Positions 1 through 41,811 of a DNA stretch of 41,811 nucleotides are shown here, one piece after another. Source of the stretch: Pseudomonadota bacterium (lineage in GTDB: Bacteria; Pseudomonadota; Gammaproteobacteria; Burkholderiales; Burkholderiaceae_C); assembly GCA_021808525.1 (NCBI GenBank), contig JAKBBK010000015.1:5547-47357 (forward strand). The letters are read 5' to 3'. Each line of letters begins with the position of its first letter. The first letter of the stretch is position 1. The position numbers and the translations under genes were made by a program. The notes under the pieces are model-generated. The model made no database searches and was not told the origin of the DNA. It saw nothing but the letters and a program-made list of their open reading frames with translations.

Positions 1-2
1 GC

Positions 3-284
3 AACCCCGGGCTGAACCGCGTGCTCACCGGCGAGGCGCTGGTGGGCGAGCATGCGCGACTGCGCGAGCGCGTGCAGCGCCTGTTCGCGCGCTTCGAGGC
101 CTCGGTGCGCCAGAGCCTCAAGGTGGCTCAGCAGCAGGGCGGGGTGGCCGCCGGCTTCGATCCGGCCGAGCGGGCGCGGTGGCTGCTGACCTACGCCAGC
201 GGCAGCCTGGCGCTGCGCGGGCGCGTGGATGCGCGCGTGTCGAGCGGCGGCGACGAAGGGGCGCTGCTGGCCCTGCTGGGCTGA
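3..284 (+). CDS. slmA: SlmA-like nucleoid occlusion factor, C-terminal part (5' end outside window)
   Basis: The open frame runs in from the left edge, so only about 93 C-terminal residues are present. It starts with NPGLNRVLTGEALVGEH, which closely matches the segment after the HTH domain in SlmA (NPGLTRILTG in E. coli), followed by an amphipathic helix and the TetR-type dimerisation helices. SlmA is a TetR-fold DNA-binding protein that binds chromosomal SBS sites and antagonises FtsZ assembly over the nucleoid. The DNA-binding domain is not visible, so the call rests on the C-terminal match; another TetR-family protein remains possible. It is followed by a 170-bp gap holding the promoter of the next operon. 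Confidence 0.68.
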   Translation, partial: NPGLNRVLTGEALVGEHARLRERVQRLFARFEASVRQSLKVAQQQGGVAAGFDPAERARWLLTYASGSLALRGRVDARVSSGGDEGALLALLG

Positions 285-366
285 GCGGGCGCATCGCGCC
301 GGCCCGGTGGGCGGGCCGGCGACGCCGATTCGCGGGGGTGCGCCTGCGTTTTGCGCGATTTCAAGG

Positions 367-395
367 TTGACAAAGCCCGCGAATTCAGAAATAGT
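367..395 (+). promoter_or_regulatory. sigma70-type promoter of the fad operon
   Basis: A perfect -35 hexamer TTGACA lies at 367-372. A 17-nt spacer separates it from AATAGT at 390-395, which matches the -10 consensus at 4 of 6 positions. It sits about 60 bp upstream of the TetR gene and is the best promoter in this gap. The -10 lies inside the palindrome at 387-412, the geometry expected for repression by the operon's own TetR protein. Confidence 0.6.
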
Positions 396-412
396 ACGAT
401 CGTTCGTTTTCT
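387..412. promoter_or_regulatory. TetR-type operator palindrome overlapping the fad promoter
   Basis: This is an imperfect 26-bp palindrome centred between 399 and 400. The core ACGATCGT (396-403) is perfect and the outer arms AGAAA/TTTCT (387-391 and 408-412) are also perfect; 10 of 13 base pairs match. It covers the -10 element and lies about 43 bp before the GTG of the TetR gene. TetR-family regulators usually bind such palindromes in their own promoter. The assignment to this TetR is inferred from position. Confidence 0.62.
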
Positions 413-454
413 ACCCGTTGCCCGTTTTCCGGCAGCCATCCAGGCGCAGCGATC

Positions 455-1159
455 GTGTCGACTTCCCGCAGGGCCCCCGCATCCCCTTCCGAGACCTCTC
501 CCGAGGCCGTCGCGCTCGCCGAGCCGGCCGGCAAGGGGAGGCAGACCCGGCGCGCCATTCTCGACTGCGCCTTGCAGATGGCGGGGCGCATCGGGCTCGA
601 AGGCCTGTCCATCGGAGTGCTGGCCGATCGCATGCACATGAGCAAGTCGGGGGTGTTCGCCCATTTCGGCTCGCGCGAGGAACTGCAGATCTCGGTCATC
701 CGGCATTACCACGAGCTGTTCGAGTCGGCGGTGTTCCTGCCGGCCCTGGAACAGCCGCGGGGCCTGCCGCGCCTGCACGCCATGTTCCATCGCTGGCTGC
801 AGCAGGTCAGTCTCGAGGTGGAGACCGGTTGCATCTACATCTCCGGCGCCGTCGAGTTCGATGATCGCCCGGGGCCGGTGCGTGACGCGCTGGTGCTGAT
901 GGTGCAGACCTGGCAGTCGGCCCTGCGTCGCGCCATCGAGCAGGCCGTGCAGGCCGGCCACCTGCGCGAGGACACGCCGGTGCAGCAGGTGCTGTTCGAG
1001 CTGCACGGGCTGATCCTGGCCCTGCACCATGATGCGCGTCTGCTGCAGATTCCCGATTGCGCCGAGCTGGTGCGCAGCGCCTACCTGCGCGTGCTCACGC
1101 CGTGGACCACGCCGCCGGGCGAGCAGCTGCTGCGCGCGCTGCAGTCCGCCCCCGCCTGA
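455..1159 (+). CDS. TetR-family regulator of a fatty-acid beta-oxidation operon
   Basis: This 234-residue protein has an N-terminal TetR HTH after a Ser/Pro/Ala-rich leader. The HTH (about residues 28-75) includes ILDCALQMAGRIGLEGLSIG and SKSGVFAHFGSREEL, the canonical TetR recognition-helix pattern. The all-helical C-terminal half probably binds ligand and dimerises. The start is GTG; no ATG precedes the HTH in frame. It is the first gene of a five-gene co-directional run encoding a complete beta-oxidation spiral. By analogy with PsrA/FadR-type TetR repressors, it probably responds to acyl-CoA. The palindrome at 387-412 over its promoter suggests autoregulation and control of the whole run. 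Ligand and operator binding are inferred. Confidence 0.85.
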   Translation: MSTSRRAPASPSETSPEAVALAEPAGKGRQTRRAILDCALQMAGRIGLEGLSIGVLADRMHMSKSGVFAHFGSREELQISVIRHYHELFESAVFLPALEQPRGLPRLHAMFHRWLQQVSLEVETGCIYISGAVEFDDRPGPVRDALVLMVQTWQSALRRAIEQAVQAGHLREDTPVQQVLFELHGLILALHHDARLLQIPDCAELVRSAYLRVLTPWTTPPGEQLLRALQSAPA

Positions 1160-1223
1160 GTCGCGTCCGCAGTCCTCCCGAATCCTTCCCGAACCCTTCA
1201 CGCTTTCCCCCAGGAGAATCGCC

Positions 1224-3020
<1,797 letters not shown>

Positions 3021-3078
3021 GCCCGCAGCCCGCCCGACCCTCCCCCCTATCCAACGCCCGTCCGCGGGCCTTCCCACC

Positions 3079-5475
3079 ATGAGCCAGAACTTTCCCATCC
3101 GCCAGGTCGCCGTGCTCGGTGCCGGCGTCATGGGCGCGCAGATCGCCGCCCACTGCGTCAACGCCCGCGTGCCCGTCATCCTGTTCGATCTTCCCGCCAA
3201 GGAAGGCCCGAAGAACGGCATCGCCGAGCGGGCGGTGGCCAACCTGAAAAAGCTCAGCCCGGCCCCGTTGGGCCTGGCGCAGGAAGCCGAGCTCATCCGC
3301 TGCGCCAACTACGACGACGATCTGGCGTTGCTGGCCGGCTGCGACCTGGTGATCGAGGCCATCGCCGAGCGCATGGACTGGAAGCACGAGCTGTACCGCA
3401 AGGTCACGCCGCACCTGGCGCCGGGGGCGCTGTTCGCCACCAACACCTCGGGTCTGTCGATCACGCGCCTGGGCGAGGGCTTCGACCCGCAGTTGCGCCA
3501 GCGATTCTGCGGCGTGCATTTCTTCAACCCGCCGCGCTACATGCCGCTGGTCGAGCTGATCCCCACCGAGCACACCCGCCCCGAGGTGCTGGACCAGCTC
3601 GAGAGCTTCCTCACCACCACGCTGGGCAAGAGCGTGGTGCGTGCGCTGGACACCCCCAACTTCGTCGCCAACCGCGTGGGCGTGTTCTCCATTCTCGCGG
3701 TGATCCACGAGGCCGAGCGCTTCGGCCTGAGCTTCGACGTGGTCGATGATCTCACCGGATCCAAGCTGGGGCGCGCCAAGAGCGCCACCTTCCGCACCGC
3801 CGACGTGGTGGGCCTGGACACCATGGCCCACGTCATCGGCACCATGCGCGACACCCTGCCCCTGGACAAGGACCCCTTCGCCGCGCTGTACGCCACGCCC
3901 AGGGTGCTGGCGCAGCTGGTCGAGCGCGGGGCCCTGGGGCAGAAGAGCGGCGCCGGCTTCTACAAGAAGGTGGGCAAGGACATCCTGCGCCTGGACCCGG
4001 CCAGCGGCGAGTACGTGCCCGGTGGCGGCAAGGCCGAGGAAATCGTCGCGCGCATGCTCAAGAAGCCCGCCGCCGAGCGCTTCGAGCTGCTGCGCAACTC
4101 CAGCAATCCCCAGGCGCAGTTCCTGTGGAGCGTGTTCCGCGACGTGTGGCACTACATCGCGCTGCACCTGGGCGAGATCGCCGACAACGCGCGCGACCTG
4201 GACTTCGCCATCCGCTGGGGCTTCGGCTGGAACGAGGGGCCCTTCGAGACCTGGCAGGCCGCCGGCTTCCAGCGCATCGCCGGCTGGATCGCCGAGGACA
4301 TCGCGGCCGGCAAGGCCCTGTGCTCGACGCCGCTTCCCGACTGGGTGCGCGGCATCGAGGCGGTGCACACGCCGCAGGGCTCCTGGTCGGCCTCGCAGGG
4401 CTGCTACAAGCCGCGGCGCGAGCTGCCGGTGATGCGCCGCCAGCTGTTCGGGCAGAGCGTGCTGGGCGAGGCCGCGCCCGACGCCAGGAGCGCGGGCGCC
4501 ACGGTGTTCGAGGACGACTCCACCCGCCTGTGGACCGCGCCCGGCGGCGACGACGTGCTGGTGGCCAGTTTCAAGACCAAGATGAACACCCTGGGTCCGG
4601 GCGTGGTCGCCGGGCTGCAGCGCGCCGTCGAGCTGGCCGAGGCCTCGTACCGCGGGCTGGTGGTGTGGCAGACCGGCGAGCCCTTCAGCGCGGGCGCTGA
4701 CCTGCAGGCCATGCTTCCGGCCTTCATGAGCGGCGGGGCCAAGGCCATCGAGCCGGAAGAGAAGAAGCTGCAGGACCTGGTGCTGCGCCTGCGCTACGCC
4801 CAGGTGCCGGTGATCGCCGCCGTGCGCGGCATGGCGCTGGGCGGCGGCTGCGAGCTCGCGGTGCACGCCGCGCGCCGCGTGGTGGCGCTGGAGAGCTACA
4901 TCGGCCTGGTCGAGGTGGGCGTGGGCCTGATCCCCGGAGGCGGCGGGCTGTGCTACCTGGCGCGCCGCGCCGCCGAGCTGGCGCAGGCCGCCGGGGCCGA
5001 CGCCGACCCCATGGTGTTCCTCAAGGGCCTGTACATGCAGCCGGCCACCGCCGCGGTGTCCAAGTCGGCCATCGAGGCCCGGCGCATGGGCTGGCTGCGC
5101 GACGAGGACGTGATCGTGCCGCACAAGGACGAGCTGCTGTTCGTGGCCATCGAACAGGCGCGCTCGCTGTCGGCCTCCGGCTGGCGCGCGCCGGTTCCCG
5201 CGCTGATCCCGGTGGCCGGGCGCAGCGCCATCGCCACCATCCGCGGCCAGCTGGCCAACATGCGCGACGGCGGCCAGATCAGCGCCCACGACTACCTGCT
5301 GGGCCAGATGATCGCCGAGGTGGTCTGCGGCGGCGACGTCGACGCCGGCACGCGGGTCGACGAGGCCTGGCTGATGCGCCTGGAGCGCGAGCGCTTCTGC
5401 CGCCTGCTGGAACACCCCAAGACCCAGGAACGCATCATGAGCCTGCTGCAGAACGGCAAGCCGGTGCGCAACTGA
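3079..5475 (+). CDS. 3-hydroxyacyl-CoA dehydrogenase / enoyl-CoA hydratase, FadN-type domain order
   Basis: This 798-residue bifunctional enzyme hydrates enoyl-CoA and oxidises 3-hydroxyacyl-CoA. The NAD-binding Rossmann motif GAGVMGAQIAAH is at residues 14-25, and the dehydrogenase catalytic-region GVHFFNPPRYM is near residue 145. Two 3HCDH C-terminal domains follow. The crotonase domain is at the C terminus, with oxyanion-hole segments EPFSAGADLQ (about 533) and RGMALGGGCEL (about 584) and an acidic residue in EVGVGLIPGGGG (about 613). Dehydrogenase first and hydratase last is the order of Bacillus FadN, the reverse of E. coli FadB. The gap to the preceding gene is 58 bp and 44 bp separate it from the thiolase, so the set resembles a fadN-fadA-fadE unit. 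Confidence 0.92.
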   Translation: MSQNFPIRQVAVLGAGVMGAQIAAHCVNARVPVILFDLPAKEGPKNGIAERAVANLKKLSPAPLGLAQEAELIRCANYDDDLALLAGCDLVIEAIAERMDWKHELYRKVTPHLAPGALFATNTSGLSITRLGEGFDPQLRQRFCGVHFFNPPRYMPLVELIPTEHTRPEVLDQLESFLTTTLGKSVVRALDTPNFVANRVGVFSILAVIHEAERFGLSFDVVDDLTGSKLGRAKSATFRTADVVGLDTMAHVIGTMRDTLPLDKDPFAALYATPRVLAQLVERGALGQKSGAGFYKKVGKDILRLDPASGEYVPGGGKAEEIVARMLKKPAAERFELLRNSSNPQAQFLWSVFRDVWHYIALHLGEIADNARDLDFAIRWGFGWNEGPFETWQAAGFQRIAGWIAEDIAAGKALCSTPLPDWVRGIEAVHTPQGSWSASQGCYKPRRELPVMRRQLFGQSVLGEAAPDARSAGATVFEDDSTRLWTAPGGDDVLVASFKTKMNTLGPGVVAGLQRAVELAEASYRGLVVWQTGEPFSAGADLQAMLPAFMSGGAKAIEPEEKKLQDLVLRLRYAQVPVIAAVRGMALGGGCELAVHAARRVVALESYIGLVEVGVGLIPGGGGLCYLARRAAELAQAAGADADPMVFLKGLYMQPATAAVSKSAIEARRMGWLRDEDVIVPHKDELLFVAIEQARSLSASGWRAPVPALIPVAGRSAIATIRGQLANMRDGGQISAHDYLLGQMIAEVVCGGDVDAGTRVDEAWLMRLERERFCRLLEHPKTQERIMSLLQNGKPVRN

Positions 5476-5519
5476 ACCCGCCCGCGACGCATCCCCCCAC
5501 CGAATTCCCGGAGAACATC

Positions 5520-6749
5520 ATGTCCAAACAAGTGCAGGACGCCTACATCGTCGCGGCGGCGCGCACCCCGATCGGCCGCTCGCATCGCGGCGTGTTCCGC
5601 AACATGCGCCCCGACGACCTGCTCATCCGCGCGGTGCAGGCCGCGCTGGCGCAGGTGCCCAGCCTGGATCCGAAGGCCATCGAGGACGCCGTCATCGGCT
5701 GCGCCATGCCCGAGGGCGAGCAGGGCCTGAACATGGCCCGCAGCGCGATGTTGCTGGCGGGCCTGCCCGACAGCGTGGGCGGCGTCACCGTCAATCGCTT
5801 CTGCGCCTCCGGCCTGACGGCCATCCAGATGGCCGCCGACCGCATCCGCGTGGGCGAGGCCGAGGTGATGCTGGCCGGCGGCGCCGAGAGCATGAGCATG
5901 GTGCCGATGACCGGCAACAAGCCCTCGTTCAACCCGCGCATCTTCGAGCGCGACGAGAACATCGGCATCGCCTACGGCATGGGCCTGACGGCCGAGAAGG
6001 TCGCGCAGCGCTGGAAGGTCTCGCGCGAGCGCCAGGACGAGTTCGCGCTGCAAAGCCACCAGCGCGCGCTGGCCGCCATCGCGGCGGGTGAATTCGCCGA
6101 CGAGATCGCCCCCGTGGACGTGATCGACCGCGGCGCCGACCTGGCCGCCGGCACGGTGCGCGAGATCCGGCGCAGCGTCGGCGTGGACGAGGGGCCCCGC
6201 GCCGACACCTCGCTGCAGGCGCTGGGCAAGCTGCGCCCGGTGTTCGCCTCGCCCAAGGATCCCACCGGCAAGGCCACCGGGCTGGGCACCGTGACGGCCG
6301 GCAACAGCTCGCAGACTTCCGACGGCGCCGGGGCCCTGCTGCTGGCCTCCGAATCGGCGATCCGGCGCTTCGGCTTGCAGCCGCTGGCGCGTTTCGTGGG
6401 CTTCGCCTCGCGTGGCGTGCCCCCGGAGATCATGGGCATCGGCCCCATCGAGGCGATTCCCGCCGCGCTGAAGGTGGCCGGGCTGCGGCTCGACGACATG
6501 GGATGGATCGAGCTCAACGAGGCCTTCGCGGCCCAGTCGCTGGCGGTGATCGACAGCTGCGGGCTCGATCCGGCGCGGGTCAACCCGCTGGGCGGCGCCA
6601 TCGCGCTGGGCCATCCGCTGGGCGCCACCGGGGCCATCCGCGCCTGCACCACCCTCTACGGCATGCGCCGGCGCCAGCTCAAGTACGGCATGGTCACCAT
6701 GTGCGTGGGCACGGGCCAGGGTGCCGCGGGCATTTTCGAGCGGGTCTGA
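5520..6749 (+). CDS. fadA: acetyl-CoA C-acyltransferase (3-ketoacyl-CoA thiolase)
   Basis: This 409-residue thiolase cleaves 3-ketoacyl-CoA to acetyl-CoA and a shortened acyl-CoA. The acyl-accepting Cys is C95 in NRFCASGLTAIQ. The C-terminal signatures are NPLGGAIALGHPLGATGAIR, containing the active-site His, and CVGTGQGAA, containing the second catalytic Cys. A GGAG is about 8 bases upstream of the ATG. The length is typical of degradative thiolases. Position after the FadN-type gene makes beta-oxidation more likely than a biosynthetic acetoacetyl-CoA role. Confidence 0.94.
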   Translation: MSKQVQDAYIVAAARTPIGRSHRGVFRNMRPDDLLIRAVQAALAQVPSLDPKAIEDAVIGCAMPEGEQGLNMARSAMLLAGLPDSVGGVTVNRFCASGLTAIQMAADRIRVGEAEVMLAGGAESMSMVPMTGNKPSFNPRIFERDENIGIAYGMGLTAEKVAQRWKVSRERQDEFALQSHQRALAAIAAGEFADEIAPVDVIDRGADLAAGTVREIRRSVGVDEGPRADTSLQALGKLRPVFASPKDPTGKATGLGTVTAGNSSQTSDGAGALLLASESAIRRFGLQPLARFVGFASRGVPPEIMGIGPIEAIPAALKVAGLRLDDMGWIELNEAFAAQSLAVIDSCGLDPARVNPLGGAIALGHPLGATGAIRACTTLYGMRRRQLKYGMVTMCVGTGQGAAGIFERV

Positions 6750-6752
6750 GCC

Positions 6753-7517
6753 ATGGAGCCGATCCTTGCCTTGCGCGAAGCCGGGGTGCTGACGCTGACC
6801 TTCAACCGGGTCGAGAAAAAGAACGCCATCACCCAGGAGATGTACGCGCTGCTGCATCGCGAGTTGCAGGCCGCGCAGGCCGACGAGGCGGTGCGCGTGG
6901 TCGTGCTGCAGGGGCAGCAGGACCTGTTCACCTCCGGCAACGACGTCACCGAGTTCCTGCAGCGTCCGCCGGGCGGGCTGGACACGCCGGTGTTCGACTT
7001 CCTGCGCTCGCTGGCGGATTTCCCCAAGCCGGTGATCGCGGCGGTGGGCGGCCCCGCGGTGGGCATCGGCACCACGCTGCTGCTGCATTGCGACCTGGTG
7101 TATGCCGGCGACAACGCGCTGTTCTCGCTGCCCTTCGTGAACCTCGGGCTGTCGCCCGAGGCCGCCTCCAGCCTCCTGCTGCCCCTGCGCGTGGGGCCCG
7201 CGGCGGCCGCCGAGATGCTGATGTTCGGCGAGCCCTTCGGGGCCGACGACGCGCTGGCGGTGGGCCTGGTCAACCGCGTGTTGCCGCCGGAGGAACTGCG
7301 CGACTACGCCCAGGCCCAGGCGCGCAAGCTGGCGGCCAAGCCCGCGGCCTCGCTGGCCCTGACCAAGCAGTTGCTGCGCAAGGGCCAGCGCGAGCTGGTG
7401 CACGCGACCCTGGCCGACGAGGCCTGGCATTTCGCGCGCATGCTGCAGGGCCCCGCGGCCAAGGAGGCCTTCGGCGCCTTCCTGGCCAAGCGCAAGCCCG
7501 ATTTCTCCGGGCTCTGA
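6753..7517 (+). CDS. crotonase-family protein, Delta3,Delta2-enoyl-CoA isomerase-like (ECI2-like)
   Basis: This 254-residue single crotonase domain starts 3 bp after the thiolase stop. Oxyanion-hole elements are FTSGNDVTEF and GGPAVGIGTTLL. The pattern GPAVGIGTTLLLHCDLVYA, then PFVNLGLSPEAASS, resembles peroxisomal ECI2 (GPAVGISVTLL, HLGQSPEGCSS), where the Glu of SPE is the single catalytic base. The first Glu of true hydratases is not seen. I therefore favour isomerisation of 3-enoyl-CoA to 2-enoyl-CoA, needed to degrade unsaturated fatty acids, over hydration. Many databases would simply call it enoyl-CoA hydratase. Its stop abuts that of trmL on the other strand. Confidence 0.82.
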   Translation: MEPILALREAGVLTLTFNRVEKKNAITQEMYALLHRELQAAQADEAVRVVVLQGQQDLFTSGNDVTEFLQRPPGGLDTPVFDFLRSLADFPKPVIAAVGGPAVGIGTTLLLHCDLVYAGDNALFSLPFVNLGLSPEAASSLLLPLRVGPAAAAEMLMFGEPFGADDALAVGLVNRVLPPEELRDYAQAQARKLAAKPAASLALTKQLLRKGQRELVHATLADEAWHFARMLQGPAAKEAFGAFLAKRKPDFSGL

Positions 7518-7520
7518 TCA
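7515..7520. other. shared palindrome formed by two abutting stop codons
   Basis: TGATCA is the TGA of the isomerase gene (7515-7517) directly followed by the TCA that is the TGA stop of trmL on the minus strand (7518-7520). The convergent genes therefore have no intergenic bases between them, and I see no hairpin terminator at the junction. Confidence 0.9.
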
Positions 7521-7988
7521 GACGGCGCCTTCCCAGCCGTTCTGGCGCCAGGCCTCGAACACGGACACCGCCACCGCGTTGGACAGGTTCAGGCTGCGCT
7601 GGCCCGCGCGCATGGGCAGGCGCACGCGTCGCCCGGGCTCGAAATCGAGCAGCAGCTCCTCGGGCAGGCCGCGGGTCTCGGCGCCGAACACCAGCCAGTC
7701 CCCGCGCTCCAGGCGGGTGTGCTGCAGGGGCTGGGCGCCGCGGGTCGTGAAGGCCCACATCGTGCCGCCCTGCGCCGAGGCCTGCGCGCGCAGCGCGGGC
7801 CAGTCCTCGTGCACCTGCAGGCGGGTCCATTCGTGGTAGTCCAGCCCGGCGCGGCGCATGCGCGCGTCGTCGAGCTCGAAGCCCAGCGGGCGCACCAGGT
7901 GCAGGGAACAGCCGGTGTTGGCGGCCAGGCGGATGACATTGCCGGTATTCGGGGGAATCTCCGGATGCACGAGCACGATGTGGAACAT
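7518..7988 (-). CDS. trmL: tRNA (cytidine/uridine-34-2'-O)-methyltransferase TrmL
   Basis: This 156-residue SPOUT-family enzyme methylates the ribose of the wobble nucleotide in tRNA-Leu isoacceptors. The N-terminal FHIVLVHPEIPPNTGNVIRLAAN is the family hallmark; the motif-2 region GDWLVFGAETRGLP and the C-terminal knot segment RSLNLSNAVAVSVFEAWR are intact. The length is the usual one for TrmL (about 150-160), without the N-terminal RNA-binding extension of TrmH. Convergent with the fad operon and co-directional with comF. Confidence 0.95.
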   Translation of the reverse strand: MFHIVLVHPEIPPNTGNVIRLAANTGCSLHLVRPLGFELDDARMRRAGLDYHEWTRLQVHEDWPALRAQASAQGGTMWAFTTRGAQPLQHTRLERGDWLVFGAETRGLPEELLLDFEPGRRVRLPMRAGQRSLNLSNAVAVSVFEAWRQNGWEGAV

Positions 7989-8042
7989 GATGGGCGCCCA
8001 GTCTAGTGTTCCGGCCGCGCGCCTGCCGTGCCGGGCGGGGCC

Positions 8043-8801
8043 TCAGCGGGGCGCCGCGGCCGGCGTGCGCAGCAGCACGGCCACCCGAACGTCCCCGGCG
8101 CCGGCGCGCAGCAGGGCGCGCGCCGCCTGCTCCGCGGTGTGCCCGCTGGTCATCACGTCGTCCACCAGCAGCAGCCTGGCGCCGCGCGCCAGCGGCGAGG
8201 CGACGAAGGCGCCGCGCAGGTTGGCCGCGCGTCGCGCCAGGGGCAGGGTGCTTTGGGCGGGGCCGTCGCGCCGGCGCAGCAGCAGGCGGCAGTCGCAGGG
8301 CCAGTCGAGTTCGCGCGCCAGTCCGCGGGCCAGCTCCCAGGCCTGGTTGTAGCCTCGGCGGCGCAGGCGTCCGGGGCTCAGCGGAACCGGCAGGACCCAG
8401 CGCGCCGGCGCCCAGCCCGGGCGCTCGGCGCGCAGGCACTGGCCCAGCAGCATGCCCAGCCAGCGGGCCAGCGCCGGGTCGTCGCCGAACTTGAGCTGCG
8501 ACACCAGCCGATCCCAGGGCGGCGCGTAGTCGCTCCAGGCCAGCGCGCCTGCGAAGGCCGGCAGGCGCAGCGCGCAGCTGCCGCAGGCGGCGCCGGGTCC
8601 GCTCAGCGCCAGCGCGCAGCGAGGGCAGCGCCAGCGGGCGGGGCGCTCGCACTGGCAGGCGCTGCAAAGCGGCGCGCGGCTGGGCAACGCGCACAGGCGG
8701 CAGGCTCCGTCGGGCAGCAGCGCGGCCGCCAGGGTGCCGAGCAAGGCACGAAGCCGCGCCGACGTCGCCTTGGGCGGGGCGGCGGGCAGCTGTGCGTGCA
8801 T
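8043..8801 (-). CDS. comF: ComF family phosphoribosyltransferase-like protein
   Basis: This 252-residue protein has an N-terminal zinc-ribbon-like region with CXXC pairs (CRLCALP...LCSAC, then CPRC...CGSC) and a C-terminal type I phosphoribosyltransferase fold. The latter has the PRPP-binding loop RLLLVDDVMTSGHT and the segment RRGYNQAWELARGLA typical of ComF/GntX. In naturally competent bacteria ComF is needed for transformation after DNA uptake; in many others the role is unclear. The ATG at 8801 is chosen because the frame is open far upstream only by composition bias. Divergent from the methyltransferase at 8940. Confidence 0.9.
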   Translation of the reverse strand: MHAQLPAAPPKATSARLRALLGTLAAALLPDGACRLCALPSRAPLCSACQCERPARWRCPRCALALSGPGAACGSCALRLPAFAGALAWSDYAPPWDRLVSQLKFGDDPALARWLGMLLGQCLRAERPGWAPARWVLPVPLSPGRLRRRGYNQAWELARGLARELDWPCDCRLLLRRRDGPAQSTLPLARRAANLRGAFVASPLARGARLLLVDDVMTSGHTAEQAARALLRAGAGDVRVAVLLRTPAAAPR

Positions 8802-8866
8802 GCCGCTATAGTGCTTGGCTTCGCCCAAGCCCTGCCGGGCCCGCGCCCGAAGACCCTGCGGCCATG

Positions 8867-8890
8867 TCCGACGCGGTGTCCGACGCGGTG
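8867..8890 (+). repeat. two tandem copies of a 12-bp unit
   Basis: The unit TCCGACGCGGTG occurs at 8867-8878 and 8879-8890, with a degenerate third copy following. It lies between divergent comF and the methyltransferase gene. A frame from ATG 8864 reads MSDAVSDAVPD but is out of frame with the methyltransferase and shows no family match. Confidence 0.7.
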
Positions 8891-8939
8891 CCCGATGCGA
8901 GGTCCGGACCAAGCCACGCCGCCGCGACCGCTTTCCGCC

Positions 8940-9842
8940 ATGTCCCCGATGCCGCCCCCCGCCAGCGCCAGCGTGCGCCACGCGCGCGACCGCCTGGCCC
9001 GCGGCGGCGCCCCCTTCCTGTGGAGCGAGGCGGCGCGGCGCATGGCCGAACGCCTGCCGCTGCTGCGCCTGCGGCCCGAGCTGGCGCTCGACGTCGGCTG
9101 CGCCTGGGGCGACGGGCTGGCCCTGCTGCGTGCGCAGTATCCGCAGGCCCGCCTGATCGGCGTGGAGCCCGCTCCCAGGCTGGCCGGGCAGGCGCGGCGC
9201 GGGCAGGGCGGCGGCTGGCTGCGGCGCCTGCGTGGCGGCGGCTCCACCGAGGTGGTGCAGGCCGATCTGCAGGCACCGCCGGTGCCGCAGGGCGCGGCGC
9301 AATTGCTGTGGTCCAACCTGGCGCTGGGCTGGGCTCCCGAGCCCGGGGCGCTGTTCGCGGCCTGGAACCGGGCCCTGCGCCCCGACGGGGTGCTGATGTT
9401 CACCACCTTCGGACCCGACACCCTGCGCGAACTGCGCGACCCGGAGTTCGCCGCGCTGGGCGCCGGCCCTGCGCAGTGGCCCGACATGCACGATCTGGGC
9501 GATCTGCTGGTCGAGCAGGGTTTCGCCTCGCCGGTGATGGACATGGAATTGCTGCGCCTGCGCTGGCCCGACGCCGAGGCCGCCCTGCGCGAGCTGGCGC
9601 AACTGGGCCGTGCGCCCCACGCCGCGGCGCGGCAAGGGCTGCGCACGCCCCGACGTTGGCGTCAGTTGCTCGATCTGCTGCAGACACGCGCGGCGGCCAG
9701 TGCGCATGGCCAGGTGGAGCTGAGTTTCGAGCTGGTGTACGGCCACGCCTTCAAGCCGGCGACCAGCCGCGCCGAGGCGGGGGTGGCCAGCATCGGCCTG
9801 GAGCAGATCGGTGGGCGCGCTCGCTCCGGCAGGCCCGGCTGA
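8940..9842 (+). CDS. BioC-like SAM-dependent methyltransferase
   Basis: This 300-residue class I methyltransferase has motif I LALDVGCAWGDGLALL with acidic end of strand 2 in IGVEPAPRLA, motif IV around QLLWSNLALGWAPEP, and motif VI LRPDGVLMFTTFGPDTLREL. The FTTFGPDTLRELR stretch is characteristic of BioC, which methylates malonyl-ACP to start biotin synthesis. In Burkholderiales such a gene commonly sits beside comF. No other bio gene is nearby, so biotin function is inferred. The N-terminal VRHARDRLARGGAPFLWSEAA fits the family. An upstream in-frame ATG at 8895 would add 15 residues; neither has a clear ribosome site. Confidence 0.8.
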   Translation: MSPMPPPASASVRHARDRLARGGAPFLWSEAARRMAERLPLLRLRPELALDVGCAWGDGLALLRAQYPQARLIGVEPAPRLAGQARRGQGGGWLRRLRGGGSTEVVQADLQAPPVPQGAAQLLWSNLALGWAPEPGALFAAWNRALRPDGVLMFTTFGPDTLRELRDPEFAALGAGPAQWPDMHDLGDLLVEQGFASPVMDMELLRLRWPDAEAALRELAQLGRAPHAAARQGLRTPRRWRQLLDLLQTRAAASAHGQVELSFELVYGHAFKPATSRAEAGVASIGLEQIGGRARSGRPG

Positions 9843-9881
9843 GGGCCCATGCGGCCACCCCGGGCTATTCGAAGCGCCGCG

Positions 9882-9912
9882 CGGGCATGTTGACCCGACG
9901 CAAAATGCCCGC
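9882..9912 (+). terminator. hairpin after the BioC-like gene
   Basis: GCGGGCAT (9882-9889) pairs perfectly with ATGCCCGC (9905-9912) around a 15-nt loop, about 40 bp after the methyltransferase stop. There is no T-tract, so this is only a candidate terminator. Confidence 0.4.
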
Positions 9913-9952
9913 CGATGGGGCGTCGCGCGTCGTCGCGCCCCGGGGGCGTCCC

Positions 9953-9958
9953 TATAAT
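9953..9958 (+). promoter_or_regulatory. -10 element (TATAAT) upstream of the cox cluster
   Basis: A perfect TATAAT stands out in a G/C-rich gap of 262 bp. No good -35 hexamer is seen 16-18 bp upstream, so the promoter may depend on an activator or an extended -10. It precedes DUF2244 by about 145 bp and is the only promoter-like site before the cox genes. Confidence 0.5.
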
Positions 9959-10104
9959 GTGGGGGTTACGGGCCTCACCGCAAGGCGCAGGCGTGCGGTG
10001 TCCGCCTGACCGGCGGGCAGCGGACGATCGGCCGGCAGCGCCCGAACCAATCTTGCAAACAGCGGCACGCCAGCGCGTGCGGCCCTGGAGACGGGATACC
10101 CGAC

Positions 10105-10590
10105 ATGTCTGCGCAGTGGATGGATCGCCTCGATTTCCGTGCACCGGATGCCTCCGGCTGCGCGCAGGTCTGGGCGTCCCGGCGCAACTGCTCCATCAGC
10201 CCGCGCCAGCTGCTGGGGTTTTTCGTGTCCCTGAGCCTGCTGTCGCTGCTGGTGGCGGGCCTGTGCTGGGTGAGCGGAGCCAAGCTGGTGACGCCGTTCA
10301 CCCTGCTGGAGCTTCTGGTCATGGCCGGCGCGCTGCTGGCCTACGCACGCCATGCGGCCGACCGGGAGCGCGTGGAATTCGGCCCGGAGTTCGTGGTCGT
10401 GGAATGGGAATGCGCCGGGCGCGTGGAGCGTACCGAGCTGCCGACCCGCCAGACCCGCATCCTGGTGCATGACAACGGCCTGATCGTGTTCAAGGCGGGG
10501 CAGGCGCAGGCCTTCGCCGGGCGGTACACGCGGGCCGAGCGCCGCGAGAAGCTGGCGCGCGAGCTGCGGCGCGCCCTGATTGCGGCCTGA
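10105..10590 (+). CDS. DUF2244 membrane protein of the cox cluster
   Basis: This 161-residue protein has two closely spaced transmembrane helices (about residues 36-58 and 64-80, LLGFFVSLSLLSLLVAGLCW and LLELLVMAGALLAYARHA). They are preceded by a short soluble segment with the R-N-C-S-I-S-P pattern and followed by a basic cytoplasmic domain (ADRERVEFGPEFVVVEWE). This architecture is DUF2244, which in Burkholderiales regularly stands directly before the cytochrome c oxidase genes. Its biochemical role is not established; a role in oxidase assembly is inferred from context. Its stop is immediately followed by an upstream in-frame GTG of coxB. Confidence 0.82.
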   Translation: MSAQWMDRLDFRAPDASGCAQVWASRRNCSISPRQLLGFFVSLSLLSLLVAGLCWVSGAKLVTPFTLLELLVMAGALLAYARHAADRERVEFGPEFVVVEWECAGRVERTELPTRQTRILVHDNGLIVFKAGQAQAFAGRYTRAERREKLARELRRALIAA

Positions 10591-10620
10591 GTGAAATCTT
10601 TCCATAAGGTGACATCGAAG

Positions 10621-11469
10621 ATGAAACTGAAGCACTATGCGACCCTGGCTTCGGCCTTGTTCGTCTCCACGGCGTTCGCCGCGAAGAGCCTGCCCGGGGG
10701 GCCGCAGGTCAACGGAATCGATTTCCAGCAGCCCGTCACCAGCATCGCCTACGACCAGCGCTGGCTGAACTACATGGTCATGCTGATCTGCCTGGCCATC
10801 GGCGTTCTGGTGTTCGGCGTGATGTTCTATTCGGTGATCAAGCACCGCAAGTCCAAGGGGGCGGTGCCCGCGAAGTTCCACGAGAGCACCACGGTCGAGG
10901 TGATCTGGACCGTCATCCCGCTGATCATCGTGATCGCCATGGTGATCCCGGCGACCAAGGTGGTGCTCGCGCAGGAAGACGTGGGCCACTCCTTCATGAC
11001 CGTCAAGGTCACCGGCTACCAGTGGAAGTGGAGCTACGACTACCTGGACGGCCCGGGCAAGGGCATTTCCTTCTACTCCACGCTGACCACGCCGATGGCC
11101 GAGGTCTACGGCAAGGAGCCCAAGCCCGACAACTACCTGCTGCAGGTCGACCATCCGCTGGTGGTGCCGGTCAACGAGAAGGTGCGCATCCTGACCACCT
11201 CGGCCGACGTGCTGCACGGCTGGTACGTGCCGGCCTTCGGCGTGCAGATGGACGCCATTCCCGGCGCCACGCGCGAGACCTGGTTCAAGGTGGAAAAGCC
11301 CGGCACCTACTACGGCCAGTGCGCGCAGATCTGCGGCAAGGGACATGCCTTCATGCCCATCGTGGTCAAGGTGCTGCCTCTGGACCAGTACCAGGCCTGG
11401 GTGCAGTCGACCCGGGCCGAGCTGAAGAAGGACGGCGGCTCCTTCCCGCCCTCCGGCGCGGTCAGCTGA
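10621..11469 (+). CDS. coxB: cytochrome c oxidase subunit II
   Basis: This 282-residue subunit accepts electrons from cytochrome c through the binuclear CuA centre. The signal peptide is MKLKHYATLASALFVSTAFA. Two transmembrane helices follow (about 45-70 and 88-110), then a cupredoxin domain with the Trp-rich electron-entry segment VTGYQWKWSYDY. CuA ligands are visible: His in VLHGWYVPAFG and C234, C238, H242, M245 in CAQICGKGHAFM. The residue between the cysteines is Gln236, where aa3 oxidases normally have Glu. An in-frame GTG at 10591 would add 10 residues; ATG 10621 gives a cleaner signal peptide and has AAGGTG upstream. coxA, which usually follows directly, is absent. Confidence 0.95.
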   Translation: MKLKHYATLASALFVSTAFAAKSLPGGPQVNGIDFQQPVTSIAYDQRWLNYMVMLICLAIGVLVFGVMFYSVIKHRKSKGAVPAKFHESTTVEVIWTVIPLIIVIAMVIPATKVVLAQEDVGHSFMTVKVTGYQWKWSYDYLDGPGKGISFYSTLTTPMAEVYGKEPKPDNYLLQVDHPLVVPVNEKVRILTTSADVLHGWYVPAFGVQMDAIPGATRETWFKVEKPGTYYGQCAQICGKGHAFMPIVVKVLPLDQYQAWVQSTRAELKKDGGSFPPSGAVS

Positions 11470-11506
11470 GCGGCGCGTGTCCGACGCATCCTCCCGGTCT
11501 CCGGCC

Positions 11507-11620
11507 ATGTCCCGACTTCCCGCCGACAAGCGTCGCAGCAACCTGCGCCTGGCTCTGATCACGCTGAGCATCGCCGTCGTGCTGCTCGTCGGGTTCATCC
11601 TGCGCTGGACCCTGCTGTGA
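11507..11620 (+). CDS. cytochrome oxidase small assembly protein
   Basis: This 37-residue ORF has a basic N terminus (MSRLPADKRRSNLRL) followed by one transmembrane helix (ALITLSIAVVLLVGFIL). It matches the short single-span protein annotated as cytochrome oxidase small assembly protein in Burkholderiales, which normally lies between coxA and ctaG. Here it lies 37 bp after coxB and 39 bp before DUF2970, so both usual neighbours are missing. Function in oxidase assembly is inferred from this conserved position. Confidence 0.8.
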   Translation: MSRLPADKRRSNLRLALITLSIAVVLLVGFILRWTLL

Positions 11621-11659
11621 CGCCCTCCCGTCACGGCAGGGGCTGATCCCTCGCGCATC

Positions 11660-11854
11660 ATGGGCTCCTTTCTCAGCGCCTTCCGGGCCATCTTCTGGGC
11701 CTTCCTGGGCGTGCGCAAGTCGAAGGACCGCGAGCGCGACTTCGCGAACCTGAACATCCTCCATATCGTCATCGCAGGCCTGGTCGGCGCCGCGCTGTTC
11801 GTCGGCCTGCTGATGTTGATCGTGCATTGGGTCATTTCCAACCCTCATTCCTAA
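11660..11854 (+). CDS. DUF2970 small membrane protein of the cox cluster
   Basis: This 64-residue protein has an amphipathic N terminus (FLSAFRAIFWAFLGVRKSKD) and one C-terminal transmembrane helix (LHIVIAGLVGAALFVGLLMLIV). The family is DUF2970, typically found between ctaG and coxC in betaproteobacteria. Here ctaG is absent upstream. It ends 16 bp before coxC. Role unknown beyond its constant association with cytochrome oxidase genes. Confidence 0.8.
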   Translation: MGSFLSAFRAIFWAFLGVRKSKDRERDFANLNILHIVIAGLVGAALFVGLLMLIVHWVISNPHS

Positions 11855-11870
11855 CGTCGAGGAAGACAAT

Positions 11871-12728
11871 ATGTCGTCATCCAGCCAACCCTCGGGTTAT
11901 TTCGTTCCGAGTCCATCACCCTTCCCGGTGATGGCGGCCACCTGCCTGGTGGCCATGGCCTTCGGCGCCGGCCTGTGGTTCAACGACGTCCCGCATGCGC
12001 AGTGGCTGCTGCTGGTGGGCCTGCTGGGCTTCCTGGGCACGCTGTACAAGTGGTTCGGGCGCGCCATCTCGGAAAGCGAGGGGGGCCTGCACAACCAGGC
12101 GGTGGATTCGTCCTTCCGCTGGAGCATGAGCTGGTTCATTTTTTCCGAGGTGATGTTCTTCGCCTCGTTCTTCGGGGCCCTCTACTACGCGCGGGTGTGG
12201 GCGTTGCCCGACCTGGCCGCCTTGCACAACCAGGTGCTGTGGCCGCATTTCCAGGCGGCCTGGCCCAGCGTCGGCCCCGGCGGGCTGATCCCCGCGGTGC
12301 ATGCCATGGACCCCTGGCCCATCCCGACGATCAACACCGCGCTGCTGCTGACCTCCGGCCTGACGCTGACCATCTCCCACCATGCGCTGCGCGCCGATCA
12401 TCGCCGCAAGGCCATTTTCTGGCTGTCGCTGACCATCGCGCTGGGCGTGGCCTTCCTGTTCATGCAGGGCTTCGAGTACCACCACGCCTACACCGAGATG
12501 GGGCTGAAGCTGACCTCGGGCATCTACGGCGCGACCTTTTTCATGCTCACCGGCTTCCACGGCTTCCACGTGTTCCTGGGAGCGACCATGCTCTCCGTGG
12601 TGCTGTACCGCCTGGTGCGCGGGGATTTCGAGGCCGACCACCATTTCGCCTTCGAAGGCGCCGCCTGGTACTGGCACTTCGTCGACGTGGTGTGGTTGCT
12701 GCTGTACGTGCTGGTGTACTGGCTGTGA
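11871..12728 (+). CDS. coxC: cytochrome c oxidase subunit III
   Basis: This 285-residue integral membrane protein has seven predicted spans. Family hallmarks are WSMSWFIFSEVMFFASFFGALYYAR with the conserved Glu, the His-rich TISHHAL, GFEYHHAYTEM, TGFHGFHVFLG and the terminal WYWHFVDVVWLLLYVLVYW. Subunit III stabilises subunit I and shapes the oxygen and proton entry region. It is a free-standing subunit, not a CoxA-CoxC fusion, which makes the missing coxA more striking. ATG at 11871 follows GAGGAAG. Two hairpins lie downstream. Confidence 0.95.
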   Translation: MSSSSQPSGYFVPSPSPFPVMAATCLVAMAFGAGLWFNDVPHAQWLLLVGLLGFLGTLYKWFGRAISESEGGLHNQAVDSSFRWSMSWFIFSEVMFFASFFGALYYARVWALPDLAALHNQVLWPHFQAAWPSVGPGGLIPAVHAMDPWPIPTINTALLLTSGLTLTISHHALRADHRRKAIFWLSLTIALGVAFLFMQGFEYHHAYTEMGLKLTSGIYGATFFMLTGFHGFHVFLGATMLSVVLYRLVRGDFEADHHFAFEGAAWYWHFVDVVWLLLYVLVYWL

Positions 12729-12734
12729 TGCCCG

Positions 12735-12765
12735 GGGGCGCCGCGCCGCCTGGCGGCGGCGCCCC
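12735..12765. terminator. G/C hairpin after coxC
   Basis: GGGGCGCCGC (12735-12744) pairs with GCGGCGCCCC (12756-12765), a perfect 10-bp stem with an 11-nt loop, immediately after the coxC stop. No T-tract follows. Confidence 0.5.
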
Positions 12766-12772
12766 GGAAGCG

Positions 12773-12795
12773 GCGGCCGCGCGGAGCGCGGCCGC
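12773..12795. terminator. second G/C hairpin between coxC and DUF2909
   Basis: GCGGCCGCG (12773-12781) and CGCGGCCGC (12787-12795) form a perfect 9-bp stem with a 5-nt loop. It lies between the convergent coxC and DUF2909 genes and could stop transcription from both sides, although no T-tract is present. Confidence 0.5.
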
Positions 12796-12815
12796 CCGCA
12801 CAGGCTCGCGAGGGT

Positions 12816-13028
12816 TCAGCGCGGGCTCAGCGGAATGCCGCTGGGGTGGATCCACCCCATCCTGTAGCTCAGCAGGATGAACAGGAACAACAGGATCGAG
12901 AATCCGATCCGGAACGTCAGGGCGTTGACCGCGCGGTTGGACTTGCCCTTGTCCTTCATCACGAAGTACAGCCCGGAGAACAGGCTGCCGAGGATGAGCA
13001 CGAAGGCGATGAGGACGACGATGCGCAA
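12816..13028 (-). CDS. DUF2909 small membrane protein
   Basis: This 70-residue protein has two transmembrane helices (RIVVLIAFVLILGSLFSGLYFVM and RIGFSILLFLFILLSYRMGW) joined by the basic loop KDKGKSNRAVNALTF, typical of DUF2909, the twin transmembrane protein of betaproteobacterial cox clusters. I chose the TTG at 13028 because it begins directly at the conserved RIVVLI and has AGGAG about 8 bases upstream; no ATG or GTG fits. It is antisense to its neighbours and starts only 30 bp from the SURF1 start, so the two share a very short divergent control region. Confidence 0.75.
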   Translation of the reverse strand: MRIVVLIAFVLILGSLFSGLYFVMKDKGKSNRAVNALTFRIGFSILLFLFILLSYRMGWIHPSGIPLSPR

Positions 13029-13058
13029 GGCTGGGCTCCTGCTTGGGTGAATGAGGTG

Positions 13059-13832
13059 ATGTCGAAGCCGATTGTCCCACCGGCTGCGCCGCAAGGTGCG
13101 GCGCCCGGCTTGCGACCGCGGGAAATCTTGACCGTGATCGCCTCGCTGGCGCTGATCGCGCTGCTCGCGCGGCTGGGCGTGTGGCAGCTCGATCGCGCGC
13201 ACTACAAGCAGGCGCTGGCGGCGAGCATCGCCAGCCGCGAGCACATGCCCGGCCTGGAACTGGGCCCGCGGGGCGTGGATTTCGCCCGCGCCGAATGGCG
13301 CCCGGTGCACGCGCGCGGCACCTGGGCCGGCGCACTGACCGTGTACCTGCAGAATCGCCAGTACCAGGGGGTCAGCGGTTTCTGGGTGTTCACGCCCTTG
13401 CGCCTGGCGGGCTCGGACACCTACGTGATGGTCGAGCGCGGCTGGGCGGGCCCCGACACCCACGCGCCGATGCTGGTGCCGCCCATTCCCAGCCCGCCGG
13501 GCATGGTGGAGGTGCGCGGGCGCATTGCACCCGCACCGTCCCAATGGTTTTCTTTCGCCAAAGACCCTCCTGGCGCCATGGTGCGCCAGAATGTCCAACT
13601 TCCCCAGTTCGCCGCCTACCACCACATCCGTCTCCTGCCCTACGTGATCCAGCAACTGGGCACGGACGACGAGGGACTGGTGCGCGACTGGCCCGCTCCG
13701 GATCTCGGCATGCAGACCAACTACGGCTACGCCTTCCAGTGGTTCGCGATGAGCGCGACCTGCATGGGGCTGCTCGTGTACTTCACCACGCGCACCCTGC
13801 GCCGTCGGCGCGCCGCGGGGGGCTCGCGATGA
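13059..13832 (+). CDS. SURF1 family cytochrome oxidase biogenesis protein
   Basis: This 257-residue protein has N-terminal and C-terminal transmembrane helices (LTVIASLALIALLARLGVWQL and FQWFAMSATCMGLLVYF) flanking a periplasmic domain. SURF1 hallmarks are GVWQLDRAHYKQAL, the extended segment NRQYQGVSGFWVFTPLRL, and VERGWAGPD. SURF1 proteins bind heme a and help insert it into subunit I. ATG 13059 was chosen; an in-frame GTG at 13047 would add four residues. Its stop overlaps the next start by four bases (ATGA), so the two are translationally coupled. Its substrate, subunit I, is not encoded here. Confidence 0.92.
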   Translation: MSKPIVPPAAPQGAAPGLRPREILTVIASLALIALLARLGVWQLDRAHYKQALAASIASREHMPGLELGPRGVDFARAEWRPVHARGTWAGALTVYLQNRQYQGVSGFWVFTPLRLAGSDTYVMVERGWAGPDTHAPMLVPPIPSPPGMVEVRGRIAPAPSQWFSFAKDPPGAMVRQNVQLPQFAAYHHIRLLPYVIQQLGTDDEGLVRDWPAPDLGMQTNYGYAFQWFAMSATCMGLLVYFTTRTLRRRRAAGGSR

Positions 13833-14527
13833 AGGCGCTGCAGGCGAATCCGGCGCCGGCGGGCAGGCCCGGCGTGCCGCGCAGGCGAGCCGCCCTGTGG
13901 TGGCTGGCAGCCGTGGTGCTGTTGCCCCTGCTGGCCACGCTGTACGTGGGCCTGGTGGAGCATCGCGGAGGCAAGCCCGCGTACGGCGAACTCGTGCAGC
14001 CCCAGCGCCCGGTGCCGCGCCTGAGCCTGCGCACCCTCGACGGCAAGCCCTTCGAGCTGCGCAGTCTCAACGGCTACTGGCTGATGCTGGTGGCGGCACC
14101 CGCGTCCTGCGACGCCGCCTGCCAGCGTCTGTTGTTCGACATGCGCCAGTTCTACCTGGCCTCCGGCAACGACCAGTACCGGGTGGCCCGCGTCTGGCTG
14201 GTCACCGACGGCGCTGCGGTGAACCCCGGGGTGCTGGCGCCGGCCGCCGGAACGGTGATCCTGCGCGCCGACCCCGCCCAACTGCGCGCCTGGCTGCCGC
14301 TGGCCCGGGGCGAGGGCCTGCAGGGCCCCATGTGGCTGGTGGACCCGCTGGGCAACCTGATGCTGCGATTTCCCGCGGGCTTCGATCCGGTACGCGCGCT
14401 CGGCGTGTTCGGCAAGCTGCTCTACAACACCCAGTCCTGGAAGTCGCGGCGCCTGCAGCCGCTGCCGATCGCCAGGGATCCATCCGTCCCCGGCCCTGGT
14501 GCCGCGGGCGCGGGGGCCAAGCCATGA
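13829..14527 (+). CDS. SCO-like thioredoxin-fold membrane protein of the cox cluster
   Basis: This 232-residue protein has one N-terminal transmembrane helix (about residues 23-42) and a thioredoxin-like domain. The domain opens with VPRLSLRTLDGKPFELRSLNGYW and carries a C-D-A-A-C motif in PASCDAACQRL, the spacing of the CXXXC copper site of SCO proteins. SCO proteins deliver copper to CuA of subunit II. It is shorter in conserved features than classical SCO1/SenC and I do not see the distal copper-ligand His clearly, so a redox or assembly role is also possible. Overlaps SURF1 and ctaA by four bases each. Confidence 0.75.
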   Translation: MKALQANPAPAGRPGVPRRRAALWWLAAVVLLPLLATLYVGLVEHRGGKPAYGELVQPQRPVPRLSLRTLDGKPFELRSLNGYWLMLVAAPASCDAACQRLLFDMRQFYLASGNDQYRVARVWLVTDGAAVNPGVLAPAAGTVILRADPAQLRAWLPLARGEGLQGPMWLVDPLGNLMLRFPAGFDPVRALGVFGKLLYNTQSWKSRRLQPLPIARDPSVPGPGAAGAGAKP

Positions 14528-15708
14528 TGAGTCCGTCGCTTCCGTCCAATCTGGTGCACAACATGTACCAGGCCGTCCCCACCGTCTGGTTGTTCTCGCT
14601 GCACTGGCTGCAGGCCGGCATGTGGCTGATCGGCCTGCTGCTGGTGGTCTGGGCGGGCATGCGCATGCGCTGGTCGCGCCTGGTGGCGCTGCTGGTGTTC
14701 CTGACCATGGACCTGGTCATGTTCGGGGCCTTCGTGCGCCTGACCGACGCGGGTCTGGGCTGTCCCGACTGGCCGGGTTGCTACGGGCGTCTCACGCCCG
14801 CGCAGGCGCATGTGCAGATCCACCAGGCGGTGGCCGAGGAGGGCGGCACCCAGGGCAACGTGAGCCCCTTCAAGGCCTGGGTGGAAATGATCCACCGCTA
14901 CGTGGCCACCATCATCGGCGCCCTGATCACGGTGATGGCCGCGCGCGCGCTGTGGGCTCGCAGGAAGGGGCAGGCCCTGCGCGTGGGGCTGCCGCTGCTG
15001 TTGTTCGCATGGATCATCGTGCAGGGCATGTTCGGTGCCTGGACCGTCACCCTGCTGCTCAAGCCGCTGATCGTCACCCTGCACCTGATGGGGGGCATCG
15101 TGCTGCTGCTGCTGGCGGCCTGGTTCTGGATGCGCAACCGCCCCGACATGCAGCCGCTGGACGCCGGGGCCGCCACGCGCTGGCTCACCCTCGTCGCGCT
15201 GGCCGGGCTGCTGGTGCAGATCTTCCTGGGCGGCTGGGTGAGCACCAACTACGCCGCGCTGGCCTGCTCGGGCTTTCCCACCTGCAACGGCAGCTGGAAC
15301 CCGCCAGCCGACTGGAGCGCCGGTTTCACCATGTGGCGTGACCTCGGGCGCATGCCCGACGGCTCGGCGATCACCCTGCAGGCGCTGATTGCCATCCATT
15401 GGGCGCATCGGCTGTTCGCCGTGGTGGCTTCCGCGCTGGTGCTCGGCGCCGCCGGCATGCTGGCGCGCCTGCGCGAACTTCGGCGACTCGCGGCCTGGCT
15501 GGTGCTGGCGCTGCTGACCCAGATCGCCCTGGGCGTCAGCGTGGTGCTGCTGCAACACCCGCTGGTGCCCGCGGTGGCCCACAATGGAGTGGCGGCACTG
15601 ATGGTGCTGCTCTTGACCACTGCGGCCTGGCGCACCTCGGGTGGGCGCCGGGAACGCCGCGCTGCCGCGCCGCCGGCAGGAATGCAACCCGTGCAAGGCC
15701 AATCATGA
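14524..15708 (+). CDS. ctaA: heme A synthase (COX15/CtaA)
   Basis: This 394-residue membrane protein converts heme O to heme A, the cofactor of aa3-type oxidases. It has two four-helix halves. The first has [17 protein letters not shown] and the heme-ligand region [13 protein letters not shown]; the second has [19 protein letters not shown] and [14 protein letters not shown], with His ligands and paired cysteines as in proteobacterial COX15. ATG 14524 overlaps the preceding TGA, and the stop overlaps the ctaB start. Its presence indicates that the organism makes a heme A oxidase even though coxA is not here. Confidence 0.95.
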
Positions 15709-16604
15709 AAACCGGCTCTCTTTCCCAGCCCCCAGGCGCCGTGCGCGTCGTTTCCCAACTCTACGCGCTGACCAAGCCGCGGGTGGTGCAGCTGATCGTG
15801 TTCTGCGCGGTCATCGGCATGTTCCTGTCGCAGCCCGGGCTGCCCGACTGGCGCCCGCTGCTGGCCGCCACGGCGGGCATCTGGCTGGTGGCCAGCGCCG
15901 CCGCGGCCTTCAATTGCCTGGTGGAGCAGAAGATCGATGCCGTCATGCGCCGCACCTCCTGGCGCCCCTCGGCCACGGGCGAGCTGGGCAGCGCGCCGAT
16001 CCTCGTGTTCTCCGGCCTGCTGTGCAGCTCCGGCATGGCCCTGCTGTACACCCAGGTCAACGCGCTGACCATGTGGCTGACCTTCGGCACCTTCATCGGC
16101 TACGCGGTGATCTACACGGTGCTGCTCAAGCCGGCGACCCCGCAGAACATCGTCATCGGAGGCGCTTCCGGCGCCATGCCCCCGGTGCTGGGCTGGGCCG
16201 CGATGACCAACTCGGTGTCGGCGCAGGCGCTGATCCTGTTCCTCATCATCTTCCTGTGGACTCCGCCGCATTTCTGGGCGCTGGCGCTGTATCGCACCGA
16301 GGATTACCGCAAATCGGGCCTGCCGATGCTTCCGGTGACCCATGGTTCGCGCTACACGCGGCTGCAGGCCCTGCTGTACACCCTGCTGCTCACGGTGGTG
16401 AGCCTCATGCCCTGGGCCATGCACACGGCCGGGCTGATCTACGCGCTCAGCGCGCTGGCCCTCGGAGGCGTGTTCATCGCCTACGCCACCAGGCTGCTGC
16501 GCGAGTACAGCGATGCGCTGGCGCGGGCCATGTTCCGCTACTCCATCGTCTACCTCTCGCTGCTGTTCGCGGCCATGCTGGTCGACCACTACCTGCGTTT
16601 CTGA
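15705..16604 (+). CDS. ctaB: protoheme IX farnesyltransferase (heme O synthase)
   Basis: This 299-residue UbiA-superfamily prenyltransferase adds a farnesyl group to heme B. The allylic-diphosphate/Mg motif is [15 protein letters not shown] (N-X3-E-X3-D form); the second conserved block is [32 protein letters not shown], diagnostic of CyoE/CtaB. About nine transmembrane helices are visible. Overlaps ctaA by four bases and ends the assembly run; a SenC/SCO gene that often follows is not found, the next gene being gluQ. Confidence 0.95.
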
Positions 16605-16640
16605 AGTCGCGTCCGTGAAGTCCTTCGCCGCGCGCGGTCC

Positions 16641-17558
16641 GTGAGCGCCTACGTCGGACGCTTCGCTCCTTCGCCCAGCGGGCCGCTGCATGCCGGCTCG
16701 CTGGTGGCGGCCCTGGGTTCCTGGCTGGACGCGCGCGCGCAAGGCGGGCGCTGGCTGGTGCGCATCGAGGATGTCGACACCCGGCGCTGCGTGCCCGGGG
16801 CCGACCTGCGCATCCTGCAGCAACTCGAGGCCTGCGGCTTGCGGGCCGATGCCCCCGTGTGCTGGCAGTCCCGGCGCGGCGAGGCCTACGCGCAGGCGCT
16901 GGAGGAGCTGCTGCGCGTCGGCGCCGCCTATGCCTGCAGCTGCTCGCGTCGCGACCTGGAACGTTCCGGCGCGCCCCTGGGCCCGGGGGGCGAGCGCGTG
17001 TATCCAGGCACCTGTCGAGCCGGCCCCCGAGGCGCGCCGCGCGCCTGGCGCCTGCGCCTGCCTGCCGGCGACGCGGCCTGCGTGCGCTGGCACTGCGCCC
17101 GCCTCGGCGATCAGCAGGAATGGGTGGATCGCACGGTAGGCGACTTCGTGCTGCGACGCGCCGACGGCGACTGGGCCTACCAGCTCGCGGTGGTGGTGGA
17201 CGACGCGGCGCAGCAGGTCAGCGAGGTGGTGCGGGGCGAAGACCTGGCGGGCTCCACCGCCCGCCAGATCCTGCTGCAGCGCGCGCTGGGCTTGCCCACG
17301 CCGCGCTATCTGCACCTGCCGCTGCTGCTGGACGACCGGGGGCGCAAGTTGTCCAAGTCGGAGCATGCGCAGGGCCTGGTGCCGGGCGTGCGGGCGCTGC
17401 GCGACGCCGCGACCGTGCTGGGCCTGCATCCGGCGGGCGCGACGGTGGGCGAAGTGCTGGAATCGGCGCTGCGGGAATGGCCGGGCCTGCGCCGGCGCTG
17501 GGAGAGCATCGGGCCGCGACAGCCCGCGGCGGGCGCCCCGGGCGCGGTCGGCGGCTGA
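16641..17558 (+). CDS. gluQ: glutamyl-Q tRNA(Asp) synthetase
   Basis: This 305-residue paralogue of the GluRS catalytic domain attaches glutamate to the queuosine base of tRNA-Asp. The class I HIGH-like motif is HAGS (residue 17) in [19 protein letters not shown], and the KMSKS-like loop is KLSKSEHA. A zinc-site pattern CSCSR...YPGTC is present, and the anticodon-binding domain is absent, as expected. The start is GTG because the family begins directly with the Rossmann strand [11 protein letters not shown]. It pairs logically with queE at 19108, an enzyme of queuosine synthesis. Confidence 0.94.
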
Positions 17559-17564
17559 GTCGCT

Positions 17565-17579
17565 GCGGGCTCGTCCCGC
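17565..17579. terminator. small hairpin between gluQ and the helicase gene
   Basis: GCGGG (17565-17569) pairs with CCCGC (17575-17579) around a 5-nt loop in the 26-bp gap between convergent genes. The stem is short and without a T-tract, so this is a weak candidate. Confidence 0.25.
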
Positions 17580-17584
17580 GGGGC

Positions 17585-19021
17585 CTACTTGGCCGCGGCG
17601 GGCGGCTTGCCGCCCAGCAGCACAGGCACCTTGCGGCGCGTGCGGATGTTGCTCGGCACGCTGCCTCGCCCGGCGCCAGCGGCGGGCGCCTGTTCCCAGG
17701 ACGGCTGCGCGTTGGGGTCGGCTTCGTAGGGCTTGTCGAACCAGGGGTCCTGGCTGGAAGCGCGCGTCGCGCCGGGGCGCTGCGGGGTATGGCCCAGCCC
17801 GGAGTCGCGAGGCGCACGAGGTACGCGGCGTGGCGGGTGCACGTCCAGCTCGCGCAGCTCGATCTTGCGCTTGATGAGCTTCTCGATGTCGCCCAGCGAG
17901 CGGGTGTCGCGCTCGCTGCACAGCGTGATGGCCAGGCCCGAGGCGCCCGCGCGGCCGGTGCGGCCGATGCGGTGCACGTAGTCCTCGGCATTGAAGGGCA
18001 CGTCGTAGTTGATCACCCCGGGCAACTCGGCGATGTCCAGCCCGCGCGCCGCCACGTCGGTGGCCACCAGCACCTCGACCTCGTTGCGCTTGAAGGCGTC
18101 CAGCGTGGCCAGGCGCTCGGCCTGCGACTTGTCGCCGTGCATGGCCTGGGCCTTCAGTCCGTCGCGTTGCAGCATGCGCGCCAGGCGTCCGGCGCCGAGC
18201 CGGCTGTTGACGAACACGATGGTCTGGCGCAGTTCATGGTCGCGCAGAACCTGCAGCAGCGCGGGATGCTTGAGATCCTCGGCGACCTTGTAGAGGATCT
18301 GCTCGACATTGGTCGCGGTGGCATTGGGGCGCGCCACCTCGACGGTCACCGGGTCGCGCAGGTAGCTCTGGGCCAGGCGCCGGATCTCGGGCGAGAAGGT
18401 GGCCGAGAACAGCAGCGTGGTGCGCTGGGACGGCAGGAAGGCGAGGATGCGCTGCAGATCCGGCAGGAAGCCGATGTCCAGCATGCGGTCGGCCTCGTCG
18501 AGCACGACGAACTGGACCTGCGACAGGTTCACCGTGCGTGCTTCCAGGTGGTCGAGCAGTCGCCCCGGCGTGGCCACCACGATCTCCACCCCCTGGCGCA
18601 GCGCGGCGGTCTGCGGCGCCATGTCCATGCCGCCGAACACGCAGGCACTGCGCAGCGGCGTATGGCGCGCGTAGGCCGCCACGTTGACGAACACCTGGTC
18701 GGCGAGTTCGCGGGTGGGGGCGAGCATCAGCGCGCGCACCGGATGGCGCGCGGGGGACACGCTGGTGCTGGCCAGCGGCAGCAGTTGCTGCAGGATGGGC
18801 AGCGTGAACGCGGCGGTCTTGCCGGTGCCTGTCTGCGCGGCGCCCATCATGTCGTGCCCCGCCAGCACCACGGGAATGGCGCGCTGCTGGATGGGCGTGA
18901 GGGTCTCGTAGCCCATGTCGGCCACCGCGCGCAGCAGCCTCGGGTCCAGCGCGAGATCGCTGTAGCGCTGCACGACCGGGGCCTCGACGGCGGTTGCTTC
19001 GGTGGGGCTTTCTTGGTTCAT
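17585..19021 (-). CDS. DEAD-box ATP-dependent RNA helicase (RhlE-type)
   Basis: This 478-residue helicase has all core motifs: Q motif region TPIQQRAIP, motif I AQTGTGKT, Ia PTRELA, II DEAD in VLDEADRMLD, III SAT, V ATDVAARGLD and VI HRIGRTGRAG. The C-terminal tail after about residue 385 is a low-complexity basic region ending NIRTRRKVPVLLGGKPPAAAK, as in RhlE proteins. They unwind structured RNA in ribosome assembly and mRNA turnover. Start ATG 19021 has an AGGAAC about 9 bases upstream; an earlier ATG (19039) has no ribosome site. Confidence 0.92.
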   Translation of the reverse strand: MNQESPTEATAVEAPVVQRYSDLALDPRLLRAVADMGYETLTPIQQRAIPVVLAGHDMMGAAQTGTGKTAAFTLPILQQLLPLASTSVSPARHPVRALMLAPTRELADQVFVNVAAYARHTPLRSACVFGGMDMAPQTAALRQGVEIVVATPGRLLDHLEARTVNLSQVQFVVLDEADRMLDIGFLPDLQRILAFLPSQRTTLLFSATFSPEIRRLAQSYLRDPVTVEVARPNATATNVEQILYKVAEDLKHPALLQVLRDHELRQTIVFVNSRLGAGRLARMLQRDGLKAQAMHGDKSQAERLATLDAFKRNEVEVLVATDVAARGLDIAELPGVINYDVPFNAEDYVHRIGRTGRAGASGLAITLCSERDTRSLGDIEKLIKRKIELRELDVHPPRRVPRAPRDSGLGHTPQRPGATRASSQDPWFDKPYEADPNAQPSWEQAPAAGAGRGSVPSNIRTRRKVPVLLGGKPPAAAK

Positions 19022-19107
19022 CGGGTTCAGTTCCTGCATGGATCGCAAATCGGCGCCCCCAGGATCTGCCGCACGGGCGGGGGCGAGCCCGTGCGCTGCC
19101 GGCGCGT

Positions 19108-19740
19108 TCAGCGGATGCCCAGCAGCTTGTGGGTCTGCAGGCTCAGTCGCCAGCGCGGGTCGCGCAGGCACTGGCGCAGCGCCCATTCGGTGTTCTCTCG
19201 CCGCAGCGGTCCGTCCATGGGCTGCAGCAGGCGATGCCCGAAATCCAGCCCGGCCAGTTGGTCGAGGTCGAGCCCGGGCTGCGGCACGACCACCTTGATC
19301 TCCTGCCCGCTGCGTTGTACCAGCGGCGCGCCGGCCTTCGGACTCACGCAGATCCAGTCGATGCCTGGCGGCGCCGGCAGGCTGCCGTTGGTCTCGACCG
19401 CGATGCGCAGGCCGCGCGCGTGCAGCGCATCGACCAGGGCCTCATCCACCTGCAGCAGCGGCTCGCCGCCGGTGAGCACGCACAAGCCGCCCGCGCTGCC
19501 CTGCGGCCAGCGGGCAGCCACGGCGCCGGCCAGGTCCCGGGCCTCGGCGAAGCGCCCGCCACCGTCGCCATCGGTGCCGACGAAATCCGTGTCGCAAAAA
19601 CGACAGATGGCCTGCTCGCGGTCCTGTTCGCGCCCGTTCCACAGATTGCAGCCGGCGAAACGGCAGAACACCGCGGGCATGCCCGCCTGCGCTCCTTCGC
19701 CTTGCAGGGTATAGAAGATTTCCTTGACCGAATAGGTCAT
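19108..19740 (-). CDS. queE: 7-carboxy-7-deazaguanine synthase
   Basis: This 210-residue radical-SAM enzyme contracts the carboxy-tetrahydropterin ring in queuosine synthesis. The cluster ligands are C31, C46 and C49, a C-X14-C-X2-C spacing characteristic of QueE rather than the usual CX3CX2C. EIFYTLQGEGAQAG (the QueE N-terminal signature), LTGGEPLLQ and ETNGSLP are present. ATG 19740 begins the family-typical MTYSVKEIFYTLQGEG; an upstream ATG at 19770 would add residues without homology. It lies downstream of pal on the same strand, with a terminator between them. queC and queD are not in the window. Confidence 0.94.
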   Translation of the reverse strand: MTYSVKEIFYTLQGEGAQAGMPAVFCRFAGCNLWNGREQDREQAICRFCDTDFVGTDGDGGGRFAEARDLAGAVAARWPQGSAGGLCVLTGGEPLLQVDEALVDALHARGLRIAVETNGSLPAPPGIDWICVSPKAGAPLVQRSGQEIKVVVPQPGLDLDQLAGLDFGHRLLQPMDGPLRRENTEWALRQCLRDPRWRLSLQTHKLLGIR

Positions 19741-19823
19741 CGATGACGTGCTGCTGGTGGCATGCAGCACGCATTATCCCACGGACGGCTTGTGCGTCGC
19801 AGCAAGCCCGCGCGGCGCGCATG

Positions 19824-19859
19824 AAAAACCCGCGCGGGCCGCCAGGGGCCGGCGCGGGT
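19824..19859 (-). terminator. rho-independent terminator of the Pal-type gene
   Basis: Read on the minus strand, ACCCGCGC (19852-19859) pairs with GCGCGGGT (19828-19835) and is followed at once by a run of five T residues (19824-19828). It lies 36 bp after the Pal stop and is the most convincing intrinsic terminator in the window, separating pal from queE. Confidence 0.75.
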
Positions 19860-19895
19860 ATGGCGAGCCCGCGCAAGGCGCGGGCGCTTGCGGCT

Positions 19896-20423
19896 TCAGC
19901 GCTGGTAGACGATGTCCACGCGGCGGTTCTCGGCGTAGTCCGCCGCCGTCGTGCCCATGGCCTTGGGCTTTTCCTTGCCGAAGCTGATGGCTTCCATCTG
20001 GGCCGGCTTGGCGCCCAGCAGTTCCATCGCGTTCATCACCGAGTCGGCGCGCTTCTGGCCCAGGGCCAGGTTGTATTCGCGGCTGCCGCGGGCGTCGGTG
20101 TTGCCTTGCAGCTGCACATGCGCCGCCGGATGGGCGATCAGGTATTGCGCGTTGTCCTCGATCACCGGACGGTACTTGGACTCGATGTTGTACTTGTCGA
20201 AGGCGAAGAACACGCTGCGCGGCACGTTCGGCGCCGGGCCGAGGTTTTCCTCGGCAGGCGCCTGCACGGCGGCGACGCTGCTTTGCGCGGCGGGTTTGGC
20301 GGGCGCCGGAGCGGCGGACTGCACCGGCGCCGTCGGCTTGCTGCTCGAGGCGCAGCCGCCCAGGGTGCCGAGCACGGCCAGAGCCAGCACGGCCGGCACG
20401 GTGGACAACAGGTGACGCTTCAT
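19896..20423 (-). CDS. pal: peptidoglycan-associated lipoprotein, OmpA-like domain (Pal-type)
   Basis: This 175-residue lipoprotein has signal peptide and lipobox L-G-G-C with C24 as the lipid-anchored residue. An Ala/Pro-rich linker follows, then an OmpA-like peptidoglycan-binding domain from about residue 70 (SVFFAFDKYNIESKY, HVQLQGNTDARGSREYNLALGQKRA, RRVDIVYQ). The NTDARG-NLALGQKRA pattern is that of Pal, which tethers the outer membrane to peptidoglycan with TolB. The usual tolB upstream and cpoB downstream are absent here, so it may be a Pal paralogue. ATG 20423 has AAAGGGGA upstream. Confidence 0.82.
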   Translation of the reverse strand: MKRHLLSTVPAVLALAVLGTLGGCASSSKPTAPVQSAAPAPAKPAAQSSVAAVQAPAEENLGPAPNVPRSVFFAFDKYNIESKYRPVIEDNAQYLIAHPAAHVQLQGNTDARGSREYNLALGQKRADSVMNAMELLGAKPAQMEAISFGKEKPKAMGTTAADYAENRRVDIVYQR

Positions 20424-20637
20424 CACAATCCCCTTTGTAGGAATAAATGGTCAGGTATGCGGGCCGACAAGCAACGCCGACCCGCGGGCACATCCCGGCG
20501 AATCGGCGTGAAGGGGGCCTGGTCGATCATGCGCACGCGAATGAGCCCCCCTTGCGAGCATAAGGCTCCCCAGACGCAAACGCGATACCTGGCTGCCCAG
20601 TTGACCGCCAGAGCGTATCGGTTGGACACGATGGTAA

Positions 20638-20653
20638 CGGGAGGTAACTCCCG
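20638..20653 (-). terminator. small hairpin after the LysE-family gene
   Basis: CGGGAG (20638-20643) pairs with CTCCCG (20648-20653) around a GTAA loop, 13 bp beyond the exporter stop. No T-tract follows on the minus strand, so termination here is uncertain. Confidence 0.35.
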
Positions 20654-20666
20654 AACCCACGGCGGA

Positions 20667-21323
20667 TTAATTCCTGTGCAGCCGAAGCATCGCGATGCCG
20701 AAGGCGCAGAACACCCCGGCGCTGGCGCGCTGGGGCCAGCCGGCCTCGAAGCAGCGACGCAGTCGCCTGCGGGCCAGCACGGCCAGCGCCGCATAGCTGC
20801 TCAGCGCCAGCAGGGACATGGCCATGAAGGTGCCGGTCAGCACGGCATACTGGGGCAGCGCCGCCTGGCCGGAGCGCAGGAACTGGGGGAACAGGGCCGC
20901 GATGAAGGCGATGGCCTTGGGATTGGTCAAGGCCACCGTCAGGCCGCGACGGTACAGCGCTCGCGGGCGCGCCTGCACGGCGCCCAGGCCCGGCGCGGGC
21001 GCAGGCGCCGCGGGGGCGGACGCGCCGGGCCCCGCGCCGGCCTTGCGCCACTGCTGCACCCCCAGCCAGATCAGGTACAGGGCCCCGGCGGTCTTGAGCA
21101 GCGTGAAGGCGGTCGCCGAGCCCTGCAGCACGGCGTTGATGCCCAGGGCGCTGAGCGCGCTGAGGGTGAGCAGACCGCTGATGTTGCCCAGCGAGGACCA
21201 CAGCGCGCGGCGCCAGCCGAAATGCATGGCGTTGTTCACGGCCAGCATCACCGCCGGCCCGGGGGTGAAGGAGGCCACCACCGCGAATCCGGCGAACAGA
21301 CCCAGCGCGGGCAGGGAGATCAT
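20667..21323 (-). CDS. LysE family amino-acid/metabolite exporter
   Basis: This 218-residue protein has about five to six transmembrane helices. The family signature ASFTPGPAVMLAVNNAMHFGWRRAL is near the N terminus, and NPKAIAFIAALFPQF is the conserved second block of LysE/RhtB transporters. The family exports amino acids or related small molecules; substrate cannot be told from sequence. A Gly/Ala/Pro-rich insert occupies the central cytoplasmic loop. Its ATG overlaps the isomerase stop (TCATG on the plus strand), so it is the third gene of an operon with aromatic-degradation enzymes. Confidence 0.9.
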   Translation of the reverse strand: MISLPALGLFAGFAVVASFTPGPAVMLAVNNAMHFGWRRALWSSLGNISGLLTLSALSALGINAVLQGSATAFTLLKTAGALYLIWLGVQQWRKAGAGPGASAPAAPAPAPGLGAVQARPRALYRRGLTVALTNPKAIAFIAALFPQFLRSGQAALPQYAVLTGTFMAMSLLALSSYAALAVLARRRLRRCFEAGWPQRASAGVFCAFGIAMLRLHRN

Positions 21324-21964
21324 GGCTTCGGGGCGTCCGGTTGCGCGGCCGGCGCGGCATCGCGAAAGGCCTGCAGTTCCTGGCAGGCCGCCTCGATGTC
21401 CAGCAGGCGCGGCCAGCGGGCGAGGTCCACGTGGAAACGCCGCGCGGTGGTCATCTGCGGCACCAGGTACACATCGGCCACGCTGGGCGCGGCGCCGAAG
21501 CAGAAGCGCCCGCGCGCCGGGTCGGAGGCGAGCAGCGCGTCCAGCGCATCGAAGCCGGCGCTCATCCAGGTGCCGCACCAGGCATCGACGCCGGCGCCGT
21601 CGCAGCCGAGTTCGCCGCGCAGGTACTCGACCACGCGCCGGTTGTTGAGCGGGTGCATGTCGCAGCCCACGATCGCCGCCAGTGCCCGCACCCGCGCGCG
21701 CTGCAGCGCATCGCGAGGCAGCAGCGGGGGCTCCGGGTAGACCTCGTCCAGCCACTCGATGATGGCCGGGGATTGGGTCAGCACCTGCCCATCCACCTCC
21801 AGCGCGGGAACCAGGCCCTGCGGGTTCACGGCGCGGTAACCCGCCCCCGCCTGTTCGCCATGCAGCAGGTCCACGGGCACGTAGTCGGGGTGCAGGCCCT
21901 TGAGCGCCAGCGCGATGCGCAGGCGATGCGAGGTACCGCTGCGGAAATAGCTGTAGAGCTTCAT
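21320..21964 (-). CDS. glutathione-dependent maleylpyruvate / maleylacetoacetate isomerase
   Basis: This 214-residue zeta-class GST-fold enzyme has the thioredoxin-like domain start KLYSYFRSGTSHRLRIALALKG with the catalytic Ser/Ser-type glutathione site (RSGTSHR). The cis-Pro and SNAIL-like segments are NPQGLVPALEV and QSPAIIEWLDE, and the C-terminal block is CDMHPLNNRRVVEYL...WCGTWMSAGFDA. The last block strongly recalls NagL, the maleylpyruvate isomerase of the gentisate pathway. Partnered with a fumarylpyruvate-hydrolase-like gene, this suggests gentisate rather than homogentisate degradation, but the two activities are hard to separate by sequence. Confidence 0.88.
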   Translation of the reverse strand: MKLYSYFRSGTSHRLRIALALKGLHPDYVPVDLLHGEQAGAGYRAVNPQGLVPALEVDGQVLTQSPAIIEWLDEVYPEPPLLPRDALQRARVRALAAIVGCDMHPLNNRRVVEYLRGELGCDGAGVDAWCGTWMSAGFDALDALLASDPARGRFCFGAAPSVADVYLVPQMTTARRFHVDLARWPRLLDIEAACQELQAFRDAAPAAQPDAPKP

Positions 21965-22671
21965 GCCTGGCCCCCCAGGAGTCGCAGGGAGATCGAGCCC
22001 ACGCCCTGGATGCTTCCATCCACGCGCTGGCCCGCGCGCACCGGGCCCACGCCCTCGGGCGTGCCCGTGTAGATCAGGTCTCCGGCGCGCAGGTGGTACA
22101 TGCGCGAGAGGTCGGCGATCAGCTCGCGCACTCCCCAGATCATGTCCGACAGGTCCGAGTCCTGGCGCTGCTCGCCATCCACGCGCAGTTCGATGCGCCC
22201 GCGCTCGATCACCTGGCCGGGCATCGGGACGATGGCCGAGATCACGGCCGAATTCTCGCAATCCTTCGCCGTGTCCCAGGGCTTGCCCTGGTCGCGCGCC
22301 GCGAACTGCAGGTCGCGGCGGGTCATGTCCAGTCCGCAGCCGTAGCCGTAGATGTGCTCGTGGGCCGCCTCGGCCGCGATGTCGGCCCCGCCCGAACGCA
22401 GCGCGACCACGAGCTCCATCTCGTAGTGGTAGTTGGAGGTGGCCTGCGGGTAGGGCACGCTGGCGCCGGAGGCCAGCAAGGCCGAGGGCGACTTGGTGAA
22501 GTAGAAGGGGCGGTCACGCTGCGCGTCCACCGGGCGGCCCATCTCCTTCGCATGCGCGAGGTAGTTGCGACCGACGAAGAACAGGCGCTGCACCGGCAGG
22601 CGCTGTTCGCTGCCCTGCACGGCCACCGAGGCGGGTTCCGGCGGTGCCCAGAGGTAGGAAATCGAAGTCAT
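21961..22671 (-). CDS. fumarylacetoacetate hydrolase family protein, probable fumarylpyruvate hydrolase
   Basis: This 236-residue protein is a single FAH catalytic domain. Visible elements are RLFFVGRNYLAHAKEMG with the catalytic His, a metal-binding acidic cluster in HYEMELVVALRSG, the GYGCGLDMTRRDLQ block, and the C-terminal GDLIYTGTPEGVGPV. The opening VGRNYLAHAKEMGR resembles NagK of the gentisate pathway, which splits fumarylpyruvate to fumarate and pyruvate. It starts a three-gene operon (hydrolase, isomerase, exporter) with four-base overlaps. The ring-cleaving dioxygenase that would feed it is not in the window. Confidence 0.88.
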   Translation of the reverse strand: MTSISYLWAPPEPASVAVQGSEQRLPVQRLFFVGRNYLAHAKEMGRPVDAQRDRPFYFTKSPSALLASGASVPYPQATSNYHYEMELVVALRSGGADIAAEAAHEHIYGYGCGLDMTRRDLQFAARDQGKPWDTAKDCENSAVISAIVPMPGQVIERGRIELRVDGEQRQDSDLSDMIWGVRELIADLSRMYHLRAGDLIYTGTPEGVGPVRAGQRVDGSIQGVGSISLRLLGGQA

Positions 22672-22874
22672 CGCAAGCCCAGGATCGCGGCGCGGCGCGG
22701 GGGGCCGCGCACCGCATGAAAGCTTAGCGCGAGGCGACAGGGCATGTCGCGCGCGTCGCCGGCCCCGGCCGGGCCGCGTCGGCGCGCTCGGACAGTACGC
22801 GTCGTTGTGGCAGATCAAGCACTTCCGGGCCGCTCGGGCCTAAGGTGGTCGCAGCATCGATCAAGGAGCAGATC

Positions 22875-23606
22875 ATGAACCAGAGAATCAGGACGGGCGC
22901 CTGCCTGCTGGCGGCGGCGCCGCTGCTGTTCGCGGCAGCCCTCGGCGCGAGCGCGCAGGCCGCACCGGCGGCCAGCGAGCCCGCGGCGGCGGCCCCCGGC
23001 CCCGGCTACGGCCCCGGCTACGGTCCCGGCATGATGGGCGGTTACCGTGGCGCCTACCACCGCGGCGGCTACGGCCCGGGCGGCGGCTACGGCCCGGGCA
23101 ACGGTCCAGGCTACGGCGGCGGCTACGGTCGTGACTGCGGGCCGGGTTACGCACGCGGCTACGGCCCCGGCATGATGGGCGGCGGTTACGGACGCGGCTA
23201 CGGCATGATGGGCGGGGGCTTCGGCCATGGCTACGGCATGATGGGGGGCTTCGGTCCCGGCGCCTGGGGCATGGGTCCGGGCATGATGGGCTACGGATTC
23301 GGCGCCTGGGGCGACGGGCTCGAGCTCAGCCCGGCGCAGGACAAGAAGATCGGCGAGATCCAGAAGGCCCTGTTCGACAAGCAGTGGCCGCTGATGCAGG
23401 CCATGCACGAGACCATGCTGCAAGGAGCGTGGGCAGCGCCCCGCGGCAAGCTCGACGTGGACGCGGTGATGAAGCGTGCCCAGGCGCTGTCCGACCTGCG
23501 CCTGCAGATGCTGCGCAACCGACTGGAAAGCTTGCAGCAGTTCCAGGCCGTGCTCACGCCCAAGCAGCGCAAGGAGCTTCAGAGCCAGGGCCCCTGGGGA
23601 CGCTAG
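22875..23606 (+). CDS. Gly/Tyr/Met-rich Spy/CpxP-like periplasmic protein
   Basis: This 243-residue protein starts at ATG 22875, six bases after AAGGAG. A signal peptide (residues 1-33, cleavage after ASAQA) leads into a roughly 100-residue low-complexity region (about 45-145) made of GYGPG, GPGMMGG, GRGYG and GYGMMGG units, with scattered His and one Cys. The C-terminal domain (about 150-243) is helical, with LSPAQDKKIGEIQ and LQQFQAVLTPKQRKELQ, the paired LTXXQ-like motifs of Spy/CpxP envelope-stress chaperones and zinc-resistance proteins. The MMGG repeats could bind copper(I). It is convergent with the Ftr iron operon. Function is inferred. Confidence 0.78.
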   Translation: MNQRIRTGACLLAAAPLLFAAALGASAQAAPAASEPAAAAPGPGYGPGYGPGMMGGYRGAYHRGGYGPGGGYGPGNGPGYGGGYGRDCGPGYARGYGPGMMGGGYGRGYGMMGGGFGHGYGMMGGFGPGAWGMGPGMMGYGFGAWGDGLELSPAQDKKIGEIQKALFDKQWPLMQAMHETMLQGAWAAPRGKLDVDAVMKRAQALSDLRLQMLRNRLESLQQFQAVLTPKQRKELQSQGPWGR

Positions 23607-23639
23607 CAGCTCCGGGAGCCAGGCGCTCGGACCCGGTGC

Positions 23640-23667
23640 GCAGGCGCGCCGGGCCGGGGGCGCCTGC
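23640..23667. terminator. bidirectional hairpin between the Spy-like and P19 genes
   Basis: GCAGGCGC (23640-23647) pairs perfectly with GCGCCTGC (23660-23667) around a 12-nt loop in the 61-bp gap between two convergent genes. No T-tract; position favours shared termination. Confidence 0.5.
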
Positions 23668-24210
23668 TCAATATCCGCCCTTGTGGCCGACTCCGCCCAC
23701 GTAGGTGAAGTCCCAGCTTTTCACGAAGGGCGCCCACCACTGCGGGACCCCGGTCTCCTTGTCGGTGTGCCGGAAGAAGGCCGCGTAGGGTGGGGGCTCG
23801 AAGCGAAAGCTCGCGCGGTACTTGCCCGGGCCGTCGAAGCGGATGTTGGCGCCGTAGTGGGGGCCGTCGTTGGCCGACATGACCATCAGCGTGCCGAAGG
23901 TGGACCAGTTGCTGCCCAGCTTCTGGATCTGGTAGCTGATGGTCAGGTAGGGCATCCAGGCGCCCGGGGGGAAGCCCTGCGGGTTGTTCTTGTCGGCATG
24001 GATGTCGATTTCCAGGTGCGCGTCGGCCTTCGCCGCGTCCATGCCCGGCAGCATCGGGGCCATGTCCACCGGCTGCAGGTACACGGGGTGCAGGATCATG
24101 CCGTCGGCCACCACCGGGTTGCCCATGGAGTGTTCCGCCGCCCAGGCCGGCACGTCGACCGCGGCCGTCACGGCCAGCGCGGCCGCCATCGCGAGCTGCT
24201 GCAATCGCAT
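23668..24210 (-). CDS. P19 / FtrA-type periplasmic iron-binding protein
   Basis: This 180-residue protein has a signal peptide (MRLQQLAMAAALAVTAAVDVPAWA). The mature domain has the Tp34/P19 pattern: DGMILHPVYLQPVDMAP near the start, HLEIDIHADKNNPQGFPPGAWMPYLTISYQI, and the late ANDGPHYGANI and FFRHTDKETGVPQWW blocks. In Campylobacter P19 and Bordetella FtrA, Met and His residues in such positions bind copper and iron, and the protein hands iron to the FTR1 permease. It is the last gene of the Ftr operon; AAAGGGAAA lies ahead of the ATG. Confidence 0.9.
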   Translation of the reverse strand: MRLQQLAMAAALAVTAAVDVPAWAAEHSMGNPVVADGMILHPVYLQPVDMAPMLPGMDAAKADAHLEIDIHADKNNPQGFPPGAWMPYLTISYQIQKLGSNWSTFGTLMVMSANDGPHYGANIRFDGPGKYRASFRFEPPPYAAFFRHTDKETGVPQWWAPFVKSWDFTYVGGVGHKGGY

Positions 24211-24268
24211 CTTGTGTTTCCCTTTCAGTCCGAGCAAGAACCGGCCGTTGCCGGGGGGTGGGCCGCCT

Positions 24269-25768
24269 TCACAGCCCGAAGATCGCCGGCCACCAGGCCA
24301 GGCCCACAACCGCCACCCCGGCCAGCAGCGGGGTCAGGGCCGCGAGACGCCGCGGGCCGCGCAGCTTCTGTGCACCCAGCAGGCGCAGCCCCAGCGCCAC
24401 GCTCCACAGCATGCCCAGCGCGAACAGCCCCAGCTTGAGCAGCGCCACCGCCCGCGCCGGCAGCCCGACGGAGGCGAGGGCGTCGAAGAGTTCGCCGCCC
24501 AGGCCCACGACCAGCGACACCATGGCCACGGGCATGTAGGCGTAGGCCTGTTCCACGAAGCGACGGCGCATGTCCAGGTCGCCGCCCAGGCGCCCGGCCA
24601 GCCAGCTCGACGCGCCGGTGAGCAGGCCCAGCAGCGCGGCCAGCGCCAGCGCGCAGCCCAGCATGAACGCCGTGATGGTGAAAAAGTCCAGCCAGGTGTA
24701 GACCTCGCGCCCCTGGCGGTGCACCGACATCAGCCACCAGGGCCCTGGCGTGCCGATCCAGTCCCAACCCCGGTCGATGGCCCAGACCCCCAGCGCCTGG
24801 CGCATGTGCCCGTACTGGGGCAGGATCAGCCACAGGAAGCCGCCCAGGGCCAGGCCGGTGGCCAGGAACAGGAACCAGATCTCGGCAGGGTTCGGATGGT
24901 GGTGACGGATGTCGGCCACCTCGCTTCCCGGTCGGCGCAGCATCAAGGCCAGGCCGCCGCGACCGCCGGGCTTGACGCAACGGAAGCACTCGATGCAGTG
25001 GCGCGACTCCTGCTTGCGCTTGATGTCGATCATGGTCGGGCATACGCCCTTGTCGGCGTAGGCGTCGCCGCCGGGGCGCGGCTGCTTGGGGGTGAATTGC
25101 GCCGCGCCGATGCGCGAGAACACCCCCAGCATCAGGCCGATGGGGCACATGTGGCGGCACCACGGGCGCTTGTTGCGGCCCTGGCCGTACACGAAGCCCA
25201 GCACCACGGCGCAGGCGAAGGCCAGGCCGAAGACCACCGCGATGCCCTGGGGAAAACCGCGCGCGTCCACCGTCTGCGCCAGCACGGTGATGACCACGAA
25301 GCTGATCACGGGGGTGCCTTCCCAGCGCACCCAGCGCGGCACGGGACGCTTGAGCCCGATGCGGTTGGCCCATTCCGAGCTCGCGCCCAGCGGGCACAGG
25401 ATGCCGCACCAGCTGCGCCCGGTGAAGATCACCGACACGAACACCAGCGGGAACCACAGGCCCCAGATGATGAAATTGGCCAGCAGGGTGAAGTTGTCCA
25501 GCACGTGCGCGTGATCGCTCGGCGTGGGCAGGAACAGCGGCAGGATCATCAGCGCCATGAATCCGAAGAACATGGCCACGTGGACCCAGGCCAGGCGGTC
25601 GCGGTTGCGCGACGCGAAGGCCTCCACGCGGGCCACCCAGGGTCCGCGCCTGCGCCAGTCGCTCGCGGACTCGCTGCGAACGGGGATGGGGAAGGGGCGC
25701 TGCCCGGGTGCCCGGCCCGTCACGCCCGGCTCCCGAGGGAAACCGGACGCGGGCGATTGACCAGCCAC
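24269..25768 (-). CDS. FtrD-type membrane polyferredoxin (4Fe-4S)
   Basis: This protein of about 499 residues has several transmembrane helices and cytoplasmic cysteine clusters: SWCGILCPLGASSEW, PWCRHMCPIGLML, then GVCPTMIDIK and HCIECFRCVKPGG, matching NapH/CcoG-like ferredoxin membrane proteins. In Ftr systems FtrD is thought to move electrons linked to oxidation or reduction of iron during uptake. A GTG at 25768 opens the frame and overlaps the FTR1 gene by 49 bp. The first 40 residues are poorly conserved and there is no strong ribosome site, so the true start may lie further downstream. Confidence 0.85.
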   Translation of the reverse strand: MAGQSPASGFPREPGVTGRAPGQRPFPIPVRSESASDWRRRGPWVARVEAFASRNRDRLAWVHVAMFFGFMALMILPLFLPTPSDHAHVLDNFTLLANFIIWGLWFPLVFVSVIFTGRSWCGILCPLGASSEWANRIGLKRPVPRWVRWEGTPVISFVVITVLAQTVDARGFPQGIAVVFGLAFACAVVLGFVYGQGRNKRPWCRHMCPIGLMLGVFSRIGAAQFTPKQPRPGGDAYADKGVCPTMIDIKRKQESRHCIECFRCVKPGGRGGLALMLRRPGSEVADIRHHHPNPAEIWFLFLATGLALGGFLWLILPQYGHMRQALGVWAIDRGWDWIGTPGPWWLMSVHRQGREVYTWLDFFTITAFMLGCALALAALLGLLTGASSWLAGRLGGDLDMRRRFVEQAYAYMPVAMVSLVVGLGGELFDALASVGLPARAVALLKLGLFALGMLWSVALGLRLLGAQKLRGPRRLAALTPLLAGVAVVGLAWWPAIFGL

Positions 25769-26547
25769 ATCAGGCTGCCGATGCCCGCCAGCGTGACCAG
25801 GTAGAAGATGACTTGAAGCGCGGAAGGGCTTTGCGTATAGCCCACCAGGATGTGCAGCAGGCGTCCGGCCATCGACTGCTGGCTGAGCAGCCAGGAGCTG
25901 TTCCAGACTCCCTCGCGAATGGCCGGCAGCAGCCCCGCCTGAGTGAGCATGCCGGCGGCGTCGGTGGCCATGCCGGCGGCCAGCAGCAGGATCATCCAGC
26001 CGGTGACGGTGAACAGGTGACGCGTGGGAATGCGCAGCAGGCCCTTGTACAACAGGGTGCCCGCGGCCACGCCGCCGGCCAGGCCCGCCAGCGCGCCCGC
26101 CAGCATCGAGCCGGCGCCGGCGCCGCTGGCATAGATGCCATAGCCGAACAGCACCGCCTCGGAGCCCTCGCGCAGCACCGCCATCATCACCACGACCATG
26201 AGCACCGACAGGGGCTTGTCGCCCACCGCGACGTCGTGGCCCACGGCGCGCATGGTCTGCGCCAGCTCCTTGCCGTGGCGACTCATCCAGATGTTGTGCC
26301 AGCCCAGCATGGCCACGGCCAGCAGCAGTACCGCCGCGTTGAGCAATTGCTGGCCGCGGCCCTGCGCAGCGGTGGCGATGGCGCCGGCGAAGCCGGCGAC
26401 CACGCAGGCCCCGGCCACGCCCAGCAGCACGCCCAGGCTCACCCAGCGCCCGCGTCCGGCCACGCCCTTGGCGGCGGCCAGCACGATGGAGACCACCAGG
26501 GCGGCCTCGAGCACCTCGCGGAACATGATGATGGCAGTGGCCAGCAT
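25720..26547 (-). CDS. FTR1 family high-affinity iron permease
   Basis: This 275-residue protein has about seven transmembrane helices with the two iron-binding R-E-X-X-E motifs of the family, REVLE (residues 10-14) and REGSE (126-130). A conserved block GWHNIWMSRHGKELA lies between. FTR1 permeases carry iron across the cytoplasmic membrane in partnership with a periplasmic cupredoxin/P19 pair and a ferredoxin, all encoded around it here. The ATG is 17 bp after the cupredoxin stop. Corresponds to FtrC of Bordetella and Brucella. Confidence 0.95.
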   Translation of the reverse strand: MLATAIIMFREVLEAALVVSIVLAAAKGVAGRGRWVSLGVLLGVAGACVVAGFAGAIATAAQGRGQQLLNAAVLLLAVAMLGWHNIWMSRHGKELAQTMRAVGHDVAVGDKPLSVLMVVVMMAVLREGSEAVLFGYGIYASGAGAGSMLAGALAGLAGGVAAGTLLYKGLLRIPTRHLFTVTGWMILLLAAGMATDAAGMLTQAGLLPAIREGVWNSSWLLSQQSMAGRLLHILVGYTQSPSALQVIFYLVTLAGIGSLMWLVNRPRPVSLGSRA

Positions 26548-26563
26548 GTCGGACTCCGGGGTC

Positions 26564-26902
26564 TCAGCGAGCCCGCACGACCAGCGTGCCGATGCTCGAG
26601 GGATGGAAATCGTTGAAAAAGCGGTAGCTGCCGGGTTTCAGCGGCGGGATGTACACCGGTAGCGCGGTGCCACCCGGAATCACCTGTTCCACGCTGAAGT
26701 CGCTGCTCTCGAACTCGGCCGGCAGCGCGTCCTTGTTGTCCACCATGATCTTCACCCGCTGGCCCGCGGGGATGGTGATGCTGCCCGGCTGGAAGGCCTG
26801 GGCGTGGATGGTCAGGGTGGGCGCGGCATCGGCGGCGAAGGCGGCGCCAGGCAGCGCCGCGACCGCCAGCATGAAAACCCCCAGAACCCTCGAAATGTTC
26901 AT
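26564..26902 (-). CDS. cupredoxin-domain periplasmic protein (FtrB/EfeO-N type)
   Basis: This 112-residue protein has a signal peptide (MNISRVLGVFMLAVAALPGAAFA) and one cupredoxin domain of the EfeO N-terminal kind: FQPGSITIPAGQRVKIMVDNKD, ALPAEFESSDF, and the ending GSYRFFNDFHPSSIGTLVVR. In Ftr systems the partner FtrB oxidises ferrous iron. It is first in the operon, with AGGGAG seven bases before the ATG, and follows a gap containing a Fur-box-like palindrome. Copper binding is expected from the family but ligands cannot be confirmed by eye. Confidence 0.88.
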   Translation of the reverse strand: MNISRVLGVFMLAVAALPGAAFAADAAPTLTIHAQAFQPGSITIPAGQRVKIMVDNKDALPAEFESSDFSVEQVIPGGTALPVYIPPLKPGSYRFFNDFHPSSIGTLVVRAR

Positions 26903-26978
26903 CGAAAACTCCCTGCTCCCCGGAAAGCGAGAGGCCTTCCTGATTGCAAATGCTACATGTTCGCAATAGACATGTAAA

Positions 26979-26993
26979 TGCAAATGATTCGCA
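26979..26993. promoter_or_regulatory. Fur-box-like inverted repeat upstream of the Ftr operon
   Basis: TGCAAATGATTCGCA is a 7-1-7 inverted repeat that agrees at 10 of 14 arm positions with the Fur pattern tGATAATnATTATCa. It lies in an A/T-rich pocket (26941-27000) that stands out from the surrounding G/C-rich DNA, about 77 bp before the cupredoxin start. A related stretch with TGCAAATG and TTCGCAAT lies at 26945-26967. Iron repression through Fur is inferred from this and from the genes controlled. Confidence 0.5.
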
Positions 26994-27036
26994 AAGAGGT
27001 CGGGCGGGTTTCGGGCCCACCGGGGTCCAGGCCGAA

Positions 27037-27064
27037 GCGCGGGCTCGGAATGCCGAGCCCGCGC
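27037..27064 (-). terminator. strong hairpin after the MFS gene
   Basis: GCGCGGGCTCGG (27037-27048) and CCGAGCCCGCGC (27053-27064) form a perfect 12-bp stem with an AATG loop, 13 bp after the MFS stop. No T-tract follows, but the stem is the longest perfect one in the window and separates the persulfide cassette from the Ftr operon. Confidence 0.6.
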
Positions 27065-27077
27065 CTGGCACGCAGGT

Positions 27078-28436
27078 TCAAACCGCGAGGCGGGGATGGG
27101 TTTCGCGGGCGCGCAGAAGCACCCAGCCACCCGACAGCAACAGCCAGCCCGCGCTGACCCAGAAGGCGGGCTCGATGGCGCCATGCGCCTGCGCCACCAG
27201 ACCCAGCACCAGCGCGCCGATGGCGTAGCCGGTGTCGCGCCAGAAGCGGTAGGTGCCCAACGCCGAGCTGCGCCAGCTCGGGTGGGCGATGTCGGCCACC
27301 GAGGCGATCAGGTTCGGGTACAGCAGCGCCATGCCCACCCCCATGAGCACGGCGGCCGCCAGCCAGGGCGCGAAGCCGCGCACCAGCACCGAGGCGGCCA
27401 CGCCGGCGGCGAGCAGCCACAGCCCGGCCACCACCGGGCGCTTGCGTCCGATGCGGTCCGACAGCGGCCCGGTCCACAACTGCGAGGCGCCCCAGCTCAG
27501 CCCGTACACGCCGCTGACCCAGCCGACCTGCACCAGGCTCAGGCCGTGGCCGTGCAGGTACAGCGGGAACAGCACCCACAGCAGGGTGTCGGCGACCTTG
27601 TTGGCCGCGCCCGCCTGGCACAGCGCCGAGAAGGTGGGGTGGCCCCACGACACGTAGGCGAAGACCTGGAGCGAGCTGGGATGCTCGCTCAGGCCCTCGG
27701 CGAAGCGCGGGCGCGGTCCGGGGTGGCTGCCGCCGGCATGGCGATGGCGCTCGGCGCGCGCCCAGGGCAGGGTCTCGCGCACGAACAGCAGCGCCGTCAG
27801 CAGCGCGATGGCCATCACCGCGCTGGAGAAGCCCAGCAAGGCCACGCGCGGCCCGTAGCGCTGCGCCAACCACGCGGTGGCCAGGCCCGCCAGCCCGACC
27901 GCGGCGTAGCCGGCGAATTCGTTGATGCCGGTGGCCAGGCCCCGCTGCTCGGCGCGCGTGATGTCCACCTTGCTGGTGACGGTCATGCTCCACGCGAAAC
28001 CCTGGTTGACGCCCAGGAACAGGTTGGCAGCGACGATCCACCACCACGATTGCGCGTAAAAGATCAGCAGCGGGATGGGGATGGCGGCCAGCCAGCCCAG
28101 CACCAGCACGGTCTTGCGCCCGACGCGCTCGGACAGGCGCCCGGCGACGAAATTCAGCGCGCCCTTGACCAGGCCGAAGGAAAGCACAAAGGACAGCAGG
28201 TACAGGAAGGAGGACCTGGGCACGCCGAAGTCGCGCGCCGCGAGCACCGGCAGCACGGTGCGCTCCATGCCGATGAGCAGCCCGACCAGGAACACCTGCA
28301 CCGCCTGCCAGACGAACTGGCGCAGGTTGACCCGGATGCCCTGCGGGTGATCCGGGGCAGCGGATGCGGGGTGATGCGGGGTTTCGGCGCGGCCCGGCAG
28401 CTCGACTGGCCCGGCCGGGTCGGCCGGGGTGTTCAT
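27078..28436 (-). CDS. MFS transporter of the persulfide cassette
   Basis: This 452-residue protein has about twelve transmembrane helices. MFS signatures are GRLSERVGRKTVLVLG in the loop 2-3 position and GPLSDRIGRKRPVVAGLW in the equivalent loop of the second half. A hydrophilic central loop (about residues 225-250) and an N-terminal Pro/Ala tail flank the core. Its ATG overlaps the stop of the metallo-hydrolase gene by four bases, so it is co-translated with a persulfide dioxygenase. Substrate is unknown; export of a sulfur compound produced in the pathway is a plausible inference. Confidence 0.88.
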   Translation of the reverse strand: MNTPADPAGPVELPGRAETPHHPASAAPDHPQGIRVNLRQFVWQAVQVFLVGLLIGMERTVLPVLAARDFGVPRSSFLYLLSFVLSFGLVKGALNFVAGRLSERVGRKTVLVLGWLAAIPIPLLIFYAQSWWWIVAANLFLGVNQGFAWSMTVTSKVDITRAEQRGLATGINEFAGYAAVGLAGLATAWLAQRYGPRVALLGFSSAVMAIALLTALLFVRETLPWARAERHRHAGGSHPGPRPRFAEGLSEHPSSLQVFAYVSWGHPTFSALCQAGAANKVADTLLWVLFPLYLHGHGLSLVQVGWVSGVYGLSWGASQLWTGPLSDRIGRKRPVVAGLWLLAAGVAASVLVRGFAPWLAAAVLMGVGMALLYPNLIASVADIAHPSWRSSALGTYRFWRDTGYAIGALVLGLVAQAHGAIEPAFWVSAGWLLLSGGWVLLRARETHPRLAV

Positions 28437-29212
28437 GGGGAAACGTTGGCCGCGACGATGCCGGCCATGCCGGCCGGGCGCGGCGGGATTTCGGCCGCCA
28501 GCTGTTGGATGAAGGCCTCGCGCGACAGGCCCAGCAGGGGGTTGAAGCGCTTCTCGAAGGCCAGGGTCGACGCGGGTTTGCCCGAAAGGCCGGCGCCGCA
28601 GGCGCTGCCCGCCTGATGTCCGGGGTAGATCTCCAGTTCGCCCGGCAGATTCAGCAGGTGCGCGTGCAGGGAGTCGTACAGGGTGCCGGCCATCTCGCGC
28701 TCGAGCCCCACGGGGGACGGGCTGGGCGCGGCCCGGCCTTGAGGAATGTCACCACCGGCCAGGTCGGGCCGGCCGACGGCGCCCACGAACAGCGTGTCCC
28801 CGGTGAGCACGAACCACGGGGCCTCGCCCCGCCGCTTGTCGGTGACCAGCAGGCAGATGCTGTCGGGCGTGTGGCCCGGGGTGTGCAGCACCCGCACCGA
28901 TACATTGCCGACCTCGATCAGCTGGTCGTGGCGCAGGGCCTCGAAATCGAAGTGCACGAAGCCGCGTGCCGCCTCATGCAGGCAGTAGGGAGCCCCCGTC
29001 CTGCACGCCAGCTTGCGCCCGCCGCTGAGGTGGTCCGCGTGCACATGGGTGTCGATCACATGGGTGATGCGCGCGCCGGCCTGGCGCGCCCGCTCGATGA
29101 AGTCCTCCTCGTCGCCGGCCACCACGTCGACCGCGACGGCCTTGCCCAGCCCGGCGCAGCCGAACAGGTAGGACAGGCTGGATGCCCGCGAGGGGAGTTG
29201 CTGGAAGAACAT
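28433..29212 (-). CDS. persulfide dioxygenase-like metallo-beta-lactamase fold protein (ETHE1/Blh type)
   Basis: This 259-residue MBL-fold enzyme has the metal motif HVHADH (residues 56-61), HTPGHTPDS, TGDTLFVGAVGRPDL and YPGHQAGSACG. The GDTLFVG-GRPDL pattern is characteristic of the ETHE1/persulfide dioxygenase group, which oxidises glutathione persulfide to sulfite with a mononuclear iron, rather than of beta-lactamases or glyoxalase II. A short Pro/Ser-rich insertion (GRAAPSPSPVGLE) follows the GRPDL block. It is the middle gene of a cassette with a rhodanese-bearing regulator. Confidence 0.88.
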   Translation of the reverse strand: MFFQQLPSRASSLSYLFGCAGLGKAVAVDVVAGDEEDFIERARQAGARITHVIDTHVHADHLSGGRKLACRTGAPYCLHEAARGFVHFDFEALRHDQLIEVGNVSVRVLHTPGHTPDSICLLVTDKRRGEAPWFVLTGDTLFVGAVGRPDLAGGDIPQGRAAPSPSPVGLEREMAGTLYDSLHAHLLNLPGELEIYPGHQAGSACGAGLSGKPASTLAFEKRFNPLLGLSREAFIQQLAAEIPPRPAGMAGIVAANVSP

Positions 29213-29258
29213 GGCAGGGTCTCGGGTGGGCGCGGGCGGGTGGGCTGGGTTCGCCTGC

Positions 29259-29927
29259 TCAGGCCGCCGCGCATTCCAGCGGCCAACCCGCCGCGCGCCA
29301 TTCGGGCACGCCGTCGGCGCATTTGCGTGCGCGCAGGCCGTGGCGCGCCAGCAGGGCGACGGCGGCGTCGGACATCACGCAAAAGGGCCCGCGGCAGTAG
29401 GCGACGATGTCCTTGTCGCGCGGAAGCTCGCGAATGCGCGCCTCCAGCTCGTCCAGGGGAACCGAGCGTGCCCCCGGAAGGTGGGCGTCCCGGTACTCCC
29501 CGGCGGGGCGCACGTCGAGCAGCACGACCTCGCCGGCGCGCACCTTGTCCAGCAGGGATCGTGCGCTCTGGGGGCTGAGGCGCTCGGGCTCGGCGAACAG
29601 ATCCTGCATCGCCAGTTGCAGCTCGGCCAGGCGCGACTCGGCCAGCTCGCGCAGGCGCACCCACAGGTCCGAGACGTCCGCTCCGCCGAGGCGATAGATG
29701 CGGTTCTTGCCCTCTCGGCGCACCTCCACCAGCCGGGCCCCGCGCAGCACCCGCAGATGCGCGCTGGCCAGCTTGACGTCGATGTCGGCCGCCAGCGCCA
29801 GGCCTTCCACCGATTTCTCGCCCTGGGCCAGCAACTCCAGCAATTCCAGGCGCTTCGGACTGGCGCATGCGGCGCCCATGCGCGCGACCTGGGCGTAGAG
29901 ATGGTCCTTGAGTTCACGGGGTGTCAT
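29259..29927 (-). CDS. ArsR-family regulator fused to a rhodanese domain
   Basis: This 222-residue protein has a winged-helix ArsR domain at residues 10-95 (MGAACASPKRLELLELLAQGEKSVEGLA, then DIDVKLASAHLRVLRGARLVEVRREGKNRIYRL). A rhodanese domain at about 118-218 has active loop CRGPFC (C178, C183). Fusions of this kind are known regulators beside persulfide dioxygenase and sulfur genes; the rhodanese Cys may sense or transfer sulfane sulfur. C21 in the ArsR part could form a persulfide-sensing pair with another Cys, but that is speculative. First gene of the cassette. Confidence 0.9.
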   Translation of the reverse strand: MTPRELKDHLYAQVARMGAACASPKRLELLELLAQGEKSVEGLALAADIDVKLASAHLRVLRGARLVEVRREGKNRIYRLGGADVSDLWVRLRELAESRLAELQLAMQDLFAEPERLSPQSARSLLDKVRAGEVVLLDVRPAGEYRDAHLPGARSVPLDELEARIRELPRDKDIVAYCRGPFCVMSDAAVALLARHGLRARKCADGVPEWRAAGWPLECAAA

Positions 29928-29931
29928 GCGT

Positions 29932-29955
29932 ACAGTCTAACGGATGAGCGAATGT
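29932..29955. promoter_or_regulatory. weak inverted repeat upstream of the ArsR-rhodanese gene
   Basis: ACAGTC (29932-29937) and GAATGT (29950-29955) are complementary at 5 of 6 positions with a 12-nt spacer, starting four bases upstream of the regulator ATG. It could be an operator for the regulator; the match is weak. Confidence 0.25.
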
Positions 29956-30049
29956 GTGGGGCGCGCCCGTGCATTACGGCGGCCACCATCGACCGGACAG
30001 GAACGAGCCTGGCCCTGTCCGTGGGGTCGGCGCGGGCCTTGCGCGGGGC

Positions 30050-30736
30050 TCAGCCCAGGGGGTGCAGCAGGGCGGGGAGCTGGTCCAGGCTGCGGATTTC
30101 GTGGTCCGGCCGGCCCGGCAGGCGCTCCGGGCGCTGGCCGTAGCGATTGCACCAGACCACGCGCATGCCGAAGGCCTTGGCGCCGAAAGCATCCCAGGCG
30201 TTGGACGACAGGAAGCACACCTGCTCGGCCCCCAGCCCCAGCTGGCGCAGGCCGTAGGAGTACACCCGCGAGTCGGTCTTGAACACCTGGACCGCGTGGG
30301 CCGACAGCACCGCGTCGAACAGATCGTTCAGGCCCGCCGAGCGCACGGCGGCATCGAGCATGGTCGGCGTGCCGTTGGACAGGATCGCCGTGACCAGGCC
30401 GGCCTCGCGCAGGGTCTGCAAGGTGGCGGGAACCTCGGCGAAGGCCGTCAGGTTCAGGTACAGATCCATCAGCCTGGCGCGCAGTCCCGGTTCGAGCAGC
30501 CCCAGGCTGTCCAGCGCGAAATCCAGCGCGTCCCCGGTGACCTGCCAGAAATCGGCGTAGCGCCCCTGCAGGGAGCGCAGCCAGGTGTATTGCAGTTGCT
30601 TGTCGCGCCAGACGGCCGTCAGGGCCGCGCGCTTGTCGTCGGGCAGGCCCGGGCAGCGGGCGGCCGCCGAGGCGAAATCGAAAATGGTGCCGTAGGCGTC
30701 GAACACACAGGCGCGAATTCCCCGCAGCTGCTCCAT
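30050..30736 (-). CDS. haloacid dehalogenase type II family hydrolase
   Basis: This 228-residue HAD protein has motif I ACVFDAYGTIFD with nucleophile D13, motif II ILSNGTPTML, motif III Lys in QVFKTDSRVYSYGL, and motif IV FLSSNAWDAFGAKAFGM. FDAYGT and SSNAWD are the pattern of L-2-haloacid dehalogenases, which hydrolyse short 2-haloacids by an ester intermediate. Substrate cannot be proven by sequence since many relatives act on phosphoesters. It ends an operon TetR-GST-HAD, two bases after the GST stop, suggesting a detoxification unit for electrophiles or halogenated compounds. Confidence 0.88.
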   Translation of the reverse strand: MEQLRGIRACVFDAYGTIFDFASAAARCPGLPDDKRAALTAVWRDKQLQYTWLRSLQGRYADFWQVTGDALDFALDSLGLLEPGLRARLMDLYLNLTAFAEVPATLQTLREAGLVTAILSNGTPTMLDAAVRSAGLNDLFDAVLSAHAVQVFKTDSRVYSYGLRQLGLGAEQVCFLSSNAWDAFGAKAFGMRVVWCNRYGQRPERLPGRPDHEIRSLDQLPALLHPLG

Positions 30737-30738
30737 GA

Positions 30739-31470
30739 TCAGCTCCCCGCCGCCGCCGTGGCCTCTCCCGGGGCCGGGGCGACGGCGCGCGCCAGGCCGC
30801 CGTAGGCGTCGAGCATGCGCTCGACCCAGGGAGCGATGGGGTCGGCCGGGTCCAGCAGCGCCACCGGGCTGACGGTGCGTGCCCACTGGAAGGCGCCGAA
30901 CACCGCGTGGTCCGCGTAGTTGGGCCGCGCTCCGGCCAGGTAGGGCTGGGCCGCCAGGGTGCTGCGCAGCGGTGCGAGCAGCCTGCGCACGTTGTCCAGC
31001 GCCTGCGCGCGCTGCGCCGCAAGCGCCGCGAAGCTCTGCCCGAAGGCGGCCTCGCGGCTGCTGCGGAAGTACTCCTGGTCCTTGTCGTGCAGGATGGCCG
31101 GGATGTCCGGCACCACCACGCGGGCGACGGCCGGCTGCAGGGTCTCGGCGGCCCACTGGTTCAGGAAGCGGGCGAGGGCGCGCCCGGCTCCCGGGCCGAA
31201 CAGCGAGGGCCGGTCGGTGTAGTGGTCCTCCAGGTACTCGGCGATGGCCCAGCTGTCGTGGATCCAGCGTTCGCCGTCCACCAGCACGGGCACCTTGCCC
31301 TGGCCGGTCGCGGCGATGGCCTGCTTGTCGGTGAAGCGCCATGCGACGGTCTGCACCGGCAGGCCCTTGTGGGCCAGCGCCAGGCGCGTGCGCCAGCAGT
31401 AGGGGCTGAAGCGCCGCTGCTCGTCGGCGCCGGCCAGGTCGAAAAGTCGCATCGTGGAAGGGCTGTTCAT
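30739..31470 (-). CDS. glutathione S-transferase family protein
   Basis: This 243-residue protein has an N-terminal thioredoxin-like GST domain (FSPYCWRTRLALAHKGL, with Ser/Cys in the position of the catalytic residue; GQGKVPVLVDGERWIHDSWAIAEYLEDHY, which holds the cis-Pro and the glutathione-binding DS). An all-helical C-terminal domain follows. The SPYCWRTRLAL start resembles the class that includes LigE/beta-etherase-like and dehalogenase-like GSTs. ATG 31470 overlaps the TetR stop by one base and has GGAGAG upstream. Reaction unknown; conjugation of an electrophile is inferred. Confidence 0.88.
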   Translation of the reverse strand: MNSPSTMRLFDLAGADEQRRFSPYCWRTRLALAHKGLPVQTVAWRFTDKQAIAATGQGKVPVLVDGERWIHDSWAIAEYLEDHYTDRPSLFGPGAGRALARFLNQWAAETLQPAVARVVVPDIPAILHDKDQEYFRSSREAAFGQSFAALAAQRAQALDNVRRLLAPLRSTLAAQPYLAGARPNYADHAVFGAFQWARTVSPVALLDPADPIAPWVERMLDAYGGLARAVAPAPGEATAAAGS

Positions 31471-32093
31471 CAAAAGGACTCTCCAGAAAGCGCCGCCTTG
31501 CCAGGCGGGCAGGGCTCGAGCGCGCGCAGCGCATGGTCGGCCAGGGCGCGCAACCTGTGCGGATCCCCGTACAGGCGGGCCGCGACGCGGATCGCGAACA
31601 CGGCGCCCATCAGCGCCGCGGCTTCGCTGGCCACCTCGGTGTCCCGCGGCAGCGCGCCGGCAGCCACCGCGCAGGCCAGGCGCGAGGCGAAGAAGGACTC
31701 GACCTCGCCCAGGCGCGCACGCACCACCGCGCGCGCGGGCTCGCCCATGTCGGCGCCGTCCAGCGCCGTGTTGACCAGCAGGCAGCCGCGCCGCTCGGGG
31801 TCGGCCAGCGAAGCCGCCACCAATTGGTCGAAAAACTGCCGGATCGCCCCCAGTGGCGAAGGGTCGCTCGACAACTGCGCGATGCGGGCGGCCAGGCCGC
31901 GCTGCGCATAGCGCCCCAGCACCTGCACGAACAGGCCCTGCTTGTCGGTGTAGCGGTGGTACAGCGCGGCGCTGCCCAGCCCGGTGGCCTGCGCCAGTTC
32001 GCGCAGCGAGGTGCCCGCGTAGCCCCGGCGCCAGAACACCTGCATCGCGCGTTCGAGCACGACATCGTCGCTGAGGCTTCGGCTTCGGGGCAT
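31470..32093 (-). CDS. TetR/AcrR-family regulator of the GST-dehalogenase operon
   Basis: This 207-residue protein has the TetR HTH at about residues 9-55 (VLERAMQVFWRRGYAGTSLRELAQATGLGSAALYHRYTDKQGLF). The ligand domain contains GCLLVNTALDGADM, a block shared with NemR/YxaF-like regulators that sense reactive electrophiles through a Cys; the Cys is present here. First gene of an operon with GST and HAD genes, divergent from a DsbA-like gene. The palindrome at 32134-32149 between them is the likely operator. Confidence 0.88.
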   Translation of the reverse strand: MPRSRSLSDDVVLERAMQVFWRRGYAGTSLRELAQATGLGSAALYHRYTDKQGLFVQVLGRYAQRGLAARIAQLSSDPSPLGAIRQFFDQLVAASLADPERRGCLLVNTALDGADMGEPARAVVRARLGEVESFFASRLACAVAAGALPRDTEVASEAAALMGAVFAIRVAARLYGDPHRLRALADHALRALEPCPPGKAALSGESF

Positions 32094-32133
32094 GGATGAT
32101 CCGCTTGTTGCGCGCTGGGACTGAGAGTACCTT

Positions 32134-32149
32134 AATAGAACGTTCGTTT
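32134..32149. promoter_or_regulatory. palindrome in the TetR / DsbA divergent region
   Basis: GAACGTTC (32138-32145) is a perfect palindrome flanked by AA (32134-32135) and TT (32148-32149) at symmetric positions. It lies about 40 bp before the TetR ATG and 55 bp before the DsbA-like ATG, in the only A/T-rich patch of the gap. It shares AATAG and TTCGTTT blocks with the operator at 387-412. Likely binding site for the divergent TetR. Confidence 0.5.
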
Positions 32150-32204
32150 CAATTCAATTCCGCCCAGGCTCGCCGCGGCCGGCCGGCGGGGAGGCGCGCA
32201 AGAC

Positions 32205-32861
32205 ATGGACCGGAGCGACGGACCCCACCTGGTGTATTTCGCCGATCCGATGTGTTCCTGGTGCTGGGGTTTTTCCCCGGTGATCCAGGCCATCGGCGAG
32301 CGTTTCGGCGAGGACCTGCCCATTCGCCTGGTGCTCGGCGGCCTGCGCCCGGGCACCGTCGAGCCGATGGACGAGCAGGCCCGCGCCGAAATGCGCGGGC
32401 ACTGGAACCATGTGCACGAGGCCAGCGGCCAGCCCTTCGACTGGGGGTTTTTCGAGCGCGAGGGTTTTGTGTACGACACCGAACCCGCCAGCCGCGCCGT
32501 GGTGCTGATGCGCCGCCGCGGCACGGCCGAGGCCCTGGCCGGATTGCGCCGCCTGCAGCGGGCCTTCTATGCCGAAGGGCGCGACATCACCGAGCTCGAC
32601 CAGCTCGCCGCGCTGGCCGCCGAGCTGGGCTTCGAGCAGGGCGCTTTCCGGGCGGCCCTGGACGAGCCCGCCACGCTGCGCGAGACCCGCGCCGATTTCT
32701 CGCTGGCCGCGCAATCGGGGGTGCGCGGTTTTCCCACGCTGATCGCCGGCACCGGCGGCGCGCGCGACTACGCCCTGCTCACCCATGGCTTCCAGCCCGC
32801 GCAGCGCGTGCTGCCCGCGCTGCAGCGCTGGCTGGACGGGCTGGGCGGGCGGGCTGCGTAG
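32205..32861 (+). CDS. DsbA family (FrnE-like) thiol oxidoreductase
   Basis: This 218-residue cytoplasmic protein (no signal peptide) has a thioredoxin fold with active site C17-S-W-C20 in YFADPMCSWCWGFSPV. The helical insertion typical of DsbA follows, then the cis-Pro loop GVRGFPTLIAG. The CSWCWGF pattern marks the FrnE / DsbA-like group rather than periplasmic DsbA. The role may be disulfide or glutathione chemistry; its divergent partner operon encodes a TetR regulator and a GST, so a shared response to electrophile stress is plausible. GGGGAGG lies about 10 bases before the ATG. Confidence 0.88.
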   Translation: MDRSDGPHLVYFADPMCSWCWGFSPVIQAIGERFGEDLPIRLVLGGLRPGTVEPMDEQARAEMRGHWNHVHEASGQPFDWGFFEREGFVYDTEPASRAVVLMRRRGTAEALAGLRRLQRAFYAEGRDITELDQLAALAAELGFEQGAFRAALDEPATLRETRADFSLAAQSGVRGFPTLIAGTGGARDYALLTHGFQPAQRVLPALQRWLDGLGGRAA

Positions 32862-33037
32862 CAGGGGCCCTGCCCGAGGAACCGGCCGAAACGCTCGCCC
32901 GGGTGACGCGCATCGCGCGGCCGTGCTCGGCCTGCAACACGCCATCGAGCCGGAGCTTGGCGTCTGCGTGGACGTTCTGACCGCGGAATGTCGCCGCCGG
33001 TCAACGTCGAGGGGTTGCTGAGGCGTGACCTGTGAGG

Positions 33038-33056
33038 TGTTACGCGACACGTGACA
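33038..33056. promoter_or_regulatory. inverted repeat ahead of the higBA remnant
   Basis: TGTTACG (33038-33044) and CGTGACA (33050-33056) are complementary at 6 of 7 positions with a 5-nt spacer, just upstream of the surviving HigB codons. It may be a leftover autoregulatory operator. The rest of the 266-bp stretch 32862-33127 holds nothing else recognisable. Confidence 0.3.
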
Positions 33057-33118
33057 ATCGGTCCATGCGCTTCGAAGGCTCGGACGCTGAACTTGTCGAC
33101 TACCAGGACTACCACTAG
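33053..33118 (+). pseudogene. C-terminal remnant of a HigB-type toxin
   Basis: The frame ending in TAG at 33116-33118 reads MRFEGSDAELVDYQDYH from 33065, matching the last strand of HigB/RelE-family toxins, which typically end in D-V-E-I-V-D-Y-H. Upstream the frame is closed by a TGA at 33026-33028 and the roughly 70 N-terminal residues of the toxin are missing. It ends 9 bp before higA, the normal toxin-then-antitoxin spacing, and its stop overlaps the higA ribosome site. Confidence 0.72.
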
Positions 33119-33127
33119 GGGAAGAAC

Positions 33128-33409
33128 ATGAGCATGCACGACCCGGCACACCCCGGCCAGGTGTTGCGCGAATGGCTGCCCGAGGGCATGACGGTGACCC
33201 AGGCCGCGCAAGAGCTGCACGTGGCGCGAGTGACCTTGTCCAAGCTGCTGAACGGGCAAGCCGGCGTTTCTGCCGTGATGGCGCGGCGGCTGGCCATCTG
33301 GCTGGGTACCTCGCCCGACATGTGGGTCACCATGCAGGCCAACCACGACCTGTGGCAAGCCCGCAAGGTGCGGCTTCCGAACATCAAGCCCCTGCGAAGG
33401 GCTGCCTGA
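33128..33409 (+). CDS. higA: HigA family antitoxin (XRE domain), orphan
   Basis: This 93-residue protein has the HigA opening HPGQVLREWLPEGMTVTQAAQELHVARVTLSKLLNG, an XRE helix-turn-helix, and the C-terminal segment RRLAIWLGTSPDMWVTMQANHDLWQARK typical of HigA addiction antitoxins. AGGGGAAG precedes the ATG. Its toxin is reduced to a tail fragment, so it survives either as decay residue or as a stand-alone regulator or anti-addiction protein. It lies just outside the tRNA-derived left repeat at 33451. Confidence 0.9.
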   Translation: MSMHDPAHPGQVLREWLPEGMTVTQAAQELHVARVTLSKLLNGQAGVSAVMARRLAIWLGTSPDMWVTMQANHDLWQARKVRLPNIKPLRRAA

Positions 33410-33450
33410 GCGCTCGGCGCTGCTGAGCGAGGGGCAGTCGGATCGGGTCG

Positions 33451-33500
33451 TGGTGGGCCCTGCCGGGCTCGAACCGGCAACCAACGGAATATGAGTCCGC
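33451..33500 (-). repeat. left att copy: 3' portion of tRNA-Ile(CAU)
   Basis: Identical to 36211-36260 except one base (A at 33490 against T at 36250). It holds the CCA end, T-arm, variable loop and anticodon loop of the tRNA but lacks the D-arm and the 5' acceptor strand, so it is not a functional tRNA. Confidence 0.92.
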
Positions 33501-34547
33501 CCCGGACCGCATTCCGGGTTGTTGCGATATGCAAGCGGGAGAACTTCACGGCAGGCCGGGTGGCGGAGTTCGGCTGCCCCGTCGGCAAGCAGCAGGCGAT
33601 CTACTGGGACGGCAAGCAGCCGGGCCTGGGCCTGCGGGTCACGGCCAAGGGCGCCAGGGCCTACGTGTTCCAGGCCTGGATCGACGGGGGCTCGGTGCGC
33701 GTCACGATCGGTGATCCCGACGTCTGGCCGCTGGAGACGATCTGGGCGACCGACCGGGAAACCGGCCAGCGCGTGGAGGTGCAGCGCGGCGCTTCCTGGC
33801 GGCGAATGAGGAGCTGGCGGCCAAGCCGGCGCACGCGGCGACCTCGGCGGACTTCGTGACCGGGCTGCGCAAGCTCCACGAGGCGGGCAAGGTGCGCGAG
33901 CCCGGGAAGGTGCGCAGCTACGCGCACGCGGCCTTCCGCACGGCGATGCTGGCCGCGACCGACCCGGAAGTCCCGGTGAAGTTCGAGGCGTTCCACGTCA
34001 CAGCCAACCCGCTGGCCACGATCCGCGCCACTGCGGCGCGCTGATGCGCCTGCACATCCTTACCGGCGGTCAGGGCATCGCCCAGCTGCTGCGCCTGCAG
34101 CGCGAGGACGTGCACGCCGACCATATCGTGCTGCACGACGCGAAGGGACGCCGCACGGAGGCCAGGCGCCACGCCGTACCGCGGCTGGCTGAGGCCAAGA
34201 CGGCGCTGAAGATCTTCCAAGGGGCGCCGGGCGTCTTCAGCATCGGCCGCAAGGCGATTTCCCCGGTGATGTTCGCCCGCATGGAGTCTGAGGCGATCGG
34301 GGGCAAGATCGAGGGCTTCGAGCCCAAGCGCCTACGCTCCGGCATCGAGACAGCGCTGGCGTCCCTGGGCATCGGGCGCGAGATCCGCGCGCAGGTGCAG
34401 AGCCACGGCCTGGGCGGCGTGCAGGACCGGCACTACGACGACCACGACTCCATGACCGAGAAGCGAGCTGCGCTGCAGGGCCTGCTTGACCTGCTCAACG
34501 CCGAGCCGGCCAGCAACGTGACACCGATCCACGGGGCCGCGGCATGA
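33491..34547 (+). pseudogene. tyrosine-recombinase integrase (Arm-DNA-binding DUF4102 type), broken over three frames
   Basis: Three segments in successive frames give one integrase. Segment 1 (33491 to about 33800) is the N-terminal arm-binding domain, with ENFTAGRVAEFGCPVGKQQ and GLGLRVTAKGARAYVFQ. Segment 2 (about 33790-34044) is part of the core-binding domain, with FLAANEELAAKPAHAATSADF. Segment 3 (34044-34547) is the catalytic domain, with MRLHILTGGQGIAQLLRL, PKRLRSGIETALASLGI and SHGLGGVQDRHYDDHD holding the Tyr nucleophile. At least two frameshifts and an internal loss are needed. In the box I position relatives read TGGQR, while this copy has TGGQG, so the catalytic Arg is lost. The first ATG lies inside the left att copy. 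Confidence 0.85.
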
Positions 34548-34605
34548 GGTGCGCCAGCCGAGCCAGCCTGCGCCTTGTGCGAGGTAATAGCAAAAGAGCG
34601 ATAAA

Positions 34606-34929
34606 ATGAACCCATGGACCGTGCAGATCCACCCGGCTGCGGAGCCTGAGCTTCGTGCGCTACCGGCGGACATGCAGGCCCGCTTCCTGCGCATCGCCGA
34701 GCTGCTGGAGGGCTTCGGGCCACAGCAGGTCGGCATGCCGCATGTGCGCCCGCTCGAGGGCAAGCTGTGGGAGATGCGCATGCAGGGGCGCGCCGGCATC
34801 GCCCGCGGCGTGTATGCCGCCGTGCAGGGGCGCACGCTGATCGTGCTGCATGTGTTCGTGAAGAAGACGCAGACAACCCCGCGCGCCGCCATCGAGACCG
34901 CGCGCACCCGCCTGGAGGCCATGCGATGA
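34606..34929 (+). CDS. RelE/HigB-like toxin (phage Gp49-type)
   Basis: This 107-residue protein has the RelE-superfamily fold pattern of phage-derived Gp49-like/HigB toxins: IHPAAEPELRALPADMQARFLRIAELL, then HVRPLEGKLWEMRMQGRAGIARGVYAAVQGRTLIVLHVFVKKTQTTPRAAIETA. The family cleaves mRNA at the ribosome. Toxin-first order and four-base overlap with the downstream XRE gene fit a HigBA-like module. An A/T-rich patch with GATAAAAT precedes the ATG and may contain its promoter. The pair may be why the element remnant persists. Confidence 0.88.
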   Translation: MNPWTVQIHPAAEPELRALPADMQARFLRIAELLEGFGPQQVGMPHVRPLEGKLWEMRMQGRAGIARGVYAAVQGRTLIVLHVFVKKTQTTPRAAIETARTRLEAMR

Positions 34930-35201
34930 AGTCCCTGAAGCAGATGAAGGCCGAGCTGGTCGCCAAGCCCGACGTGCAGGCCGAGTACGACGCGCTGGCC
35001 GACGAGTTCGCGATCGCCCGGGAGCTGATTTCCGCCCGGGCTCGCGCTGGCCTGTCCCAGGCCGAGGTGGCGCAGCGCATGGGCACGACGCAGAGCGTGG
35101 TCGCGCGCCTGGAGAGCGGTCGACGGCCGCCATCGCTGCGCACGGTGCAGCGCTACGCGCAGGCGGTCGGCGCTCGAGCTGTGGTGCGTCTCGAGGCCTG
35201 A
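34926..35201 (+). CDS. XRE-family antitoxin partner
   Basis: This 91-residue protein has an N-terminal helical segment (MKSLKQMKAELVAKPDVQAEYDALADEFAIARELISAR) and a C-terminal XRE helix-turn-helix (RAGLSQAEVAQRMGTTQSVVARLESGRRPPSLRTVQRYAQAVG). This layout is typical of antitoxins paired with Gp49-like toxins. The ATG overlaps the toxin stop. It should neutralise the toxin and repress the pair's promoter, by family analogy. Confidence 0.9.
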   Translation: MKSLKQMKAELVAKPDVQAEYDALADEFAIARELISARARAGLSQAEVAQRMGTTQSVVARLESGRRPPSLRTVQRYAQAVGARAVVRLEA

Positions 35202-35298
35202 CGGTTCGCGCCGGGCTACCCCGACGGGGGGAAAAGCGGGAACCTTCACCCGCCCGCCTGGCGTCCCGAATCGAAGGCCAGCGCATGAAGGAGCTCCC

Positions 35299-35889
35299 AT
35301 GCACGAGGACGATGCTTGGACGGACAACCCGGACGCCAAGCTGCGAGCGGCTGACGCCATGGAGTTGTTTTCTGGTCTGCTGCAGGACGGCGAAACCTGG
35401 GGCCCACTACGGCTGACCGAGACAGGCTTGTTTGCCGTGCCGATTCCTTGGGGTGCGCTTCAGAGCATCACGCCCGCTGAGGTCCGCGACGTGGACATTC
35501 ACCCGAGCGGGAATCTCCTCGAACCCATCCTCACGTTCGGCGTCTCAACGCGCCGTGATGCCTGGCGATTCATGCATGCTGTCGGAATCGCGAGCTTCAG
35601 CGAACAGGACCTGGCGCCCTGGGGGTCCAGTGCCGACCAACTGACTGGAGACCATGTCTCAGAAGGGCAGCCCCCAGCCATTGCTGCGTCGCGTGTCGTG
35701 CAACACCGGACGAGGGGCAAGCCGGTGGATGCGGTTGACGCCGTGATCGTGGCCGCGCAGGATGCCGCAGTACAGGTTGGAGGAGAGGCGATGCGCTGGA
35801 AGCCGGCTCCGGTCTGGCAGCAACTGATTGATCTGGCGCGAGTCAGGCCGTTGAAGTACCTGATGGACGGACGAACTTCAGCCTCTTGA
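35299..35889 (+). CDS. unrecognised 196-residue protein in the element
   Basis: Opened by ATG with AAGGAG six bases upstream, a good sign of real translation. The sequence is acidic at the start (MHEDDAWTDNPDAKLRAADAMELFSGLL) and has a central mixed alpha/beta-like stretch (WGPLRLTETGLFAVPIPWGALQSITPAEVRDVDIHPSGNLLEPILTF is at about residues 34-80). A C-terminal part with DAVDAVIVAAQDAAVQVGGEAMRW and a basic tail follows. No signal peptide or transmembrane helix. I do not recognise a family. Codon use is less strictly G/C at third positions than in neighbouring core genes, consistent with transfer. Confidence 0.6.
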   Translation: MHEDDAWTDNPDAKLRAADAMELFSGLLQDGETWGPLRLTETGLFAVPIPWGALQSITPAEVRDVDIHPSGNLLEPILTFGVSTRRDAWRFMHAVGIASFSEQDLAPWGSSADQLTGDHVSEGQPPAIAASRVVQHRTRGKPVDAVDAVIVAAQDAAVQVGGEAMRWKPAPVWQQLIDLARVRPLKYLMDGRTSAS

Positions 35890-35962
35890 ATCGCACTTCT
35901 CTTGCGCCCCGCTGAAGACGCAGGCTAAGCCGGCGAGTGGTTTCCTCTCATTCTGCGGAGTC

Positions 35963-36196
35963 ATGATGGGTGCTACTGGATGGTCCGCAGAGCGCAGGCA
36001 GCGCCAGCGCGAGGCAATCCAGCGGTGGAAACCGTGGGAGCAGTCAACCGGCCCGAGGACGCGCGAGGGTAAGTCGTGTCGGGCTTTTTCATGGGTGCGG
36101 CCCGGCGCCAGCATTCCCCGCGAAAACCTACACAGCGCCTACATGGCCCGCGAGAGGACGCCAGAAACACAAACGCCCAGGCTAAAAATCGCCTAA
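35963..36196 (+). pseudogene. truncated phage/island-type small ORF
   Basis: The first 40 or so residues (GWSAERRQRQREAIQRWKPW followed by EQSTGPRTREGK) resemble a small hypothetical protein often found in proteobacterial phages and islands, where the GPRT-EGK motif is followed by a conserved basic tail. Here the frame after GK (about 36070 on) no longer resembles that tail, so the gene appears frameshifted. GCGGAG precedes the ATG. The stretch from 35890 to 36210 contains nothing else I can identify. Confidence 0.4.
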
Positions 36197-36210
36197 GCCG
36201 TTGATTTTGT

Positions 36211-36260
36211 TGGTGGGCCCTGCCGGGCTCGAACCGGCAACCAACGGATTATGAGTCCGC
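36211..36260 (-). repeat. right att copy within intact tRNA-Ile(CAU)
   Basis: The 3' 50 nucleotides of the tRNA gene, including encoded CCA, duplicated at 33451-33500. The tRNA continues to 36286, so integration at this end restored a complete tRNA. Confidence 0.92.
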
Positions 36261-36286
36261 TGCTCTGACCATTGAGCTAAGGGCCC
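36211..36286 (-). tRNA. tRNA-Ile(CAU), minor isoleucine tRNA
   Basis: The 76-nt sequence folds as a full cloverleaf. The acceptor stem is GGGCCCT/AGGGCCC with encoded CCA at 36211-36213. The D-arm is AGCTCAATGGTCAGAGC, the anticodon loop is CTCATAA with anticodon CAU, and the T-arm is GCCGG-TTCGAAC-CCGGC. The D-arm and CTCATAATC context match E. coli Ile2 rather than initiator or elongator Met. The wobble C should be converted to lysidine by TilS to read AUA. It serves as the integration site of the element to its left. Confidence 0.93.
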
Positions 36287-36397
36287 GCGGCGCCTGCGGG
36301 CGGGGTGTCCGCGGCCGAGGGGCGGATTCTACCGGGCGCATCCGGGGCTTCGCGCGGGCCGCGCCCGTGCGGGCCCGCGGGGGCGGACAATGGGCCC

Positions 36398-36994
36398 ATG
36401 GGCCCGTGCATGCGTGGCGTCACCCTGGTGGAGTGCCTGGTCGTGATGGCGCTGAGCGCCATCTGCCTGGCACTGGCCTTGCCCTCGTGGCGCGACGCCG
36501 TGCAGGCGCAGCGGGTGCGCGCGGCCAGCCTGGCGCTGGGCGACGCCTTGCGCCAGGCCCGGCAGCATGCGCTGCAGCGCGGCGAATACGTGCGCATTTG
36601 CCCCGGCGGCGAAGCCGGCGACTGCCAGGGGGCCGGGCGCTGGGAGCAGGGCTGGGCCCTGCTGGGCCAGGCGCCGGCGGGTGGCGGCGAGGCGCCGCTG
36701 CTGGGCGTGGGCCCGGCGTTGCGCGGGGTGCGCATCGAGCCGGATGCGGTGCTCGCGCAGGGGGTCGGCTTCGACGCCGGCGGCTGGCCGAGACGCCGTG
36801 GCGGCGCGCTGCTCATGGGGCGCTGGCGGGTGTGCCCGCAGGCGGGCGGCGCGGGGCGTGAACTGGTGTTGTCGGCGGCCGGGCGGCTGCGCGGCGCGCG
36901 CGTGGATTGCCCGCGCGCCCCCGCTCAGCGCTGGCTCAGCGCGTTGCCGACCAGCTTGGCGGTGATGTCGACGATGCGGATCATGCGCTCGTAG
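36398..36994 (+). CDS. GspH/FimT-type pseudopilin
   Basis: This protein of about 198 residues has a short leader ending in RG, a prepilin peptidase site RG|VTLVE with Glu at +5, and the hydrophobic N-terminal helix [19 protein letters not shown]. The GspH/FimT region [30 protein letters not shown] follows, with a C-terminal sheet containing [31 protein letters not shown]. Such minor pilins prime type IV pili or type II secretion. ATG 36398 and 36410 are both possible starts. The last 23 residues lie antisense to the 3' end of hrcA. No other pilin genes are near. Confidence 0.82.
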
Positions 36995-37953
36995 GCCATG
37001 CGGGTCGGCCCGATCACGCCCAGGGTGCCGACCACCCGACCGTCCACCTCGTAGGGGGAGGTGATCACCGAGAGCTCCTCGTAGGGCACCACCTCGCTGT
37101 CGCCGCCGATGTAGATGCGCACGCCCTCGGAGCGCTGCGAACTCTCCAGCAGGCGCAGCAACAGGGATTTCTGCTCGAACAGGTCGAACAGGCGCCGCAG
37201 GCCGGCCAGGTCGCCGGCGAGGTCGTCGACCTCCAGCAACTGCTTCTGCCCGGAGATCACCACCTGCTCCTGGCGTTCGGCCGCGGCCTGGCCGGCGGCG
37301 GCCACCGCCGCCTGCATGAGGGCGACGATTTCTCCCCGGATGTTCTCCACCTCCCCACGAAGCCGCGCCGACATCTGGTCGAAGTCCAGCCCGCTGCAAT
37401 GGGCGTTGAGGTAGTTGGCCGCCTCGGTCAGCTGGGCCTGGGTGTAGGGGTGGCCGGAGACGATGATGCGGTTCTGCACGTCGCCGCTGGCGTCGACCAG
37501 GATGACCAGGATGCGCTGCTCGGACAGGCGCAGGAACTCGATGTGCCGGAAGGCCGCGTCGCGCCGCGGGCTCATCACCACGCCGACGAAATGCGACAGG
37601 TCCGACAGCAGGCGCGCGGCGTTGACGATGACCTTCTGCGGCTCCACGCTGGTCAGCTCGGAGCGGAAGCGCTGTTCGAGTTCCTGGCTCTCGCCGTCGC
37701 CGCGGGCGGTGAGCATCGTGTCCACGAACACCCGGTAGCCTCGCGGCGTGGGGATGCGCCCGGCCGAGGTGTGGGGGCTGGCGATCAGGCCCAGCTCCTC
37801 CAGGTCGGCCATGACGTTGCGGATGGTCGCCGCCGACAGCTCCAGGCCCGAGGCCCGCGAGAGCGTGCGCGAGCCCACGGGCTGCCCATCGGCGATGTAG
37901 CGCTCGATCAGGGCCTTCAGCAGAACTCGGGCTCGGTCGTCCATGAGCGGCAT
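36925..37953 (-). CDS. hrcA: heat-inducible transcription repressor HrcA
   Basis: This 342-residue repressor of class I heat-shock genes binds CIRCE elements near groESL and dnaK operons. The N-terminal winged helix is intact ([62 protein letters not shown]). The GAF-like dimerisation domain ends in [37 protein letters not shown] 37953 ([11 protein letters not shown]) has CGGGAA in range; ATG 37944 lacks a ribosome site. No CIRCE-like repeat was seen in the window, so its targets lie elsewhere. Divergent from nadK. Confidence 0.95.
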
Positions 37954-38087
37954 TTTAAATTCCCGCGCCCCGGTATGGGGGGCCCGGGCGCGCGCGGCCA
38001 TCTGCCTGTGCTGTAATGCCGCAGGGAGGGGCCCCGGCCCGCCTTGCCAGCGTGCTCCGTTGCGCGCGTTCATCCGCCTTTCCGCTC

Positions 38088-38984
38088 ATGTCCGCACCCG
38101 TATTCCAGCACGCCATCCTGATCGGCAAGCCCGAGGCAGCCGGCGCCGGCCGCACGCTGGAGGACATCGCCTCCTGGCTGGCGCACAGTGGGGTGGAGCC
38201 GCTGATCGAGCGGGAAACCGCGCAGCGCTGCGAGCTTCCGGGCTACCGCGCGGTGGACTTGCGCGACATCGGACGCGACGAGGCACGCAGCCTGGTGGGC
38301 ATCGTGGTGGGTGGCGACGGCACCATGCTGGGCGCGGCGCGCCAGCTGGCTCCATCCGGCGTGCCCCTGATGGGCATCAATGCCGGGCGCCTGGGGTTCA
38401 TCACCGACATCGTCGAGGCCCGCTGGCGCGAGGCCCTGGGCGCCATGCTGCAGGGGCATTTCGAGCGCGAGCAGCGGGCGGTGCTGAGCGGGCGCGTGCA
38501 GCGCGACGGCGAGACGATATTCAACGGTATCGCCATCAACGACATCGTGGTCAACCGCAGCGGCGCCACCGGACTGGTGGAACTGCGCGTGGACGTGGAC
38601 GGCTGCGCCATGTACGCGCAGCGCGCCGACGGGCTGATCGTGGCCACGCCCACCGGTTCCACCGCCTACGCGATGTCGGCGGGCGGCCCGATCCTGCATC
38701 CCAGCCTGCCCGGGCTGGTGCTCGTGCCCATCGCTGCGCACACGCTGTCGAACCGCCCCATCGTGCTGCCCGACCACGTGCGCATCGACATCGAGGTGGC
38801 CTCGCGCAGCGACGTGGTGCTGAACTTCGACATGCAGCATTTCGCCGATCTGCTGGGCGGGGATCGCATCCATCTGCAGATCGCGCCCTACCGCGCGGTG
38901 TTCCTGCACCCGCCGGGCTGGAACTATTTCTCCACCCTGCGCAAGAAACTGCGCTGGCACGAGATCCTGGGCGTCGACGACTGA
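38088..38984 (+). CDS. nadK: NAD kinase
   Basis: This 298-residue enzyme phosphorylates NAD to NADP. The GGDG motif is in VGIVVGGDGTMLGAAR. The substrate-contacting INAGRLGFITD, NDIVVNRSGATGLVELRVDVDG, and DGLIVATPTGSTAYAMSAGGPI are all present. The length is typical. It is divergent from hrcA with a gap of about 134 bp and is followed by recN, a common order in betaproteobacteria. Confidence 0.96.
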   Translation: MSAPVFQHAILIGKPEAAGAGRTLEDIASWLAHSGVEPLIERETAQRCELPGYRAVDLRDIGRDEARSLVGIVVGGDGTMLGAARQLAPSGVPLMGINAGRLGFITDIVEARWREALGAMLQGHFEREQRAVLSGRVQRDGETIFNGIAINDIVVNRSGATGLVELRVDVDGCAMYAQRADGLIVATPTGSTAYAMSAGGPILHPSLPGLVLVPIAAHTLSNRPIVLPDHVRIDIEVASRSDVVLNFDMQHFADLLGGDRIHLQIAPYRAVFLHPPGWNYFSTLRKKLRWHEILGVDD

Positions 38985-39020
38985 AGGCCTGGCACCTAGC
39001 CATTCCCTGGACCTCCGAGC

Positions 39021-40733
39021 ATGCTGCGCCGTTTGCATATTCGCCAATTCGTGCTGGTGGACGAACTCGAACTCGAGTTCGGCCCCGGATTCACGGCGCT
39101 GACCGGCGAGACCGGTGCCGGCAAGTCCATCCTGATCGACGCGCTCAAGCTGGCGCTGGGCGAGCGTGGCGACGCCTCGGTGCTGCTGCCGGGGGCTGCG
39201 CGGGCCGAGATCTCCGCCGAATTCGACACTCCGCCCCAACTGGCCGGCTGGCTGGACGAACAGGGCTTCGAGCCGGGCGACACCGTGCTGCTGCGCCGGG
39301 TCATCGACGCCCAGGGGCGCTCGCGGGGTTTTCTCAACGGCAGCCCGGCGACCCTGGCGCAGCTGCGCCAGGCGGGGGATGCGCTGGTGGACATCCACGG
39401 CCAGCATGCCTGGCAGAGCCTGGCGCGCAGTGAGTCGGCGCGTGAGCTGCTGGATGCCCATGCCGGCGCCCTGGCCGAGCGCGAGGCCTGCGCGCAGGCC
39501 TGGCGCGACTGGCGCGATGCCGAGCAGCTCTGGCAGGCGGCGAGCCAGGATGCCGGGCAGATGCAGCGCGAGCGCGAGGGCCTGCAGCTGGAACTGGCCG
39601 AACTCGAGCGCCTGGCGCCACAGCCCGAGGAATGGGAGCCGCTGAACGCCGAGCATCGCCGGCTGGCGCACGCGGCCGAGCTCATCGAGCAGCTGCAGGG
39701 GGCCTGCGCCTGGCTGGACGACGAGGAAGGCGGGGCGCTGCGCCTGCTGGCGCGGGCGCAGCAGGCGCTGCAGCCGGCCGCGGCCATCGACCCCGGGCTG
39801 CAGCCGGCTCTGGAGCAGCTCGATCAATTGCAGACCCTGGGCGCGGAGCTGGGCCACGAGCTGGCCGCCCGCCTGCGCCAGGCCGACGTCGACCCGCAGC
39901 GCCTGGCCGAGGTGGACGCCAGGCTGTCCGCGTGGATGGGCCAGGCGCGGCGCCAGCGCGTGCCGCCCGAGCAGTTGCCCGCGCGCTGGCAGCAGCTGCG
40001 CGCCCGCCTGCAGCAGCTCGAGCAGGGAGCCGACGTGGAGGCGCTGGCCGCGCGCGAGCGCGAAGCCCACGCGCGGCTGCGCGAGGCGGCGGCCCGGCTG
40101 AGCCGGCGCCGCGCCGAGGCCGGCCCGCTCCTGGCGCAGGGCGTGCGCGCGCTGATGCAGGAGCTGGGCATGCAGGGAGGGGATTTCTCGGTGGCCTTGC
40201 GCGAGCTGCCGCAGATCCAGTCCGCCGGCGCGGAATCCGTGGACTTGCTGGTGGCCGGACATGCGGGGGCCGAGCTGCGCCCGCTGGCGCGCGTGGCCTC
40301 GGGTGGCGAACTCTCGCGCATCGCGCTGGCCCTGGCCGCCACCACGGCGGCGCAGCAGCCGGTGGGCACGCTGTTGTTCGACGAGGTCGATTCCGGCATC
40401 GGCGGCGCGGTGGCGCACACCGTGGGGCGCCTGCTGGGCGCCCTGGGCGCCGACCGCCAGGTGCTGGCGGTGACCCACCTGGCGCAGGTGGCGGCGGCGG
40501 CGGCGCGCCACCTGCAGGTGGACAAGGCCAGTCGCGACGGGCGCACCTTCAGCAGCGTGCGCGTGCTGGACCCGGCGGCGCGGGTGCTGGAGATCGCGCG
40601 CATGCTCGGCGGCGATGCCTCCTCCGAGGTGGCCCTGGCGCATGCCCGGGAAATGCTGCAGGGGGCCGCGCAGGCCCCGGCGCCGCGGGCGCGGCGCGCG
40701 CGCGCGGGGGAAGGCCGCGCCAAGGCCGGCTGA
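39021..40733 (+). CDS. recN: DNA repair protein RecN
   Basis: This 570-residue SMC-like ATPase acts early at double-strand breaks. Walker A GETGAGKS is at residues 29-36 after the conserved LRRLHIRQFVLVDELELEF. A long helical coiled-coil middle rich in Glu, Gln, Arg and Leu (about 150-400) follows. The C-terminal signature is ASGGELSRIALALA and Walker B is TLLFDEVDSGIGG. The length fits the family (550-570). Starts 36 bp after nadK and ends 13 bp before rapZ, so the three are probably co-transcribed. Confidence 0.96.
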   Translation: MLRRLHIRQFVLVDELELEFGPGFTALTGETGAGKSILIDALKLALGERGDASVLLPGAARAEISAEFDTPPQLAGWLDEQGFEPGDTVLLRRVIDAQGRSRGFLNGSPATLAQLRQAGDALVDIHGQHAWQSLARSESARELLDAHAGALAEREACAQAWRDWRDAEQLWQAASQDAGQMQREREGLQLELAELERLAPQPEEWEPLNAEHRRLAHAAELIEQLQGACAWLDDEEGGALRLLARAQQALQPAAAIDPGLQPALEQLDQLQTLGAELGHELAARLRQADVDPQRLAEVDARLSAWMGQARRQRVPPEQLPARWQQLRARLQQLEQGADVEALAAREREAHARLREAAARLSRRRAEAGPLLAQGVRALMQELGMQGGDFSVALRELPQIQSAGAESVDLLVAGHAGAELRPLARVASGGELSRIALALAATTAAQQPVGTLLFDEVDSGIGGAVAHTVGRLLGALGADRQVLAVTHLAQVAAAAARHLQVDKASRDGRTFSSVRVLDPAARVLEIARMLGGDASSEVALAHAREMLQGAAQAPAPRARRARAGEGRAKAG

Positions 40734-40746
40734 GCGGGAGGCGACC

Positions 40747-41703
40747 ATGAGCGAGCAGGAGCGGGATTCCTCCGGAGCGGCGCAGCGCGAGGCGCGGGCC
40801 TTGCGCGTGGTGCTGTTGTCCGGGGTGTCGGGTTCGGGCAAGACCATCGCGCTGAACTCGCTGGAGGACGCCGGCTACTACTGCGTGGACAACCTTCCCG
40901 CGCAGCTGGTCGATCAGTTGCTGGAGGTGGCGCTGCAGGCGGGCTATCGGCGCCTGGCCATCGCCATGGACGCTCGCGCTCCCGAGGGGCTGGGGCTGCT
41001 GCCCGAGCTGGTGCGACGCCTGCGCGCGCAGTGCGACCTGCATTTCATCTACCTCGACAGCAGCACCGACACCCTGGTGCAGCGCTTTTCCGAGACCCGC
41101 CGCGCGCATCCGCTGACGGCTCGCCGCGGCGAGCAGGCGCGCAGCGGCCCGGGGCAACCGGCACCGGCCTCGGCGCCCGCGCTGGTCGAGGCCATCGAGC
41201 TCGAGCGCGAGCTGCTCGCGCCGGTGGCCGGCCTGGGGCTGCATATCGACACCAGCGGGCTGCGCCCCGCGCAGCTGCGCGCCTGGGTGCGCCAGGCGGT
41301 GCAGGTGGAAGCCTCGCGCCTGACCCTTTCGTTCGAGTCCTTCGCTTTCAAGCACGGCGTGGCGCTGGACGCGGATTTCGTGTTCGACGTGCGCATGCTG
41401 CCCAATCCGCACTACGAGCCGCGCTTGCGTCCCCTCAACGGACGCGACGCGCCGGTGGCCGAGTTCCTGCGCGCCCAGCCCGCGGTGCTGCGCATGCTCG
41501 CCGACCTGCGCGCCTTCCTGGAGCACTGGCTGCCAGCCATGGCCGAGGACCAGCGCAGCTACGTGGTGGTGGCCATCGGATGCACCGGCGGCCAGCACCG
41601 CTCGGTGTTCCTGGCCGAGGAGCTGGGTCGGCATTTCGGGCAGCAGCATCGCGTGCTGGTGCGCCACCGCGAGCTCGACGCGGTCGGCGGCTCGAGCTCC
41701 TGA
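40747..41703 (+). CDS. rapZ: RNase adapter protein RapZ
   Basis: This 318-residue protein has Walker A GVSGSGKT (residues 26-33) in an N-terminal kinase-like domain followed by SLEDAGYYCVDNLPAQL. The C-terminal domain contains LSFESFAFKHGVALDADFVFDVRMLPNPHYEP and the signature CTGGQHRSVFLAEEL. In enterobacteria RapZ guides RNase E to the sRNA GlmZ to control glucosamine-6-phosphate synthesis; in betaproteobacteria the role is less clear. An Ala/Pro/Gly-rich insert (about residues 130-150) makes it slightly longer than the E. coli protein. A hairpin follows the stop. Confidence 0.95.
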   Translation: MSEQERDSSGAAQREARALRVVLLSGVSGSGKTIALNSLEDAGYYCVDNLPAQLVDQLLEVALQAGYRRLAIAMDARAPEGLGLLPELVRRLRAQCDLHFIYLDSSTDTLVQRFSETRRAHPLTARRGEQARSGPGQPAPASAPALVEAIELERELLAPVAGLGLHIDTSGLRPAQLRAWVRQAVQVEASRLTLSFESFAFKHGVALDADFVFDVRMLPNPHYEPRLRPLNGRDAPVAEFLRAQPAVLRMLADLRAFLEHWLPAMAEDQRSYVVVAIGCTGGQHRSVFLAEELGRHFGQQHRVLVRHRELDAVGGSSS

Positions 41704-41730
41704 GAGCCCCCAGGGCCGGGCCTTGCCCGG
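41702..41730 (+). repeat. 29-bp direct repeat, copy 1
   Basis: The 29 bases from 41702 recur exactly at 41783-41811, a period of 81 bp. The copy contains the left arm and loop of the hairpin 41713-41733. Confidence 0.9.
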
Positions 41731-41733
41731 CCC
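41713..41733 (+). terminator. hairpin after rapZ
   Basis: GGGCCGGGC (41713-41721) and GCCCGGCCC (41725-41733) form a perfect 9-bp stem with a CTT loop, 10 bp after the rapZ stop. No T-tract. The stem is part of the repeated unit, so it may be a REP-type palindrome that doubles as a terminator. Confidence 0.55.
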
Positions 41734-41747
41734 GCCCCCCGAGGGGG

Positions 41748-41782
41748 TCAAGGAATCTTGGGGCGGCCCGGCGATTCCTTGA
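41748..41782. repeat. 10-bp perfect inverted repeat within the end repeat unit
   Basis: TCAAGGAATC (41748-41757) and GATTCCTTGA (41773-41782) are exact inverse complements separated by 15 nt. They fill the space between the two 29-bp direct repeat copies, so the whole 81-bp unit is palindromic in two places. Confidence 0.85.
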
Positions 41783-41811
41783 GAGAGCCCCCAGGGCCGG
41801 GCCTTGCCCGG
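41783..41811 (+). repeat. 29-bp direct repeat, copy 2 (runs to window edge)
   Basis: Exact copy of 41702-41730. The window stops inside the second unit, so the number of units is unknown. Confidence 0.9.

Follow-up and report, generated by a model that had tools for sequence, protein, structure and literature searches.

A cytochrome c oxidase operon of Thiomonas-like bacteria without coxA and ctaG: relocated subunit I gene and probable displacement of Cox11 by Caa3_CtaG

Within a stretch of 41,811 nucleotides (in the following referred to as the window; contig JAKBBK010000015.1 of GenBank assembly GCA_021808525.1) we analyzed an oxidase operon of the order coxB – small assembly protein – DUF2970 – coxC. 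The operon belongs to an A1-type (aa3) cytochrome c oxidase, for which it encodes subunits II and III as well as some of the assembly proteins. This anatomy is solidly established as common to a whole clade of Thiomonas-like bacteria, and the genes coxA and ctaG appear to be missing from it due to two events of different depth: a loss of Cox11 with its probable displacement by Caa3_CtaG, and subsequently the move of coxA to another locus, in which a duplication was followed by loss of the operon copy. The exchange of the chaperone is a probable reading of the sequences.

Results

The cluster starts with a gene for a DUF2244 membrane protein (10105..10590, + strand; PF10003, 96.8 bits) followed by coxB for subunit II (10591..11469, +; TIGR02866, 186.3 bits with a cut-off of 147.7; PF00116 and PF02790), which carries the CuA motif CAQICGKGHAFM and is devoid of a C-terminal cytochrome c tail. 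A junction of 37 bases (11470..11506, without strand), which is the coxA site in sister species and other Burkholderiales (order coxB-coxA-small protein), separates coxB from the gene of a cytochrome oxidase small assembly protein of 37 amino acids (11507..11620, +; NF038351, 31.4 bits, cut-off 27.5). The next junction of 39 bases (11621..11659, likewise without strand) represents the site of ctaG, the gene for Cox11, in other genera of the family, as deduced from the order small protein-ctaG-DUF2970 in genome G029 (locus L178). It is followed by a gene encoding a DUF2970 protein (11660..11854, +; PF11174, 81.7 bits), coxC for subunit III (11871..12728, +; PF00510), which is the only COX3 match of the genome, and a DUF2909 gene on the opposite strand (12816..13028, -; PF11137, 82.4 bits). 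Further downstream, all on the + strand and with approximate starts, are ORFs for a SURF1-type assembly protein (13050..13832; PF02104, 126.3 bits), a redoxin-like protein (13850..14527), the haem A synthase CtaA (14536..15708; PF02628, 239.6 bits) and the haem O synthase CtaB (15702..16604; PF01040 UbiA, 217.3 bits).

By these profile matches the assignments made in a preliminary description hold for DUF2244, coxB, coxC, DUF2909, SURF1, ctaA and ctaB. The label "SCO-like", given there to the redoxin-like protein, had to be dropped: Pfam yields no SCO1-SenC match, AhpC-TSA is weak with 19.4 bits and below its cut-off of 26, and NF058629 reaches 39.1 bits, far under its cut-off of 230. The SCO1-SenC matches of the genome are located on other contigs. 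Neither the open frames nor the sequence of both junctions revealed a coxA or ctaG frame between coxB and coxC, and a tblastn search of the whole window gave no match for Cox11 at E<=1 and none for coxA at E<=1e-3. A promoter-like site was not found in a promoter scan around the operon.

In proteobacterial and mitochondrial oxidases, the role of CuB chaperone is assigned to Cox11. A profile search (PF04442) of the whole draft of the window genome gave no match, and neither did any of the 28 genomes of the same genus (Thiomonas-like bacteria, including the window's own), among them the assemblies G013 with three and G021 with six contigs; the control genome, Caulobacter vibrioides, was matched. 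Nine Cox11 sequence queries matched none of 125 loci of the genus at E<=0.1, while most Cox11-bearing loci do match. In other genera of the family Cox11 was detected in all genomes covered, eight of a first set and nine added ones (17/17, from 16 genera). Elsewhere in the order, 18 of the 24 genomes of the comparison set possess Cox11, and the six negative ones contain neither Caa3_CtaG nor an A1 coxA. In a wider draw from the order, from which the nine added family genomes were taken, 193 of 300 genomes had a match and 107 had none; of these 107, 20 including the window's own were among the genomes listed, apparently in order of kinship.

A candidate substitute for Cox11 is encoded throughout the genus. 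In the literature, Cox11 or Caa3_CtaG are given as the two factors for CuB (PMC9145763), and both families are described (PMC8239418; PMC6431628). Caa3_CtaG (PF09678) was found in 28/28 genus genomes, as opposed to two of 17 family genomes from other genera (1/8 in the first and 1/9 in the added set), and in two of the 24 comparison genomes elsewhere in the order. It also occurs in 4/35 Cox11-bearing genomes and hence is not exclusive to Cox11 loss. With 160.8 bits the protein lies well above the PF09678 gathering cut-off of 27.7, and it is on PF09678 that family membership rests, as the Bacillus-type equivalog TIGR02737 gives 27.2 bits with a cut-off of 279.35. Of the 14 genus genomes in which its surroundings were read, 11 have the stronger of two copies next to an SCO1/SenC gene, as on contig C82 of the window genome, and the other three lack SCO at this place. 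In G014 the stronger copy is split over two contigs, and G027 shows no more of it than an end of 30 residues. Among 18 aligned CtaG sequences, from the genus and the four comparison sequences closest to it, H64, H69, H145, M158, M162, D59 and D233 (numbering of the window-genome protein) are invariant. A tree of 22 CtaG sequences shows long branches, and the source of the Caa3_CtaG of the genus is not settled by it.

Apart from the window's own genome, 19 of the 107 Cox11-negative genomes of the order were searched for coxA. Two of them, G068 and G092 (Burkholderiales), harbor an A1-like coxA with 67-68% identity; in five others the identity does not exceed 42-45%, a range expected of quinol oxidases. 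The G092 match was reported with one TGA, the frame being open over 525 residues. Both genomes contain Caa3_CtaG with SCO nearby, and the loci read from them gave no match for Cox11. Thus, all three Cox11-less A1 lineages carry Caa3_CtaG compared to the 4/35 Cox11-bearing genomes (Fisher p=0.004, with the genus counted once, in a post hoc test which ignores relatedness). In G092 (L183) a stretch of about 0.7 kb in which no clear gene is recognizable lies between coxA and DUF2970, at the place expected for ctaG (about 795-1500). A ctaG remnant was looked for in this gap and discarded, there being no convincing match (best E 0.12).

As an alternative, SCO and PCuAC proteins could load CuB, or no special chaperone might be needed, with Caa3_CtaG confined to the B-type oxidase or to copper handling in general; this appears rather unlikely. 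SCO is matched in 60/60 genomes (57 over the cut-off) and PCuAC in 25 of the 28 genus genomes, the second, weaker Caa3_CtaG copy of the genus is linked to the B-type oxidase, and according to a review SCO can take part in CuB assembly in some bacteria (PMC6696091). However, Cox11-bearing relatives have SCO and PCuAC just as often, so that these do not track Cox11 loss, and the stronger Caa3_CtaG, which is not the copy linked to the B-type oxidase, is present in both other Cox11-less A1 lineages as well. Of the earlier proposal that ctaG was "replaced", the loss of the gene stands, and a takeover of its role by the unrelated Caa3_CtaG is most likely.

The oxidase itself is altered in the genus, too. 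The cytochrome c (CXXCH) tail of CoxB is absent from 40/40 genus loci and kept in 8/8 family relatives, a genus-wide change of subunit II from a caa3-like to an aa3-like form. All 40 loci share the CuA motif CAQ[IV]CG[KR]GHAFM with a Gln where most others carry a Glu. In the subunit I motif H[D/N]TYYVVAHFHY the residue after the His is Asn in 31/31 genus rows and Asp in 8/8 family rows; the eight family rows have Gln in place of the first His. We take the His and Asp of this motif, together with the Glu of the CuA loop, to be the Mg2+ ligands of A-type oxidases. Both acids presumed to belong to the Mg site are replaced by neutral residues in the genus, examples being the window coxB (10591-11469) and a lone coxA (L072:15745-17373).

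G092 shows the same pair of Asn and Gln as the genus, and G068 has Gly with Glu. Consequently, the Asp of subunit I is gone in 3/3 Cox11-less A1 lineages and the Glu of subunit II is changed to Gln in two of the three. Among Cox11-bearing loci with a readable motif the Asp is missing in 3/43 (p=0.001; nine rows without readable motif and L067, whose Cox11 status was unseen, were dropped from the count). These three, G051, G057 and L060, each combine Asn with Gln, and therefore the Mg-site change also occurs with Cox11 present. In L043 Gln is found together with Asp.

The preliminary description had called for a search of the whole genome for both missing genes; it gave no match for Cox11 and located coxA on another contig. 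The profile search of the draft (144 contigs, 90% complete) yielded three COX1 matches, on contigs C32, C20 and C43. The gene on C32 (24516-26144) is an intact, canonical A1 coxA (TIGR02891, 699 bits with a cut-off of 670.75). The match on C20 reads as ccoN beside a ccoO-like frame, and that on C43 encodes a B-type subunit I, accompanied by a short COX2 protein and an SCO of its own. Since the window coxB is the only A1-type copy of the genome and the window coxC its sole COX3 gene, the subunits II and III of the window almost certainly serve the subunit I of C32. From the gene inventory, an assembly of the lone CoxA with CoxB and CoxC of the window is very likely, in agreement with the previous suggestion that the remaining subunits serve a subunit I encoded elsewhere.

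The checked CuB, haem and cross-link residues are kept in all aligned copies of coxA, 20/20 lone and 10/10 operon ones; the CuB His ligands, the cross-link Tyr and the Glu and Lys pathway residues are present in the aligned subunit I copies. Two genus-specific changes, at positions 303 and 494 of the lone coxA (581-residue reading of L001), affect sites which are otherwise fixed in 42 comparison rows, namely an exchange of Ile to Val directly after the cross-link Tyr and of Pro to Val near the C-terminus. A promoter scan near the lone coxA, weak evidence either way, gave one terminator-like site downstream of the gene in the same orientation and no sigma-70-like site.

Within the genus the gap order coxB-small protein-DUF2970-coxC was found in 16 of 28 genomes (in G004 the contig ends in DUF2970), which confirms the initial observation of a cox cluster without coxA and ctaG at their expected positions. 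There are 14 named records in this gap clade, including Thiomonas sp. FB-6 (L031), of which 13 show the full order and one (L030) ends within DUF2970; they are partly the same assemblies as in the 28-genome set and were not counted as extra. Nine genus genomes have the order coxB-coxA, and a tenth operon-coxA genome is G020 with coxA-small protein-DUF2970-coxC at a contig start. In the eight of these ten genomes whose stretch was read, no ctaG is located between coxA and coxC; in G019 and G025 the absence of ctaG is derived from the genome-wide Cox11 search only. No A1-type coxB was seen in G006 and G023.

An A1 coxA is present, complete or in pieces, in 24 of the 28 genus genomes and was not found in the drafts of G003, G004, G006 and G018. 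As for the gap genomes, 13/16 possess a lone coxA and none was seen in G003, G004 and G018 (86, 84 and 93% complete, respectively). The absence from these three drafts counts against the explanation proposed below.

In a phylogenetic tree the 31 coxA genes of the genus, lone and operon copies together, form one clade beside the coxA of the family (SH-aLRT 100, family grouping 98), and a careful tree recovered the genus clade again (100/100). The lone gene is therefore native. Twenty of the lone copies constitute a clade (100/99), the ten operon copies group together with weak support (65/85), and an extra copy of G021 (L107) falls outside both groups. The coxB tree unites all 16 genomes that lack operon coxA in a single clade (100/99), which is nested among coxA-bearing genomes. 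The shapes of both trees thus indicate that duplication came first and was followed by a single deletion of the operon copy. A luciferase-like gene near lone coxA copies of both subclades is in line with one shared genomic site, at least for these copies.

Some genomes carry additional copies. In G021, L107 is a third, divergent coxA, and at L105 a lone coxA has behind it a fragment of DUF2244 as well as a second coxB which scores the same as that of the operon. In G010 (L111) there is a further coxA copy in two frames. An evolutionary burst limited to coxA at the time of Cox11 loss was considered and found no support: the stems of the genus are long alike in the trees of coxA (0.24), coxB (0.53) and coxC (0.36).

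It is highly improbable that the native coxA was lost and a foreign one gained by gene transfer. The neighborhood of the lone gene on C32, flanked by a TPR-containing and a patatin-like gene and with an acetoacetate decarboxylase-like gene in its vicinity, is unrelated to the operon and might point to such an origin, but the single, fully supported genus clade beside the family's coxA speaks against it. Hence, from the former alternative "relocated or replaced", relocation of coxA is retained as that of a native paralog, and replacement by a foreign gene is not. That the assembly dropped a coxA and a ctaG truly located between these genes, as the draft state of the genome could suggest, is practically ruled out by the relatives sharing the same junctions (16 of 28 genomes and 13 of the 14 partly overlapping records) and by the absence of Cox11 from all 28 genomes, including those in three and six contigs.

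Discussion

The reading that we prefer, and in which we have a good deal of confidence, is an older displacement of Cox11 by Caa3_CtaG and a later relocation of coxA, with the lone CoxA serving the window operon. It draws on the observed gene content, gene order, tree shape and ligand conservation. In this reading Cox11 was lost in or before the ancestor of the genus, and CuB insertion most likely was taken over by the unrelated multi-helix Caa3_CtaG, which is usually encoded beside SCO. Early in the genus, coxA was duplicated, which resulted in a copy within the operon and a second one on its own. A single deletion then removed the operon coxA in the window's clade and left the lone copy as sole subunit I. 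The previously assumed two separate losses are recognizable in this history, as Cox11 is absent genus-wide and the operon coxA was lost once within the genus. That Caa3_CtaG loads CuB is the most likely interpretation of its distribution and conserved residues.

Thiomonas-like bacteria inhabit sulfur- and metal-rich environments, and such a habitat would fit as the setting for a swap from Cox11 to Caa3_CtaG. Under thiol-rich conditions, as suggested in PMC6431628, the Cys-based Cox11 would be outcompeted for copper, and Caa3_CtaG carries His, Asp and Met. Among the literature matches listed, there was no report on Cox11 loss in Thiomonas or Cox11 replacement in Burkholderiales, subscription journals being mostly outside the search.

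The Mg-site changes allow for a more speculative idea, which we put forward tentatively and regard as doubtful: the loss of Cox11 may be tied to a degeneration of the non-redox Mg2+/Mn2+ site, with Cox11 mainly stabilizing oxidases with a full Mg site and otherwise being dispensable. Once the site is altered, a His/Met/Asp-based chaperone like Caa3_CtaG could possibly load CuB. Cox11p is said to be required for stable CuB and magnesium centers (Hiser et al., 2000); given this title claim, the link between Cox11 and the Mg site is worth testing.

With a native A1 oxidase kept and Cox11 apparently swapped for Caa3_CtaG, the genus offers a natural replacement experiment in which an almost unchanged enzyme allows both chaperones to be compared, and the changes at the Mg site provide a test of a role of Cox11 beyond copper delivery. 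Since the NF038351 protein and DUF2970 have been retained despite the absence of Cox11, and in one clade also of an adjacent coxA, they are probably not only partners of Cox11. An annotation based on the operon alone would wrongly label these species as oxidase-defective.

Compared with the caa3-type operon of Burkholderiales (coxB-coxA-small protein-ctaG-DUF2970-coxC-SURF1, as in G029, L178), the window operon has the same genes in the same order save the two gaps, and the window's clade shares the native coxA ancestry. In contrast to it, the genus is devoid of ctaG and the cytochrome c tail of CoxB, and in the window's clade coxA is located outside the operon. Caa3_CtaG is known from Bacillus subtilis and many Alphaproteobacteria. 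The protein of the genus shares the Pfam family and the conserved His, Met and Asp positions with these, but it remains far under the cut-off of the Bacillus-type equivalog, is encoded beside SCO and outside the cox operon, and is a candidate stand-in for Cox11 in a Burkholderiales-type oxidase. In the aa3 oxidase of Paracoccus denitrificans a gene for subunit I presumably lies apart from the cluster of subunits II and III, as in the window's clade. According to PMC9145763, surf1c of P. denitrificans is linked to subunits II and III only, and this organism keeps Cox11, whereas the genus described here is without it.
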